A stretch of DNA of 64,000 nt from positions 6,342,073 through 6,406,072 of the forward strand of contig NZ_AP025518.1 of assembly GCF_022179545.1 (NCBI RefSeq), read 5' to 3'. Shown here piece by piece: positions 1 to 64,000 of the stretch. Source of the stretch: Mycolicibacterium fortuitum subsp. fortuitum (GTDB lineage: Bacteria; Actinomycetota; Actinomycetes; Mycobacteriales; Mycobacteriaceae). Every line of letters starts with the position of its first letter. The first letter of the stretch is position 1. Both the position numbers and the translations under genes were made by a program. The notes under the pieces were generated by a model. The model ran no database searches and was not told where the DNA came from. It saw nothing but the letters and a program-made list of their open reading frames with translations.

Positions 1-421
1 CCTGGCTGTCGTAGAACTCACTGGCTGCCATGGCGTCGGGGAACGCGACCACGGCCTGATAGACGATGTGGTCGGCATCGTCTCTGCGGTCGCGAAGCTG
101 CTGCACGCGAACAGCAGTCCAGCCGCTGCCTTGATACGAGTATTGCTGGGCCTCTGCCCACACCAGGCAACCATCGTCCAGGGGCTGGTTGCGGTACATC
201 GAATCACCGGACTCGATGACATCGACCCGGGCGCCCATGATCGTGCCGATATCGCTCGTGTCGAGCAGCAGGTCCTCCAGCGCATGTGCGGGAAGCGGTT
301 CAGGTGCGCGGCCCAGCGTCGGAGCGGCAACCACGTGCCCGCCGGTGGTCACAGTGCATCCGGCAGTCAGCACACACAACGCCAGGGCAACCGAGATCCG
401 ACGCAGTCTTCCGGCCGTCAT
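1..421 (-). CDS. PknH-sensor-type lipoprotein, 3' end cut by window edge
   Basis: The minus-strand frame is open from an ATG at 421 to the window edge, giving 140 residues without the C-terminus. It opens with a short basic segment (TAGRLRR), a hydrophobic stretch and the lipobox LTAGC, so it should be exported and lipidated. The mature part reads LLLDTSDIGTIMGA and then a W-A-E-A-Q-Q-Y-S-Y motif followed by VRVQQLRDR. That pattern is typical of the extracellular PknH-like sensor domain found in many mycobacterial lipoproteins (LppH, LpqQ and LprH style). The ligand is unknown. No operon partner is visible, since the next gene on this strand ends at 811. The family call is from recognition only. 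Confidence 0.75.
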   Translation of the reverse strand, partial: MTAGRLRRISVALALCVLTAGCTVTTGGHVVAAPTLGRAPEPLPAHALEDLLLDTSDIGTIMGARVDVIESGDSMYRNQPLDDGCLVWAEAQQYSYQGSGWTAVRVQQLRDRRDDADHIVYQAVVAFPDAMAASEFYDSQ

Positions 422-551
422 CGCCTCACCGTCCTCCACTCGTACCGCCTAGGCAGTTGGCTCGCCTGGTCCACACTCACACCTTCGCGGTACTCACATT
501 CTCTCCTGTCATCGGCTGTCCATCGTTCACGAACTGAGCCGCGGTCATTTC

Positions 552-740
552 ACGATCAGGTCGGATCTTTTGGCACCACATCAAGTTGATCGGGGGTACG
601 CTGCCGTCGTCCAAGCCTCACCGTGATGGCGGGTGCATACACGTATCGATGCTCTGCTCGCCGCAGGACCGGTCGACCTGCAACGCCTCTGCGGAGAAGA
701 GGCCGCCACCAAGGTCGCTGCTATCGAGGCAGGCCAGTGA
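552..740 (+). pseudogene. Possible remnant of a small plus-strand gene
   Basis: A plus-strand frame ending at a TGA (738-740) has coding-like composition over its last 35 codons, reading TRIDALLAAG, VDLQRLCGEE and then AATKVAAIEAGQ. The same frame continues upstream as SDLLAPHQVDRGYAAVVQASP but is interrupted by an in-frame TGA at 624-626. A short gene could start at the GTG just after that stop, but it would be only 35 codons with no clear ribosome site. A decayed gene is the simplest reading. The family is not recognised. Confidence 0.25.
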
Positions 741-762
741 CAGAGCGGGATGGGGGGGCCGG

Positions 763-776
763 CACCAAATTTGGTG
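763..776. repeat. Perfect 14-bp palindrome CACCAAATTTGGTG
   Basis: CACCAAATTTGGTG is a perfect inverted repeat, located 35 bases beyond the stop of the LppA-like gene. It is AT-centred in otherwise GC-rich DNA and could be a regulator site. A related string, TTGGCACCAAATAT, occurs about 90 bases upstream of the PadR gene near 17.68 kb. No binding protein can be assigned. Confidence 0.4.
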
Positions 777-810
777 AGCGTCATGCGCACTGCAGCCAGT
801 ATTGAGGCCG

Positions 811-1380
811 CTATCTGGTCTTGCTTGGCAGTCTGCAACCGGTGCTGCCGGTGATCAGCGCTGCGGCTTGCGATCCAATGCGCAAGGTTGTCCCGGTGTC
901 GCTGGTGAACTGTAGGTCGTGATTGTTGGGATGATCTTTGAATACGGTGAGCTCGGTTGCGCCCAACGAAGAGGCAGCTTGTTGTGCAAGGTCGGCAGCC
1001 TGTTTCCAGTTCTGTTCGGGAATTGGGTTGTCGGATACGTAGTTTCGTAGCAGTATCAGTTGTCCGACTGATTGCTCGTACGGTGGATTGCACCCGCCTC
1101 TGCTGTCTGTACGTCGCCATTCCCAGGTCACAGACGGGGCGATGGCGGTGATCTGCTGACCGAGCTTGATAATCACGGACTCCACTTGCGTGTGTGTGTC
1201 TTCAAGTGACGGCAGGGTTTTCAGCGCGTCTGCTGCTTGGCTAGCTTGGCCGGCGTCGGTGGGCTTGTATGGATTGCTCACGTGACATCCTGTCCCTAGT
1301 AGCGCAACCGACGCGAAGCACGTGATCGCGCTGAGTTGGTGGCGGACGGTGCGGTTCAAGGTCATAGACGCTGTGCTCAC
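811..1380 (-). CDS. LppA-like lipoprotein
   Basis: 189 residues from a GTG at 1380. The N-terminus has a basic start, a hydrophobic segment and the lipobox LLGTGC, so the mature protein should begin with a lipidated Cys at about residue 32. The mature part has no membrane span. The sequence CHVSNPYKPT, a central TWEWRRTDSRGGC and the C-terminal STGCRLP resemble the mycobacterial LppA/LppB lipoprotein family (Rv2543/Rv2544), whose role is unknown. The GTG start overlaps the stop of an upstream decayed frame in a GTGA arrangement, which implies former translational coupling and supports this start over the ATG six codons in. In M. tuberculosis, as I recall, lppA also follows a larger gene (Rv2542), which matches this arrangement. 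Confidence 0.8.
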   Translation of the reverse strand: MSTASMTLNRTVRHQLSAITCFASVALLGTGCHVSNPYKPTDAGQASQAADALKTLPSLEDTHTQVESVIIKLGQQITAIAPSVTWEWRRTDSRGGCNPPYEQSVGQLILLRNYVSDNPIPEQNWKQAADLAQQAASSLGATELTVFKDHPNNHDLQFTSDTGTTLRIGSQAAALITGSTGCRLPSKTR

Positions 1381-1638
1381 TTGTCCGGAATCGGTGTTGT
1401 GCCTGCCACGACGGCAGCGATGTTGTAGCCGGTGATGCGGAGCTGCTGATTATCGCCCATTTGAGGGTACTGGCTGTGCGCGCCCAGCTCTGTCAACTGT
1501 TCGGCGTTCTCACCGGCTAGGTCACCTTTTCCACTCGTAACTCCTCCGCTGCGGCACAGGGGCTGCGAGCCACGACTACAGCACGCCGGCCCGCGTCGTA
1601 CAGCTGCGTATCTGAGGGGGTGTAGGTCGGGGGAAATG
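1377..1638 (-). pseudogene. 3' remnant of the gene upstream of the LppA-like gene
   Basis: Two minus-strand reading frames look coding but do not join. The first, from about 1638, reads FPPTYTPSDTQLYDAGR, then AVVVARSPCAAAEE, and stops at a TAG. The second continues just downstream in another frame as GDLAGENAEQLTELGAH, then LRITGYNIAAVV, ending TTPIPDK and TGA at 1377-1379. A single frameshift between them would give the C-terminus of one protein, presumably the partner normally encoded upstream of LppA-type lipoproteins (Rv2542-like). The 5' part is missing, and the divergent proline iminopeptidase starts at 1670. Truncation by a past rearrangement is inferred. Confidence 0.5.
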
Positions 1639-1669
1639 CCTAGGCGAAGGCACGGAGATACTGGAGTTC

Positions 1670-2650
1670 ATGGAGGGTGAGCCGCGGGTCGACGACGGGC
1701 CGCACCGGCATGAGCTGCTTGATGTCGGCGACGGAAATCAGATGTTCTGGGAAGCGCGTGGAAACCCGCTGGGACGCACCGTGCTGCTCGTCCATGGCGG
1801 CCCGGGCACCGGGCGCTCCGATACCGCCCATAAGGCGTTCGACCACAACGTGTTCCAGATCGTGTCCTTCGATCAGCGAGGATGCGGCCAAAGTGTGCCG
1901 AATGCTGCTGACCCGTCAACCGATATGACCGCCAACACCACCGAACACCTCCTCACCGACATGGAGAAGCTGCGGCGGCGCCTTGGTGTCGATCGGTGGT
2001 TGCTCTACGGTGGATCATGGGCAGCCACCTTGATTTTGGCGTACGCACAACGTAATCCGGAGCACGTCGACGGCATCATCCTGATCAGCGTGTCGCTTAC
2101 CCGACCGACCGAAATCGACTGGCTCTATCGCGGGCTGCGGATCCTGCTGCCCGAAGCCTGGGAACAATTCCGCGCTGGAGTACCTGTGACGATGAGGGAA
2201 GAGACCAACCTTGTTGAGGCCTACCGCCGACTCATGGAGCACCCCGACCCTCAGGTGCGCGAACAGGCCGCGTGCAACTGGTGCGACTGGGAGGACGCCA
2301 CGATCGCCCACGAACGGCTGGGTCGACAAGGGCAGTTCAGCGCCAACACCATCGAAGCGAAACTGGCGTTTGTCAGGATCTGCACGCACTTCTATGCCCA
2401 CTACGCGTGGCTCGACGACGACCAGCTGCTACACAACGCGCATAGGCTCGCCGGGATCCCTGGTGTGATCATCCATGGCCGCCTGGACTTGTCTTGCCCT
2501 TCCATCACCTCATGGGAGCTGGCCCGCGCGTGGCCCGACGCCGAACTAGTGATGATCGACGACTCGGGGCACACCGGAAGCCCAGCGATGGCGGCAGCCG
2601 TCCGGCACGCCATCGCACGGTTCACCGACCGGGACCGCAATCGCCCCTGA
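1670..2650 (+). CDS. pip: Proline iminopeptidase, S33 family
   Basis: 326 residues; removes N-terminal proline from short peptides in the cytoplasm. The alpha/beta-hydrolase landmarks are in order: oxyanion motif HGGPGTG (near residue 42), DQRGCGQS (near 67), the nucleophile elbow GGSWAAT (near 114) and a late histidine in DSGHTGSP (near 305). No signal peptide is seen. Length fits the family (about 310-320). The start ATG at 1670 sits only about 30 bases from the broken gene on the other strand. Related S33 enzymes act on other amides, so the substrate is inferred. It stands alone, and its neighbours on both sides are accessory. Confidence 0.85.
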   Translation: MEGEPRVDDGPHRHELLDVGDGNQMFWEARGNPLGRTVLLVHGGPGTGRSDTAHKAFDHNVFQIVSFDQRGCGQSVPNAADPSTDMTANTTEHLLTDMEKLRRRLGVDRWLLYGGSWAATLILAYAQRNPEHVDGIILISVSLTRPTEIDWLYRGLRILLPEAWEQFRAGVPVTMREETNLVEAYRRLMEHPDPQVREQAACNWCDWEDATIAHERLGRQGQFSANTIEAKLAFVRICTHFYAHYAWLDDDQLLHNAHRLAGIPGVIIHGRLDLSCPSITSWELARAWPDAELVMIDDSGHTGSPAMAAAVRHAIARFTDRDRNRP

Positions 2651-2820
2651 GCAACTCGGCGAAATATCCCACAACAGCCCGCCGTCGTACAATGCCCAAG
2701 CCGCCGCTTCTTGACTGCGCCCGCGGCGATCAGTGACTGGGCCGCGCCGGCGATGAAGCCAGTTTGGTACTCACCGCCGCGGGCGCACCCGCGGCCAGGA
2801 CTGCCTCAGCGCCTACGCGG
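2651..2820. other. Short convergent spacer without a recognised gene
   Basis: Between the proline iminopeptidase stop and the stop of the small membrane protein gene on the opposite strand. I see no start with a ribosome site and no clear terminator hairpin. Confidence 0.4.
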
Positions 2821-3015
2821 CTATCGCACGAAAGGCGCCGCTTCCATGAGCACCATCAACGGAACCCTGAACCACTTGCGCTGCAGCGCCTTACGTACCC
2901 AGGGACGGGGTGATTGCTCCGCAAGCACTTCCCATTGGTCCCATTGCACACGCGCATACGCCACACCCAGCCACACAACCAGCAGTACAACAGCGCCTAT
3001 CACGGCATAAACCAC
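2821..3015 (-). CDS. Small single-pass membrane protein, unknown function
   Basis: 64 residues from a GTG at 3015. The start is chosen because a strong ribosome site (AGGGGGG, about 3019-3025 on the minus strand) lies just upstream. Residues 1-22 form one hydrophobic span (VVYAVIGAVVLLVVWLGVAY), followed by an amphipathic basic tail rich in W, Q and R. No family is recognised. The reading frame extends further upstream, but that part is unlike protein. It lies downstream of dnaB on the same strand, but the 200-base gap makes co-transcription uncertain. Confidence 0.6.
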   Translation of the reverse strand: MVYAVIGAVVLLVVWLGVAYARVQWDQWEVLAEQSPRPWVRKALQRKWFRVPLMVLMEAAPFVR

Positions 3016-3227
3016 GGAGTCCCCCCTCTGTGCCAAGCCTAGCGGCCGTCGTTGCTGCAATGTCCATCGAAATGCGGGCAACGGGCATGCTCTCTCTCGA
3101 TGCCTGTGGCGCCGTGTACGGCATGGCCACCCGGGTCGCCCGCCTACTGCTGATCATCAGCGCCCTGGCCACATCGAGCCGTTGGCCATACTGGGCGTGA
3201 GAGAGCAGAGGAGTGGTGTGGCGCTTC

Positions 3228-6200
3228 CTACCGGGCCATGTTGGTAAAGCGCGAGAAGTGAAGCTGGTGCGCCACAGTGATATTCGCGGTCGGGCCGTTA
3301 CGGTGCTTGCCCAGGATGATGTCGGCCTCACCGCCGCGCGGGTCTTCCCGGTCGATGGCGTCAGGGCGGTGCAGCAGCAGGACCATGTCGGCATCCTGTT
3401 CCAGCGAGTTGTGCGCCGTAATGCCTTGCGCCACAAAGTTGCTGGTACCTGGAACCGTTCCGTCGTAGACATCGTGTTCGCCGATGCTGGTGATCTCGAC
3501 GATCTCGTCCCAGAAGACGTCGTTGAGCGCCAGGTGGTGCAGTTCGGGATCGTTGAGCACGGCCGCCGCCCGGTGCAGCCGTGACCGGCTCGGCGCGTGC
3601 TTCCACATCGTGGAACCGCAGAACTTCGTACCCATCGCCGCGGCGAACTGCCGGTGCGTCATGCCCTCACGCGAAAGCGCCGACTTCACCTGCTGCCAAA
3701 CCTCTTTGGGCACAGTGTCGAGGTTCGGGTTGCACTTCGCGTCTTCGAGATGAGCAAGTACCTCGCGGGCCTTGATTCCCCGCTCGCCGTTCACTCCGAC
3801 GTGCGCCACGAAGCGGCGCTGGTTGTCCCAGCCGTAGATGAGTACGTGCCAACAATCGCGGTATCCCGGCTTCTTAGCACGCTTGATCCGCGCGTGCACA
3901 CCGACCCGCAACAACAGCTGGGTCACGTCATCCGCCAGCCGCCGACTGCTGGTGGCGTAGTAAATGCGCGCTTGGCCGGCCTTTGCGTCCCACCGCACCG
4001 ACCCGTCCGTTGCCCACAGGTGACGAAGGAACAACGCCACCTGATCGTCGGGAAGGGCGAATACCTCTTTGGGAACGAACTTCTCGTAGCTGCGCTTGCC
4101 GAACAACCCGAGCCTGTCCAGCCAGGCCGCGATCGGATTGCGCTTACCGTGAGTAAGCCGATACGGCGCGGGTAGCCGCAATGTGGTGACGCCAGCCGCA
4201 GGGTAATCGTCGCGCACCGCAGTCACTCCGAAGTGCAGCGCCGAAATCTCCACCGCAACCAGGTTTGCCTCGTCGACGCTGGCATAACGGATCGGCTGGC
4301 GCTTCACACACGAGCCGTCACCGATCATGTGCGCCAACATGACCACCTCGGAGTCGTGCATCCGCTCGGTGTGCACCGGCTCGGGGATCCGTCGCGGCGT
4401 CGCCAGCCGGTCTCCGACCGCGAGCTCTCCCAAGGGAACCCAGCCATCGATGGTCATGAACGGATGGTTGGCTGTAGCCTCCACCTCACGTCCCGAGGCC
4501 AACCTGAGCTTGAACACCTCTTTATGCCCGCTGTAGAACACGTTGGTCATCGGCCGCGCCACCATGTTCTTGTGCTCGTCGAGCGACCACACCAGCGGGC
4601 GCTCGCCGGTCGCCATCAGTTCGCCGAACGTCACCTCGGCGCCGTTGTCGGCCCGCAGGATTCGGGTGTTCGCCGTCATGCAACCCGATTCACGCAGGTC
4701 CGAGACCTGCGGACGCTTGTCGGTGCGCTGCTCGGGACCACGGTTCAGCTGACTGATCGCGATCACCGGCACTTCGAGTTCCTTGGCCATCAGTTTCAGG
4801 CTGCGGGAGAAGTCCGAAACCTCTTGCTGGCGTGACTCGTACTTCTTGCCCGAACTCATCAGCTGCATGTAGTCGACGACCACCAGCTTCAGGTCCGCCT
4901 TCTGGGCCAACCGCCGGCCCTTGGCGCGAATCTCCATCATGGTCAGGTTCGGCGAGTCGTCGATATAGAGCGGCGCCTCGCTGATCTCACTCATCCGGCG
5001 GGCCAGCTTGGTCCAGTCGTCATCGCTCATGCGACCCGAACGCATATCGGCCAGTTTGATTTTCGCCTCGGCCGACAACAGCCGCATGACGATCTCGGAC
5101 TTGCTCATTTCCAGCGAGAAGATGACGCTGGCCATCCGGTGCTTGATCGAGCAGGACCGCATGAAGTCCAGGCCGAGGGTGGAGTTGTGCGTCGGCACCA
5201 TGGCGGGGCCCGCCAGGTACAGATGCGCGGCGTTATCGACCTCGACGCAGCGCACCGGCACACTGGGCAGCCGCCGCACCGCAGCCACCTGGCTCACCGG
5301 CGCCAGCACGGCAGCTCCGCCGCGACAGGTTGGCGCCGCAATGGTGTGCAGGCCCGGCCGCAGCTGGGTGGTGGTGCGGATACCGTCACCTGTGGGCCAC
5401 TGGTGCTGGGCATCGGCCACAATCACCGTGCCGTCGGAGAATTCGACCTCGAAGCACGGACGGCCGAGCATGACCTCGGTGGCTGCGACAACCCGCGTGG
5501 GCTCGCCGTCTGGTCCGAGGAGATGATCCCCCACACCGACATCACCCATCGAGGTCCAACCGGTGGGTGTGGGCAGTGGAGTATCGAGCGCGAGTGCCTT
5601 CCCGACACCGGGCCGTGCCGCGATGATGATCATCTGCCCCGGGTGCAGGCCGTTGGTGATCTCGTCGAACTCGGTGAAGCCGGTCGGCACACCGCGCGCG
5701 ATGCCGCCCTGCGACGCGATCGCGTCGATCTCGTCCATGGTGGGCTGCAGCAGGTCTTCGAGCGCCACGAAGTCCTCGGAGGCGCGCCGCTCGGTCACGT
5801 CGTAGATCTCGGCCTGAGCCCGGTCCACCACATCGGTGACGTCCGCGCCGTCGGCGCCGGCGTAGCCGTACTGCACCACCCGGGTGCCGGCCTCCACCAA
5901 CCGGCGCAGCAGCGCCTTCTCGGCCACGATGCCGGCGTAGAAGCCGGCGTTGGCCGCCGTGGGCACGGTGGAGATCAGGGTGTGCAGATAGGGTGCCCCG
6001 CCGATGCGGCGCAACAACCCGCGACGGTCGAGCTCGGCGGCGACGGTGACGGCATCGGCAGGTTCGCCCCGGCCGTAGAGATCCAGGATGGCGTCGTAGA
6101 CGTTCTGGTGGGCCGGGCGATAGAAGTCGCCGGGGCGCAACCGCTCGAGGACGTCGGCGATCGCGTCCTTGCTCAACAGCATGCCGCCAAGAACCGCCTG

Positions 6201-6302
6201 CTCGGCTGCCATGTCCTGCGGCGGCTGCCGGCCGAAGTCCTCCCCAGGCGGAGGGCCATCCATCTCCGAATCCGGATGCCCCAGGTCGTCCACCACCGCC
6301 AC
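3228..6302 (-). CDS. dnaB: Replicative DNA helicase DnaB with two inteins
   Basis: Hexameric 5'-3' helicase at the replication fork. From the GTG at 6302 the precursor has 1024 residues; removal of two inteins leaves 461, the usual DnaB length. The N-terminal domain (QPPQDMAAEQAVLGGML) is followed by the RecA-like helicase core. Intein 1 (residues 236-373) interrupts Walker A between GVGK and STLGLDF. Intein 2 (541-965) interrupts DLRESG/SLEQDADM. I prefer the GTG at 6302, which has a purine-rich GAAGGGGGTGGGGAG ribosome site and matches mycobacterial DnaB N-termini. An ATG at 6335 in the same frame would add 11 residues. A LexA-type box lies 41 bases upstream of the GTG and DnaA-box-like sites lie farther upstream. 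The gene is separated from the rplI operon by a strong hairpin. Confidence 0.97.
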   Translation of the reverse strand: MAVVDDLGHPDSEMDGPPPGEDFGRQPPQDMAAEQAVLGGMLLSKDAIADVLERLRPGDFYRPAHQNVYDAILDLYGRGEPADAVTVAAELDRRGLLRRIGGAPYLHTLISTVPTAANAGFYAGIVAEKALLRRLVEAGTRVVQYGYAGADGADVTDVVDRAQAEIYDVTERRASEDFVALEDLLQPTMDEIDAIASQGGIARGVPTGFTEFDEITNGLHPGQMIIIAARPGVGKALALDTPLPTPTGWTSMGDVGVGDHLLGPDGEPTRVVAATEVMLGRPCFEVEFSDGTVIVADAQHQWPTGDGIRTTTQLRPGLHTIAAPTCRGGAAVLAPVSQVAAVRRLPSVPVRCVEVDNAAHLYLAGPAMVPTHNSTLGLDFMRSCSIKHRMASVIFSLEMSKSEIVMRLLSAEAKIKLADMRSGRMSDDDWTKLARRMSEISEAPLYIDDSPNLTMMEIRAKGRRLAQKADLKLVVVDYMQLMSSGKKYESRQQEVSDFSRSLKLMAKELEVPVIAISQLNRGPEQRTDKRPQVSDLRESGCMTANTRILRADNGAEVTFGELMATGERPLVWSLDEHKNMVARPMTNVFYSGHKEVFKLRLASGREVEATANHPFMTIDGWVPLGELAVGDRLATPRRIPEPVHTERMHDSEVVMLAHMIGDGSCVKRQPIRYASVDEANLVAVEISALHFGVTAVRDDYPAAGVTTLRLPAPYRLTHGKRNPIAAWLDRLGLFGKRSYEKFVPKEVFALPDDQVALFLRHLWATDGSVRWDAKAGQARIYYATSSRRLADDVTQLLLRVGVHARIKRAKKPGYRDCWHVLIYGWDNQRRFVAHVGVNGERGIKAREVLAHLEDAKCNPNLDTVPKEVWQQVKSALSREGMTHRQFAAAMGTKFCGSTMWKHAPSRSRLHRAAAVLNDPELHHLALNDVFWDEIVEITSIGEHDVYDGTVPGTSNFVAQGITAHNSLEQDADMVLLLHRPDAIDREDPRGGEADIILGKHRNGPTANITVAHQLHFSRFTNMAR
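3408..4682 (-). mobile_element. DnaB intein 2: class 1 intein with LAGLIDADG endonuclease
   Basis: 425 residues inserted between DLRESG and SLEQDADM in the helicase core. It starts with Cys (CMTANTRIL), has the block B motif ATANHPFMT, and ends VAQGITAHN followed by extein Ser, all standard for class 1 splicing. Two dodecapeptide-type endonuclease motifs are visible: LAHMIGDGS and LFLRHLWATDGS, each with the acidic residue expected for catalysis. The endonuclease therefore looks intact and the intein may still be able to home into intein-less dnaB alleles. Between the endonuclease and block F is a DNA-binding-like stretch (GMTHRQFAAAMGTKFCGS). Confidence 0.93.
5184..5597 (-). mobile_element. 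DnaB intein 1: class 3 mini-intein in Walker A
   Basis: 138-residue protein-splicing element inserted after GVGK. It starts with Ala (ALALDTPLPTPTGW), not Cys or Ser, and ends VPTHN followed by extein Ser. Without a residue-1 nucleophile, class 1 splicing is impossible. The class 3 triplet is present: Trp in AQHQW (residue 302), Cys in VRCVEV (352) and Thr in PTHN (371). No homing-endonuclease domain fits in this size. The same kind of intein is known in M. smegmatis DnaB. The splice junction destroys the ATPase P-loop, so DnaB is inactive until splicing. Confidence 0.92.
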
Positions 6303-6342
6303 GGACTCCCCACCCCCTTCCGAGACCCGCCTCACGACAGGT

Positions 6343-6358
6343 TCGAACGTTTATTCGA
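6343..6358 (-). promoter_or_regulatory. LexA (SOS) box upstream of dnaB
   Basis: On the minus strand the site reads TCGAATAAACGTTCGA, one mismatch from the mycobacterial SOS consensus TCGAAC-N4-GTTCGA. It lies 41 bases upstream of the preferred dnaB start. The motif match is direct; LexA binding is inferred. Confidence 0.6.
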
Positions 6359-6467
6359 AATGGCACTGCAACTGTAGAACAGGGCCCCGACAAGCTCATG
6401 ACGGCGCTGCGACGCATCACGGTAGACGGTTGCTGGCACCCGCGGAAACCGCCCCTGTTGATGGACC

Positions 6468-6476
6468 TGTGGATGG
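6468..6476 (-). promoter_or_regulatory. DnaA-box-like site, weak
   Basis: TGTGGATGG, read on the minus strand as CCATCCACA, two mismatches from TTATCCACA. It is paired with a second copy 55 bases away. Confidence 0.3.
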
Positions 6477-6522
6477 CATGGGGATAGGTCTCGGTCGCGG
6501 TGTTGAGCCTCTGGGGAGAACC

Positions 6523-6531
6523 TGTGGATCA
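6523..6531 (-). promoter_or_regulatory. DnaA-box-like site upstream of dnaB
   Basis: TGTGGATCA, read on the minus strand as TGATCCACA, one mismatch from the consensus TTATCCACA. It lies about 220 bases upstream of dnaB. Whether DnaA binds is unknown. Confidence 0.4.
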
Positions 6532-6729
6532 TTCCTGCGCGATCTGTTGTTTTACCAGGTCAGAGTCCCATAGAGGTTGTCAGTAATTGTGTATGGAAAG
6601 TTCTTCGGCGTGTCGTGCCGGGTTGCCGTCCCGGGCGTGTTGTGTTGCGCACAGGGACCGCCCGGGTTAACACCGAGTTAGGTTCGCTGTCCAGAGTTTC
6701 CCGCAAAGAGTTCGCCAGAGACACAGCAA

Positions 6730-6767
6730 CGCCCGGGTGGAAACCTCTACAGGTCTCCACCCGGGCG
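6730..6767 (-). terminator. Strong hairpin downstream of rplI
   Basis: Perfect 12-bp inverted repeat CGCCCGGGTGGA / TCCACCCGGGCG with a 14-base loop, located 49 bases past the rplI stop. It has no long U tract, as is common in mycobacteria. It should end the rpsF-ssb-rpsR-rplI transcript before dnaB. Confidence 0.75.
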
Positions 6768-6815
6768 ATTGAGTGCCGGCGGAATGACTCCGCTACGGAT
6801 TACTCCGCAACTGGA

Positions 6816-7271
6816 TTACTCCGCAACAACGTTGAGCGACACCTTGGCTTCCACCCCGGTGTGCAGCTTGACGGTCACCGGATGCGTGCCGACGGACTTG
6901 ATGTGCGCCTTGGGCAGCTGCACCGTGCGCTTGTCCAGGTTCGGGCCGCCGGCCTTCTTGATCACGGCCACGACGTCAGCCGCGGTCACGGAACCGAACA
7001 GCTTGCCGGTGTCGGCAGCGGCGTGAACCGGCAGCGAAACCTCGCCCAGGTTCTCCAGAGCGGTCTTGAGCTCGTTGGCGTGCTCGACACCCCGGATGGT
7101 CTTGGCCTCGCGCGCCCGACGGATTTCCTCGGCCTGGCGCTCGGCACCGCGGGAGGCCACGATGGCCAGGCCGCGGGGCAGCAGGTAGTTACGGCCGTAG
7201 CCGTCCTTTACCTCGACGGCGTCGCCGGCGACACCCAGGTGCTCCACCTCAGCAGTGAGAATCAGCTTCAT
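6816..7271 (-). CDS. rplI: 50S ribosomal protein L9
   Basis: 151 residues, usual length. The N-terminal rRNA-binding domain begins [13 protein letters not shown] and contains the hallmark [13 protein letters not shown], followed by the long connecting helix and the C-terminal domain ending in V-V-A-E. L9 binds 23S rRNA near the L1 stalk and influences reading-frame maintenance. It is the last gene of the rpsF operon, 11 bases after rpsR and followed by a strong hairpin. Confidence 0.97.
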
Positions 7272-7282
7272 TGGTCTATCCC

Positions 7283-7543
7283 CTACCGCGTCGACGAGCC
7301 GAACGGCAGCAGAGCCACCTCGCGGGCATTCTTGACCGCGATGGCGACATCGCGCTGGTGCTGGACGCAGTTGCCGGTCACCCGACGGGCACGGATCTTG
7401 CCGCGCTCGCTGATGTAGGTGCGCAGCAGCGCAGTGTCCTTGTAGTCGATGACCTGCCCCTTACCCTTCTTGGAGCAGAACACGCACTTACGAGTCTTGA
7501 CCGGCTTTTCCGGTGCCGGCCGTCGCTTTGTGGACTTGGCCAT
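7283..7543 (-). CDS. rpsR: 30S ribosomal protein S18, zinc-binding form
   Basis: 86 residues. Has the S18 core [18 protein letters not shown] and a CVFC motif near residue 20 plus a later GNCVQH, the ligand set of the zinc-containing (C+) form. Mycobacteria usually carry a second, cysteine-free S18 elsewhere that replaces this one in zinc limitation; that gene is not in this window. S18 pairs with S6 on the 30S platform, and rpsF lies in the same operon. The gene order rpsF-ssb-rpsR-rplI is the classic one. Confidence 0.97.
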
Positions 7544-7581
7544 TGGTTATCTCTTCCTTGCAAAAAAATTTTCGTTGTTGA

Positions 7582-8082
7582 TCAGAACGGCGGCTCGTCG
7601 TCGGCCCCGCTGAAGGAACCCGACGCCGGTGCACTGCCCCACGGATCGTCCTTGGGCTCGGCCGGGCGCGAACCACCGCCGCCACCACCGCCGAAGCCGC
7701 CACCACCGCCGCCGCTACGGCTGGCCTTGTTGACCTTGGCCGTGGCGTAGCGCAGGGACGGACCGATCTCGTCGACCTCGACCTCGACAACGGTGCGCTT
7801 CTCACCCTCGCGGGTTTCGAAGGAACGTTGCTTGAGCCGACCGGTGACAATCACCCGCGAACCCCGAGTGAGGCTCTCGGCCACGTTCTCGGCAGCCTCA
7901 CGCCAGATGTTGCACCGCAGGAACAGCGCCTCGCCGTCCTTCCACTCGTTGCTCTGCCGGTCGAACATTCGCGGCGTCGAAGCAACGGTGAAGTTGGCGA
8001 CGGCTGCGCCGGACGGAGTGAAACGCAGTTCCGGGTCAGCAGTCAGGTTTCCGACAACTGTGATGGTGGTGTCACCAGCCAC
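7582..8082 (-). CDS. ssb: Single-stranded DNA-binding protein
   Basis: 166 residues from a GTG preceded by a GGAGG ribosome site. The OB fold starts [20 protein letters not shown]. The linker (about residues 118-150) is Gly/Ser/Arg-rich, and the tail ends ADDEPPF, the acidic tip that recruits partner proteins. It coats single-stranded DNA in replication and repair. It sits between rpsF and rpsR, as in most bacteria. Confidence 0.97.
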
Positions 8083-8151
8083 GAGATCCTCCTGGGATAG
8101 GCAAGTCCGTTTGCGCGAAGCCTACGTAGCCCCGCCGACGACTGACAGCCT

Positions 8152-8442
8152 TTAGTGCTTGTCGGTCCGCATCACCTTGGTCCGCAGCACGGACTCGTTC
8201 AGGTTGAGCTGACGGTCGAGCTCGGACACGGTGGCCGGTTCAGCCTTGACGTCGACGACGGCGTAGATGCCCTCGGCGTGCTTGGCGATCTCGTAGGCCA
8301 GCCGGCGACGGCCCCAGATGTCGACCTTGTCGACACTGCCGCCGTCCTTGCGGACGACGTTCAGGAACGTCTCCAGCGAGGGAGCTACGGTGCGCTCGTC
8401 AAGTGTGGGGTCGAGAATGACCATGATTTCGTATGGACGCAT
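8152..8442 (-). CDS. rpsF: 30S ribosomal protein S6
   Basis: 96 residues from the ATG at 8442, preceded by GGAGGTGATGAGG. Starts [18 protein letters not shown] and carries the S6 motif [18 protein letters not shown]. It binds the 30S platform with S18. First gene of the operon; the reading frame stays open far upstream, but the 96-residue form matches the family. It is divergent from the membrane-protein array, with 156 bases between. Confidence 0.97.
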
Positions 8443-8598
8443 TAGAACCTCATCACCTCCTATGGTCGTGTACGGCCACGGCGGATTCCGTGGCAGGAGG
8501 GTCGCCTGCGTCGGCAACCGGGTTAGGCTACCGGAAAAGGCCCTGATCTGCGAAATCGGTAGAGTTGGGCGGTTCAACGTCAAGGATCGAGGGGATCT

Positions 8599-9252
8599 GT
8601 GACCTATCCCAATTCGCCATTCGGTCAGGGGTTTCCCGGCCAGCCCGGTGATCAGCAGCCGCTGTACACACAACAACCGCCGCCACCGATACTGGGCCAG
8701 CCCGGCTATCCCGGGCAGCAGCCTCCAGCACAGGCACCCGGGGAACCCAGCGGGGTGACGGGAACGATCGCCGCTGTCCTTGCCGGGTTGGGCGGAGTGG
8801 TCGGGCTGGGCAGCGGAGCAATCACCGGCTTCCATGCCTTCGCTCTGCACGACCTCATGAACATCAGCGGCGGAACCTACGCCATCGTGATCGTTGGGGC
8901 CGTGATCAGCGCCGCGTTCGGCCTGCCCCTGCTCATCGGGGCAATACTGCTGTTCCAAGCAAAGATCATAGGGCGCTGGCTCGTGGTGGGCGGCTGCGCC
9001 GGCGCCATCGCCAGCGTCCTGTTCGCCTTGGTTGTCGATACGGCGATCAGGAGCGACTACCCCGGGTATCCCGGCGCCACGACTCCGGTCTCGTTGGTGT
9101 CGCTCATCTTCCCGATCGCCACACTCGTGTTGGCTTTGGTGCCGTCCACGGCCGCGTGGATCGAGGCGAAGCAGAATCCCGCTGCAGCACAGCCCTACCC
9201 ACAGAATCCGGTTGCGCCCCAGCCCTACCCGCAGTACCCGGGCTGGGGTTGA
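8599..9252 (+). CDS. Array membrane protein 1 (Pro/Gln-rich head, four spans)
   Basis: 217 residues from a GTG preceded by GAGGGGATCT. The head (1-52) is rich in P, Q, G and Y ([11 protein letters not shown]) and should be cytoplasmic. Four hydrophobic spans follow near residues 53-80, 95-117, 122-145 and 155-180. The last ends in the family signature [13 protein letters not shown], followed by an AQPYPQ-type tail. No enzyme motif or Cys cluster is seen. First of five tandem paralogs, divergent from rpsF. A possible -10 (TAGAGT, 8560-8565) lies 34 bases before the start, so it may have its own promoter. Function is unknown; a membrane-stress or envelope role is only a guess. Confidence 0.75.
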
Positions 9253-9340
9253 GCCGCAGGCCGGGCTACGCCAAAGCCGCTCTGAGCGACCCGAACCGGA
9301 ATATGGTGAGCCTGTCGAACTTCGAGGATCGGGGCCAGCC

Positions 9341-9982
9341 GTGACGTATCCCAACGGGCCTTACAGCCACGGCGTTCCCGGTCAGCCCAGCTATCCGCAG
9401 CAACCGGGCTACCCCCAACAACCCGCCTATGCGCCTCAGCCCGGCTATCCCCAGCCCGGCTATCCGCAGCAGCCCTATGGCCTGCCACCGATGCCCCCGC
9501 CTGCCCCGAGCGGGGCTACCGGCATCATCGCGGGAGTGCTTGCCGGGCTCGGCTGTCTGGCGAACCTTGTCGGCGGCATCTTCATGGCGTTCGGGCTCTC
9601 AATATTGATCGGCGAATCCTCCGACGCGACCGCGAGCGGGTGGGGAGCCCTGATCGCCATCACAGCGCTGAACATCCTTGCCGGGCTGTTGCTGCTGATC
9701 GGGACGGTGACGTTGTTGCTGCGCAAGATGATCGGTCGCTGGCTCGTGGTCGCGGGTTGCGCGGTATCCATACTGAGCACCTTGGTGAACCTGACCCTGA
9801 CCCCATCGACCATCGCGGGCTACGAGTACGACCGCGGTGTAGGTGCTGACCTTGTCGGTGTCATATTCCCGATCGTGACGCTGGTGCTGGCATTGCTGCC
9901 GTCGACGGCTGCGTGGATCCGAGCTCGGCAGAATCCGATTGCACCGCAGCCTCATCCGCCTCATCCGCCGTATCCGCGCTGA
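9341..9982 (+). CDS. Array membrane protein 2 (Pro/Gln/Tyr-rich head, four spans)
   Basis: 213 residues from a GTG at 9341; the longer open frame to the left overlaps gene 1 and is not protein-like. The head (to about residue 55) is a near-repeat of [13 protein letters not shown] units. Four spans carry the family motifs [34 protein letters not shown] and [17 protein letters not shown], and the tail is H/P-rich ([12 protein letters not shown]). Closest in the array to proteins 1 and 4. A TATGGT box at about 9304 suggests a separate promoter. No catalytic motif. Confidence 0.75.
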
Positions 9983-10027
9983 TCTGGATACACCCGTGTC
10001 CGTCCACCACTCACGATCGGAGCAGCA

Positions 10028-10582
10028 GTGACCTCTCCCCCCGGATCCGAAGGTCAGCAACCCGCGTCCGCACCCGGCGAAACGCAGCTGGAAGAACCGA
10101 CGGCCGCGCCGGGGAGTTCCACGAGCGGGACCACGGCGATCATCACCGCCGTCCTGGCCGGGATCGGCGCGCTGCTGACCCTCGGCAACGGCATCGCCGG
10201 CCTATCCGGACTCGTCGCGCTGTTCGGTGACGCGGGCCTGCGAACCCTGGCCCTCAGAACCCCTGGCCCCCTGGCGCTGACGGTGCTGGCGACCCTGCTG
10301 AGCGTCGCCTGCGGGCTCTTGCTCCTGGCGGGCACAGTGGCGCTGTTGCGAGGCCGAATGATCGGCCGCCGGCTCATCGTCGGCGGCTGCGGGCTGATCA
10401 TCCTCGGCAGCCTGATCAGCCTCGGGCTGAACCTCGCGACGACGGCTCGCTCCGGGTCCTACGGCATCAGCGGGCTGGCGATCCTGAGTCTGGTGCTGCC
10501 GGTAGCCACCCTCGTGCTGGCACTGCTCCCGTCGACGACGAACTGGCTCCTGGCCAAGCAGGATCCGGTCACAGCTATCTAG
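10028..10582 (+). CDS. Array membrane protein 3 (short head, four spans)
   Basis: 184 residues from a GTG with GGAG just upstream. The head (about 33 residues) lacks the Tyr/Gln repeats of its neighbours and is instead S/E/T/P-rich (GETQLEEPTAAPGSS). Four spans follow, with TAIITAVLAGIGALLTLG, LLLLAGTVALLRGRMIGRRLIVGGC and [24 protein letters not shown]. The C-terminal tail is reduced to VTAI. It is the most diverged in its ends, while the core is clearly the same family. Confidence 0.7.
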   Translation: MTSPPGSEGQQPASAPGETQLEEPTAAPGSSTSGTTAIITAVLAGIGALLTLGNGIAGLSGLVALFGDAGLRTLALRTPGPLALTVLATLLSVACGLLLLAGTVALLRGRMIGRRLIVGGCGLIILGSLISLGLNLATTARSGSYGISGLAILSLVLPVATLVLALLPSTTNWLLAKQDPVTAI

Positions 10583-10664
10583 CCCAGGCATCGCCGGTGC
10601 CGGTTGGCCCTGCGCACGCGGGATACAGTGGGCCCGTCAACCATCGAGACTCCCGGGGGGATCT

Positions 10665-11264
10665 GTGACCTTTCCCAGTGGTCCCAACGATCAGGGGTTC
10701 TCGGAACAACCGGACTTTTCCCAACAGCCCGTTTTCCAGACCCCGCCGCCGGTCTTTTCGCATCAGCCCGGGTTCGGTCAACCCAGCTACCCGACCGCCC
10801 ATCAGCCGGTACCGCCACGCGCCCCGAGCGCTGCCACCGGCATCATCGCCGCCGTCCTGGCGCTACTGGGCGGACTGGCCGGCCTCGTGCTGGGCGTCCT
10901 GATCATGGCCGCGGTGATCAGCAAGCATCGCTCCGAGGCGCCACCTGCCATCGTTGCGCTGTTGTGCATCACCTCCGGACTCGCGCTCCTTATCGGGGCG
11001 ATACAGCTGTGGCGGCACAAACCGATCAGCCGCGGGATCATCGCCGGCGGGTGCGCCGCGATCATGCTGGCCGGTGCGCTCTTCCTGATCGAAGGATTCA
11101 CCAACACTGAACCCAGCGCCGCCGCCATCGTCACAATCGCCCTGCTGGACTTCATCTTCCCGATTGTGACGCTGGTCCTGACGATGCTCCCGTCGACGAA
11201 AGCGTGGATCGAGGCGAAGCAGAATCCGATTGCTCCCCAGTACTATCCGCCGTACCAGCATTGA
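10665..11264 (+). CDS. Array membrane protein 4 (Pro/Gln-rich head, four spans)
   Basis: 199 residues from a GTG. The 5' flank GGGGGGATCTGTGACCTTTCCC nearly repeats that of array gene 1, pointing to a duplication of promoter and gene together. The head is FSQQPVFQTPP-like. Spans carry SAATGIIAAVLALLGG, LLIGAIQLWRHKPISRGIIAGGC and [28 protein letters not shown], with a Tyr/Pro tail. A TACAGT -10-like box lies at 10624-10629, about 35 bases before the start. Function unknown. Confidence 0.72.
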   Translation: MTFPSGPNDQGFSEQPDFSQQPVFQTPPPVFSHQPGFGQPSYPTAHQPVPPRAPSAATGIIAAVLALLGGLAGLVLGVLIMAAVISKHRSEAPPAIVALLCITSGLALLIGAIQLWRHKPISRGIIAGGCAAIMLAGALFLIEGFTNTEPSAAAIVTIALLDFIFPIVTLVLTMLPSTKAWIEAKQNPIAPQYYPPYQH

Positions 11265-11323
11265 AATGGCGTGAGTCTCATGCTGATTGCCAACCGCTCC
11301 GACTCGGACTTCGTGGAGGTGCT

Positions 11324-12007
11324 GTGAACTATCCGTACGGGCCCTATCAGTCGGGGTCCGGTGGCCAGCCCGACTTCACACAACAGCCCGCCGGATTCCC
11401 ATACCACGGCGGTTTTCCGCAGCCTGGCCAGCCGCCGATCCTCAACGCCCAGCCCGGCCAGCCGCAACCGGGGCCAACGGCGCCGACCACCGGTAAGACC
11501 GGGATCGCCGCCGCCGCCCTGGCGGGCGTGGCCGCTGTGGCGATGTTCGTTCTCCTCCTGGTCTCGGTGATCGCAATGCTGGTCGATTTCGGCAACGGCC
11601 GGCAGGACCTCGGCGAGACGTTGGGCACGATCGTCGGCAACGTTCTGGTGTACGGCGGCTACGGAATACTCTGGCTGTTCGGCTCGATAAAGCTGTACAA
11701 GCCGAGGCGGGCCGGCCGCCTGATGGTCATCGTCGCGTCCGTGCTCGCCGTGACCATCGCCGTCATCGGCATTGCTGCCACCTACACCGACGCGACGCGC
11801 GATGGCCACCCCGCCTTTTTCGTGATGTGGATTGTGGCGCTGCTCTACATGCTCACCACCCTGGTACTGGCCATACTGCCGGCTACCGGTACCTGGATCC
11901 GGGCGAACGCGGCTCCGTCTACACCTCAGGAATCGGCGCCTCCGCCGGTTTCACCGTTTCAGGGGTACCCGACGCAAAACCCTGGATACCCACCACATCA
12001 CGGCTGA
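11324..12007 (+). CDS. Array membrane protein 5 (Pro/Gln-rich head, four spans)
   Basis: 227 residues from the GTG at 11324, fixed by GGAGGT at 11315-11320. The head (about 60 residues) is rich in G, P, Q, Y and F; four spans follow near residues 64-92, 108-128, 135-158 and 165-190. The last contains LLYMLTTLVLAILPATGTWIRA, a diverged form of the family signature. The tail has PPPVSPFQGYPTQNPGYPP. Most distant member of the array, and convergent with the GT87-like gene on the minus strand. Confidence 0.72.
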   Translation: MNYPYGPYQSGSGGQPDFTQQPAGFPYHGGFPQPGQPPILNAQPGQPQPGPTAPTTGKTGIAAAALAGVAAVAMFVLLLVSVIAMLVDFGNGRQDLGETLGTIVGNVLVYGGYGILWLFGSIKLYKPRRAGRLMVIVASVLAVTIAVIGIAATYTDATRDGHPAFFVMWIVALLYMLTTLVLAILPATGTWIRANAAPSTPQESAPPPVSPFQGYPTQNPGYPPHHG

Positions 12008-12062
12008 CTCCGTCCATGGGCACGCCCAGCGTGGCCGCCGGCACGAGCACGGTTCTGGCGTG

Positions 12063-13721
12063 TCAACCCGAGGCTGAGTCGACGAGCTCCGGCTCGGGGC
12101 CCGGTTTGGGCTCGATGCGCACGCGATCGGCCGAGGGACGCAGCCAGTCCGGAAGCAAGCGCGGTGGGTTGTCGGGCGCGCGGTCGAACACCCCACCCGT
12201 GGGATCGTCGATGCGCCCACCGTGACGGACCAGATCCAGTTCCGGACGGTAGATCTGGCGAATAATCAACGCGCACAACACGATCACCGCGATATCGCGA
12301 AGCAACACGGTGGTGGTGAACCACTGCTCGGGCAGGCCCTTGTTCGCCTCGCCGTATAGATAGAGCATGCGCGGCACCCACACCAGGGCATCGATCGTCA
12401 TCCACGCCAACAGGATTCGCCGATGCGGCAACGCCAACACGGCCAGCGGCACCAGCCACAACGAGAACTGCGGGCTCCACACCTTGTTGGTCAACAGGAA
12501 TGCTGCGATCACCAGGAATGCCAGTTGCGCCAACCGCGGCCGCCGCGGCGCCGTCAGGGCGATGTAGCCGATGGCGATACAGCACGACGCGAACAACACC
12601 GCGGTGACGGTGTTGAGCACCGTCGGCGGCTGCCAGAAACCCAGATCCGGATCGAAGCCCTGCCAGTCGCTGAACGACTTCACCACGTTGTACAGCGAGT
12701 CCATGTCGTCGCCGCGACGGGTGTTGAGCCGGAAGAACTCTGACCATCCGCGCGGGAACAGCACCATGATCGGCAGGTTGATCACCAACCACGTGACAAC
12801 CGCCGTCAGTGCCGTCTTGCCGACCTCCCGCAGCCGCCCGGTCCGCAACGCGAGCAGCACCAGCGGAACGAACAACAGCAGCGGATACAGCTTGGCCGCC
12901 ACCCCGATACCGATCAACGCTCCGGCCCACACCGGTTTTCGCCGGGACCACGCCAGCATCGCGCCTGCCGCAGAAGCCGTGGCAAGCGCGTCGAAGTTGG
13001 TGAACACCTGGAAGATCACGATCGGTGAGCCCGCCACCAGCGCCGCGTCCCAGACCCGCCGGCCGGCCATTCGAGAGGTGGCCCAGATGGTCGCCAGCCA
13101 GGCCAGCGCCAAACCGAACGCAGAGATGTTGAAGAACATCACCACTTCGGCGATGACGGGCACCGACACCAGCTTGGTCAGCGCGGTGTAGGTCTTGGCC
13201 AGCGACATCGACGCGTACTGGTAAAGCCCCGTCAGCACCGGGTATTCCATGTAGCGGATCGCCGGACTGCCGTCGTACTGCATACGGGGCTTGCCGGTGG
13301 CGTCGTTCTCGACCCAACTGGACTTGTAGGGAAACTTGCCCTGGTTCAACAACTCCGCGGTATAGAGCGGAACGGTGTCGGAGTAACACAGCTCGTAGTA
13401 GGCGCGGTTGTTCTCCCAGTTGGCCACCCGCTGGCCGGCTGTCCCGCTGCCGGTCGTCTGCAGGCACGCGGCCTTGGAGGTATAGCCCAAAGCCAGGAAC
13501 ACCACCGCGATCACGAACATCACCCGCAGTGGGGTCATGAACCGAGAGCGGCCGATCAACGCATGCCGGCCGACGGGTCCGCCAACGGTCTGCGACAGCG
13601 CCTCGGCCAGCCGGTCATTGCGGCTGGGGAGGTCGCGGTCGTCGGCGCTCCGCTGGTCTTCTGCCGGCGGAGCCGGCGAATCCAACCCGGCCGGCGGCGC
13701 CGGAGATACCCGGTCCGTCAC
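12063..13721 (-). CDS. GT87-type polyprenol-linked sugar transferase-like membrane protein (Rv0051-like)
   Basis: 552 residues. A cytoplasmic Pro-rich start is followed by a first span near residue 65 (VMFVIAVVFLALGYTS), an extracytoplasmic loop with the charged motif YMEYPVLTGLYQYASM, and about nine more spans. This is the layout of DUF2029/GT87 mannosyl- or arabinosyl-type transferases that use polyprenyl-phosphate sugars. The acceptor is unknown. Its GTG start overlaps the ponA1 stop (GTGA), so the two are translationally coupled, which ties it to cell-wall synthesis. M. tuberculosis has the same pair as Rv0050-Rv0051. Confidence 0.8.
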   Translation of the reverse strand: MTDRVSPAPPAGLDSPAPPAEDQRSADDRDLPSRNDRLAEALSQTVGGPVGRHALIGRSRFMTPLRVMFVIAVVFLALGYTSKAACLQTTGSGTAGQRVANWENNRAYYELCYSDTVPLYTAELLNQGKFPYKSSWVENDATGKPRMQYDGSPAIRYMEYPVLTGLYQYASMSLAKTYTALTKLVSVPVIAEVVMFFNISAFGLALAWLATIWATSRMAGRRVWDAALVAGSPIVIFQVFTNFDALATASAAGAMLAWSRRKPVWAGALIGIGVAAKLYPLLLFVPLVLLALRTGRLREVGKTALTAVVTWLVINLPIMVLFPRGWSEFFRLNTRRGDDMDSLYNVVKSFSDWQGFDPDLGFWQPPTVLNTVTAVLFASCCIAIGYIALTAPRRPRLAQLAFLVIAAFLLTNKVWSPQFSLWLVPLAVLALPHRRILLAWMTIDALVWVPRMLYLYGEANKGLPEQWFTTTVLLRDIAVIVLCALIIRQIYRPELDLVRHGGRIDDPTGGVFDRAPDNPPRLLPDWLRPSADRVRIEPKPGPEPELVDSASG

Positions 13722-16273
13722 GGAGGCGGCGGGGGCATCGGGACTTCGGGTCCGCCGGGCACGACGGGTGCTCCGGGCGGCGGGCCGATCGGCACGGTCG
13801 TCGGCGGCCCGATCGGGATCGTGATGCCGGGAGCCACTTCGATGGTCGGCTGGATCACGGTCTCCGAAGGCATCACCGCGATCGGCGGGCCGCCCGGCGT
13901 ACCGGGGGCAGGCGGAGGCGGCGGAGCCTGCGGCACACCGGCATAGCCACCGATCTCGGTCGGCTTCGGGAACGACTCGTTGTCCGTGCCTTTCAGCGCA
14001 CCGTCCATGGTGGATTTCCAGATGTCCGATGGCAGGCCCGAGCCGTAGACCGGCCCTCCGGACGCTGTCTTCAACGGTTTCACGCCCTCGGAGGTACCCA
14101 CCCAGACCGCGGTCGAAAGCGACGGCGTGTAGCCGACCATCCAGGCATCGCGGTTGTCACCGGTGTCGCCGAGCTGGTTGGTGCCCGTCTTGGCGGCCGA
14201 GGCGCGTCCGCCGGCCAGGTTGTGCCCGCGCGACCATCCGGCGATCGGCTGCATCGCCGAAGTGACGTTGTCGGCCACGGCCTTGTCGATGCGCTGCTCA
14301 CCGTTGTCCTGGCTGGACGCGTCGAACAACACCTGTCCCGATGAGTTCACCACCTTCTGCACGAAGTGTGGCTTGTGATAGACGCCGGAGGCCGCGAGCG
14401 TGGCATAGGCCGAAGCCATGTCGATCACCCGGGACTGGTACTGGCCCAGCACCACACCGTTGTTCGGCGGGCCGCCCTTGCCGTCCTCGGACAGCGTGTG
14501 CTCCACGCCCGGGAAACTCTCGGCCACGCCGGCGTCGTGCGCGGCCTTGGCCACGTCTTCGGGACCGTGCTCCAGCTTGAGCATGAGCCGGTAGTAGCTG
14601 GTGTTCAGCGACCGCTTGAGCGCCTCGGCGATGGAGCAGGTGCCGCACCCCTCACCTTCGACGTTGCTGATCTTGATGCCGTTCACCGTGAGCGGCCCAC
14701 TGTCGACCTGGTAGCCCAGGCCGATGCCCTGTTGCAGGGCGGCGACCAGAGCGAACACCTTGAACGACGAGCCCGTCGGCAGACCGGCTTGCGCGAAATC
14801 GAAGCCGTTGGCATCCGAGCCGCCGTAATAGGCCTTGACCGCACCGTCGCGCGGATCGATGGAGACCACGGCCGTCCGCATGTCGGGATCCTGGCCGTCC
14901 ATGTACTTGGACACCGCGTTCTCCGCTGCCTGCTGGGCTTGCGGGTCGATCGTGGTGGTGACCTGCAGGCCCTCGGTGTTCAGGGCCTGCTCGCTGATGT
15001 CGAACAGGTCCAAAAGCTCCTTGGTGACCTGACGTTCGATCAGTCCGTTCGGGCCGGTGGTCTGATTCGCCTGGCGGGCCTGGTCCGGCGGCACGGTCGG
15101 CGGGAACACCTGACCGGCGCGTTCCTCGGCCGACAGCGCGCCCATGTCGACCATGCCGTCGAGCACCCAATTCCAGCGCTCGGCAGCGCCTTCCGGATCC
15201 ACGGCGGGGTCCAGTGTCGACGGCCGCTGGATCAGGGCGGCCATCAGCGCGCCTTCGGCGACGTTGAGCTGCTCGACGGGCTTGTCGAAGTAGGCCTTGG
15301 CCGCAGCCGCGATCCCGTAGGAGCCACGACCGAAATAGATCATGTTCAGATACGCCTGCATCACAGCGTCTTTGGACCATTCGCTGGCCATCTTGGTCGA
15401 GATGACGAGTTCCTTGGCCTTACGGATCAGACCGCCGATGCCCGAACGCTCGTCGCCGACGAGCGCGTTCTTGACGTACTGCTGGGTGATGGTCGAGCCG
15501 CCCTGCAGATCGCCGCCGACCAAGTTGTTCTTGATGGCGCGCAACAGCGCGGTGAACGAGAAGCCCGGATTGGTGTAGAAATCGCGGTCCTCGGCGGCCA
15601 TCACCGCGTTGCGGACGTGCTCGGGGATCTTGTCGATACCGACGTCGACCCGGTTGCCTTCGGGCGGCACGATCTTGGCGATCTCGCTGCCGTCGCTGGC
15701 CAAGATCGTCGACACCTGATTGGTCCGGATGTCACCGGGCTGCGGGACATCGACGATCATGTACGCCATACCGAAGGTCACCAGCGGGAGCAGGATCATC
15801 GCGACCACCGCGGCTATCGACAGCCGGCGCACCAACTTCCAGTTGATGTGGAACTGCCGTGTCGTCTTCGGTCCCGGCCCCGACGGACCGGACGGTCCCG
15901 CAGGGCCCGACCCACGTCCGCCTCCCGGCGGCGGGGACTTGGGTGGCGGCGGCTTCGGTGGCGGAGTGCCGTCCATGGCCGCCCGGACCACGTCCAGGGG
16001 CGCGGGCCCACCGTCACGCACGGGGGGTAGCACCGTGGTCAGTCGGTCATCGGGCGGCACCCCGGGACGACCCGGACGTCCCGCGGCGGGACCGCTCGGC
16101 CGTCCCGTCGGCGCGTTCTCGCGGGCCGGCGGCCGCGGATCCCGGGCCGGCGGCCGCTTCTCGCGCTGTGGCGGCGGATTGTCGCGCTGCGGCGGATTCT
16201 CGCGCGCGCCAAGGCGGTCAGCCGCACTACGGATGTCGTTGGCTGACCGGCTATGGCGCCCTTCGTTATTCAC
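13718..16273 (-). CDS. ponA1: Bifunctional penicillin-binding protein PonA1
   Basis: 851 residues from the GTG at 16273, which overlaps the end of the DUF5318 gene. The cytoplasmic head is long, disordered and rich in P, R and G (to about 165). One membrane span (about 180-200) is followed by the glycosyltransferase domain with EDRDFYTNPGF, GGSTITQQYVKN and KMASEWSKDAVMQAYLN. The transpeptidase domain has the SxxK serine in GSSFKVF, SLNTSYY as the second motif and AAKTGTNQ as the KTG box. The tail is Pro-rich (PPPPPAPGTPGG). It polymerises and crosslinks peptidoglycan outside the membrane. A further in-frame start upstream gives an unlikely sequence. Confidence 0.96.
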   Translation of the reverse strand: MNNEGRHSRSANDIRSAADRLGARENPPQRDNPPPQREKRPPARDPRPPARENAPTGRPSGPAAGRPGRPGVPPDDRLTTVLPPVRDGGPAPLDVVRAAMDGTPPPKPPPPKSPPPGGGRGSGPAGPSGPSGPGPKTTRQFHINWKLVRRLSIAAVVAMILLPLVTFGMAYMIVDVPQPGDIRTNQVSTILASDGSEIAKIVPPEGNRVDVGIDKIPEHVRNAVMAAEDRDFYTNPGFSFTALLRAIKNNLVGGDLQGGSTITQQYVKNALVGDERSGIGGLIRKAKELVISTKMASEWSKDAVMQAYLNMIYFGRGSYGIAAAAKAYFDKPVEQLNVAEGALMAALIQRPSTLDPAVDPEGAAERWNWVLDGMVDMGALSAEERAGQVFPPTVPPDQARQANQTTGPNGLIERQVTKELLDLFDISEQALNTEGLQVTTTIDPQAQQAAENAVSKYMDGQDPDMRTAVVSIDPRDGAVKAYYGGSDANGFDFAQAGLPTGSSFKVFALVAALQQGIGLGYQVDSGPLTVNGIKISNVEGEGCGTCSIAEALKRSLNTSYYRLMLKLEHGPEDVAKAAHDAGVAESFPGVEHTLSEDGKGGPPNNGVVLGQYQSRVIDMASAYATLAASGVYHKPHFVQKVVNSSGQVLFDASSQDNGEQRIDKAVADNVTSAMQPIAGWSRGHNLAGGRASAAKTGTNQLGDTGDNRDAWMVGYTPSLSTAVWVGTSEGVKPLKTASGGPVYGSGLPSDIWKSTMDGALKGTDNESFPKPTEIGGYAGVPQAPPPPPAPGTPGGPPIAVMPSETVIQPTIEVAPGITIPIGPPTTVPIGPPPGAPVVPGGPEVPMPPPPP

Positions 16274-16688
16274 TGGCCGTACGCGCCGATTTGCGCGTGC
16301 CTCGAGTGCCACGTGCCTTCGGCGGCCGAGGCGCGCCCAGGACATATGACTTGACCAGATGATTCCAACTGCAGGTGCGGCATACCTCAACCACATGGAC
16401 TGCGAACTCGTCGTAACGAGTTGCCAACATCACCAGCTCCTCCGCGGTGCGCGCCGAGCCCGACACCGGACCCAGATGATCACCGAAAACCCACGACACC
16501 AGCGTGAGCTGTTCTTTACGGCAGATCGGACACATCACCGAACTTTGCTTGCCGTGAAACTTTGCCGCGCGCAGCAGGTACGGGTTGGCATCACAGACCT
16601 CCGAGACGCCGGTGCGCCCCGAATAGACCTCAGCCAGCAGGGACCGCCGCCGAAGCGCGTAGTCCACCACCTGTCTCTGCAATCGCAC
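16266..16688 (-). CDS. DUF5318 family protein (Rv0049-like)
   Basis: 140 residues from a GTG (VRLQRQVVDYALRRRSLL). A central CPICRKEQLTLVSW and a later CRTCSWN make a likely four-cysteine zinc site. The conserved segment SEVCDANPYLLRAAKFHG identifies the mycobacterial family annotated as DUF5318. The tail is basic (KARGTRGTRKS). Its stop overlaps the ponA1 start by eight bases, so the gene heads the DUF5318-ponA1-GT87 operon. A role linked to PonA1 is inferred from this linkage only. It is divergent from the DUF1707 gene with a 70-base gap. Confidence 0.85.
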   Translation of the reverse strand: MRLQRQVVDYALRRRSLLAEVYSGRTGVSEVCDANPYLLRAAKFHGKQSSVMCPICRKEQLTLVSWVFGDHLGPVSGSARTAEELVMLATRYDEFAVHVVEVCRTCSWNHLVKSYVLGAPRPPKARGTRGTRKSARTASE

Positions 16689-16758
16689 GATGACCAGAGT
16701 ACGTCGGCCCCCTGGACACCGAGGCGCGACCGCGTCACACCTCCTACGATCATCTTCC

Positions 16759-17628
16759 GTGGCAACTCGGCAGACCGCGAACACGCGGGCCAAGGACAGT
16801 GATCGCAACGACACCTGCAAGGTGCTCGACGACGCACTCGGCGAGGGCCAGCTGTCCATGGAGGAGCACCGTCAGCGGGTGTCGGCGGCCACCAACGCCA
16901 CGACCCTGGGCGAGCTTGCCCGCCTGGTCGAGGACCTGCAGAACTCCAACGCATCGGTGCAGATGCCGAAACTCGCCAAGCCCCGCCTGCCGCAGATCCG
17001 CAAGCCCGCCGGCGGCTGGGGGCTACGTCTGGCCACCGCCGGCGTCCTCGTCGTACTCGGCATCGGTATCGGTTGGGGGCTGTACGGAAACACGCCCTCA
17101 CCGTTGAGTTTCAATCCCGACCCGGGAGCGGTGCCGGACGGCATCGAGCCGGTGGTGCTGACCCCGCCGACCCAGCTGCAATCGCTCAACGGTGTCAAAG
17201 GCCTGTTCGAGCAGATGCGCCAGAAGTTCGGCAACACCAGCGGCTTCGAACTGCACATCGATCCCGATTCGGCCATGTTGTACCGAGCCGACCCCCAGGA
17301 CAGCCGAAAGAAGGTCTACTACCGGTACACCGGCGGCTGGGGCGACCCGAGCTCGGATCCGCGCAATGTCGAGGACGACGATCGGCTCGTCGACCTGGCG
17401 GCTTTCGACTATGAGCGGGTCCTCGGGATCATGCGGGGCGCGCCCGACACGCTCAACACCAAACGGGCCGATGTGAAGAGCACGTGGCTGCGCATCACAC
17501 CGTCCGAAGACCCCTCGACGCCTGAGGCCATCAACATCGCTGTCATCGTCAACAGCGATTTCGGCGGCGGCAGCATCGACCTGTACCCCGACGGCACGGT
17601 CAAGGGGATGTACCGCAACAACCGGTGA
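16759..17628 (+). CDS. DUF1707 membrane protein (Rv0048c-like)
   Basis: 289 residues from a GTG. The N-terminal 55 residues are a DUF1707 domain (DTCKVLDDALGEGQLSMEEHRQRV, then ATTLGELARLVEDL), a short helical module often attached to actinobacterial membrane proteins. One span follows near residues 93-112 (GVLVVLGIGIGWGLYG). The extracytoplasmic part (about 170 residues) has no known catalytic motif and contains YYRYTGGWGDPSS. Function is unknown. The gene is divergent from the DUF5318-ponA1 operon, an arrangement kept in other mycobacteria. Confidence 0.8.
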   Translation: MATRQTANTRAKDSDRNDTCKVLDDALGEGQLSMEEHRQRVSAATNATTLGELARLVEDLQNSNASVQMPKLAKPRLPQIRKPAGGWGLRLATAGVLVVLGIGIGWGLYGNTPSPLSFNPDPGAVPDGIEPVVLTPPTQLQSLNGVKGLFEQMRQKFGNTSGFELHIDPDSAMLYRADPQDSRKKVYYRYTGGWGDPSSDPRNVEDDDRLVDLAAFDYERVLGIMRGAPDTLNTKRADVKSTWLRITPSEDPSTPEAINIAVIVNSDFGGGSIDLYPDGTVKGMYRNNR

Positions 17629-17770
17629 ACCGGCCGCGCCGCTGAGCTGCTACTCCGTGTGACTGCCGGCGATCACTTGGCACCAAATATATCGGCGCGA
17701 TACAGTTTGGCGAGGTGTTGATCCGTCGTAGCGATCAATTCCATCTGATCTGTCGAAAGGGGTGATCTTG

Positions 17771-18316
17771 ATGCTCGAGCTCGCAGTCCTGGGCCTCTTG
17801 CTCGAGTCACCCATGCACGGCTACGAGCTGCGCAAGCGATTGACGGGTCTGTTGGGGGCGTTCAGGGCGTTCTCGTATGGGTCTCTCTATCCGGCATTAC
17901 GTCGCATGCAGGCCGACGGCCTGATCGTCGAGGACGCCGCACCCTTGGGCCCCACCAAGGTGCGCCGGGCTCGGCGGGTCTATCAGCTGACCGATGCCGG
18001 CAAACAGCGATTCAGCGAGTTGGTCGCCGATACGGGGCCACAGAACTTCTCCGACGACGGGTTTGGTGTCCACCTCGCCTTCTTCAACCGCACCCCGGCC
18101 GAGGCCAGGATGCGGATTCTGGAGGGGCGGCGCCGTCAGGTGGAGGAACGCCGGGAAGGTCTGCGTGAAGCCGTGGCGCGGGCCAGCAGCTCATTCGACC
18201 GCTACACCCGTCAGCTGCACCAACTGGGCCTCGAGTCCAGTGAACGAGAAGTCAAATGGCTCAACGAGCTGATCGCGGCCGAACGTACGGCGCAGGGGCG
18301 CCCGGAAAACATATGA
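17771..18316 (+). CDS. PadR-family transcriptional regulator (Rv0047c-like)
   Basis: 181 residues. The ATG at 17771 is preceded at seven bases by GAAAGGGG; a GTG at 17762 overlaps that ribosome site and is unlikely. The winged helix starts [23 protein letters not shown] and has the PadR wing [20 protein letters not shown]. The C-terminal half is helical, for dimerisation ([16 protein letters not shown]). Its stop lies 59 bases before the preferred ino1 start, and an alternative ino1 ATG overlaps its TGA. This suggests co-transcription and possible control of inositol synthesis. The ligand is unknown. Confidence 0.9.
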
Positions 18317-18375
18317 GCACAGCTCCGTACGAGGCCCCCCAGGCCGAGCACACAGAACGAGTAAGGAGATCGTCC

Positions 18376-19467
18376 ATGTCTGAGCACGCAGGAGAAATCC
18401 GGGTCGCCATCGTCGGCGTCGGTAACTGCGCATCGTCCCTGGTCCAGGGCGTGCAGTACTACCACAACGCCGATGAGAACGCGTCCGTGCCGGGCTTGAT
18501 GCACGTGAAGTTCGGCCCGTACCACGTGCGTGACGTCAAGTTCGTGGCCGCGTTCGACGTCGACGCCAAGAAGGTCGGCTTCGACCTGTCCGAGGCCATC
18601 TTCGCCTCCGAGAACAACACCATCAAGATCGCCGACGTGCCGCCGACCAACGTGACGGTGCAGCGCGGCCCGACCCTGGACGGCATCGGCAAGTACTACG
18701 CCGACACCATCGAGGTTTCCGACTTCGAGCCTGTCGACGTGGTCCAGGCGCTCAAGGACGCCAAGGTCGACGTGCTGGTCTCCTACCTCCCGGTCGGCTC
18801 CGAAGAGGCCGACAAGTTCTACGCCCAGTGCGCCATCGACGCGGGCGTGGCCTTCGTCAACGCCCTGCCCGTGTTCATCGCCTCCGACCCGGTGTGGGCC
18901 AAGAAGTTCGCCGACGCCGGTGTCCCGATCGTCGGCGACGACATCAAGAGCCAGGTCGGCGCGACCATCACCCACCGCGTGATGGCCAAGCTGTTCGAAG
19001 ACCGCGGCGTCACGCTGGACCGCACCTACCAGCTCAACGTCGGCGGCAACATGGACTTCCTGAACATGCTGGAGCGCTCGCGCCTGGAGTCCAAGAAGGT
19101 CTCCAAGACCCAGGCCGTCACCTCCAACCTGACCGGCTCGCTGGCCGGCAAGGTCGAGGACAAGAACGTCCACATCGGCCCGTCCGACCACGTCGCGTGG
19201 CTCGACGACCGCAAGTGGGCGTACGTGCGCCTGGAGGGCCGCGCCTTCGGTGACGTCCCGCTGAACCTGGAGTACAAGCTCGAGGTGTGGGACTCGCCGA
19301 ACTCGGCCGGCGTGATCATCGACGCGGTGCGCGCCGCCAAGATCGCCAAGGACCGCGGCATCGGCGGCCCCATCGAGGCAGCTTCCGCCTACCTGATGAA
19401 GAGCCCGCCCAAGCAGATCGCCGACGACGTCGCGCGTATCGAACTGGAGACCTTCATCCAGGGCTAG
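18376..19467 (+). CDS. ino1: Inositol-1-phosphate synthase
   Basis: 363 residues. Converts glucose-6-phosphate to myo-inositol-1-phosphate with NAD, feeding phosphatidylinositol, mannosides and mycothiol. The Rossmann motif is [12 protein letters not shown] near residue 10; catalytic-domain landmarks include [25 protein letters not shown] and [21 protein letters not shown]. The ATG at 18376 follows AAGGAGAT with ideal spacing. An in-frame ATG at 18313, overlapping the PadR stop, would add 21 residues. Compared with the M. tuberculosis form I remember, residues near 255 differ ([19 protein letters not shown]). A strong hairpin follows the gene. Confidence 0.97.
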
Positions 19468-19480
19468 CTTTCCCTACCTC

Positions 19481-19513
19481 AGTGGGCGGCCAGGTGAAAC
19501 CTGGCCGCCCACT
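19481..19513 (+). terminator. Hairpin terminator after ino1
   Basis: Perfect 14-bp stem AGTGGGCGGCCAGG / CCTGGCCGCCCACT with a five-base loop, 13 bases past the ino1 stop. Weak T content follows. It separates ino1 from ahpC. Confidence 0.8.
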
Positions 19514-19572
19514 TGGTGTTTGAGGGGCTCGATCACGTTCGCGGCGTTGTGAGTCCTACCACAAGTGGTCCG

Positions 19573-19587
19573 ATAAACTGGATCTAT
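19573..19587 (+). promoter_or_regulatory. Candidate OxyR half-operator upstream of ahpC
   Basis: ATAA-N7-CTAT matches half of the LysR-type OxyR tetranucleotide pattern ATAG-N7-CTAT, 63 bases before the ahpC start. The second half-site expected after seven more bases is poor. No oxyR gene is in the window. Confidence 0.25.
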
Positions 19588-19649
19588 TCAAGAAAACAAC
19601 TACGCTGGGAGACGCAGTAAACATCCGACAGTGACGAATAGAGGTACCC

Positions 19650-20213
19650 ATGGCCCTGATCAACAAGCAGATCAAGCCGTTCTCCGCGACCGCATACAAA
19701 AACGGCGCATTCATTCCTGTGTCGGACGCCGACATCAAGGGCAAGTGGGCCATTTTCTTCTTCTACCCGGCCGACTTCACCTTCGTCTGCCCGACCGAAC
19801 TCGGCGACCTGGCCGACCACTACGAGGAGCTGCAGCGCCTCGGTGTCGAGGTGTTCTCGGTGTCCACCGACACCCACTTCACCCACAAGGCCTGGCACGA
19901 CTCGTCCGACACGATCGGCAAGATCCAGTACGCCATGATCGGCGACCCGACCCTGCAAATCAGCACCGACTTCGAGGTGCTCCGTGAGGGTCAGGGCCTG
20001 GCCGACCGCGGCACCTTCCTGGTCGACCCCGACGGCGTCGTCCAGTTCACCGAGGTCACCGCCGAGGGCATCGGCCGCAACGCCGCCGAGCTGGTCCGCA
20101 AGGTCAAGGCCGCCCAGTACGTGCGCAACCACCCGGGCGAGGTCTGCCCGGCCAAGTGGGAAGAGGGCGAAGAGACCCTGGCCCCGTCGCTGGAACTCGT
20201 CGGCAAGATCTAG
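19650..20213 (+). CDS. ahpC: Alkyl hydroperoxide reductase AhpC (typical 2-Cys peroxiredoxin)
   Basis: 187 residues, the same length as the enterobacterial AhpC. Peroxidatic Cys47 lies in TFVCPTE and resolving Cys166 in GEVCPAKW, the same numbers as in E. coli. It reduces organic peroxides, hydrogen peroxide and peroxynitrite in the cytoplasm. It resembles the AhpF-dependent type rather than the three-cysteine AhpC paired with AhpD in M. tuberculosis. The ATG follows GAGG at about eight bases. ahpF follows, after a strong hairpin. Position between ino1 and the alpha/beta hydrolase suggests insertion into a conserved block. Confidence 0.96.
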
Positions 20214-20232
20214 TTCGACACTGCTGTTGTGA

Positions 20233-20264
20233 CGGTACGGGCCCGGTTCGTCCGGCCCGTACCG
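20233..20264 (+). terminator. Hairpin between ahpC and ahpF
   Basis: Perfect 11-bp stem CGGTACGGGCC / GGCCCGTACCG with a ten-base loop, beginning 20 bases past the ahpC stop and about 80 bases before ahpF. It may act as a partial terminator or RNA stabiliser, giving more ahpC than ahpF product. Confidence 0.65.
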
Positions 20265-20343
20265 CTCACCAGAACTGCTTCACCCCAACATCTTTCGGGC
20301 CGCGACGGCCCCGCCATTCCTATCCTCGATGGAGTTGATCCAC

Positions 20344-21942
20344 ATGCTCGACACCTCACTCGCCGGCCAATTGAAGTCCCTGCTGGAGCGGCTGACCGTG
20401 CCGATCGAGCTGGTGTCCTCCCTCGATGACGGTCCCAAGTCCGCCGAACTCGCCGAACTGCTCACCGAGATCGCGGCGATGTCGGACAAGATCAGCTATT
20501 CGCGCGCCGACGACGATGCCCGGCGGCCGTCCTTCGTCATTCGCCGCACCGGCACCGACGTCGAGGTCCGGTTCGCCGGCATCCCGCTGGGCCACGAGTT
20601 CTCCTCGCTGGCGCTGGCACTGCTGCAGGTCGGCGGCTACCCGTCGAAGGAAGCCCCTGAGCTGCTCGAGCAGGTCCGCAACCTCGGCGCCGGCGGGGCC
20701 GGCAATCCGGCCGGCGCAGACCTGCATTTCGAGACCTACTTCTCGCTGTCCTGCCAGAACTGCCCCGACGTGGTGCAGGCGCTGAACCTGATGGCGATCC
20801 TCAACCCGCGCATCAGCCACGTCGCCATCGACGGCGCGCTGTTCAAGGACGAGGTCGAACAGCGCAAGGTGCTGGCGGTTCCCACCGTCTTCCTCAACGG
20901 TGAGTTGTTCGACTCCGGCCGTATGACGCTGGAGCAGATCATCGGGAAGGTCGACACCGGCGCCGCGCATCGCACCGCCGAGGCGATCACCGAGAAGGAC
21001 CCCTTCGACGTGCTGGTGGTCGGCGGCGGACCCGCAGGGGCGGCGGCCGCAATCTACGCTGCCCGCAAGGGAATTCGCACCGGCGTGGTCGCCGAGCGGT
21101 TCGGCGGTCAGGTGCTCGACACCATGGCGATCGAGAACTACATCTCCGTTCCGCACACCGAGGGACCGAAGTACGCCGCGGCACTGGAAGCCCACGTCGG
21201 CGAGTACGACGTCGACGTGATGAAGACCCAGCGCGGCGCGAAGCTACTGCCCGCGATCGACGAGGGCGGGCTCATCGAGATCTCGCTGGAGAGCGGTGCC
21301 TCGCTGACCGCGCGGACCGTCATCCTCGCGACCGGTGCCCGCTGGCGCGCGATGGATGTGCCGGGTGAGGCCGAGTACCGCAACAAGGGTGTCACCTACT
21401 GCCCGCACTGCGACGGACCGCTGTTCAAGGGCAAGCGTGTCGCCGTAGTCGGCGGCGGCAACTCCGGCGTGGAGGCCGCGATCGACCTGGCCGGCGTCGT
21501 CTCCCACGTGACGCTGATCGAATTCGACTCGGTGCTGCGCGCCGACGAGGTGCTGCAGCGCAAGCTCCGCAGCCTGCCCAACGTCGACATCCTGCTGAGC
21601 ACGCTGACCACCGAGGTCCTCGGCGACGGCGACCAGGTGACCGGACTGACCTACCAGGACCGCACCACGGGCCAGTCACACAACCTCGAGCTGCAGGGCG
21701 TCTTCGTCCAGATCGGACTGCTGCCCAACACCGAGTGGCTGGAAGGCAGCGTCGAACTGTCCAAACGCGGCGAGATCGTCATCGACGAGCGCGGCCAGAC
21801 GTCGGTCCCGGGTGTGTTCGCCGCCGGTGACTGCACCACGGTGCCGTTCAAGCAGATCGTCATCGCCGCCGGAGCCGGCGCGACGGCAGCGCTGTCCGCG
21901 TTCGATCACCTGATCCGGACCACCGCCCCCGTCAGCGGCTGA
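20344..21942 (+). CDS. ahpF: Alkyl hydroperoxide reductase subunit F
   Basis: 532 residues from the ATG at 20344 ([17 protein letters not shown]), which matches AhpF N-termini; an ATG five codons earlier is possible. The N-terminal tandem thioredoxin-fold domain has the SCQNCPDV dithiol near residue 138. The NADH and FAD domains follow with [18 protein letters not shown] (near 222), the redox pair YCPHCDG (near 355), [17 protein letters not shown] and the late AAGDCTTVP. It passes electrons from NADH through both dithiols to AhpC. A full, apparently intact protein. Confidence 0.96.
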
Positions 21943-21965
21943 GGACGGCCCGGCTCCGGGGAGTA

Positions 21966-22880
21966 ATGTCCGCAGACGTGGCCCCGGAGATTTCTGACGA
22001 GGAACTGCTGACCCTCGACGAGTTCGCGCTGCTGCCCGAGAACGCCGAGCAGATCGGCGCCGACGGTCCGCTGCCGACGGTGTCGCGGATCCACGACGGC
22101 CCGATCAGCATGCTGAAGTGGGGCACCGCGGCACCCGAGGTGGTGTTCCTGCACGGCGGTGGGCAGAACGCCCACACCTGGGACACCGTGATCCTCGGCC
22201 TCGGGGTGCCGGCGCTGGCGATTGATCTGCCCGGGCACGGGCGGTCGGCGTGGCGCGAGGACGGTGACTACGGTCCGAAACTTAATGCGGCGAGCCTGAT
22301 TTCGACGCTGCAGACCCACGCTCCCAACCCACGCCTGGTGGTCGGGATGTCGCTGGGCGGGCTGACTGCGCTGCGCATCGCGGCGACCGAGCCCGCGCTG
22401 GTGCCCGAGTTGGTGCTGGTCGACGTCACCCCGTCCGCACCGGAGCGGCATGAACAGATGACCCAGGCGCAGTTGGGTGCGGTGGCGTTGGTGAAGGGCG
22501 AGCGGAACTTCCCCAGTTTTCAGGCGATGCTCGACGTCACCGTGGCGGCGTCGCCACATCGCAGCCGGGAGTCGTTGCGCCGCGGCGTCTTTCACAACGC
22601 CAAGCAACTCGACGACGGCACCTGGACCTGGCGGTACGACTCGCTGCGAGTCGGAGACGGTTTCGTCGGCCTATGGGATGACGTCCCGGCGATCACGATG
22701 CCGACCACCCTGATTCGCGGCGCGAACTCGTTCTTCGTCAACGACGAGGATGCCGACACCTTCGCCAAGACCGCACCCGGCTTCCGGCGCACCCACGTGG
22801 TCGCCGACTCGGGGCACTCGGTGCAGGGCGATCAACCGGCCGCCCTCGTGGAACTGTTGCGCGGCGTGCTCAACGGCTGA
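21966..22880 (+). CDS. Alpha/beta hydrolase (Rv0045c-like)
   Basis: 304 residues. Has HGGGQNAHTWD as the oxyanion region (near residue 60), DLPGHGRS, the nucleophile elbow GMSLGG (near 130) and the late histidine in DSGHSVQ (near 281). The M. tuberculosis homologue is described as an esterase; the physiological substrate is unknown. GGGGAG precedes the ATG. It follows ahpF by 23 bases and could be co-transcribed. Its 3' end overlaps the convergent DUF4132 gene by 11 bases. Confidence 0.88.
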   Translation: MSADVAPEISDEELLTLDEFALLPENAEQIGADGPLPTVSRIHDGPISMLKWGTAAPEVVFLHGGGQNAHTWDTVILGLGVPALAIDLPGHGRSAWREDGDYGPKLNAASLISTLQTHAPNPRLVVGMSLGGLTALRIAATEPALVPELVLVDVTPSAPERHEQMTQAQLGAVALVKGERNFPSFQAMLDVTVAASPHRSRESLRRGVFHNAKQLDDGTWTWRYDSLRVGDGFVGLWDDVPAITMPTTLIRGANSFFVNDEDADTFAKTAPGFRRTHVVADSGHSVQGDQPAALVELLRGVLNG

Positions 22881-25800
22881 GCACGCCCGTGACATCGGTG
22901 ACCACCTCGGAGGTGAACACCACACCGAGATCGCCGAACGTTCCCTCACTCACCGCCACCTGAATGGTCTGGGATTCGACCTCACGCGGATCGAAGGGTA
23001 TGCCCGGATCCACCCAGATCTCCACCGAGCGACTCCGAGGTGCCGGCCGGCTGATGTCGTGCCGCACCGGGCCGTCGAGCGCCTCTCCGACCGTCCAGCC
23101 GCGACTGGCCAGTCCCAGCAAGGCGAAGGTCTCGGCGCGCGCATCGCTGAAGCGCCCCAGCGTCTTGGAGGCCAGGTCGTCTGCGGTCGCCCGGATCACC
23201 TCGCGCGCCACCTGCGGGAACGGCTGCAGAATCTCATAGTCGGCGAACACCTCCGCCCAGGCGGCCAGGCTGCCGTGCAGAGGATGAACGATGCCGACCG
23301 GCAGACCCGGTTCCAGCGCCGCGGTGGTGTCGTCGACGTCGGCATAGCTGCGGTCCTCAGCGATCCGGAAGGTGCTCGCCAACGCCCCGGATTCGTCGAA
23401 CTGCCCCCACACCAACCGACGCGCCAGATGCACCATCACAGGATGGTTCACGAAGAACATCTCGAATTCGGCTGTGGTCCAGCGCCGTTCGTGAGTCATC
23501 GCGGTCTCGAGGCGCGGTAGCTGTTCCTTGGCCACGACGCGGACCTCGCGTTTGAGACGCGTGAACCGCCGATGCGACTCCTCGGCAATCTCGGCGTCAT
23601 CCCGCACTCCGGGCTTGGGGAAGCTGCGCAACCGCGCACCGTTCTGGTCGCGCACCACCAGTTGGAGCAATTCGTCGAACTCGACCGTGAACCGCCGAGT
23701 GCCGTAGTCGAACACGGCGGCCGACGCTTCGTCGAGGCCGAGGTCGGGTATCAGGCGATCCGCCATCTGCTCGTCGGAGAGCCCCCGTGCGACGGCGATC
23801 TGACTGAGCCGCTCAGCCGCCTTGTCTTTCAAGGGTTTCGACCGCCCCTTCTTGGACAGCCGGAACAACGTCAGCAGCGCATGGTCGGTTCCGATGGTGC
23901 TCAGCACGTCCAGCCCGTGCGGTAACCGTCCGCCCCTGCCCTGGCTCGGCCACGCCTTCACCATGTCGGCGATCCGGTCGACACTCTCGTCATCGGCGAA
24001 CCACGCCAGTGCGTCGAGGGCCCACTTGTGTGCACCAGGCGCGCCGAACGTCCACCACGCGTCGAAGAGCGCCCAGCTCAATGCGCTGAGACTCCGCACA
24101 TCGCACAGCTGGGCCAGCTGCGCCACTCCCGCGTACGGGAGCACCGGACCGGACAGCATGAGCATCACCGCGACGGACTCCACTGCGTGGAACGGCAGTT
24201 GCGTGCCGTCGGCCAGCAGCACGGGTGTCGCCAGCGCCGGCCGGGCCCAATCCGGCAGCCGGGGGACCCGTTTCGGCAGGATCAGCAGAGGATCGACGTC
24301 GAGCACCGCGGATACCAGCGGGACCGCATCGGCGTCGTGCCCGCGGACCGCCGCGATCACGGCCTCGGCCGAACCATGGGTCGCCAGATAGCGCAAAGCG
24401 GTGTGGGCCGCGCTGCGGGTGGTACCCGCGGGGCCGGCAGCAGCGGGCACCAGGAACGGCGCGATGGCCGCCCCGTGCCGATGCAGGTAGGCACGAGCCA
24501 CCGCGATCAGCGAACGCCGTTGCCCGCAAAGCCATTCGGCGATTCGGGTGGCGACGAGCTCGCTACGAACCGGGCCGAGGTAGGCGACATCGTCACACTT
24601 GTCCGCGTAGGCAAGGGCGAGGTAGTCAAGGCGCGGGCCGAGCCGAAGGAGTGCCGCACCGAACCACCCTCCGAAGAAGTACGACCGCCACTGCGGGGTC
24701 CAGCCCGAGGCGATGAGCTGCTCCACCAGGCGATCCGGCCCGTGGACGAGAATGTCGCTCGCACAGATCCATTCGCCGGACTGTTCGCGATGCCGTTCGA
24801 TGTCGGCCCAGCTCCGCATGACCTTCGGCGGCTGAGCCGCAAACCGGCGGGCCACCGTGAGTTCTTCGTCAGTCCATGCCAATTCGGGCGACGGCGGTTG
24901 CAGCGGTCGGGACGGGACGGGCAGCTTCGGCGTCTTGGCGGTGCGTTGCCACGGCGGGTCCGCCAGCAGCTCTGGCAGCGCACACGCCTGCGACGAGACA
25001 GCCGGTGCGGGCTCCGCCGGGCCGAGCAACTGCCGCGCCAGGTCGTCGTCGCGCTCCGCGAGGAGTCGCTCCGCCCGCTGCGGGAAGTTGCGAACCGCCC
25101 GGGCCAGACCCGGTCGGACGCCTTCCAGGCCGGAATGCCTGAGCAGTGTCTCGAACGCGGCATCGCCGGGCAGACATGCAAGGGCCTCGGCGACCGTCCC
25201 GGCCCTCTCCTTGGCCAGATATTCGCGCAACAGCCGGTCCAGGATCGGGACCAGGAGGTCGCCGAACCGATCGACCAGCGTGGGCAGGATGTGGCGGTAA
25301 TCCTGGTAGAAGGAGTCACCGCGCTTGGTGAAGAGCAGGCGGTGCACGTCGTCGATCGAGTCGACGGAGGTCAACAGTTCCAGACGCGAGCGGTCCTCCG
25401 AGAGGCCGACCGGGGAGCGGCATGCTTCGGTGACCCAGTCCCGGTTGGTCGGGAACATGAACGCGGCGGCGCACCTGGCCTGTGCGGTGTCGCGAGCGGC
25501 ATTCAGCGCTGACATCGTGCTGTCGTGGTCGGCGGATTCGATCTGCGTGACCCGTGCCCGCATCCGCCGGGCCAGACCGAGTCGGTCGAGACGAAGTGGG
25601 CATCGAGGGATCGGGTAATCCGTGCTGGACCAGAACCTGAACGCCCACCCGGGGGATCGCATCACTGCCAGCGCCGCGAATTCGAATCCGTAGTCGGCTA
25701 TCCAGAAATCGACCCAGTCCGCCGGCCGGGCATCGGTGACCAGGTCCAGTCCGGCGATCACGGCAGCACCCATTGGATCGTTGCCACCGGGCGCCAGAAA

Positions 25801-26001
25801 CCGTCGGAGCGCCACGGCCAGCTCCTCGACCATTCCGCGGTAGCCGGCGACCGCGTCCAACTCAGCGCGGTGGGTGTCGGTGATCGCGCTGCGGATGGCC
25901 GATACGGCGTCGACGCGCACATCGGCGATCGGCACCTCGGGACCGTCGCGACGCGGCAGGATCGAGCGGCGCCAACTCGGGGACATCACCACGGCCGTCA
26001 A
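22870..26001 (-). CDS. Large DUF4132-type protein
   Basis: 1043 residues, without signal peptide or membrane span. The N-terminal two thirds is helical and repeat-like (for example RYLATHGSAEAVIAAVRGHDADAV and ALDALAWFADDESVDRIADMV), as in HEAT-type scaffolds. The C-terminal third has the DUF4132 pattern: RFTRLKREVRVVAKEQLPRLE, WTTAEFEMFFVNHPVMVHLARRLVWG and RTADD-like segments, ending in a small beta-rich part. Function of the family is poorly known. The start used here is a TTG with AGGGGGGAA just upstream; an ATG five codons on (MSPSWRRS) is an alternative. A lipoprotein gene lies 71 bases upstream on the same strand. Confidence 0.75.
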   Translation of the reverse strand: MTAVVMSPSWRRSILPRRDGPEVPIADVRVDAVSAIRSAITDTHRAELDAVAGYRGMVEELAVALRRFLAPGGNDPMGAAVIAGLDLVTDARPADWVDFWIADYGFEFAALAVMRSPGWAFRFWSSTDYPIPRCPLRLDRLGLARRMRARVTQIESADHDSTMSALNAARDTAQARCAAAFMFPTNRDWVTEACRSPVGLSEDRSRLELLTSVDSIDDVHRLLFTKRGDSFYQDYRHILPTLVDRFGDLLVPILDRLLREYLAKERAGTVAEALACLPGDAAFETLLRHSGLEGVRPGLARAVRNFPQRAERLLAERDDDLARQLLGPAEPAPAVSSQACALPELLADPPWQRTAKTPKLPVPSRPLQPPSPELAWTDEELTVARRFAAQPPKVMRSWADIERHREQSGEWICASDILVHGPDRLVEQLIASGWTPQWRSYFFGGWFGAALLRLGPRLDYLALAYADKCDDVAYLGPVRSELVATRIAEWLCGQRRSLIAVARAYLHRHGAAIAPFLVPAAAGPAGTTRSAAHTALRYLATHGSAEAVIAAVRGHDADAVPLVSAVLDVDPLLILPKRVPRLPDWARPALATPVLLADGTQLPFHAVESVAVMLMLSGPVLPYAGVAQLAQLCDVRSLSALSWALFDAWWTFGAPGAHKWALDALAWFADDESVDRIADMVKAWPSQGRGGRLPHGLDVLSTIGTDHALLTLFRLSKKGRSKPLKDKAAERLSQIAVARGLSDEQMADRLIPDLGLDEASAAVFDYGTRRFTVEFDELLQLVVRDQNGARLRSFPKPGVRDDAEIAEESHRRFTRLKREVRVVAKEQLPRLETAMTHERRWTTAEFEMFFVNHPVMVHLARRLVWGQFDESGALASTFRIAEDRSYADVDDTTAALEPGLPVGIVHPLHGSLAAWAEVFADYEILQPFPQVAREVIRATADDLASKTLGRFSDARAETFALLGLASRGWTVGEALDGPVRHDISRPAPRSRSVEIWVDPGIPFDPREVESQTIQVAVSEGTFGDLGVVFTSEVVTDVTGVLSR

Positions 26002-26072
26002 CGTTCCCCCCTCGTATGCCCAGAACTCCTAAAAGGCTATCGGCGCCCCGGGGCCACCGAACGCACCAATTC

Positions 26073-27002
26073 TCAGGGGAACGACCAGCTTTCGGTCGAC
26101 GTGATCACGAAACCGTGGCCTCCGTCGTCACTGCAGGCGACCCCGCCCCCGTAAAGGGCCATGCACCAGCCGGACGGGTCGCGGCTGCTGACCGCGCGGC
26201 CCTGGTCGAGATGGGGAAGCGGGTCCGCGTACTCGGGCCCCAACGCGGTATCGCTGTATCCCCAGGCCAATTCCGAAATGTTCAGGCTGACGACGTTGTC
26301 GGTGCGACCCGGCATCGGCCCTCGGCAAATGGCCCGGACACCGGAAAACGACGTGATCTCGCAACGCAGGTCGCCGTCGACGGCGAAGTACTCGGTGATG
26401 TTCTTGCCGCCACCGTGTCTGGTGTAGACCTTCGTGGAGTCGAACACGTACTGGCGGGGATCGGGGAAACCGGCGGGCAGCCGCGACACGGGCGTCAGTG
26501 CCGCCGAGCCGGCGCGCAACACGAAACCGACAGGTGATGTCCTGCGAGCCCGACACGCCGTCAACGCGTCGGGACCGACCACACAATCGACATCACCGAC
26601 CGAGAGCCGCGAACCGGGCTGCAGTACCGGCGGTCGGGGCTGCGGGCCTGGATCTGCCACCTTCAGGAACCACACCGATCCGTCAGATCTGAGCCCGACG
26701 GCGTTCGCACCGCCGGGAGCATTCCGGATGTCGCCCCGGCAGACGAATCGGTCCGAGCTCACAGAACAGGCCAGCCCGCTGGGGGTCGAGAAGAAAGCCC
26801 CTTCGTACGGTCTGGTGTAGTCGGATGCGGGCACCTCGGTGAAATCCTCGAACCGTGGGAACTGTGGTTCGGATACCCCACTCGGCCGCGGTACCGGTGT
26901 AGAACTTCCCGTGTCCGGGGTGGAAGCCGGCTGAGCCCGGCACCCGCTGATCGGCATCGCGACCAGCAACGCGGCCAGCACGACTGTCGCGATGCGCTGC
27001 AC
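26073..27002 (-). CDS. Lipoprotein of unknown function
   Basis: 309 residues from a GTG. The signal peptide MQRIATVVLAALLVAM ends in the lipobox PISGC near residue 21. A Ser/Pro/Thr-rich linker follows, then a beta-rich mature domain with several cysteines (LACSVSSDRFVC, DVDCVV, RCEITS and WCMALYGGGVACSDD), probably disulphide bonded outside the membrane. No catalytic motif is recognised. It lies 71 bases before the DUF4132 gene on the same strand and may form an operon with it. It is divergent from the LLM oxidoreductase, with whose open frame it nearly abuts. Confidence 0.75.
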   Translation of the reverse strand: MQRIATVVLAALLVAMPISGCRAQPASTPDTGSSTPVPRPSGVSEPQFPRFEDFTEVPASDYTRPYEGAFFSTPSGLACSVSSDRFVCRGDIRNAPGGANAVGLRSDGSVWFLKVADPGPQPRPPVLQPGSRLSVGDVDCVVGPDALTACRARRTSPVGFVLRAGSAALTPVSRLPAGFPDPRQYVFDSTKVYTRHGGGKNITEYFAVDGDLRCEITSFSGVRAICRGPMPGRTDNVVSLNISELAWGYSDTALGPEYADPLPHLDQGRAVSSRDPSGWCMALYGGGVACSDDGGHGFVITSTESWSFP

Positions 27003-27046
27003 ACGATCAGCCTATGCCGTGGATCACCGTGAGTACCCTTGAAGAA

Positions 27047-27847
27047 GTGACCCATCCCATTCGCATCGGCGTGCAACTGCAGCCGCAACACTCCCCCAAG
27101 TACAGCCACATCCGCGACGCAGTGCGCCGTTGTGAGGACATCGGCGTCGACATCGCCTTCAACTGGGATCACTTCTTCCCGCTCTACGGCGACCCCGACG
27201 GCGCGCACTACGAATGCTGGACGATGCTCGGCGCCTGGGCCGAGCAGACCTCACGCATCGAGATCGGTGCGCTGGTCAGCTGCAACTCCTACCGCAACCC
27301 CGAACTGCTGGCCGACATGGCCCGCACCGTCGACCACATTTCCGACGGCCGGCTCATCCTCGGCATCGGAAGCGGTTGGAAGCAAAAGGATTACGACGAG
27401 TACGGGTACGAGTTCGGCACTGCGGGCAGCCGCTTGGACGACCTGGCCCAGGCCCTGCCGCGCATCGAGGCACGGCTGGCCAAGCTCAACCCGGCACCCA
27501 TCCGGGAGATCCCGATCTTGATCGGCGGCCAGGGGGAACGCAAGACCCTGCGCCTGGTGGCCGAGCACGCCGACATCTGGCACGCCTTCGTCGACCGCAA
27601 CACATACCCGGGCAAGGCGGAGGTCCTGGCCGAGCACTGTGGCATCACCGGCCGTGACCCCGCGACCGTCCAGCGTTCGGCAGGAGTCCAGGAGACCGGC
27701 GGTATCGACGCCATGCTCGCCGAGGCCGATGCACTGGCCGACCTGGGGGTCAGCATCCTGACCGTCGGAGTCAACGGTCCGGACTACGATCTGACCGCCG
27801 CGGAGGCCCTCTGCCGCTGGCGGGATGGTCGCGCTCGCAAAGTTTAG
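27047..27847 (+). CDS. LLM-class F420-dependent oxidoreductase (Rv0044c-like)
   Basis: 266 residues from the GTG at 27047 ([17 protein letters not shown]); GTG 27029 and ATG 27014 are possible longer starts without ribosome sites. Luciferase-like TIM-barrel features include [18 protein letters not shown] near residue 37, [21 protein letters not shown], and the bacterial luciferase-like pattern [16 protein letters not shown] followed by [24 protein letters not shown]. Cofactor F420 is expected for this mycobacterial subfamily. The substrate is unknown. It lies upstream of a GntR gene on the same strand. Confidence 0.85.
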
Positions 27848-27936
27848 CGACTGCGCTGAGACAACTCAGGTCTCCGATCTGGCGAGCACGTGAGAAACTG
27901 GCGCAACATAATCGCCACAGGGGGAGATATATAAGG

Positions 27937-28602
27937 GTGCCGAAGAATTACGGGGTCAAAGAGAAGGACCAGGTTGTCACGCACATCATCAACTTGGTGA
28001 TGACGGGCAAGCTGCGCTCCGGTGACCGCATCGACCGCAACGAGATCGTCCGTGACCTCGGGCTCAGCCGCGTTCCGATCCAGGAAGCAGTGGTTCAGCT
28101 CGAGCACGACGGGATCCTCTCGACGCGATATCACCGCGGCGCATTTGTGTCCCGCTTCGACGAGGCCACCGTTGCCGAGCACCATGAGCTGTACGGGATT
28201 CTCAACGGCATCGCCTCGGCCCGCTGTGCCACCAACCCGACGCCGCGCATTGTCGCCCATCTCGATGACACGTTGCGCGCGATGCGTTCAGCAAAGGACA
28301 CCAAGGCCTTCCAGGAGGCCTGCTGGGTGTTCCGCGACGCGATCAACGACGAGTACGCCGGACCGCGCCTGCATGCCACCATCCGCGCCGGTAAGAGCTT
28401 TGCGCCCTCGGAATTCTGGATCGGCTATCCGAAGGCCAAAGCCGAATTCCTGGCCGGCTACGAAGAGGAGATGGCCGCGATCCAGACCCGTGATCCCGAG
28501 CGCGCCCGTAAAGCCTGCACCGAGCGCGCAGAACGGATGGCGCAGATCATGATCGCCGAGCTCACCCGGCGCGGGGTGTTCGGCGACTTGCGGTCCCCTT
28601 GA
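27937..28602 (+). CDS. GntR-family regulator, FCD type (Rv0043c-like)
   Basis: 221 residues from a GTG. The winged helix reads [21 protein letters not shown], then [28 protein letters not shown], the standard GntR recognition helix. The C-terminal part (about 85-215) is the all-helical FCD ligand domain, with [14 protein letters not shown] and a metal-ligand-like His in later helices. It lies between the LLM oxidoreductase and an amino-acid ABC transporter, so control of one of these is plausible but not shown. Confidence 0.88.
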
Positions 28603-28647
28603 GCGGAATCACTCATCACCGGGCGTCCGCCCACTAGGTTGCATCAG

Positions 28648-30419
28648 ATGTACGCCAGACGATCGGCCGCGCTGCTGACCACGGTCCTGATGCTGTTCGG
28701 GCTGGTGTGTGCGGCACCGGCCGGCGCAGACGTCGACCAGTGCGCACCCCCCGGGGTGAACAGTGCCAGCGCGCTTCCCACCAACCTGGCCGCCGCGGCC
28801 ACCGGACCCGGCGCCGACAAATACACCACCGCCGGCGTGGTCCCCCTGGACACCGTGCGGCCTGAGAACCTCGGCCTGGGGACCCCCGGCGTGCTCACCG
28901 TCGGCACGTTGTCGGACGCCCCACCGAGCATCTGCATCAACTCGGCCGGACAGTTCACCGGCTTCGACAACGAGCTCCTCCGTGCCATCGCCGACAAGCT
29001 CGGCCTGCGGATCAACTTCGTCGGCACCGACTTCTCCGGCCTGCTGGCCCAGACCGCGTCCCGGCGCTTCGACGTGGCGTCCTCGTCGATCACCACCACC
29101 GACGCCCGGCGCCGTACCGTCGGCTTCACCAACGGTTACGACTTCGGATACTTCTCGCTCGTCGTACCCACTGGTTCTCCGATCACCGGGTTCGGCCAGC
29201 TCGCCCCAGGACAGCGCATCGGGGTGGTGCAGGGCACCGTCCAAGAGGCCTACGTCATCGACACGCTGCACCTGCAGCCGGTGAAGTTCCCTGACTACAA
29301 CACGGTCTACGCCAGCCTCAAGACCCGTCAGATCGACGCCTGGGTGGCGCCGTCACAGCAGGCCTCGGGCACGGTGCAACCCGGTGACCCGGCCCAGATC
29401 ATCGAAAACACCTTCAGTCTGGACAATTTCGTGGCGTGGGCGGTGGCCAAGGAGAACCAGCCGCTGATCGACGCGCTCAACTCCGGACTGGACACCGTCA
29501 TCGCCGACGGCACCTGGGCCAGGCTGTATTCCGACTGGGTGCCGCGGGCCCTGCCGCCCGGCTGGAAGCCAGGCTCGAAGGCCGCGCCCGCACCGCAGCT
29601 GCCCGATTTCGCCGCGATCGCCGCCGCGAACGAGAAACCCGCTTCGGCGGGATCGGTGGCTCCCAAATCCACTCTGGCGCAACTGGCCGACTCGTTCCTG
29701 GACTGGAATCTCTACAAGCAGGCGATCCCCGACCTGTTGCGCACCGGCCTACCCAACACGCTCATCCTGACCGTGTGCGCCAGCATCATCGGGCTCGTGC
29801 TCGGGATGATCCTGGCAGTGGCCGGTATCTCACGGTCCCGCTGGCTGCGCTGGCCGGCCCGGGTGTACACCGACATCTTCCGGGGCCTGCCCGAAGTGGT
29901 GATCATCCTGCTGATCGGGCTGGGGATCGGCCCAGTGGTCGGATCACTGACCGGCAACAGCCCCTATCCGCTGGGGATCGCGGCGCTCGGACTCATGGCG
30001 GCGGCTTACGTCGGCGAAATCTTCCGCTCCGGCATCCAGAGCGTCGAACCCGGACAACTGGAAGCCTCACGCGCGCTGGGCTTCAGCTACACCTCGTCGA
30101 TGCGCCTGGTCGTCATCCCGCAGGGCATCCGCCGGGTGCTACCCGCGCTGATGAACCAGTTCATCTCTCTGCTCAAGGCCTCATCGCTGGTGTATTTCCT
30201 CGGCCTGGTCGCCAGCCAGCGGGAACTCTTCCAGGTGGGCCGAGACCTCAACGCCCAGACCGGCAATCTGTCTCCGCTGGTGGCGGCCGGACTGTTCTAC
30301 CTGCTGCTGACCATCCCGCTGACCCATCTGGTGAACTTCGTCGACAACCGACTGCGCAAAGGCCGTCCCCCCGCACAGGAGGACCCCCTGCCCCCGGCCA
30401 CCACCCAGGAGATGATCTG

Positions 30420-30420
<1 letters not shown>
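28648..30420 (+). CDS. Amino-acid ABC transporter: fused binding protein and permease
   Basis: 590 residues from the ATG at 28648 (MYARRSAALLTTVLMLFG). The signal peptide ends near residue 27 (APAGADVDQ). Residues about 85-305 form a type-II solute-binding domain (GVLTVGTLSDAPPSICINSAGQFTGFDNELL, then RRFDVASSSITTTDARR). After a linker, residues about 365-575 are a HisM/GlnP-type permease with TGLPNTLILTVCASIIGLVLG, and the EAA loop EASRALGFSYTSSMRLVVIPQG. The fused binding domain should sit outside, tethered to the channel. The ATPase gene follows, overlapping by one base. It likely imports a polar or acidic amino acid; the exact substrate is not readable. Confidence 0.9.
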
Positions 30421-31157
<737 letters not shown>

Positions 31158-31232
31158 GGATGACGTGAAAGCCCGGTCCAAAGCCAACAAGCTGACAACC
31201 TGGCAGCGTCAGACAGGTTAGACTAGCGAATT

Positions 31233-31715
31233 ATGAGCGAGCCCGATTCGCAGGTCACAGAGTTGGCCGGAGAGCTGCAGCGCGTACTCTCCAAGGTTTT
31301 CTCCGTGCTGCGCCGCGGCGACACCAACAAGGGCACCGCCGGTGAGCTCACCCTGGCCCAGCTCTCGATCCTGCTCACCCTGCTCGACCAGGGCCCCATC
31401 CGCATGACCGAACTTGCCGCCCGCGAGCGGGTACGCACGCCGACCACCACCGTCGCCATCCGCCGGCTCGAGAAGCTCGGGCTGGTCAAACGCTCCCGCG
31501 ACCCCTCGGACCTGCGTGCGGTACTGGTCGAGGTCACCCCGCGCGGCCTGGTGCAACACCGCGAATCCCTGGCTGCCCGACGGGCCGACCTGGCCGCCCG
31601 GTTGGCCAACCTGAGTCCCGACGACCTCGCGACGCTGGCCACCGCCCTCGCCCCGCTCGAACGGCTGGCCAGCCAGAACGACCAGTCCGCCTCGGCCCAC
31701 GCCAAATCCGAGTAG
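31233..31715 (+). CDS. MarR-family regulator (Rv0042c-like)
   Basis: 160 residues. The winged helix carries LTLAQLSILLTLLDQGPIRMTELAARERV, then TPTTTVAIRRLEKLGLVKRSRDPSDLRAVLVEVTPRG. Flanking helices form the dimer interface. The short upstream region contains a TTAGACTAG string (31215-31224 area) that could include the promoter. Its stop lies five bases from the stop of the convergent glucosylglycerate hydrolase gene. Targets are unknown. Confidence 0.9.
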   Translation: MSEPDSQVTELAGELQRVLSKVFSVLRRGDTNKGTAGELTLAQLSILLTLLDQGPIRMTELAARERVRTPTTTVAIRRLEKLGLVKRSRDPSDLRAVLVEVTPRGLVQHRESLAARRADLAARLANLSPDDLATLATALAPLERLASQNDQSASAHAKSE

Positions 31716-31720
31716 CCGGA

Positions 31721-33061
31721 CTATCCCAACCAGTCCAATACCGCTGCAGCGGTCCACGATTGCTGCATGCTGCCCAGCGGTTCGCCGGTGAACGGCTCGT
31801 AGTACTCGGCGAAAGTGCCGTCACTGGCCTGACGCAGGCCTTCCCGACGCAGCGCGGATGCCCGCTCAGCCCAGCCCCGCCGCGCGAAGCACCACGAGAA
31901 AAGCCACGTCATTACCGGCCACACCGGGCCACGCCAGTACTCGCGGGGCCGGAAATCCCGCGACACCGGCGATGTCGACGGGATGAGCGCGTACTTCAGA
32001 TCCGGGTGCCCGCAGAACCGCGGCCCCTCCAACAGCCGCAGCAGGGCCCGTTCCCGGTCATGCGGCAACCCGCCGCACAGTAACGGGGCGAACTGGGCAA
32101 CCGTCTCGGTGGCCACCCACTTCTTCGCACGCACGTCGTAATCCCTTGCCGCACCGCTACGTTCGTCGGCAGTCTCCACCACCCCGGTTCGGAAACGCTC
32201 CGCCCACGAGTAGAGATCACGCACATCGGCATGCGGACGTTTGTAGTCCTCCCCGATCTCGGCGAGCACCTGACAGGCCACCGAGAAGATCGCCGATACG
32301 AACACGTCCTCGACGGCGAAGCTCATCACCTTCGGCAGCAGATCATCGTCGTAGCGAACGGATTTCATCTCCTCGAGCAGCCACAGATACCGGTCGTACT
32401 CAAGATCGCTCGGCCGTTGCGTGGCGTCGGTGATGATGGCGTTGTCCTCACGCTGATACTCCGGCACGCTGCCGGGAACCACGTTGGCATATGCGCTGTC
32501 CCAGCGCGGCGAGTTGTCCATGCCGGACTCCCACCCGTGGTACAGCGTGATCCGGCCACGGCCTTCCTGATCCCGCATCTCGGCCAGCCAGCGGTGCCAG
32601 CGCACCAGATCGGACCACCGCCGATCGAGAAACGTCTCGGCCACCGTCCGAGTGGACCGCCCCCGCCTGCGGGCATGGTCGAGGATGCGCTGCACCGCGA
32701 TCGCATGTACGGGCGGCTGCGTGATCCCGGAGGTGTGCCGGATCCGCGGCGCATTGGCAGCCAGCGCCGAGGTCGCCCACCGGGCCGGGCCCGGAAAGTA
32801 GCCATCTACCCCGTTGGCGAACACGATGTGCGGGATCATCCCGTTGCGCCACTGCGCCGACAGCAGGGTGTCGAGCTCCACCACGGCGCGCTCCACGCTC
32901 AACGGAGCCAGGCCGATCGACACGAACGCCGCATCCCAGCTCCACATGTGCGGATACAGCAACGGTGCGGCGGTGGTCATCACACCCAGGTCGTTGCCAC
33001 GCAGCAGGTATGCGGCGCGCGCGGCGAGCTGAGTGGGAGCGAAGCTTGGATCCGGTGGCAT
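31721..33061 (-). CDS. ggh: Glucosylglycerate hydrolase, GH63 family
   Basis: 446 residues from the ATG at 33061, exactly the length of the Mycolicibacterium hassiacum enzyme. The catalytic residues described for that enzyme fall at the same numbers: Asp182 in ESGMDNSPRWD and Glu419 in FAEYYEPFTGEP. The (alpha/alpha)6 barrel has LLYPHMWSWDAAFVSIGL near the start and STSPVSRDFRPREYWRGPVWP later. It hydrolyses glucosylglycerate, a solute that rapidly growing mycobacteria accumulate in nitrogen starvation, giving glucose and glycerate. An in-frame ATG three codons upstream is possible. Specificity is inferred from this near-identity. Confidence 0.92.
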   Translation of the reverse strand: MPPDPSFAPTQLAARAAYLLRGNDLGVMTTAAPLLYPHMWSWDAAFVSIGLAPLSVERAVVELDTLLSAQWRNGMIPHIVFANGVDGYFPGPARWATSALAANAPRIRHTSGITQPPVHAIAVQRILDHARRRGRSTRTVAETFLDRRWSDLVRWHRWLAEMRDQEGRGRITLYHGWESGMDNSPRWDSAYANVVPGSVPEYQREDNAIITDATQRPSDLEYDRYLWLLEEMKSVRYDDDLLPKVMSFAVEDVFVSAIFSVACQVLAEIGEDYKRPHADVRDLYSWAERFRTGVVETADERSGAARDYDVRAKKWVATETVAQFAPLLCGGLPHDRERALLRLLEGPRFCGHPDLKYALIPSTSPVSRDFRPREYWRGPVWPVMTWLFSWCFARRGWAERASALRREGLRQASDGTFAEYYEPFTGEPLGSMQQSWTAAAVLDWLG

Positions 33062-33138
33062 CCCTACCATGATGCGACGCCGACGCCCGTCCCGCAGGTC
33101 GGCCCCGTGGCATTCGGCGTCACAGTAACGTTGCAGAT

Positions 33139-33822
33139 GTGCCGACTGCATTGATCACCGGAGCCGCTGGCGGCATCGGCTCGGCCATCGCCGCCGCCCT
33201 TGCTCCCACCCATACGCTGCTGCTGGCCGGCCGCCCGTCGGCCCGGCTCGACGCGCTGGCCGAGCGCCTCGGCGCGCCGACCTGGCCGCTGGATCTCACC
33301 GACGCCGATTCGATCGAATCCGCCACCGAGGTGCTCGCCGAACTCGATGTGCTGGTGCACAACGCCGGTGTGCTCTACCCCGGTCGGGTCGCCGAGTCGA
33401 TCGCCGAGCAGTGGCGGGCCTCGTTCGAAGTGAATGTCACCGGCGCGGTGGCCCTCACCCTGGCGCTGCTACCCGCCCTGCGCGCCGCCGGCGGACACGT
33501 GGTGTTCATCAACTCCGGTGCCGGACAAAAGGTTTCAGCGGGTATGGCGTCCTATTCGGCGAGTAAGTTCGCGCTGCGGGCGTTCGCCGACTCGTTGCGC
33601 GCCGACGAACCGTCGCTGCGGGTCACCTCGATCTTCCCCGGCCGCGTCGACACCGAGATGCAACGCGACCTCGTGGCCTATGAAAACGCGGTGACCGATG
33701 GGGCCGGCGAGTACGACCCGGCGAAATTCCTCAAGCCCGAGACGGTCGCCGGGCTGGCGGCGACCGCAGTCACCACCCCGCCCGACGGCCACGTGCACGA
33801 AATCGTGGTCCGCCCAGGGTGA
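33139..33822 (+). CDS. Short-chain dehydrogenase/reductase
   Basis: 227 residues from a GTG. Classical SDR: TGAAGGIGSAIA at the NAD(P) site (residues 7-18), NAG in LVHNAGVLYPG, catalytic Ser in FINSGAG and YSASK as the Tyr/Lys pair. The substrate is unknown. It is divergent from the glucosylglycerate hydrolase by 77 bases and convergent with leuS, with a shared hairpin between. Confidence 0.9.
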   Translation: MPTALITGAAGGIGSAIAAALAPTHTLLLAGRPSARLDALAERLGAPTWPLDLTDADSIESATEVLAELDVLVHNAGVLYPGRVAESIAEQWRASFEVNVTGAVALTLALLPALRAAGGHVVFINSGAGQKVSAGMASYSASKFALRAFADSLRADEPSLRVTSIFPGRVDTEMQRDLVAYENAVTDGAGEYDPAKFLKPETVAGLAATAVTTPPDGHVHEIVVRPG

Positions 33823-33826
33823 TTTC

Positions 33827-33863
33827 GGTGCATCTGGTAACGCTGACCGTTACCGGATGCACC
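33827..33863. terminator. Bidirectional hairpin between the SDR gene and leuS
   Basis: 16-bp stem GGTGCATCTGGTAACG / CGTTACCGGATGCACC with one G-T pair and a five-base loop. Flanking GATTT and AAATC extend the symmetry and give U-rich ends on both strands. It should terminate both convergent genes. Confidence 0.82.
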
Positions 33864-33870
33864 CAAATCA

Positions 33871-36744
33871 CTAGACGACGAGGTTGACCAGGCGGCCCGG
33901 CACCACGATGACCTTCTTCGGGGTGGCACCGTCCAGGAACGCCTGGACCTTCTCGTCGGCCAGCGCCGCGGCTTCCAGCCCGGCCTTGTCCAGATCGGCG
34001 GCCACGGTGATCTTGCCGCGCACCTTGCCGTTGACCTGAACCGGAAACTCGATGGTGTCGTCCACCAGGTACTGCGGATCAGCCTGCGGGAACGGCCCGT
34101 GCGCCAGCGAAGTGTCGTGGCCCAGCCGCTTCCACAACTCCTCGGCCAGGTGGGGGGCCAACGGGGCCACCATGAGGACCAGCGGCTCGATGGCGGCGCG
34201 GGCCGAGACACCCTCCTTGGTGAGGTGGTTGGTGTACTCGATCAGCTTGGCGGCCGCGGTGTTGTTGCGAAGTGCCGCATAGTCTTCGGTCACGCCGGCG
34301 ATCGTGCGGTGCAGGATCTTGAGGGTGTCGGCGTCGAGGGCCTCGTGCTCGTTGACCGACGTCGCCCCGGTGGACTCATCGACCACCACGCGCCACACCC
34401 GCTGCAGGAAGCGGTGCGCACCGACGACATCCTTGGTCGCCCACGGCCGCGACGCCTCCAGCGGCCCCATCGACATCTCGTAGACCCGCAGGGTGTCCGC
34501 ACCGTACTCGTCGCAGATCTCGTCCGGTGAGACGGAGTTCTTCAGGCTCTTGCCGATCTTGCCGAACTCCTGGTTCACCTCGATTTCACCGTCCGGGCCG
34601 GGCCAGAAGAACTTCCCTTCGCGCTCAACGACTTCGGCCGCAGGCACATAACTTCCGCGCGAATCGGTGTAGGCGAAGGCCTGGATGTAACCCTGGTTGA
34701 CCAGACGGCGGTACGGCTCGCTCGAGCTGACGATGCCGAGGTCGAAGAGCACCTTGTGCCAGAACCGGGAGTACAGCAGGTGCAGCACCGCGTGCTCCAC
34801 GCCACCGACGTAGAGATCGACGCCACCCGGATCGTTCGGGCCGTGCTCGGCGGGGCGCGGGCCCATCCAGTAGGCCTCGTTCTCCTTGGCGCACAACTCT
34901 TCTGAATTGTGCGGGTCGGTGTAACGCAGCTCGTACCAGGAGCTGCCCGCCCACTGCGGCATCACGTTGGTGTCGCGGGTGTAGGTCTGCAACCCGTCAC
35001 CCAGATCCAACTCGACATGCACCCACTCGGTGGCCTTGCCCAGCGGCGGCGACGGTTCACTGTCGGCGTCGTCGGGATCGAAGGACACCGGCGAGTAGTC
35101 CGGGATGTCCGGAAGTTCCACCGGCAGAGCCGATTCCGGCAGAGCATGGGCGCGGCCCTCGGCGTCGTAGACGATCGGGAACGGCTCACCCCAGTACCGC
35201 TGCCGGGCGAACAGCCAATCCCGCAGCTTGTACTCGATGCGCGCCCGGCCACGACCGTCGGCTTCGAGGTGTTCGATGACTTTCTGCTTGGCCTCGGCCA
35301 CCGTCAACCCGTTCAGGTAGCCGGAATTGACCATGGTTCCGTCACCGTTGTAGGCCGCCTCGGTGATGTCACCGCCGGCGACCACCTCGATGATGGGCAG
35401 GCCGAACTCGGTAGCGAAGTCCCAGTCTCGCTGGTCGCCACCGGGCACCGCCATGATGGCGCCGGTGCCGTATCCGGCCAGCACGTAGTCGGCGATGAAG
35501 ACAGGCACCTGCTGTCCGTTGACCGGATTGGTGGCGTAGGCACCGAGGAACACACCGGTCTTGGTCTTGTTCTCCTGGCGCTCCAGATCCGACTTGGCTG
35601 CGATCCCGGCGCGGTAGGCGGCGACCGCCTCGGCCGGCGTCGCCGCACCGAACGTCCACCGCGAATCGGTGCCTCCTGGCCACGAATCGGCCACCAGCGC
35701 GTCGACCAGATCGTGCTCGGGGGCCAACACCAGGTAGGTGGCGCCGAAAAGGGTATCCGGGCGGGTGGTGAAAACCTCGACATCACCGGCCGCGGTACCG
35801 AACTCCACCGATGCCCCGGTGGACCGGCCGATCCAGTTGCGCTGCATGGACTTGACCTTGTCCGGCCAGTCCAGCACTTCGAGATCGTCGAGCAGCCGGT
35901 CGGAGTAAGCCGTGATGCGCATCATCCACTGCCGCAGCCGCTTCCGGAACACCGGGAAATTGCCGCGGTCGCTACGGCCGTCAGAAGTGACTTCTTCATT
36001 GGCCAGCACCGTGCCCAGTCCGGGGCACCAGTTCACCATCGAATCGGCGCGGTAGACCAACCGGTAGCCGTCCACCACGTCGGCCCGCTCGGCCGCGGAC
36101 AGCTCGGCCCAGGCCCTGCCGTCGTCGAGAGTGCGGGCCCCCGACTCGAATTCGGCCACCAGCTCGGAAATCGGCCGGGCCTTCTTGGCCGCGGTATCGA
36201 ACCAGGCGTTGTAGATCTTCAGGAAGATCCACTGCGTCCACTTGTAGAAGTCCACATCGGTGGTGGCGAAGCTGCGCCGCGAATCGTGGCCCAGACCCAG
36301 CCGACCCAGCTGCCTGCGGAAGTTGACGATGTTGGCCTCGGTGCGGGTGCGCGGGTGCGTCCCGGTCTGGACCGCGTACTGCTCGGCAGGCAGACCGAAC
36401 GCATCGAAGCCCAGCGCGTGCAGCACGTTGCGGCCCGTCATCCGGTAGTAGCGCGCGTAGACATCAGTGGCGATGTAGCCCAGCGGGTGCCCGACGTGCA
36501 GACCCTCACCCGAGGGGTACGGGAACATGTCCTGGACGAACATCTTGTCTTCCGGCAGCGGCGAGCCGTCCTGTGGTGCCAGCGAGCCAACCGGGTTGGC
36601 AACGTTGAAGGTGCCGAGCTCGGCCCAGGTCTGCTGCCAGGACTGCTCGATCTGACCCGCCAGTTCCGCGGTGTAACGGTGCTGCGGGGTGTCCGTTTCC
36701 GGGCCAGTCTGCCCAGACTCGGTAGTGGTGGCGGGTTCGATCAC
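33871..36744 (-). CDS. leuS: Leucyl-tRNA synthetase
   Basis: 957 residues from the GTG at 36744 ([10 protein letters not shown]); the long extra frame upstream is not protein-like. Class I synthetase: the HIGH box is HVGHPLGY near residue 80, after [14 protein letters not shown]. The editing domain (about 270-470) contains [21 protein letters not shown]. The KMSKS box is [12 protein letters not shown], the actinobacterial variant. The anticodon-binding and C-terminal domains end in GRLVNLVV. It charges tRNA-Leu. A TTATAC -10-like box (36755-36760) lies ten bases upstream of the GTG, which would give an almost leaderless transcript. Confidence 0.97.
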
Positions 36745-36754
36745 GCCGTTCAGG

Positions 36755-36760
36755 GTATAA
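36755..36760 (-). promoter_or_regulatory. Candidate -10 box of leuS
   Basis: TTATAC on the minus strand. With a start site about seven bases on, the leader would be only a few bases. An 8-bp hairpin (TCACCACC / GGTGGTGA, 36779-36802) lies just upstream, in what would be the promoter rather than the transcript. Confidence 0.4.
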
Positions 36761-36954
36761 GGCCACGGTTTGAGCAGCTCACCACCCGTCTTCCGGTGGT
36801 GAAGGCCACAGGTTGGTATCAGTTGCGTCGCGGGCCAGTCAGAGGTTGATTCCAGCTCGATTGAGTTGCTGGTGGCCGGCGGTAAACCGTGGATAGTCTC
36901 GGCGCCTAGTGGAGAGGTCCCCAGGTGGGGCACGGTTTGCGGGAGGAACAAGCG

Positions 36955-37860
36955 ATGATCGAGTTGACCCGCCGGTGGCGGGTGCTGGCAGCGGGCGCGG
37001 CAGTCGGTGTGGCCGGGGTTGTCGGTTTTACCGGTCAGACCGCCTCGGCCGAGCCTCTTCTTCCGGCTCCCAGCGTCCCGGGCCCGGTAACGGTGACCCA
37101 GACCGTGACGGTCGCACCGGGCGTTTCCCCCGCCGCAGCGCCCGTCGCTCCTGCCGTACCGGCGGCCCCGGGCGTGCCGGCCGTGCCGGCTGCCGTGCCG
37201 GCCGTCGCGACACCGGCGCCGGTCGCCCGGACCATCACCCCCGCCTCTTCGGGCACCCTCGCCGAGTTCTTCAAGAGCAAGGGCGTCAAGATGGAGCCCC
37301 AGGTCAGCCACGACTTCAAGGCGCTGAGCATCGTCCTGCCGATGCCGTCGGGCTGGACCAAAGTGCCCGACCCCAACGTTCCCGACGCCTTCGCGGTGAT
37401 CGCCGATCGCTCCAGCACCGACCTGTACACCCCGAACGCCCAGGTGGTGGTCTACAAGCTCGTCGGCAATTTCGACCCCGTCGAGGCGGCCAGCCACGGT
37501 TTCGTCGACACCCAGCAGTTGCAGAACTGGCGGCCCACCGACATGGCCATGGGTGATTTCAACGGCTTCCCGTCTGCCTTCATCGAAGGTAGCTACCAGT
37601 CCGGCAGCCAGGTGCTCAACACCTCACGCAGGCACATCCTGGCCACCGCCGGCCCGGACCGTTACCTGGTCTCGCTCTCGGTGAACTACTCGGCGGCCAA
37701 CCAGGGTGTTTCCGCGGCTGCCGACGCCGCAGACGCGATCGTGTCCGGGTTCAAGGTCAGTGCGCCCGCCCCGGCTGCTCCCCCGCCGCCAGCTACGCCC
37801 GCACCGGCCGCACCGGCGCCGCAAGCAGGTTTGCCCCAGCTCCTGGGCCTGCAAGGCTGA
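36955..37860 (+). CDS. mtc28: Mtc28-like secreted proline-rich antigen (Rv0040c-like)
   Basis: 301 residues from the ATG at 36955, preceded by GGGAGGAA. The signal peptide has an RRWRVL start and ends near residue 33 (GQTASAEP). A Pro/Ala/Val-rich linker follows (about 35-95). The folded domain (about 100-270) has [21 protein letters not shown] and [11 protein letters not shown], the LpqN/Mtc28 type fold. The tail is Pro/Ala-rich again. It is exported and not lipidated. The function of this family is not settled; it is divergent from leuS as in M. tuberculosis. Confidence 0.88.
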
Positions 37861-37918
37861 CGCACCGGGACCTGCCCCGACCTCGCAATACCGACCGCCG
37901 CCTCGTATTGTGTGGCGC

Positions 37919-38269
37919 ATGCTGATCGCCGCGCTGCTGTGTTTGAGCGCCGCCGTCATCGTCGGTGTGTTCGGGCTGTGGTTGTTGACCCGGCCCCGCA
38001 CCGGTGATCCCGTGCGCTCGGTTCTGAGGGCCGTGGCCCCGACCCAACTGGCCGCCGCGGTCATGCTCGCGGCCGGTGGCGCCGCCGCCCTGGCTGCCGC
38101 CCCGCACACCGGCCTCATGGTCGTCATGGTGTGCATCATCGGAGCGGTCGCCACGGTCGCGGCTGGCTGCTGGCAGAGCGCCAAGGCGGTCGCGGCCGCA
38201 GAAGCCGCCACGGGTTCGGGCGCGGACTGCGCCGGCTCGTGCGCGAGCTGCACGTTGTCTTGTAAGTGA
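37919..38269 (+). CDS. Small membrane protein (Rv0039c-like)
   Basis: 116 residues from the ATG at 37919. Three hydrophobic spans (about 2-22, 40-60 and 65-87) and a Cys-rich C-terminus (GADCAGSCASCTLSCK) with four cysteines in 16 residues, which could bind a metal or be lipid-modified. No known family function. It follows mtc28 and faces the yqgE gene across 14 bases. Confidence 0.75.
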   Translation: MLIAALLCLSAAVIVGVFGLWLLTRPRTGDPVRSVLRAVAPTQLAAAVMLAAGGAAALAAAPHTGLMVVMVCIIGAVATVAAGCWQSAKAVAAAEAATGSGADCAGSCASCTLSCK

Positions 38270-38283
38270 CGAGCAGCGCCGCG

Positions 38284-38889
38284 TCAGTTGCGACTGACGT
38301 CGATCGGGTGCGTGGCCAATAGCGACATCGGCAACGGTTGACGACGCAACACCCGGCCCCACAGGTCGATCCGCGGCTCGATCAACACATCTGACGGCAA
38401 CGCCGAGAGCACGATCCAGTCATCACGTTCGATCTCGCCATCGAGCTGGCCGATGGTCCAGCCGGAGTATCCGGCGAATATCCGCACCCCTTCGATAGCG
38501 GGGGCCAGCGTGTCCGGATCAGCATCCAGATCCACCATCACCACACGCCCCTGCACATGCCGAAGACCCGGAACACCGTCGGCCTGCATGCCGACCCGCA
38601 GCGTCGCCAGGCACAACGCCGAGTCCCGCTTCACCGGCCCGCCGATGAACATCGTCTTGGGCTTGGTGGCGAGCTTGGCCCACTGCGGCAGCACGTTGTA
38701 GACGGCCGTCTCGCTGGGGCGGTTCAGCACCACACCGAGAGTTCCGCCTGCGTTGTGCTCGACGATGTAGATGACGCTGCGCCGGAACGTGGGCTCCAGC
38801 AGATCGGTGTTGGCCAGCAGCAGCGTGCCCGGACGCACCCGATGCGCCGCAGGCGCGATGAAATCCTCCGGGTCTTCTGACTGCGCCAC
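38284..38889 (-). CDS. yqgE: YqgE/AlgH family protein (Rv0038-like, UPF0301)
   Basis: 201 residues from the GTG at 38889 ([18 protein letters not shown]). UPF0301 landmarks: [53 protein letters not shown] and [18 protein letters not shown]. Fold known, function unclear. The frame extends 14 codons further upstream without a ribosome site. It is divergent from the MFS gene. Confidence 0.9.
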
Positions 38890-38977
38890 GGTTACATCAT
38901 GGCACCGCGATTGCCAAGACGTGGCGAACAAGCCCGGGCGCGGTCGGATTTCGGCGCAGCTTTGTACTGTTGATCGA

Positions 38978-40279
38978 GTGGTTCAAGCTCACGCACTCCG
39001 TGCCCTGTGGCACTCGCTGCGTGGCATGACCGAATTCCGCCGCCTGCTGGAGTTGCGGGCGGTCAGCCAGTTCGCCGACGGGCTATTTCAGGCCGGGCTC
39101 GCCGGCGCGATCCTGTTCAACCCGGAGCGTCAGGCCGAGCCGTGGCAGATCGCGATGGCGTTCGCGGTGATGTTCCTGCCGTACTCGGTGCTCGGACCGT
39201 TCGCGGGGGCCCTGCTGGACCGGTGGGACCGCCGTCTGGTCCTCATCGGTGCCAACGTCGGACGGCTGCTCGTGGTGGTGGCGGTCGGCGTGCTGCTGTC
39301 GTTCGGAGTCGGCGACGTGCCGATCCTGTGCTGCGCCCTGATCGTCAACGGGTTCACCCGGTTCGTCTCTTCTGGTCTGTCCGCCTCGCTGCCCGATGTG
39401 GTGCCGGCCGACCGCGTGGTGACGATGAACTCCGTGGCCACCGCCATCGGCTCACTGGCGGCGTTCCTCGGCGCCGACTTCATGTTGGTGCCGCGCAAGC
39501 TGTTCGGGGCCGACGACACCGGTGCCTCGGTGGTCATGTTCATGGTGGCGCTGCCGGTGGCGCTGGCACTGTGGCTGTCGGTGCGCTTCGGCCCGCATGT
39601 GCTGGGCCCGCACGAAAGCAAACGCGCCATCCACGGCTCGGTGGCCTACGCCGTGTCCACGGGCTGGGTGCACGGTGCCCGCACGGTGCTAGCCGTGCCG
39701 TCCGTCGCCGGAACCCTGGCCGGACTCGCCGCCCACCGCATGGCGTTCGGCATCAACTCGCTGCTGGTGCTGGTGATCGTGCGGCACACCGACAACCCCG
39801 ACGTGACCGGGCTGGGGCTGGGCAGCGCCGTGCTGTTCATGGCGGCCGGCGGTGTCGGCCAGTTCGCGGCCACGGTGGCCGCCCCCGCGGTGATCGCCCG
39901 GTTCGGCCGCTATGCCACGGCCAACGGCGCCCTCGGCGTGGCGGTGGTAATCCAGCTGGTGGCCATCGGACTGCACGTACCCGTGATGCTGACGTGCGGC
40001 CTGCTGCTCGGCGCGGCCGGGCAGCTGGTGAAACTGTGTGCGGACTCGGCGATGCAGATCGACGTCGACGATGCCCTGCGCGGGCACGTGTTCACCGTGC
40101 AGGACGCGCTGTTCTGGATCTCGTTCGTCACCGCGATCGCACTGGCGGCCACGGTGATCCCCGCCGACGGGCACTCTCCTGCCCTGGTCGCCGCCGGCGC
40201 GGTGGCGTATCTGATCGGGCTGGGCCTGCACGCCACTGTGGCATCCCCGAAGCGGGTGGCCGGGCCGGGTCTAGGCTGA
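38978..40279 (+). CDS. MFS transporter (Rv0037c-like)
   Basis: 433 residues from the GTG at 38978 ([17 protein letters not shown]). About twelve spans. The MFS loop motif appears as [22 protein letters not shown] between spans 2 and 3. The transported compound cannot be told. The next gene starts six bases later, so they are probably one transcript. Confidence 0.88.
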
Positions 40280-40284
40280 CCGCC

Positions 40285-41061
40285 ATGGTGAGCGCCGGGC
40301 CGATCGTGGCCGACCTGTCCGCCGAGAGCGATGAACTCGACGCCCTCGTGGCCGATCTGCCGCCCGAACGCTGGGCCACCGCCACCCCCGCCGAAGGCTG
40401 GACCATCGCCCATCAGATCGCCCACCTGTTGTGGACCGATCGGGTGTCGGTCATCGCGATCACCGACCAGGACGGCTTCGACGCCGTGCTGGCCGAGGCG
40501 ATGAAGAACCCGACCGGGTTCGTCGACGCCGCGGCCGAAGAACTCGCGCTGACGCCACCGGAGCAGTTACTGGCAGACTGGCGCGAGACCCGCACGAAGC
40601 TGCACACCGAACTGGCGAACGTGGCCGAGGGCCGCAAGCTGCCGTGGTTCGGCCCGCCGATGAGCGCCACCTCGATGGCTACCGCCCGCATGATGGAGAC
40701 CTGGGCGCACGGCCTGGACGTGGCAGACGCGCTCGGGGTGCGTCGGCCCGCCACCGCGCGGCTGCGCTCCATTGCCCATATAGGCGTTCGCACAAGGGAT
40801 TTCGCGTTCTCTGTGCACGGGCTGACCCCGCCGGCCGAGCCGTTCCGGGTGGAGCTCACCGCACCCGATGGCTCGCTGTGGGAGTGGGGCCCGACAGACG
40901 CGACTCAACGCGTGACGGGTTCTGCCGAAGACTTCTGCATGCTGGTCACCCAGCGGCGGGCTCCCGCCGAACTGGACGTGACCGCCGACGGCGACGATGC
41001 CGCCAAGTGGTTGACGATCGCGCAGGCCTTCGCCGGGCCTCCGGGCGCCGGGCGGGGCTGA
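40285..41061 (+). CDS. TIGR03084-type mycothiol-dependent isomerase-family protein (Rv0036c-like)
   Basis: 258 residues. The DinB-like helical bundle carries [43 protein letters not shown] and the final PxLWxWGP-like [14 protein letters not shown], with the His triad that binds metal in mycothiol-dependent maleylpyruvate isomerases. The reaction here is unknown. It follows the MFS gene by six bases. This is the point where the conserved order of one origin flank joins the other. Confidence 0.85.
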
Positions 41062-41141
41062 GCGGCGGACGGACGATATTCGATTCTGCGCTCGGGGCGC
41101 GGAAGTTCGAGTAGACGGCGCCCTCACCGCAGAGTCGGCGC

Positions 41142-41633
41142 TCAGGACACCGAATCGGCGCGGCCATCGCCATCGGTGTCGGCCAGTTTGAGATCCCAAC
41201 GCCCGTCCCCGTCGGTGTCGACGTACGCCAGGCCTGGACCGAGCACCCGGTCCGCCAAGCCGTTCCCGTCGGAATCGAGAAGCCGGTCGTCGGCGGCGCC
41301 GTCACCGTCGAAATCGACCAGCGGCCCACCCGTCTGTTCGACCCCGTCCAATCCGAACCAGCGCACCTGTCCGGACCGGTCCACCCTCACCGCCCAGGTG
41401 CCCGAACCGTCGTCGGAGAAGTAACTTTCGGCCTGTCCGTCGTCGTCCGTATCGAGCACCGCGCGCTCTGCGATCCCGTCACCGTCGAAATCGGCCATCA
41501 CATCGTCGATGCGGCCGTCCCCGTCGACATCGAGCCCGAGCCCGTCGAGGGTGCCGTCACCGTCCACGTCCACATCGGGTACGCCGGTGAAGATGGTCGC
41601 GGTCCCGTCGGGCTCACCGAGGCAGTAGTCCAT
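41142..41633 (-). CDS. Calcium-binding-repeat protein, unknown function
   Basis: 163 residues, acidic, without an obvious signal peptide. It contains at least eight DxDGDGxxD-type loops (DVDVDGDGTLDGLGL, DFDGDGIAERAVL, DTDDDGQAES, DSDGNGLADRVL, DTDGDGRWDLKL and DTDGDGRADSVS), like dockerin, thrombospondin-3 or EF-hand-type calcium sites. A central WAVRVDRSGQVRWFGLDG breaks the series. It may belong to an actinobacterial DUF6802-like family, but I am not certain. The gene ends the minus-strand group with pcnA, whose stop is 18 bases before its start. Confidence 0.7.
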   Translation of the reverse strand: MDYCLGEPDGTATIFTGVPDVDVDGDGTLDGLGLDVDGDGRIDDVMADFDGDGIAERAVLDTDDDGQAESYFSDDGSGTWAVRVDRSGQVRWFGLDGVEQTGGPLVDFDGDGAADDRLLDSDGNGLADRVLGPGLAYVDTDGDGRWDLKLADTDGDGRADSVS

Positions 41634-41651
41634 GACTGATCAGACGCACGA

Positions 41652-43121
41652 TCAGCCCCTCGCGTTCCACCATTTCAGCAATTCGTCGACCGCCTGCTCG
41701 CGGGACAGCGGCCCGTGGTCGAGCCGCAGTTCCTTGAGGTATTTCCACGCCTCGCCGACCTGCGGGCCCGCCGGGATACCGAGGATCTCCATGATCTCGT
41801 TGCCGTCGAGGTCCGGCCGGACCCGCTGCAGATCCTCCTTGGCAGCCAGCTCGGCGATCCGGTTCTCCAGATCGTCGTAGTTGGCCTGCAGCCGGGCGGC
41901 CCGGCGCTTGTTGCGGGTGGTGCAGTCGGCACGCACCAGCTTGTGCAGCCGGCCGAGCAGCGGACCGGCGTCGGTGACGTAACGCCGCACCGCCGAATCG
42001 GTCCACTTGCCGGTGCCCCGCTCATCGGCGTAGCCGTGGAACCGCAGGTGCAGGTACACCAGCTGTGACACGTCGTCGACCATCTGCTTGGAGTACTTGA
42101 GCGCGCGCATCCGCTTGCGGGTCATCTTGGCGCCGACCACCTCGTGGTGGTGAAAGCTCACCCCACCATCGGATTCGTGCTTGCGGGTGGCGGGCTTGCC
42201 GATGTCGTGTAGCAGTGCCGCCCAACGCAATACGAGATCGGGGCCGTCGTCCTCGAGATCGACCGCCTGACGGAGGACCGTCAGCGAATGCCAGTACACA
42301 TCCTTGTGCTGGTGGTGTTCATCGATGGCCATCCGCATCTCGCCGACCTCCGGCAACACCACTTCGCCCAGCCCGGTCTGCACCATCAGATCGACCCCGG
42401 CCACCGGGTCGACGCCCAGCAGCAGCTTGTCCAGTTCTGCGGCGACACGCTCGACGGTGATGCGCTCCAGCTGCGGGGCCATTTCCAGCAGTGCCTCGAG
42501 CACCCGCGGCGCCACCGAGAAGCCGAGCTGCGAAACGAACCTGGCCGCGCGCAGCATCCGCAGCGGATCGTCGCCGAAGGACACCTCGGGCGCCGAGGGC
42601 GTGTCGAGCACCTTGGCCTGTACGGCCGCCAAACCGCCCAGAGGATCATGGAATTCGGCGGGGCCGTCGGCGGTGATACGTACCGCCATGGCGTTGACGG
42701 TGAAGTCCCGGCGCACCAGGTCATCACCGAGGTTGTCGCCGAACTCCACGGTCGGATTCCGGGACACCTGGTCATAGCTGTCCGCCCGGAACGTGGTGAT
42801 CTCGAGGCGGTGCTCGATGCCGCCCACCCGCTTGCCCACACCGATGGTGCCGAACTCGATGCCGGTCTCCCACAGCGCGTCGGCCCACGGGCGCAGAATC
42901 TTCAGCATCTGCTCCGGGCGGGCGTCGGTGGTGAAATCCAGATCGCTGTGCTCGGTCAACCGGCCCAGCAGCGCGTCGCGCACACTGCCGCCGACCAGAT
43001 ACAGCTCGTGGCCCGCTGCAGCGAACACCGCGCCGAGCGCGCGCAGCACCTCGGCGCGGTGGTTCAGCGCGACCCATGCGCCGGCCAGCAATTCGGCATC
43101 AGTAACAACAGCGTCGGACAC
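41652..43121 (-). CDS. pcnA: CCA-adding/poly(A) polymerase-family nucleotidyltransferase with HD domain
   Basis: 489 residues from the GTG at 43121 (MSDAVVTDAELLAGAWV). The nucleotidyltransferase head has LVGGSVRDALLG and DLDFTTDARPEQ; the neck follows (RNPTVEFGDNLGDDLVRRDFTVNAMA, FGDDPLRMLRAARF). An HD hydrolase domain is inserted near residue 270 (LLHDIGKPATRK, later HHHEVVGAKM). In mycobacteria the single such enzyme adds CCA to tRNAs, despite its pcnA name. It is divergent from mutT4. Confidence 0.95.
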   Translation of the reverse strand: MSDAVVTDAELLAGAWVALNHRAEVLRALGAVFAAAGHELYLVGGSVRDALLGRLTEHSDLDFTTDARPEQMLKILRPWADALWETGIEFGTIGVGKRVGGIEHRLEITTFRADSYDQVSRNPTVEFGDNLGDDLVRRDFTVNAMAVRITADGPAEFHDPLGGLAAVQAKVLDTPSAPEVSFGDDPLRMLRAARFVSQLGFSVAPRVLEALLEMAPQLERITVERVAAELDKLLLGVDPVAGVDLMVQTGLGEVVLPEVGEMRMAIDEHHQHKDVYWHSLTVLRQAVDLEDDGPDLVLRWAALLHDIGKPATRKHESDGGVSFHHHEVVGAKMTRKRMRALKYSKQMVDDVSQLVYLHLRFHGYADERGTGKWTDSAVRRYVTDAGPLLGRLHKLVRADCTTRNKRRAARLQANYDDLENRIAELAAKEDLQRVRPDLDGNEIMEILGIPAGPQVGEAWKYLKELRLDHGPLSREQAVDELLKWWNARG

Positions 43122-43205
43122 GTTCGATGAGCCTAATGCTCCCGGTGTGGTCACAACCGGCGAGTGCGGCAGGAGGCCAACCCCATGGCAGCTACTATCG
43201 CTTGG

Positions 43206-44018
43206 GTGTCGGACGGCGAACAGGCCAAACCACGACGGCGCCGCAGTCGGCGTCGTGGCCGTCGTCGTGCACAGAGGGCGGCGGGGCCACCGACCGGTGA
43301 TCAGGGCAAAGATGCCGGCAACCACACCGACACCGGCGAGGCCGGGCTCGCCGCAGCCGATACCGCTCCGACCCCGCGTGACCAGTCCAAGCAACACAAA
43401 TCACGCCCGCGGCGGCCACCGGAGCGGCTGCGGACCGTTCACGAGACCTCGGCAGGCGGTCTGGTCATCGACGGCATCGACGGGCCCAAGGACACCCAGG
43501 TGGCGGCCTTGATCGGCCGGGTCGACCGCAGGGGCCGCATGCTGTGGTCCCTGCCCAAAGGACACATCGAACTGGGCGAGACGGCCGAACAGACCGCGAT
43601 CCGCGAGGTCGCCGAGGAGACCGGGATCCGCGGCGACGTACTGGCCGCCCTCGGCAGCATCGACTACTGGTTCGTCACCGAGGGACGCCGGGTGCACAAG
43701 ACCGTGCATCACTACCTGATGCGCTTCCAGGGCGGCGAACTCTCCGACGACGACGTCGAGGTGACCGAGGTCGCCTGGGTCCCGCTGCGGGACCTGGCGT
43801 CCCGGCTGGCCTACGCCGACGAGCGCAAGCTCGCCGAGGTGGCCGGAGAACTCATCGACAAGCTGCACACCGACGGGCCGGGTGCCCTGCCCCCGCTGCC
43901 CCGCAGCGCGCCCCGGCGGCGCCCCCAGACGCACTCGCACGCCCGTAACCACCGCCGCGACGAATCCGCACAACCCCAGCCCCGCCGGCGCACGAACGGA
44001 TGCGGACAGGGGCCGTGA
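43206..44018 (+). CDS. mutT4: Nudix hydrolase MutT4
   Basis: 270 residues from the GTG at 43206 ([21 protein letters not shown]), matching the M. tuberculosis start. The head is Arg-rich and disordered. The Nudix box reads [23 protein letters not shown] (near residue 118), complete. The C-terminus is basic and Pro-rich. It hydrolyses damaged or signalling nucleotides. Longer starts at 43164 and 43185 are possible. Its 3' end overlaps the next gene by 19 bases, so it heads the mutT4-DUF6049-murJ-sigM group. Confidence 0.93.
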
Positions 44019-46525
44019 CCGCCGCCCCGGCGGTGCGCCGAGGGTTCTCCCTCCTGGCGCACACAGTGGTGCTTGTGGCGGTGTTGTTGCTGTTCTCGGT
44101 GTGGTCCACCGCCGCGCTGCCGGTGCTGCTGCCGCCCGCGGCCGCGAGCGAACCCGGGGCGCTGCCGTTCCTCCAGATCCGCATCGACCGCGTCACCCCC
44201 AACGTCGTCACCACCACCAGCGAATCGGTGCTGACCGTCACCGGGGCCGTGCTCAATGTCGGTGACCGCCCGGTACGGGACGTGGACATCCGCATGGAAC
44301 ATGCGCAGGCCGTGACCTCCTCGAGTCAGTTGCGTACCGATCTCACCGGGGACGTCGACCGGTTCGAGCCCGTGGCCGACTTCGTCACCGTCGCACCCGA
44401 GATGGAGCGCGGACAATCCGTGGGCTTCACGCTGTCCTATCCGCTTCGCTCCGAAGGCCCGGGGTCGCTGCACATCACGCAGCCGGGCGTGTACCCCGTG
44501 CTGATCAACGTCAACGGCACACCGGATTACGGTGCCCCGGCCAAACTCGACGATGCCCGCTTCCTGCTGCCGGTTCTCGGGGTGCCACCCGACCGGCCCG
44601 AGGGCAACTCCTCCGACTCGATGTCGGCGGCCGACACCCTGAACTCGGTCGTGCCGCCGGACACCTCGCAGCCGGTCCGGATGACCATGCTGTGGCCCCT
44701 GGCCGACCGGCCCAGGCTGGCGCCGGGCGCCCCCGGCGGCACCACACCCGTGCGGTTGGTCGACGACAGCCTCGCGGCCTCCCTGGCGCCCGGCGGGCGG
44801 CTCGACACCCTGCTGTCGGCGGCGGACTTCGCCACCGGCCCCACCGTCGACTCCGGTGGCCAACTGCGCGCCACCCTCTGCCTCGCCGTCGACCCCGACC
44901 TGCTGGTCACGGTCAACGCCATGACCGGGGGCTACGTCGTCAACGACGGACCCGACACCGGAGCCAACACCCCCACCCGGCCGGGCACCGGCCAGGAAGC
45001 CGCGGTCAACTGGCTGAACCGGCTACGCGGACTGGCCGCGCGGCTGTGCGTCGCGCCGACGAACTATGCGCAGGCCGACCTGACCGCGCTGCAGAAAGTC
45101 GGCGATCCAGGGCTGAGTGCGATCGCCACCAACGGCGCCGGTGACATCGTCGATCAGATCCTCGGTGTCACCTCGGTCCGCGGCGCCAGCATCCTCGGCG
45201 ACGGTCCGCTCACCCGTCCGGCACTGGACCTGCTCGCTGCCCAGGGCCAGACGGTCGCCATCTCCGCCACCCAGATCGCCGCGCAGGATTCGGTGACCGG
45301 AGCCCCCGAGACCGCCGATGTCACGCCGCTGCGCTACCGGCCCGAGGTCGTCGCCGCCGGGTTCGACCCGGCGGTGGGTGCCGCCCTGGCCGGTGCGGGC
45401 ACCGATCCGGTGGCCCCGTCCTATCTCGACCCGTCCCTGGAGATCCCGGTCCGCCACGACTCGCAGACCGCCCGGCGCCAGGATGCGCTGGGAGCGCTGC
45501 TGTGGCGCGGGCTCACTCCCACCGAGGAGCCCCGCACCCAGATCCTGATGCCGCCGCTGGTGTGGTCGCTGGACGCCGACGACGCCCAGGCCATCCTGAC
45601 TGCGGTCGCCACCACGATCCATGCCGGGCTGGCAGAGCCGCGGCCGCTGTCCGCGGTGATCGCCGAGAGCAATGCGGTGCCGCCCGAACCGCTGCAACCC
45701 CCGCCACCGGACTCGCTCGGCAACCCGCACAGCAGCATCGACGACGGCATCAACAGCGGCATCACCGCCGTGATCAGCCGGCTCTGGGGCCTGACCGCCG
45801 CGCTGACCACCGATGAGCGCACCGGGCTGACCGGCATGCAGTACACCGCCCCGCTGCGGGAGGACATGCTGCGGGCGCTCAGTCAGTCCGTACCGCCGGA
45901 GGCCCGCGAAGGGCTGGCCGAGCAGCGCCTGCAGGCCGTCAGCCGCAGCGTGAACGACATGTTCGGTGCGGTGACGATCGTCAACCCCGGCGGGGCGTAC
46001 ACGCTGGCCACCGAGCGCAGCCCGCTGCCGCTGGCGTTGCGGAACGACCTTCCGGTGCCGATCCGGGTGCGGCTGCATGTCGACGCGCCGCCCGGCATGA
46101 CCGTCACCGACATGGGCGAGATCGAGTTGCCGCCGGGCTATCTCCCGCTGCGGGTACCGATCGAGGTGCACTTCACCCAGCGGGTCGCCGTCGACGTCAA
46201 CCTGCAGACCACCGACGGCCTGACCCTCGGCGAGCCCGTCCGGTTGTCGGTGCATTCCAACGCCTACGGCAAGGTGCTGTTCTTCATCACCCTGTCGGCC
46301 GGAGCCGTGCTGGTGGCACTGGCCGGCCGCCGCTTGTGGCACCGCTTCCGCGGCCAGCCCGACCGTGCCGATCTGATCCCGCCCGGCGAACACCCGGATC
46401 CGCTCGACGTCGCCCTGGCGTTCAACAATGACGTCGGCAATGACGTCGGCACCGACACCCGCACCGACGATGCGCCCCACACTCCACCTCCACCGGCGCC
46501 TGCCACGAGTCCGGACCGGCCCTGA
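44000..46525 (+). CDS. DUF6049 membrane-anchored envelope protein (Rv3909-like)
   Basis: 841 residues. N-terminal span or signal near 20-40 ([18 protein letters not shown]), a long extracytoplasmic region, and a second span near 753-773 ([18 protein letters not shown]) with a short acidic cytoplasmic tail. The outer region begins with a beta-sandwich-like part ([22 protein letters not shown]) and has a later Ig-like part ([16 protein letters not shown]). No catalytic residues are recognised. It overlaps murJ by one base (the final A of TGA is the A of ATG), and the pairing with murJ is conserved, so a role in lipid II flipping or its control is inferred. Confidence 0.85.
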
Positions 46526-49500
46526 TGACCCCGCCCGACCAACCAGCGGCCCGCCCACCCGGCCCGCCGAGGATTCCGCACGCGACCGGCCCGATGCGGC
46601 CCGCCGGCCGCGCCGAGCTCTCCGACGCCGCAGTGGTGTCGCGGTCGTGGGGCATGGCGTTCGCCACCCTGATCTCCCGCATCACCGGCTTCTTCCGGTT
46701 CGTCCTGCTCATGGCGCTGCTCGGCGGCCCCCTGACCAGTTCGTTCTCGGTCGCCAACCAGCTGCCCAACATGGTGGCCGCTCTCGTCCTCGAAGCCACG
46801 TTCACCGCGATCTTCGTGCCCGTGCTGGCCCGGGCCGAACGCGACGACGCCGATGGCGGCACCGACTTCGTCCGGCGCCTGGTAACCCTGGCGACCACCC
46901 TCCTGCTGGTCACCACCGTGTTGTCGGTGCTGTGCGCCCCCCTGCTGGTGCGCCTCATGCTCGGCAGCGACCCGCAGGTGAACAACCCGCTGACCACGGC
47001 GTTCGCCTACCTGCTGCTGCCGCAGGTGTTGTTCTACGGCCTCTCGTCGGTGTTCATGGCGATCCTCAACACCCGCAACGTGTTCGGTCCCCCGGCCTGG
47101 GCCCCTGTGGTCAACAACGTGGTGGCGATCGTGACCCTGGGCGTCTTCGTCCTGGTCCCCGGGGAGTTGTCGAGCGACCCGGTCGAGATGGGCACCGCCA
47201 AGCTGCTGGTTCTCGGCATCGGCACCACGCTCGGTGTGGTCGCGCAGGCCATGGTGCTGTTCGTGGCGATCCGCGCCGAACGGGTCAGCCTGCGGCCGCT
47301 GTGGGGCATCGACGACCGGCTCAAGAAGTTCGGCGCCATGGCCTCGGCGATGGTGCTCTACGTGCTGATCAGCCAGATCGGCCTGATCGTCGGAAACCAG
47401 ATCGCCAGTACCGCAGCCGCCTCCGGTCCGGCGATCTACAACTACACGTGGCTCGTCCTGATGCTGCCGTTCGGGATGATCGGCGTGACCGTGCTGACCG
47501 TGGTGATGCCGCGCCTGAGCCGCAACGCGGCCGCCGACAACGTGCCGGCCGTGCTCGACGACTTCTCGCTGGCGACCCGGCTGACCATGGTGACGCTCAT
47601 CCCTATCGTCGCGATGATGACCGTCGGCGGCCCCGCCATCGGCAGCGCGCTGTTCGCGTACGGAAACTTCAGTGCCACCGACGCCGGCTACCTCGGCATG
47701 GCGATCACCTTGTCGGCCTTCACGCTGGTCCCCTATGCGCTGGTGCTGCTGCAGCTGCGGGTCTTCTACGCCCGGGAGCGGCCGTGGACCCCGATCGGGA
47801 TCATCGTGGTGATCACCACCGTCAAGATCATCGGTTCGATCATCGCTCCGCATCTCACCGACAACCCCAACATGGTGGCGGGTTACCTGGGCCTGGCCAA
47901 CGGACTCGGCTTCGTGGCCGGTGCCGTGGTCGGTCACCTGCTGTTGAAGGCCAACCTGCGTCCGCGCGGCGGCCGGCTGCTGCGCGAGGCGGTGATCCGC
48001 ACCATCCTGGTCACTATCGCTGCATCGTTGGCCGCCAGCCTGGTGGCCCACGCCGCCGACCGGCTGGTGGGGCTGGACTCGCTGACCGAGCATTTCGGCG
48101 CTGCGGGTTCGCTGCTGCGCCTGCTCGCCCTCGGCGTGATCATGGTCCCGATCATCGCCGGGGTGATGCTCGCCGCCCGCATTCCGGAGGCGCAGTCGGC
48201 GCTGAACATGGTCCGCCGCAGGCTCGGGCGGGGGCGGCACGGCCCGCTCCCAGCCGCCGGACAGGTAGCCGTGCAAACAATTACGCCGCCCGTCGGGCCG
48301 CATCCGCCCGGGCCCGTCACGTACCCTGATCAGAGGAATTCTTCTCCCACTGGGTGGCCGTCAAGCCCGGCAGCCGCCGGAGGCGGGAGTCCGGCAGGTG
48401 TTGCCGGGGCGGGGATGTGGAAAGGATCACCGGTGACCGACGAATCTGCGGACGGCCCGGCACTGGACTCCACGTCGAGTTCCGGGATGACAACCGAGAC
48501 GACGAAGTTGCCGCGCCCGGCTGCCGACGAGTTCCATCCGGACGTGCCGCCGGCAGAGCCGGCTGCCACCGCGTCGGACGAGGACGCCGCGTCCGGCGAG
48601 CCAGCTGCCGGCCGATCGAACGGGGCAACCAGGCCGGCCACCGACTACGGCGGCGACCCGACCCGTGAGCCGATCTCGTTCGCCCCGCCGCACGACGCCG
48701 CCCTGGAATCAGCCGACGACGATGTGCACCTCATCCCAGGGGCGACCATCGCCGATGGCCGCTACCGGCTTCTGGTGTTCCACGGCGGGCCGCCGCATCT
48801 GCAGTTCTGGCAGGCGCTCGACACAGCGCTCGACCGCCAGGTCGCGCTGACCTTCGTCGATCCGGATGCCACCATGTCCGACGCGCAGGTACAGGAAATT
48901 CTTTCCCGCACTCTCAAACTCAGCCGCATCGATGTTCCGGGCATCGCTCGGGTGCTCGACGTGGCCCACAGCGGCTCGGGCGGTCTGATCGTCTCGGAGT
49001 GGATCCGCGGCGGTTCGCTGGCAGAGGTCGCCGACACCTCGCCCTCCCCGATCGGCGGGGCCAGGGCCATCCAATCGCTGGCCGCAGCCGCCGAGGCCGC
49101 CCACCGCGCCGGCGTGGCCCTGTCCATCGATCACCCCAGCCGGGTGCGGGTCAGCATCGAAGGCGATGTGGCACTGGCCTTCCCGGCCACCATGCCCGAC
49201 GCCACGCCCGACGACGACATCCGCGGGATCGGCGCCGCGCTGTACGCACTGCTGGTCAACCGTTGGCCGCTCCCGGAATCAGGATCTCGCAGTGGGCTGG
49301 AGCCCGCCGCGCTCGATCCGGCCGGCCAGCCGGTGGAGCCACGTGCCGTCGACCGCGACATCCCGTTCCAGATCTCGGCGGCAGCCGCGCGAGCCGTCCA
49401 GCCCGGTGGTGGGATTCGCAGCGCCCCAACCCTTTTGAACCTGTTGCAGCAAGCCACCGCGATCGCCGACCGCACCGAGCTGATGGGTTCGGTCGAGGAG

Positions 49501-50211
49501 ACACCCGCCCCGGCGGCCCCGGTTCGCGCGCACGAGACACCCGAGGAACACGAGGCGGCCGAGGCCCGCCGCCGCAAGGGCGTGATCATCGGGGTGAGTG
49601 TGGGCGCCGCGATCATCCTGGTGGCGCTGCTGGTGCTGGCCTCCGTGCTCAACAGCATCTTCGGCGATGTCGGAGGCGGCCTCAACCGTGATGAGCTCGG
49701 TCTGAACGCCCCGTCGGCCAGCGGCGAACAGACTCAGGACAATTCCTCGACCGCCACCGGCAGCACCGTCAAACCTGTTCGGGCGACGGTGTTTTCGCCT
49801 GAAGGTGAAGCTGATTCACCGGCTACCGCGGGGCAGGCCATCGACGGCAATGCCAGCACGGCGTGGTCCACCGACACGTATTCGGACCCCGCGCCGTTCC
49901 CCGGGTTCAAGAACGGCGTCGGTCTGATGCTGCAGTTGCCGCAGCCGACGGTGATCGGATCGGTCACCCTCAACGTGACCAGCACCGGCACCTCGGTACA
50001 GATCCGCTCGGCCCAGTCGGCCAGCCCGTCGTCCCTGTCGGACACCACTGAGCTGACCCCGACGACTCCGCTGAAGCCCGGCTCCAACACCATCTCGGTG
50101 AACAAGGCCTCGTCGACCTCCTACGTGCTGGTGTGGATCTCGACGCTGGGCACAGTGGACGGCAAGAGCCGCACCGACATCTCCGAGATCACCCTCAAAG
50201 CAGCCTCCTGA
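46525..50211 (+). CDS. murJ: Lipid II flippase MurJ (MviN) fused to a pseudokinase
   Basis: 1228 residues. Residues about 35-560 are the 14-span MurJ core (SWGMAFATLISRITGFFRF at the start). A disordered linker follows (to about 735). Residues about 739-1000 are a kinase-like domain: VALTFVDPD replaces the usual Lys strand, and no HRD or DFG motif is seen, so it is a pseudokinase. A span lies near 1019-1045 (VIIGVSVGAAIILVALLVLA), followed by an extracytoplasmic discoidin-like beta domain (ATVFSPEGEADSPATAGQAIDG, DGNASTAWSTDTYSD). In M. tuberculosis the phosphorylated pseudokinase recruits FhaA. It moves peptidoglycan precursors across the membrane. Confidence 0.95.
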   Translation: MTPPDQPAARPPGPPRIPHATGPMRPAGRAELSDAAVVSRSWGMAFATLISRITGFFRFVLLMALLGGPLTSSFSVANQLPNMVAALVLEATFTAIFVPVLARAERDDADGGTDFVRRLVTLATTLLLVTTVLSVLCAPLLVRLMLGSDPQVNNPLTTAFAYLLLPQVLFYGLSSVFMAILNTRNVFGPPAWAPVVNNVVAIVTLGVFVLVPGELSSDPVEMGTAKLLVLGIGTTLGVVAQAMVLFVAIRAERVSLRPLWGIDDRLKKFGAMASAMVLYVLISQIGLIVGNQIASTAAASGPAIYNYTWLVLMLPFGMIGVTVLTVVMPRLSRNAAADNVPAVLDDFSLATRLTMVTLIPIVAMMTVGGPAIGSALFAYGNFSATDAGYLGMAITLSAFTLVPYALVLLQLRVFYARERPWTPIGIIVVITTVKIIGSIIAPHLTDNPNMVAGYLGLANGLGFVAGAVVGHLLLKANLRPRGGRLLREAVIRTILVTIAASLAASLVAHAADRLVGLDSLTEHFGAAGSLLRLLALGVIMVPIIAGVMLAARIPEAQSALNMVRRRLGRGRHGPLPAAGQVAVQTITPPVGPHPPGPVTYPDQRNSSPTGWPSSPAAAGGGSPAGVAGAGMWKGSPVTDESADGPALDSTSSSGMTTETTKLPRPAADEFHPDVPPAEPAATASDEDAASGEPAAGRSNGATRPATDYGGDPTREPISFAPPHDAALESADDDVHLIPGATIADGRYRLLVFHGGPPHLQFWQALDTALDRQVALTFVDPDATMSDAQVQEILSRTLKLSRIDVPGIARVLDVAHSGSGGLIVSEWIRGGSLAEVADTSPSPIGGARAIQSLAAAAEAAHRAGVALSIDHPSRVRVSIEGDVALAFPATMPDATPDDDIRGIGAALYALLVNRWPLPESGSRSGLEPAALDPAGQPVEPRAVDRDIPFQISAAAARAVQPGGGIRSAPTLLNLLQQATAIADRTELMGSVEETPAPAAPVRAHETPEEHEAAEARRRKGVIIGVSVGAAIILVALLVLASVLNSIFGDVGGGLNRDELGLNAPSASGEQTQDNSSTATGSTVKPVRATVFSPEGEADSPATAGQAIDGNASTAWSTDTYSDPAPFPGFKNGVGLMLQLPQPTVIGSVTLNVTSTGTSVQIRSAQSASPSSLSDTTELTPTTPLKPGSNTISVNKASSTSYVLVWISTLGTVDGKSRTDISEITLKAAS

Positions 50212-50311
50212 CCGGTCATCCCCAGCCCCCGTCAGGCCTCTGAGCTGGCGTTACGCCGCCCCGGGCAAACAAGTGTCCGAGTGGTGGCAGCACAGCGTTT
50301 AAGTTCAGCGT

Positions 50312-50968
50312 GTGGGAAGGTTCGGGGGAGCCGGTAAGCCGGTCACGGGGACGACGTGCGGGGCAGACGGGGCCGCCCCACGCTCCGACGCCGAACTGCT
50401 GGCCGCCCACGTCGCCGGAGACCGGTATGCATTCGAAGAACTGGTCCACCGGCACCACCGCCAATTGCGACGGCTGGCGTTTCTGACCAGCCACCACCAT
50501 GAAGACGCCGACGACGCCGTACAGGAAGCGTTGTTGTCCGCACATCGCACGGCCGCTTCGTTCCGCCACGACTCGGCAGTCAGCAGCTGGCTGTACCGGA
50601 TCGTGGTGAACGCATGCCTGGACCGGGTACGCCGGTCACGAACCCAACCCACCTCGTCGGAGTACGAGCTCGATCACCTCGTGCAGCTGCGCGACCCGGC
50701 CGGAGACCCGGCGCCCCGAGTGGCGACGACGATCGTGGTGGAACGGGCCCTGATGCAGCTGCCGCTCGAGCAGCGCGCCGCGGTGGTGGCCGTCGACATG
50801 CAGGGCTATTCCGTGGCCGAGACGGCGCTGTTGCTCGGGGTCGCGGAAGGGACGGTGAAGAGCCGGTGTTCCCGCGCCAGGCACAAGCTGGCGGGCCTGC
50901 TCCAGTACTTTGAAACCGATGAACGGCAGCACGCCCCCAGTGCCGTCGGACGGCCCGATCCCTGCTGA
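50312..50968 (+). CDS. sigM: ECF sigma factor SigM
   Basis: 218 residues from a GTG without a good ribosome site; no other start lies before region 2. Region 2: AFEELVHRHHRQLRRLAF, then EDADDAVQEALLSAHRTAASFRHDSAVSSWLYRIVVNACLDRVRR. Region 4: ALMQLPLEQRAAVVAVDMQGYSVAETALLLGVAEGTVKSRCSRARHKL. No C-terminal accessory domain. The anti-sigma gene starts inside its 3' end. In M. tuberculosis SigM controls ESX genes and some envelope lipids. Confidence 0.93.
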   Translation: MGRFGGAGKPVTGTTCGADGAAPRSDAELLAAHVAGDRYAFEELVHRHHRQLRRLAFLTSHHHEDADDAVQEALLSAHRTAASFRHDSAVSSWLYRIVVNACLDRVRRSRTQPTSSEYELDHLVQLRDPAGDPAPRVATTIVVERALMQLPLEQRAAVVAVDMQGYSVAETALLLGVAEGTVKSRCSRARHKLAGLLQYFETDERQHAPSAVGRPDPC

Positions 50969-51656
50969 GCTGCTCGCCGACCTGCAGGCCGGTCTGCTCG
51001 ACGACGACACCGCCGCGCAGATTCGCCGGCGGGTGCGCACCGACCCGCTCGCCGGACCGGACGCCAGAAAGACCCTGTCGGCGCTCGATCGGGTCCGGCG
51101 CGATCTGGCCGAGTTGGGCCAGGACACCGCTTCGGCGCCCCCGGTACCGCCCGAGGTGAGCGCGCGGCTGTCGGAGGCGCTGCGGGCCGAGCCGCCCCCG
51201 GCCGGACATCCCCGACGCTGGAAGTCGATCGCCGCCGTCGCCGGGGCGGGGGCCGCCGTGGTGGCCGCCGTGGTGGGCGGCTTGGTCCTGATGCGCCCGA
51301 CCGACCAGACTGCGTCGACCCTGACCAGCATGGGCAAGATCACCGTCTCGCCGCCGCGTGGCGCGATCGGACTGTCCGAATCCCAGATGCAGCGGCTGCT
51401 GTCGGTGCCGCCCGACCTGGGTCCGTTGAGCGACCCGGGTCGCCGTTCGGCATGCCTGTCCGCACTGGGCTACCCCTCCGGGGTTCGGGTTCTCGGGGCC
51501 CGGCCGATGGATGTGGCGGGGCGGCCGGGGGTGCTGGTGTTGGTGCCGCCCAGGGCGCCGGAGCCAACCGGCATCATCGATGCGGTGGTCCTGCCCGCCG
51601 ATTGCGACGCCGCGCACGCCGGGTCGCTGGCCGACACGGTGATCAAACGCCCGTGA
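50919..51656 (+). CDS. rsmA: Anti-sigma-M factor (Rv3912-like)
   Basis: 245 residues from the ATG at 50919, overlapping sigM by 50 bases. The cytoplasmic N-terminus (ELLADLQAGLLDDDTAAQIRRRV) is the sigma-binding helical part, without the HxxxCxxC zinc motif. One span lies near 103-123 (IAAVAGAGAAVVAAVVGGLVLM). The extracytoplasmic domain has one conserved pair of cysteines (RRSACLSALGYP and ADCDAA). It should hold SigM inactive at the membrane. trxB and trxA follow in the same direction. Confidence 0.85.
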   Translation: MNGSTPPVPSDGPIPAELLADLQAGLLDDDTAAQIRRRVRTDPLAGPDARKTLSALDRVRRDLAELGQDTASAPPVPPEVSARLSEALRAEPPPAGHPRRWKSIAAVAGAGAAVVAAVVGGLVLMRPTDQTASTLTSMGKITVSPPRGAIGLSESQMQRLLSVPPDLGPLSDPGRRSACLSALGYPSGVRVLGARPMDVAGRPGVLVLVPPRAPEPTGIIDAVVLPADCDAAHAGSLADTVIKRP

Positions 51657-51747
51657 TACCTCCGTAGGCTGTCCTGCGAGCCAGGTGGGAACACATCCGG
51701 CCTAGGCTGACGTTGCAACCCTTGCCGAGTACGGCAGAAAGGCTTAC

Positions 51748-52683
51748 ATGTCCTCCTCAGCGACGGTCCACGACGTCATCATCATCGGTTCCGGTCCCGC
51801 CGGCTACACCGCAGCCATCTACGCTGCCCGCGCCCAGCTCAAGCCGCTGGTGTTCGAGGGCACCCAGTTCGGCGGTGCGCTGATGACCACCACCGAGGTG
51901 GAGAACTACCCCGGGTTCCGGGAGGGCATCACCGGCCCCGAGCTGATGGACGAGATGCGTGAGCAGGCGCTGCGCTTCGGCGCGGATCTCCGGATGGAGG
52001 ACGTCGACGCCGTCGATCTCACCGGGCCGGTGAAGACGGTCACCGTCGGTGACGAGACCCACCAGGCCCGGGCGGTCATCCTGGCCATGGGCGCCGCAGC
52101 GCGCCACCTGGGCGTACCCGGCGAAGAAGCGTTGACGGGTATGGGCGTGAGCACCTGTGCCACCTGCGACGGCTTCTTCTTCCGCGACGAGGACATCATC
52201 GTGGTCGGCGGCGGCGATTCGGCGATGGAAGAAGCGACATTCCTCACCCGGTTCGCACGTTCGGTGACCCTGATCCACCGCCGCGACGAGTTCCGCGCCT
52301 CCAAGATCATGCTCGAGCGCGCCCGCGCCAACGAGAAGATCACCTTCCTGACCAACACCGAGATCACCCAGATCGAGGGCGACCCGAAGGTCACCGGCGT
52401 GCGGCTGCGCGACACCGTCACCGGCGAGGAGTCCAAGCTTCAGGTCACCGGCGTGTTCGTGGCAATCGGTCACGACCCGCGCTCGGAGCTGGTGCGTGGT
52501 CAGATAGATCTCGATGACGAGGGCTACGTGAAGGTCATCGGCCGCACCACCGCGACGACGCTCGACGGGGTGTTCGCCGCGGGCGATCTGGTCGACCACA
52601 CCTACCGGCAGGCCATCACCGCGGCGGGCAGTGGCTGTTCGGCAGCCATCGACACCGAGCGTTGGCTCGCCGACAACGACTGA
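51748..52683 (+). CDS. trxB: Thioredoxin reductase
   Basis: 311 residues. FAD site [21 protein letters not shown], redox pair CATCDG near residue 135, NADPH site [15 protein letters not shown] and late FAD contact [24 protein letters not shown]. It reduces TrxA with NADPH. The ATG has AGAAAGG seven bases before it. TrxA follows 34 bases later. Sits downstream of the SigM module, in the usual mycobacterial order. Confidence 0.97.
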
Positions 52684-52717
52684 CTCCCAACAGTTTTCGA
52701 CCCGATAGGAGAGCTCC

Positions 52718-53050
52718 ATGAGTGCGGACAGCGCAACAGTTACGGTCACCGACGATTCGTTCTCCGACGACGTTCTGACCAGCAGCACACCGGTACTGGT
52801 GGATTTCTGGGCCACCTGGTGCGGGCCGTGCAAGATGGTGGCACCGGTGCTCGAGGAGATCGCGGGCGAGAAGGCCGGCGAACTGCGGGTCGCCAAGATC
52901 GACGTGGATGCCAACCCGGCCACCGCACGTGACTTCCAGGTGGTGTCCATCCCGACGCTCATCCTGTTCAAGGACGGCGCACCGGTGAAGCGCATCGTCG
53001 GCGCGAAGGGCAAGGCCGCGCTGCTGCGCGAACTCGCCGACGCACTCTGA
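52718..53050 (+). CDS. trxA: Thioredoxin
   Basis: 110 residues with the active site WATWCGPCKMVAP and the cis-proline region VSIPTLILFKDG. The ATG is preceded by GATAGGAGAG. Substrate reductant of the cytoplasm, paired with TrxB immediately upstream. The M. tuberculosis counterpart is TrxC. Confidence 0.97.
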   Translation: MSADSATVTVTDDSFSDDVLTSSTPVLVDFWATWCGPCKMVAPVLEEIAGEKAGELRVAKIDVDANPATARDFQVVSIPTLILFKDGAPVKRIVGAKGKAALLRELADAL

Positions 53051-53168
53051 GTTCACCCACCCCACACACCCGGGGTAAGCCTGGCGTTTTCCGGATTGTG
53101 GACGAAATCTGAGACAATGCTGGCTAGCTAGCCCGGCAGACGGCCGGAAACCAGCATGGAGGGGCCGA

Positions 53169-54359
53169 ATGTCGAGTCTGCGTCGCGGTGACCGTGGCGG
53201 AGCAGTCACCGAGATCCGGGCAGCCTTGGCCGCGTTAGGTCTGATCGACAATCCTGACGCCGACCTGAGCACCGGCAGACATGTTGCGCTCGATGCCTTT
53301 GACGACGAGTTGGACAGCGCCGTCCGGGCATTTCAGCAGCATCGTGGTCTGTTGGTGGACGGAATCGTCGGGGAGGCCACCTATCGCGCCTTGCGTGAGG
53401 CCTCCTACCGGCTCGGCGCCCGCACCCTGACCCATCAGTTCGGTGCGCCCATGTACGGTGACGACGTGGCCACCCTGCAGGCCCGTCTGCAGGACCTCGG
53501 TTTCTACACCGGCATGGTCGACGGGCATTTCGGCCTGCAGACCCACAACGCCCTGTCCTCGTACCAGCGTGAGTACGGGCTGTACCCCGACGGCATCTGT
53601 GGCCCGGAAACCTTGCGCTCGTTGTACTTCCTGGGTTCGCGGGTGACCGGTGGGTCTCCTCACGCGATCCGGGAGGAAGAGCTGGTACGACGCTCGGGTC
53701 CGCAGCTATCGGGTAAGCACGTCATCATCGACCCGGGCCGCGGCGGATCCGATCACGGCATGATCATGAATGGGCCCGACGGCCCGATCAGTGAAGCAGA
53801 CATCCTGTGGGACTTGGCAAGTCGGCTCGAAGGCCGGATGACCGCGATCGGTATGGAGACGTTCATCTCGCGTCCGGCCAACCGCAGCCCGCTGGATTCC
53901 GAACGTGCCGCCACTGCCAACCGGGTCGGCGCCGACCTGATGATCAGCCTGCGTTGTGAGAGTCAGCGCTCCCCTTCTGCCAACGGCGTGGCCTCGTTCC
54001 ACTTCGGGAATTCCCACGGCTCCGTGTCGACCATCGGCCGCAACCTCGCCGATTTCATTCAGCGAGAAGTGGTGGCCCGTACCGGTTTACGTGACTGCCG
54101 GTCGCACGGCCGGACGTGGGATCTGCTGCGGCTGACCCGCATGCCCACCGTCGAGGTGGACATCGGCTACATCACCAACCCGCATGATCGTGGCCTGCTG
54201 CTGTCGACCCAGACCCGCGACGCGATCGCCGAGGGCATCCTGGCCGCGGTCAAGCGACTCTATCTGCTCGGCAAGAACGACCGGCCCACAGGTACTTTCA
54301 CGTTCGCTGAGTTGTTGGCGCATGAGCTTTCGGTTGAACAGGCGAGCCGCGGCGCGTGA
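53169..54359 (+). CDS. cwlM: CwlM, amidase-like regulator of peptidoglycan synthesis
   Basis: 396 residues without a signal peptide. Two peptidoglycan-binding-like repeats lie near 5-75 and 95-150 (VRAFQQHRGLLVDGIVGEATYRAL and LSSYQREYGLYPDGICGPETLRSL). The amidase-3 fold spans about 183-365. The zinc His of DPGHGG is Arg191 (IIDPGRGGSDHG), and the second His site reads SLRCES; Glu209 and Glu329 remain. It is therefore probably not an active amidase. In mycobacteria PknB phosphorylates CwlM, which then activates MurA. The M. smegmatis site, Thr374, is at the same number here (RPTGTFTF). It has also been linked to MurJ, encoded nearby. Confidence 0.95.
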   Translation: MSSLRRGDRGGAVTEIRAALAALGLIDNPDADLSTGRHVALDAFDDELDSAVRAFQQHRGLLVDGIVGEATYRALREASYRLGARTLTHQFGAPMYGDDVATLQARLQDLGFYTGMVDGHFGLQTHNALSSYQREYGLYPDGICGPETLRSLYFLGSRVTGGSPHAIREEELVRRSGPQLSGKHVIIDPGRGGSDHGMIMNGPDGPISEADILWDLASRLEGRMTAIGMETFISRPANRSPLDSERAATANRVGADLMISLRCESQRSPSANGVASFHFGNSHGSVSTIGRNLADFIQREVVARTGLRDCRSHGRTWDLLRLTRMPTVEVDIGYITNPHDRGLLLSTQTRDAIAEGILAAVKRLYLLGKNDRPTGTFTFAELLAHELSVEQASRGA

Positions 54360-54411
54360 GCGCCGGTTCAGCTTGAGTGCGTGAGCGCCGGTTCGGCTTG
54401 AGTGCGTGAGC
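54354..54411 (+). repeat. 25-bp tandem repeat, 2.3 copies, at the cwlM 3' end
   Basis: Unit GCGTGAGCGCCGGTTCAGCTTGAGT (54354-54378), a second copy with one change (54379-54403) and a partial third (54404-54411). The first unit begins inside the cwlM stop region. It may mark the left edge of the small insert that follows. Confidence 0.85.
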
Positions 54412-54460
54412 ATCCAGGCACCCACTGGTTGTTTCGTCATGTGACGCCTCGTATCTGGCG

Positions 54461-55846
54461 TCACTTCAGCTCGGCGAGCGGCCCGTCCGGATCCAACGGT
54501 TCGCAGCTGTCCTTGCCGACAGTGGTCGAGCAGTGCGCGGCGGGGAGGGCCGGCCGGTATCCATTGACGGTGCCTCCGTCGCGGGTGATCTGGGTGTAGG
54601 TCGCCACCGCATCGGTAGGTATGCGCTTGAGTTCGGGGTCGTTCAGTGCGTCGACGGTGTACAGACCGAAACGTGGCCGATAGCTTCCCCATTCGTAGTT
54701 GTCGACCAACGACCAGTAGTTGTAGCCGATGATCGGGATGCCGTCGGCCTTCGCGCGCTGCATCCAGAACACCGTGTCCTCGAGATACTGCGATCGGGTC
54801 ACCTTGTCGGACCGGGGTTTACCGTCATCGGTCACCATCCCGTTCTCGACGACGTAGATCGGCAGACCGGGGTACCGCTGGGCGTAGTGGCGGGCCACAT
54901 AGTAGATGTCCTCCGCCTGCAGTTTGGTGTTCCACCGTGCGGTGAGGCTCTGCGCCGATGCGGGATTGTCGCGGGCTGTTCCGGTGTAGTAGTCGAATCC
55001 GAGGTAGTCGAGGCTGTCCTTGACCCGGTCGAAGAACGAGCCGTCGATGCCGTCGATGCCCAGACCGGCGAACTGCGCCAACACTTCCGGTGAAATGTAT
55101 GCCTCATTGGTGGTGACCTTGGCGTCCGGGTCGGCATCGTGCGCCGCGCGGTAGACGGCCCGGTGCGCGTCGGCCACTCGACCGAGGAAAGCGTCGAACT
55201 GGTCGGGTTTGACGGCGCCGGTGCGTACCTCCATGGCTCCGAAGACCACCGGTTCGTTGACACTCACCCAGAGGACGCCTTGTCCCGCATAGCGTTTGGT
55301 GATCGCCCTGGCGAAGTCCTCGAACGCTGCGACGTTGTTCATGAATCCGCCCCGGTCGGCGATCCATCCGGGATACACCCAGTGCATCAGGGTGATCATC
55401 GGCGTCATGCCGTTCTTGCGCAGCGTCGCCAGTACATCGTCGTAGTAGGCGAGCTCACGTTCGTCCCACTTCCCCGGTTCGGGCATCACCCGCGCCCACT
55501 CGATGCCCAGGCGAAAAGTGTTGACACCCATGGCATGTGCGTTGGCTATGTCCTCGTGATAGCGATGCCGGACGTCGACGGCCTGCTGATACGGGTCGAC
55601 CGGACCTGCCCCCAATGGATCCGAGTCGGGCGTCACCGGCTTATCTGCGGTCCTGCTCACGTACCGGCGCCAGTTGCTGTCAGGCGCGTCTCCTTCCACC
55701 TGATATCCGGCGGTGGCTGTGCCCCAGTAGAAGTTGCGGTCCCAGGCCCCGGTTCGCGACGCCTCCGGGACTGCCTCACAGGCGGACACACTCAGTGCGG
55801 CAAGGATTGCGGACGCCAACAGGGCTCTGTTCGACTTCATCACCAT
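54461..55846 (-). CDS. Exported GH1-family beta-glycosidase lipoprotein
   Basis: 461 residues. The signal peptide (NRALLASAILAALSV) ends in the lipobox VSAC, so the enzyme should be a lipoprotein. GH1 landmarks in order: NFYWGTATAGYQVEG, RLGIEWARVMPEPGKWD, acid/base Glu in VSVNEPV, and the nucleophile Glu in YVVENGMV, followed by YWSLVDNYEWGSYRPRFGL. Both catalytic residues are present, so it should be active outside the membrane on beta-linked glycosides. Starts at 55846 or 55840 (MKSNRALL); neither has a ribosome site. Just upstream is a palindrome, then the TetR gene on the same strand. Not part of the conserved mycobacterial origin order. Confidence 0.88.
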   Translation of the reverse strand: MVMKSNRALLASAILAALSVSACEAVPEASRTGAWDRNFYWGTATAGYQVEGDAPDSNWRRYVSRTADKPVTPDSDPLGAGPVDPYQQAVDVRHRYHEDIANAHAMGVNTFRLGIEWARVMPEPGKWDERELAYYDDVLATLRKNGMTPMITLMHWVYPGWIADRGGFMNNVAAFEDFARAITKRYAGQGVLWVSVNEPVVFGAMEVRTGAVKPDQFDAFLGRVADAHRAVYRAAHDADPDAKVTTNEAYISPEVLAQFAGLGIDGIDGSFFDRVKDSLDYLGFDYYTGTARDNPASAQSLTARWNTKLQAEDIYYVARHYAQRYPGLPIYVVENGMVTDDGKPRSDKVTRSQYLEDTVFWMQRAKADGIPIIGYNYWSLVDNYEWGSYRPRFGLYTVDALNDPELKRIPTDAVATYTQITRDGGTVNGYRPALPAAHCSTTVGKDSCEPLDPDGPLAELK

Positions 55847-55859
55847 ACAAAAACCATAC

Positions 55860-55869
55860 ACCGTACGGT
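55860..55869. promoter_or_regulatory. Palindrome ACCGTACGGT between TetR and GH1 genes
   Basis: Perfect 10-bp palindrome in the 28-base gap between the TetR stop (55875) and the GH1 start (55846), with AT-rich arms containing two CATACA copies. The position suits an operator for the neighbouring TetR protein. Confidence 0.55.
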
Positions 55870-55874
55870 TTTGT

Positions 55875-56462
55875 TCAAGAAAGCAACCTTTCCCACACCC
55901 TGCGCACGTGCTCACCCATGTCGATCGACGGATCTGACATCCACTGGATCTGAATACCGTCAGCTGCCGAAATCAGTGCCGTAGCCGCGAACTCGGCGTC
56001 AACATGGTCAGGAACCGTCCCCGCGGCCTGCCGTCTTCTCACGTAATCAGCCACGCCATCGCGTATCCGTTCGTAGCGTTCCCGCAGATACAACGCGGCT
56101 GGATGTGCCGGGTCGACGGCGGCGGCGGCGGCCAACGAAAGGTAGACCGTTCCCGACCCCGGCTTGCTTGCCTTGTCCACCATGGCCTGGGCGAGGGCCT
56201 CGCCAGGGTCGACGTCTGCATCTGAATTCCGGTACCACTCTTGGAATTTCGCGTCGCCGTCACGCTGGATCTCGGTGAGCAGGAGATCACGCGTCGGGAA
56301 ATAGTGCATCAGACCCGCCAAGCTGATTCCGGCTTCCTTGGCAATAACCCGCATCGATGCGCCGGCTTCGCCTTCACGTTCCAGTAGTCTCAGGGCGGCC
56401 GCCTTGATCTCGGCACGTTTGATCTCACCCTTGGCGTACCGCCCCACAGCTGGCATGACCAC
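55875..56462 (-). CDS. TetR-family repressor
   Basis: 195 residues. The helix-turn-helix is in EIKAAALRLLEREGEAGASMRVIAKEAGISLAGLMHYFPTRDLLLTEI. The C-terminal ligand domain is helical (LRERYERIRDGVADYVRRRQAAG, then DGIQIQWMSDPSIDMGEHV), similar to the BetI/TetR_C_6 group. It precedes the GH1 gene on the same strand and likely controls it and itself. A glycoside inducer is only a guess. Confidence 0.88.
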   Translation of the reverse strand: MVMPAVGRYAKGEIKRAEIKAAALRLLEREGEAGASMRVIAKEAGISLAGLMHYFPTRDLLLTEIQRDGDAKFQEWYRNSDADVDPGEALAQAMVDKASKPGSGTVYLSLAAAAAVDPAHPAALYLRERYERIRDGVADYVRRRQAAGTVPDHVDAEFAATALISAADGIQIQWMSDPSIDMGEHVRRVWERLLS

Positions 56463-56553
56463 AGGCTAGGGCTCGGCGGAGGTGAGTTCCAACCTGCCGT
56501 CCGGGCATGCCCTGTGCCTCGACTTCTGAGGCGCTGCGTGCTTACCTGGCCTG

Positions 56554-56985
56554 GTGGCACGCCACTACCTCTACACCGACCGGCGCCTGGTCTCCGTCCG
56601 CCCAGAGGTGGCCTGGACGGTACTCACCGATCATGATCGGATGGCGGAGTGGATGCCTGCGCGCAAGGTCGTCCTTGAGGTGCCGGGTGGCCCAGATCGG
56701 CACGGCGTAGGCGCCATCCGTGCCATTCATTCGTTCGGAACGATTATCCGGGAGCGGATTACGACGTTCGACGCACCGACGACCCTGCGATATGAACTGG
56801 TGTCCGGACTTCCCTTCCGCGACTACGCCGGTCAGATCACCGTGGAGCCCCAGGCCGGTGGAAGCAGGATCTCGACCGAGATCAGCTTCCGCACCATTGT
56901 TCCCGGCACACAGTTGTTGGTCGCGATCGCTATCCGCGTGACCAGTGCCCGCGCCGCTCGCGCTGCCAACCGGCGGGCCTGCTAG
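56554..56985 (+). CDS. SRPBCC-family protein
   Basis: 143 residues from a GTG. START-like ligand-binding fold: LVSVRPEVAWTVLTDHDRMAEWMPARKV, then GGPDRHGVGAIRAIHSFGTIIRERITTFDAP and RYELVSGLPFRDYAGQITVEPQAGGSRI. Such polyketide-cyclase-like proteins bind hydrophobic ligands. No ligand can be named. It is divergent from the TetR gene with about 90 bases between, so TetR control is possible. It stops five bases before the convergent GNAT gene. Confidence 0.82.
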   Translation: MARHYLYTDRRLVSVRPEVAWTVLTDHDRMAEWMPARKVVLEVPGGPDRHGVGAIRAIHSFGTIIRERITTFDAPTTLRYELVSGLPFRDYAGQITVEPQAGGSRISTEISFRTIVPGTQLLVAIAIRVTSARAARAANRRAC

Positions 56986-56990
56986 CTGAT

Positions 56991-57866
56991 CTAGGTCCGG
57001 CCTTGCTGCCGGACAACGCTTTTGGCCCCGAAGCCAGCTCCGGACATCCCCGCACCGATCGGTAACTCGATCCGCGCATTCTCCAAGAGGCGCTCGAGCG
57101 CGGCCTCCACTTCGGCCTTCCAGCCGAGGCCCTTGTCGAGTTCCAGCCGCAACCGCGGGAAGTACGGATGGGGTGCGACGACTGTGAAGCCGACCTCTTC
57201 GAGGAAGTCCGATGTCAGCATGCAGTCTTCGACCGAACAGTCCCCCAGAACCGCCACAACCGGGGACAGCTCCTCGGGAAGCTTGCCGCCATCGGACATT
57301 TCGGTCACGGCAGCGGTGTAACCGAAGGCCTCCAACGCCCGGACGCCACGACGTACCAGATCGTTGACCACTGCGGCCAGCAGACTCTGGGACAACAGTC
57401 CGCGGTCTTCGGCGCACTCGACACCGATGGCGGTCAGCAGAATCGCGTCGGCGCTCACCGGCGCGGTCGGGAACAGCCGGGCGCGCGGCACCGCACCCGG
57501 TGGTGCGTAGAACGCGAAGCCCAGACACGGATCGTCCATGACGGCGGGCGCCGTCCAGTCATCCGCCGCGGGCAATGTCAGGCCGGCCGCATCGGAGGGC
57601 ACCACCAGATCGATACCGGTATCGGAGCCGGCTTCCGGCTCGGGCTCATCCGCCGCTGAGTCCGCCCGCGTTGTCACAGCCAGTTGCCCGCAGGACCCCC
57701 ACTCGAGCATGACCATCGAGAGCCAGGCTTCTTTTTCGAATTCGGGGTCCGTCAGATGGTCGTCACCGACCGTGGACGGATCGACTTCCCAGAAGACGCA
57801 ACGCCGCGCATGTTTCGGCAACTGCTCGAAGCCCTCGAGCCGAAGCGGCGTGATTCGTGCTGTCAC
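56991..57866 (-). CDS. GNAT-like acetyltransferase-family protein (Rv3916c-like)
   Basis: 291 residues. Begins ITPLRLEGFEQLPKHARRCVFWEVDP, typical of a conserved actinobacterial origin-linked family assigned to GNAT. A central acidic insert (about 70-85) is followed by PCLGFAFYAPPGAVPRARLFPTAPVSADAILL and RRGVRALEAFGYTA, then DFLEEVGFTVVAPHPYFPRLRLEL, the strand-helix pattern of the acetyl-CoA fold. The substrate is unknown. It follows parB on the same strand after 222 bases. Confidence 0.82.
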   Translation of the reverse strand: MTARITPLRLEGFEQLPKHARRCVFWEVDPSTVGDDHLTDPEFEKEAWLSMVMLEWGSCGQLAVTTRADSAADEPEPEAGSDTGIDLVVPSDAAGLTLPAADDWTAPAVMDDPCLGFAFYAPPGAVPRARLFPTAPVSADAILLTAIGVECAEDRGLLSQSLLAAVVNDLVRRGVRALEAFGYTAAVTEMSDGGKLPEELSPVVAVLGDCSVEDCMLTSDFLEEVGFTVVAPHPYFPRLRLELDKGLGWKAEVEAALERLLENARIELPIGAGMSGAGFGAKSVVRQQGRT

Positions 57867-58088
57867 TGAGGTCCCTGGCTTTCACACTTTGTGCGTGGCT
57901 GCCCCTCAAGGATAGGAGAGTCCACCAGAGTCGGCCCACTGCGCCCTGAAAATCCCATCGAGTTCCGCCTCCGAAGTGAAATGCTATGCCGCACAGTTCC
58001 TTTGCACCATGTGGCGTTGGCGACTGCGGGCCCTGATCACTGATGTGTCACAGTGACGGAACAACCTGGTGTCGTCGGTCGTGGGCTT
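57867..58088. other. parB-GNAT intergenic region with an inverted repeat
   Basis: No gene seen. TCACTG / CAGTGA (58037-58056, eight-base loop) lies 33 bases past the parB stop and may terminate parB or serve as a regulator site for the GNAT gene. Confidence 0.45.
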
Positions 58089-59132
58089 TCAGCGCTCTTC
58101 GGCGCTCATGATTTCGACAATGCGCTGCAGATCGTCCACCGACCCGAACTCGACGACGATCTTGCCTTTTCGTTTGCCGAGGCTCACCGTGACGCGGGTG
58201 TCGAACGCTGACGAGAGCTTCTCAGCAACGTCCTGAAGACCCGGCATCTGGATCGGCTTGCGGCGCGGGGCCGGCGGCGCACTGTTCCCGTCACGGTTGG
58301 CCAGTGTGACGGCCTCCTCGGTGGCACGCACCGACATACCCTCCGCGACGATGCGGGCTGCCAACTCTTCCTGCTTCTCCGCTCCCCCTTCCAGGGCGAG
58401 CAGAGCCCGGGCGTGGCCCGCGGACAGCACTCCGGCCGCGACGCGCCGCTGCACGGCGATCGGGAGACGCAACAGCCGGATCATGTTGGAGATCAGTGGT
58501 CGCGAGCGGCCGATCCGCGCGGCGAGTTCATCGTGGGTCACCTCGAACTCGTCGAGCAGCTGCTGGTAGGCCGCGGCCTCTTCCAACGGGTTCAGCTGCA
58601 CGCGGTGGATGTTCTCCAGCAGCGCGTCACGCAGCATGCTGTCGTCAGCGGTCTCGCGGACGATGGCCGGGATCGATTCCAGGCCGGCCTCCTGGGCGGC
58701 CCGCCAGCGACGCTCACCCATCACCAGCTGATAACGAGTTTCGCCGTTCTCCTCGACCGCGCGGACGACGATCGGCTGCATCAAGCCGAACTCGCGGATC
58801 GAGTGCACCAACTCACTCAGCGCCTCTTCGTCGAACACCTGCCGCGGCTGGCGCGGGTTCGGCTGAATCAGGTTGGGATCGATCTCCCGGTACGTCGCGC
58901 CGACATCGGTGCTGAGGACCGGATCAACTTCATCGGGCGTGGACGCGGGCTCAGCCGTGGCCGGCGGGCCGGCGTCAGCCGATCCGGGAGGCGGCCCCCC
59001 GAGGAGAACATCGGCCGCCGTCGCACCGATCCGGGGACTCAAAGCGTCGGTACCGTCCTCAGCGGGACCGGTCGGAATGAGGGCTGCCAGTCCCCTGCCC
59101 AGGCCACTCCGCTTCCGTGCCGGCTGATTCAT
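58089..59132 (-). CDS. parB: Chromosome partitioning protein ParB
   Basis: 347 residues from the ATG at 59132 ([20 protein letters not shown]). The N-terminal ParA-contact motif [11 protein letters not shown] is followed by an Ala/Pro-rich linker. The CTPase domain has [32 protein letters not shown] and [13 protein letters not shown]. The helix-turn-helix that reads parS is [27 protein letters not shown]. The C-terminus (about 290-347) is the dimer domain. It spreads from parS sites to condense and segregate the origin. parA lies 61 bases upstream. Confidence 0.97.
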
Positions 59133-59193
59133 GGTCGTCTCCTGCTCATCGCTGCCGTCCGCTGTCTGTCTTCTGGCTGTTGGTTGGTGGCGC

Positions 59194-60180
59194 CTACTGT
59201 GCGCGGGGCGGGGCCCCGCGCTCTGCGATCTCGCGGCTCGCATCGAGGTAGCTCAGCGCACCGCGGGAACCCGGATCGTAATCGAGGATCGTCATCCCGT
59301 AGCCGGGCGCTTCCGACACCTTCACGCTCCGCGGGATGACGGTGCGCAACACCTTGTCACCGAAATGCTCGCGCACATCCTCGGCGACCTGATCCGCCAG
59401 CTTGGTCCGTCCGTCGTACATCGTCAGTATCACGGTCGATACCGACAGCTCCGGGTTGAGATGCGCCTTCACCATCTCGATGTTGCGCAGCAGCTGCCCC
59501 ACACCTTCCAGCGCGTAGTACTCGCACTGAATCGGGATGAGCACCTCGGGTGCGGCCACCAGAGCATTGATGGTCAGCAGCCCCAACGAGGGTGGGCAGT
59601 CGATGAACACGTAGTCGAAGTTGTGGTTGGCCAATGCCGCCAGGGCCGCCCGCAGCCGACCTTCGCGCGCCACCATGCTGACCAACTCGATCTCGGCGCC
59701 GGCCAGATCGATGGTCGCGGGGATGCAGAACAGACGGTCGCTGTGCGGACTCTGCTGCAGCGCTTCCTCCACCGGGATGTCGCCGATGAGTACCTCGTAC
59801 GAGGAGGGCGTGCCGGGCCGATGTTCGATGCCCAGCGCCGTACTGGCGTTCCCCTGGGGATCCAGGTCGATCACCAACGTGCGCAGGCCCTGCAGCGCCA
59901 GGGCGGCGGCTACGTTGACCGCGGTGGTTGTCTTGCCGACTCCACCCTTCTGGTTGGCGATCGTGAAAACCCGTTGACGCGACGGCCGAGGGAGCTGCCC
60001 GTGCGAGGTGTGCAGGACGCGAGTCGCCTGTTCCGCCTCCGCTGCGATCGGGGTGTCCATGCTGGCATCTGTGGACCACGGTGTGCCGGCGTTGCCGTTC
60101 CATGTTTCACGTGAAACCGTTTCACGTGAAACGGCAGCCGGAGCGCCCGCGCCAGCGGTTGCCTGCCGATCAGAACCCAT
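59194..60180 (-). CDS. parA: Chromosome partitioning ATPase ParA
   Basis: 328 residues from the ATG at 60180, which has GGAGATGAGG upstream; a longer frame to 60306 overlaps rsmG entirely and is unlikely. The deviant Walker A reads [14 protein letters not shown] (near residue 85). Other landmarks: [32 protein letters not shown] and [17 protein letters not shown]. Two parS sites fall in its N-terminal coding part and are translated as [10 protein letters not shown]. It forms nucleoid-bound dimers that move ParB-origin complexes. It starts three bases after the rsmG stop. Confidence 0.96.
60103..60118. promoter_or_regulatory. parS site 1, inside parA
   Basis: TGTTTCACGTGAAACC: the perfect 14-bp ParB core GTTTCACGTGAAAC (60104-60117) and 15 of 16 consensus bases. 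It lies about 65-80 bases into parA. Confidence 0.93.
60119..60132. promoter_or_regulatory. parS site 2, inside parA
   Basis: GTTTCACGTGAAAC, the perfect core, directly after site 1 with one base between the cores. Both sites are read in the same frame and encode VSRET twice. Confidence 0.93.
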
Positions 60181-60182
60181 CC

Positions 60183-60911
<729 letters not shown>

Positions 60912-60958
60912 CTACGGCACCGTCGCCGCAATCGAACTACACCTTTGTAACTAAGAAC

Positions 60959-61501
60959 TCAGCCAAGCAGAACGACGACGCGTCGCGACGGCTCCACGCC
61001 CTCGCTCTCGCTGCGGACCCCATCCACCGCGGCGACTGCGTCGTGAACGATCTTCCGCTCGAACGGCGTCATCGGAGCCAGCTCCTCGCGCTCCCCCGAC
61101 TCCAGCACGCGGCGGGCCACCTTGTCGCCCAGCGCCGCCAGCTCATCGCGACGGCGGCGGCGCCAGCGTGCGATGTCCAGCATCAGCCGGCTGCGCTCGC
61201 CCGTCTTCTGGTGCACAGCCAGTCGGGTCAGCTCCTGCAGCGCGTCCAGCACCTCACCCTTGCGGCCGACCAGCTTGCTCAGATCACCGCCCCCGTCGAT
61301 GCTCACCACCGCGCGGTCGCCTTCGACATCCAGGTCGATGTCGCCGTCGAAGTCGAGCAGGTCGAGCAGCTCCTCGAGGTAATCGCCGGCAATCTCGCCT
61401 TCGGCGACCAGTCGCTCCTCCAGGTCGTCCTCGCTCGTCGCCGCGGCTTGGGTGTCCTCCTCCACCGCCGCTTCAGGCTCGGTCGTCTGTGCGTCCGTCA
61501 T
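60959..61501 (-). CDS. khpB: KH-R3H RNA-binding protein (Jag/KhpB, Rv3920c-like)
   Basis: 180 residues. The N-terminus is acidic and disordered and lacks the Jag-N domain. The KH domain covers about 45-105 (VSIDGGGDLSKLVGRKGEVLDALQELTRLAVHQKTG). The R3H domain covers about 115-178, with RRVLESGEREELAPMTPFERKIVHDAV and a final SRRVVVLLG. It binds RNA and, in other bacteria, links to cell elongation control. It follows yidC by 39 bases and belongs to the rpmH-rnpA-yidD-yidC-khpB-rsmG-parAB run. Confidence 0.92.
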   Translation of the reverse strand: MTDAQTTEPEAAVEEDTQAAATSEDDLEERLVAEGEIAGDYLEELLDLLDFDGDIDLDVEGDRAVVSIDGGGDLSKLVGRKGEVLDALQELTRLAVHQKTGERSRLMLDIARWRRRRRDELAALGDKVARRVLESGEREELAPMTPFERKIVHDAVAAVDGVRSESEGVEPSRRVVVLLG

Positions 61502-61540
61502 ATCCGTCTTCTCCCTATTCGTAGCCAGTGTGAGAACTGG

Positions 61541-62611
61541 TCACCGTTTCCGTTTCTTGGGGCGGGCACCGGGCTTGGGCGTGCGGTTCACGCTCGGGGC
61601 CGATTCACCTGCCGCATCCTTCTCGTCTTTGGTCTCCGTCGTATCCGAGTCCGTCGCAGTATCCTCCGTGGCGGAGGTCGCGCTCGTGGTCTCGGTCTTG
61701 CGGGCCCGGTTGGGCTTGGCCCCCGGCGCGGGCGCATTCGCCGAACGGCGCTCGAGCGCCTCCGCCTTCTTCGCTTCTTCTTCCTTTTCGATCATCCCGA
61801 ACACGTAGTGCTGCTGACCGTAGGTCCAGATGTTGTTCGACAGCCAGTAGATGATCACCGCGAGCGGAAGGAAGGGGCCACCGACGACCACACCGAGTGG
61901 GAACACGTAGAGCGCGAGCTTGTTCATCATCGCGGTCTGCGGGTTGGCGGCGGCTTCCACGCTCTGGCGCGCCACCGACGCCCGGCTGTTGAAGTGCGTG
62001 GCGATGCCGGCCAGGATCATGATCGGCACGCCGACCAGAACGACGGACAGCCGGTTGAATTCGGTGAACGCCTCGAGGCCGTGCTGCTGGATCATCGTCG
62101 CGCCGAGCGGAGCACCGAAGAGATTCGCGTCCAGGAAGTGTCCGACGTCGGTCGCACTGAAGACGTAGTTGGGCAGGCTGCGGTTCTCCTCCACCGACAA
62201 CCCGAGCCGACCGATGCCCGTCTGGGTCCGGTTGAAGGACATCAACACGTGGTACAGGCCGAGGAACACCGGAACCTGCGCCAGCATCGGCAGACAGCCG
62301 AGGATCGGGTTGAACCCGTGCTCGCGCTGCAACTTCTGCATCTCCAGCGCCATGCGCTGGCGGTCCTTGCCGTACTTCTTCTGCAGCGCCTTGATCTGCG
62401 GCTGCAATTCTTGCATCTGCCGCGTGGTGCGGATCTGCTTGACGAAGGGCTTGTAGAGGATCGCGCGCAGGGTGAACACCAGGAACATCACCGACAGCGC
62501 CCAGGCGAAGAAGTTCTCGGGGCCCAGCAGGAAGGCGAACGCCTTGTACCAAACCCACATGATCGCCGACACCGGGTAATAGATGATGTCCAGGCTGAAC
62601 CAATTAAACAC
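61541..62611 (-). CDS. yidC: Membrane protein insertase YidC
   Basis: 356 residues from the GTG at 62611 ([22 protein letters not shown]). Five or six spans typical of the Gram-positive form without the large periplasmic domain. The conserved core includes [49 protein letters not shown] and [20 protein letters not shown]. The C-terminus is long, charged and Thr/Glu-rich and ends [11 protein letters not shown]. It inserts membrane proteins with or without Sec. The start overlaps the yidD 3' end by eight bases. Confidence 0.95.
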
Positions 62612-62960
62612 GCGACTTGCTCTCCCCTCGCTCCGCTGGGGTTTCCCAGACAAGGTTTTCGGCGGCGGCTATTTCGCCAGGAACGGTCTCGTCAGACCCG
62701 ACGGACTCGTGATCGTGGGGGCACCGTTCCGGGATCGGATCCCATCCGCCCGGATGCCATGGCCCGCATTTGAGGAGCCGGATCGATGCCAGCCACCCAC
62801 CGCGGAACACGCCGTACTCGGTGAGGGCGTCGACCGCGTACTGACTGCAGGTCGGAATGAACCGGCACGACGGCGGCCGGTACGGAGAGATCGCGTGGCG
62901 ATAAAGCTGAATCAGGAAGATCGCACCGCGGGCTGCACCGGCACCCGCCCTGCGGATCAT
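62604..62960 (-). CDS. yidD: Membrane protein insertion efficiency factor YidD
   Basis: 118 residues. Family core: [64 protein letters not shown], with the three conserved Cys. The C-terminal 35 residues are acidic and variable. Overlaps rnpA by four bases and yidC by eight, so the three are tightly coupled. It helps YidC-dependent insertion at the membrane. Confidence 0.95.
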
Positions 62961-63316
62961 GGTGACGTCCTGCGCCGCGACTCCAGGCGCTCGAGAGCGC
63001 GCTGCAACTGCTGCTCCAACCGCGACGACACCGCGTCGCTGCTGCCGGCGCGGGCCCGGATCACCACGAGGTCCGTGGCGTCCAGGTGCGGTAAGACGGC
63101 GGTTCGGGCGGCATGACGAAGCCGCCGAGACACCCGATGGCGTTCGACGGCGTTACCGACGGCTTTGGACACGATCAGGCCGACCCGCGGGCCGGTTGCG
63201 TCCGTTCCATCGTGTAGTGCGTGCACGACAACATCAGGTTGAACCGCACGCACGCCACGACTGACGGTGGCACTGAACTCCGCGGACCGCCTCATCCGGT
63301 TTCGAGCCGGAAGCAC
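62957..63316 (-). CDS. rnpA: Ribonuclease P protein component
   Basis: 119 residues from a GTG at 63316. Starts [20 protein letters not shown] and carries the RNR-type motif [19 protein letters not shown]. It binds the RNase P RNA and helps mature tRNA 5' ends. The gap to rpmH is 30 bases. The gene for the RNA subunit is not in the window. Confidence 0.95.
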
Positions 63317-63346
63317 CGCGCTAGATCCTGCCTGAGAGCCGCAGTA

Positions 63347-63490
63347 TCACGCAGTGAGTGCGCGACGGCCCTTGCTACGACGGTTGGCGACGATGGCGCG
63401 GCCGGCGCGAGTGCGCATCCGCAGCCGGAACCCATGCACGCGCGCACGGCGGCGGTTGTTGGGCTGGTAGGTCCGCTTGCCCTTGGCCAC
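63347..63490 (-). CDS. rpmH: 50S ribosomal protein L34
   Basis: 47 residues from the GTG at 63490 ([31 protein letters not shown]). AAGGAGAGAT lies six bases upstream. A very basic protein of the large subunit exit-tunnel side. First gene of the minus-strand origin-flanking run; dnaA would start in the other direction just beyond the window. Confidence 0.97.
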
Positions 63491-63902
63491 GGCAATCTCT
63501 CCTTGTTCCATTTGGCACCCGCACCCGCCGACATCGAGATGTCGTCGAAAACGGTTACCGTGCAAGCTCGGTTTAAGCTCGTCCGTCGTGCTTTACTAAC
63601 CGGCGCGTTCTCCGGAACTTCCCGGGCGCAGCCGTATCGCCACGTGCGGGCGACTGCTCGAGGGTACTGATGAGATTTCCCTCGGTCAAACCTGCGCAGA
63701 CCCGCCTACATCGCCAGTATCCGATGTTGCAGAACTGTTGGCACATCGAGAGAAAACTGTTAGCTTCTGGCAATGCCGTTCCGAGCCTGGACCGGCCCCG
63801 GGAAATGAGACGAGAGATCGCGGCGCGGCGCACCCTCGCAACTGGTGACGCATCCGGCCACGGCACTCTCACAACAGACAACAGAGCGACGACGACTGTC
63901 CT

Positions 63903-63911
63903 TTTTCCACA
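63903..63911 (+). promoter_or_regulatory. DnaA box
   Basis: TTTTCCACA, one mismatch from TTATCCACA, in the rpmH-dnaA region. Confidence 0.7.
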
Positions 63912-63914
63912 AGC

Positions 63915-63923
63915 TGTGGATAA
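63915..63923 (-). promoter_or_regulatory. DnaA box, perfect consensus
   Basis: TGTGGATAA, read on the minus strand as TTATCCACA. It faces the neighbouring box at three bases, so the two form an inverted pair. Confidence 0.85.
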
Positions 63924-63926
63924 ATA

Positions 63927-63935
63927 TGTGGACAG
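63927..63935 (-). promoter_or_regulatory. DnaA-box-like site
   Basis: TGTGGACAG, read on the minus strand as CTGTCCACA, two mismatches from TTATCCACA but keeping the TCCACA core used in mycobacterial boxes (TTGTCCACA). Third of the cluster. Confidence 0.5.
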
Positions 63936-64000
63936 TTCGTCATCGTTCTTTTTGGTCGTCACCGGGTCGACCGCGAAGCACCTCAAAGGGGGAACAGTCG

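What the first reader, a model, noticed from the sequence alone, without database searches (positions are those of the whole stretch)
5184..5597. Class 3 mini-intein splits the DnaB P-loop
Seen directly: the element begins with Ala, lacks any residue-1 nucleophile and carries the Trp/Cys/Thr triplet (AQHQW, VRCVEV, PTHN). Class 3 inteins are known from phage Bethlehem DnaB and M. smegmatis DnaB1, and the latter has been reported to respond to oxidative stress. Here the intein sits between the Lys of GVGK and the Ser that completes Walker A, so helicase activity depends on splicing. Redox control of replication initiation in this strain is an inference.
Basis: partly seen in the sequence, partly recalled or inferred. 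Interest (0 to 1): 0.7.

Follow-up and report, generated by a model that had tools for sequence, protein, structure and literature searches.

The report
Self-splicing insert in replication helicase gene
The replicative helicase gene of this Mycobacterium carries a known type of self-splicing protein insert in its ATP-binding loop; its relatives suggest that the two-cysteine redox trap proposed for this insert is an old property of the insert family rather than an adaptation of this strain.

Summary
Window 5184-5597 (- strand) encodes a 138-aa intein between the Lys of GVGK and the Ser of the Walker A loop of the only dnaB found in the genome. It starts with Ala and carries Trp67, Cys117, Thr136, His137 and Asn138, the class 3 signature. 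It is a counterpart of M. smegmatis DnaBi1 (PDB 6BS8): a new member of a known kind. The same gene holds a second, class 1 type, endonuclease-bearing intein (3408-4682), as in M. smegmatis. Redox control in this strain is untested; the cysteine pair is present (Cys48, Cys117), with an extra Cys91 in the linker.

What the survey adds: a 2018 paper calls Cys48 "non-conserved". I find it in 129 of 129 site-b inteins extracted from the genus, short or long, and in 79 of 80 named actinobacterial loci (one natural Thr48). The trap thus looks built in, not a trait of domesticated mini-inteins. Also, 59 of 123 main-copy inteins at this site are long (270-417 aa; 6 of 8 scanned match LAGLIDADG), although a 2016 paper says they lack endonucleases. 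Third codon positions tie mini versus long type mainly to the intein's C-half, which suggests modular exchange.

The parts
3228..6335 (-). dnaB, replicative DNA helicase with two inteins, 1035 aa as listed (GTG start; the true start is not settled); exteins together about 472 aa
   Evidence: TIGR00665 DnaB E 1.7e-149, PF03796, PF00772; only match to the whole protein in the genome
5598..5609 (-). GVGK, N-extein side of the Walker A loop
5184..5597 (-). class 3 mini-intein, 138 aa (site b, DnaBi1 type)
5595..5597 (-). Ala1, no residue-1 nucleophile
   Evidence: Ala in 129 of 129 site-b inteins extracted from the genus
5454..5456 (-). Cys48, counterpart of the disulfide partner of M. smegmatis DnaBi1
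   Evidence: PMC6195587
5412..5414 (-). Asp62 of block B DxxH
5403..5405 (-). His65 of block B
5397..5399 (-). Trp67 (W of WCT)
5325..5327 (-). Cys91, extra cysteine in the linker predicted to be disordered
   Evidence: pLDDT under 50 at 91-98; absent in the eight near relatives printed there; one other genus mini, G171, has Cys at position 91
5247..5249 (-). Cys117 (C of WCT, block F initiating nucleophile)
5184..5192 (-). Thr136-His137-Asn138 (T of WCT, penultimate His, terminal Asn)
5181..5183 (-). Ser+1, C-extein nucleophile and Walker A Ser
3408..4682 (-). second intein of the same gene: 425 aa, Cys1, LAGLIDADG_3 domain, class 1 type (site a, DnaBi2 type), between SDLRESG and SLEQDAD

Best explanation
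This is a functional class 3 mini-intein of the DnaB P-loop (site b) family, a counterpart of M. smegmatis DnaBi1. Cys117 attacks the Lys-Ala1 bond, the N-extein passes to Ser+1, Asn138 cyclises, and the Walker A loop is restored; until then DnaB should not bind ATP properly. Cys48 lies on a conserved strand and is needed by the fold or the chemistry. Because it can be oxidised to a disulfide with the nucleophile, oxidants can stop splicing reversibly. I read this oxidant sensitivity as a built-in property of the intein family, with no evidence of tuning for this host. Shown here: the anatomy, the conservation and the fold prediction. Shown elsewhere for the M. smegmatis relative: class 3 chemistry, the disulfide and H2O2 inhibition. 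Inferred: activity and oxidant response of this copy.
For: All nine landmark residues (A1, C48, D62, H65, W67, C117, T136, H137, N138) are present and are the same in 129 of 129 site-b inteins extracted from the genus, whatever their length. phmmer against 6BS8: E 9.9e-69 over residues 1-138. AlphaFold2 model pLDDT 89.2; Foldseek's first seven matches are 6RIX, 6BS8 and 6RIY, E 2e-19 to 5e-18, rmsd 1.7-2.6. dN/dS 0.08-0.13 against five relatives. Cys48 is one of 16 invariant positions of the 67 in the N-half, and its codon switches between TGC and TGT at least 10 times on the intein tree without an amino-acid change. The long inteins keep Cys48 too (59 of 59 main-copy ones), and so do 21 of 27 viral, phage and plasmid-prophage rows, nearly all in other genes, all of which have the block F Cys. 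In the M. smegmatis and M. leprae relatives splicing is lost when the block F Cys, the block B His or Trp is changed to Ala (PMC5222942, section 9).
Against: No splicing or oxidation assay was possible. Cys48 sits in a strand that is conserved as a whole, so its conservation alone does not tell its role. Thr or Ser occurs at this position in L087 (a DnaB site-b intein) and in 6 of the 27 rows, so Cys48 is not strictly required in every scaffold. Cys91 and other sequence differences could change rate or oxidant response.
Confidence: 0.85

Rival explanations
1. The intein is a host-adapted redox sensor: the Cys48-Cys117 pair was selected in HEN-less mini-inteins so that DnaB maturation, and with it replication, pauses under oxidative stress.
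For: H2O2 inhibits splicing of the M. smegmatis relative in the cell and precursor builds up (PMC6195587, read in part). The window intein has both cysteines, and one dnaB was found.
Against: The pair is equally fixed in long inteins (59 of 59 main-copy ones), in the six mycobacterial plasmid dnaB inteins read and in 21 of 27 viral, phage and plasmid-prophage rows, so it is not a mark of domestication. Site b is empty in 71 of 195 dnaB genes, among them the five nearest to the window's on the extein tree.
Confidence: 0.2
2. Persistence without function: an old HEN-less allele that stays because exact loss from the P-loop is rare, moves between strains by ordinary recombination with dnaB, and whose oxidant sensitivity has no consequence.
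For: On the dnaB extein tree mini versus long changes at least 26 times, against 6-9 on the intein trees. Empty, mini and long alleles occur side by side in near relatives. Third-position linkage of type is strong only in the intein's C-half.
Against: It does not explain the reported reporter-based survival effect of blocked splicing, and comparative data cannot exclude a mild benefit. This rival overlaps with the best explanation, which leaves open whether the sensitivity has consequences.
Confidence: 0.5
3. The copy is a degenerate, non-splicing relic.
For: None found; another class 3-related intein gene has been described as a pseudogene (PMC3196547, seen as title and abstract start in the listing).
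Against: Open frame, all catalytic residues, dN/dS near 0.1, and no second dnaB found in the genome.
Confidence: 0.02

Closest known systems
M. smegmatis DnaBi1 (PDB 6BS8, 6OWN)
   Same: Same site in the P-loop, class 3 signature, mini size (138 against 139 aa), Cys48 plus block F Cys, second class 1 HEN intein in the same gene
   Different: Extra Cys91 in the linker; oxidant response not measured
M. chimaera MchDnaB1 intein (PDB 6RIX, 6RIY)
   Same: Same fold and residues; top Foldseek match
   Different: 145 aa, longer linker
M. leprae DnaB intein
   Same: Same site and class; has cysteines beyond Cys48 and the nucleophile, and formed DTT-reversible high-mass species after chlorine oxidants (PMC8557812, passages read)
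   Different: Extra cysteines at 81 and 110, not 91; a single DnaB intein (PMC6195587)
Class 3 inteins of phage terminase genes
   Same: Class 3 type; 41.1-54.7% splicing-domain identity reported between mycobacterial DnaB-b and phage TerL1-c/-e inteins (PMC5050341, section 11 read); Cys48 in most rows
   Different: Other host gene and site, often HEN-bearing; some have Thr or Ser at 48

Membership tests
class 3 intein | no Cys/Ser/Thr at residue 1 | tested here: met
   Ala1
class 3 intein | Trp at block B:12 | tested here: met
   Trp67
class 3 intein | Cys at block F:4 | tested here: met
   Cys117, aligned with Cys118 of 6BS8
class 3 intein | Thr at block G:5, then His-Asn | tested here: met
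   Thr136-His137-Asn138
class 3 intein | HINT fold | tested here: met
   AlphaFold2 pLDDT 89.2 (prediction), Foldseek to 6RIX/6BS8/6RIY TM 0.88-0.97
class 3 intein | splicing depends on the block F Cys and forms its branched intermediate | not testable with these tools
   needs a bench assay
DnaB site-b (DnaBi1) inteins | insertion between Walker A Lys and Ser of DnaB | tested here: met
   GVGK/STLG junction
DnaB site-b (DnaBi1) inteins | sequence relationship to DnaBi1 | tested here: met
   E 9.9e-69; 31 invariant columns in a 32-row alignment
mini-intein | no homing endonuclease domain | tested here: met
   138 aa, no Pfam match
redox-responsive DnaBi1-type intein | Cys48 plus block F Cys | tested here: met
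redox-responsive DnaBi1-type intein | reversible inhibition by oxidants through a Cys48 disulfide | not testable with these tools
   needs oxidant assay and mass spectrometry

The most novel reading that the evidence does not exclude
The cysteine redox trap described for M. smegmatis DnaBi1 is not a mini-intein adaptation but an ancestral feature of the DnaB P-loop class 3 lineage and many related phage inteins, kept also in long, endonuclease-bearing copies. In mycobacteria this lineage is a set of allelic modules: a shared N-half (with Cys48) onto which either an endonuclease-plus-C-half or a linker-plus-C-half block has been exchanged.
Probability: 0.5. Interest if true: 0.55.

Novelty: new member of a known kind. 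Interest (0 to 1): 0.4.

Why it matters
Whether inteins are selfish or act as host sensors is an open question, and this intein family is one of its well-studied bacterial cases. The published argument treats the partner cysteine as non-conserved and stresses that the responsive intein is HEN-less. The survey finds that cysteine fixed in short and long copies alike, which weakens the adaptive reading and fits the report that every Cys48 mutant tried failed. The natural Thr48 intein (Promicromonospora umidemergens) and the Thr/Ser48 phage inteins are ready-made tests that could separate splicing need from redox sensitivity.

Tried and rejected
Recombination inside the window's own intein: its N-half is nearest to the long inteins of G021/G177 (86.1/85.6% nt) and its C-half to mini ones, but G135, a mini, is almost as near in the N-half (84.6%), so a mosaic of this single copy is not shown; only the population pattern is.

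All mini-inteins as one clade: FastTree on 315 columns gave a 64-row set holding the window at 98, but those columns reach three codons past Trp67, next to the endonuclease insertion point. Without them (297 columns) G021, G177 and plasmid-like inteins fall among the minis, and an AU test of one clade for the 64 main-copy minis gives p 0.088, so neither shown nor rejected.

Cross-type correlation with the exteins: all codon positions gave no C-half signal (r -0.05, 154 of 200 shuffles as high; N-half r 0.26, 0 of 200); third positions gave a weak C-half one (r 0.076, 31 of 500; N-half r 0.265, 0 of 500). The permutations ignore tree structure.

Pfam and NCBIfam give no intein family for i1; only an rSAM_Rv_intein match far below its cut-off.

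My first regex for the catalytic Cys picked another residue in some rows; redone by position from the C-end. Left out: G003 and G126 (no match) and G025 (one weak match) have no readable dnaB; G045 stayed undetermined at site b by my pattern; the second copy of G013 could not be delimited and that of G164 is empty. G009's dnaB is split over two frames near residue 160 and was counted as mini. Four of the 123 main-copy inteins were dropped for short flanks (119 used), and 4 of 195 genes from the extein tree (191 used).

Claims that something is not in print rest on searches in an open-licence library; subscription papers and supplements were not searched.

Full report
What is there. The minus strand of 3228-6335 is one open dnaB frame (TIGR00665 E 1.7e-149). 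Residues 247-384, window 5184-5597, are an insertion of 138 residues between ARPGVGK and STLG. It begins with Ala, has Asp62-x-x-His65-x-Trp67, Cys117, and ends Pro-Thr136-His137-Asn138. A second insertion at 3408-4682 (425 aa) begins with Cys, carries a LAGLIDADG_3 domain (E 4.1e-28) and ends His-Asn before Ser: a class 1 type intein at the other known mycobacterial DnaB site. M. smegmatis DnaB has the same pair of inteins (PMC6195587). The genome (6.4 Mb, one contig) gave one match to the whole protein. That the window is a Mycobacterium in the broad sense is my inference: the nearest named proteins by intein come from M. septicum, syngnathidarum, porcinum, fortuitum, conceptionense and some unnamed-species strains (88-93% identity), and one 'same genus' genome has a contig of the length of the M. 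leprae TN record.

Class and fold. phmmer finds four distinct PDB sequences: 6BS8 (M. smegmatis DnaBi1, E 9.9e-69), 6RIX and 6RIY (M. chimaera) and a gp41-1 intein. The AlphaFold2 model from a 32-row alignment has mean pLDDT 89.2, with residues 91-98 under 50, and Foldseek puts 6RIX and 6BS8 first. The dN/dS of the splicing parts against five relatives is 0.08-0.13, higher than for the exteins (0.01-0.08) but well below 1. So class 3 splicing is the supported mechanism; the biochemical proof exists for relatives only: no splicing or cleavage of the M. smegmatis and M. leprae DnaB inteins after block F Cys to Ala (PMC5222942, section 9 read).

Survey of the site. Of 198 genomes of the genus (the window's own included), 196 had a match. 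I could read one main dnaB in 195: site b is empty in 71, holds a 138-146-aa mini-intein in 64, a 270-341-aa intein in 23, a 386-417-aa intein in 36, and was undetermined in 1. Six further inteins came from second, plasmid-like dnaB copies. In all 129 inteins (123 main, 6 second copies) the residues A1, C48, D62, H65, W67, block F Cys, T, H and N are identical. I scanned eight long main-copy inteins with Pfam: the three of 386-417 aa and three of five intermediates (308, 312, 340 aa) match LAGLIDADG_3 above cut-off, one (270 aa) weakly below cut-off, one (293 aa) not at all; two second-copy inteins (233, 235 aa) had no match. By a motif pattern of my own 33 of 36 full-length inteins keep both endonuclease acid motifs, and 11 of 23 intermediates do. 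[quoted passage not shown] in this sample 59 of 123 are long.

The redox cysteine. In M. smegmatis DnaBi1 oxidation links Cys48 to the nucleophile, and all Cys48 mutants tried (seven) failed to splice; the authors call Cys48 non-conserved (PMC6195587). Here Cys48 is in 129 of 129 genus inteins; in 79 of 80 named actinobacterial loci, the best 80 of 406 relatives that one search confirmed (the exception L087, Promicromonospora umidemergens, has Thr, codon ACC); in 118 of the 120 listed proteins of a search that found 7457 (the other two did not fit my pattern, and about two dozen are near-copies of the window's own); in six of six mycobacterial plasmid dnaB inteins fetched (of 18 plasmid records with a match); and in 21 of 27 rows from viral contigs, phages and one plasmid prophage (5 Thr, 1 Ser; several rows are near-identical, and the 14 phages were picked by me from the 40 listed of 349 records). 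All 27 have a block F Cys; one, L313, begins with Cys and may not be class 3, and L309 is a phage DnaB-like helicase. These sets overlap in part. Within the 129, Cys48 is one of 16 invariant positions of the 67 in the N-half, and its codon changes between TGC and TGT at least 10 times on the intein tree. Other cysteines come and go: 31 of 65 minis (one plasmid-like) have at least one more. The window's Cys91 is one of these; the eight near relatives printed lack it (four have Cys102 instead), and one other genus mini, G171, has Cys at position 91. By analogy with the extra cysteines of the M. leprae intein (PMC8557812, passages) it may favour intermolecular disulfides; that is a guess.

What this means for redox control. 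The pair needed for the toggle is present, so oxidant inhibition of this copy is likely. Since the pair is just as fixed in long copies, it cannot be read as an adaptation of the HEN-less intein or of this strain. The simplest reading is that Cys48 is needed for splicing and that the disulfide is a built-in liability, which a host may or may not exploit. It sits in a strand that is conserved as a whole, which fits a structural role and also means that conservation alone does not single it out.

Allele history. Nearest to the window on the dnaB extein tree (191 genes) are five with site b empty, then two with a 417-aa intein, G021 and G177. G135, the nearest mini by intein, is not on that tree. 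The tree needs at least 80 state changes (50 shuffles: least 89, mean 96.8) and at least 26 mini/long changes among intein carriers (50 shuffles: least 34, mean 40.4), against 6-9 on the intein trees, which also hold the six second-copy inteins. Among 119 inteins (60 mini, 59 long), within-type minus cross-type identity at third codon positions is 0.049-0.093 in the three blocks of the C-half (z 17.6-27.5), at most 0.015 in the N-half and 0.011 in the exteins; these small values still exceed most label shuffles in several blocks (z up to 6.8), so the contrast is one of size. The first block of the C-half is next to the linker and may be partly misaligned; the catalytic Cys lies at a fixed distance from the C-end in all, so the other two are in register there. 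This suggests exchange of an endonuclease-or-linker plus C-half block on a shared N-half. The permutations ignore relatedness and the trees used fast methods, so I hold it as likely, not proven.

Verdict. Ordinary in kind, exact in observation; the useful residue is the correction about Cys48, the long alleles at this site and the natural Thr48 variant.

Noticed in passing
window 3408-4682 (-): Second intein in the same dnaB: class 1 type with Cys1 and LAGLIDADG_3, the counterpart of M. smegmatis DnaBi2.
   Followed up: partly
L087 (Promicromonospora umidemergens), intein residue 48: Natural Thr48 in an otherwise complete class 3 DnaB site-b intein; its relative P. iranensis (L079) has Cys48.
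   Followed up: partly
L123, L124 and other loci with 270-417-aa inteins: Long alleles of the DnaB P-loop intein in mycobacteria, the longest scanned with LAGLIDADG matches, with intermediates that look eroded.
   Followed up: partly
L213-L218: Mycobacterial plasmids carry their own dnaB with a site-b class 3 intein; on the M. aubagnense and M. alvei plasmids it lies beside TnsA-like and Mu-type transposase genes.
   Followed up: partly
119 dnaB inteins of the genus: Type (mini or long) is strongly linked at third codon positions only with the intein C-half.
   Followed up: partly
window 8599-12007 (+): A run of proline-rich, membrane-protein-like ORFs that look like tandem paralogues; by eye from the ORF list, near what look like ssb and rplI genes.
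   Followed up: no
G009:C1:6053609-6054543: dnaB of this genome is split over two frames near residue 160, possibly a sequencing error.
   Followed up: no
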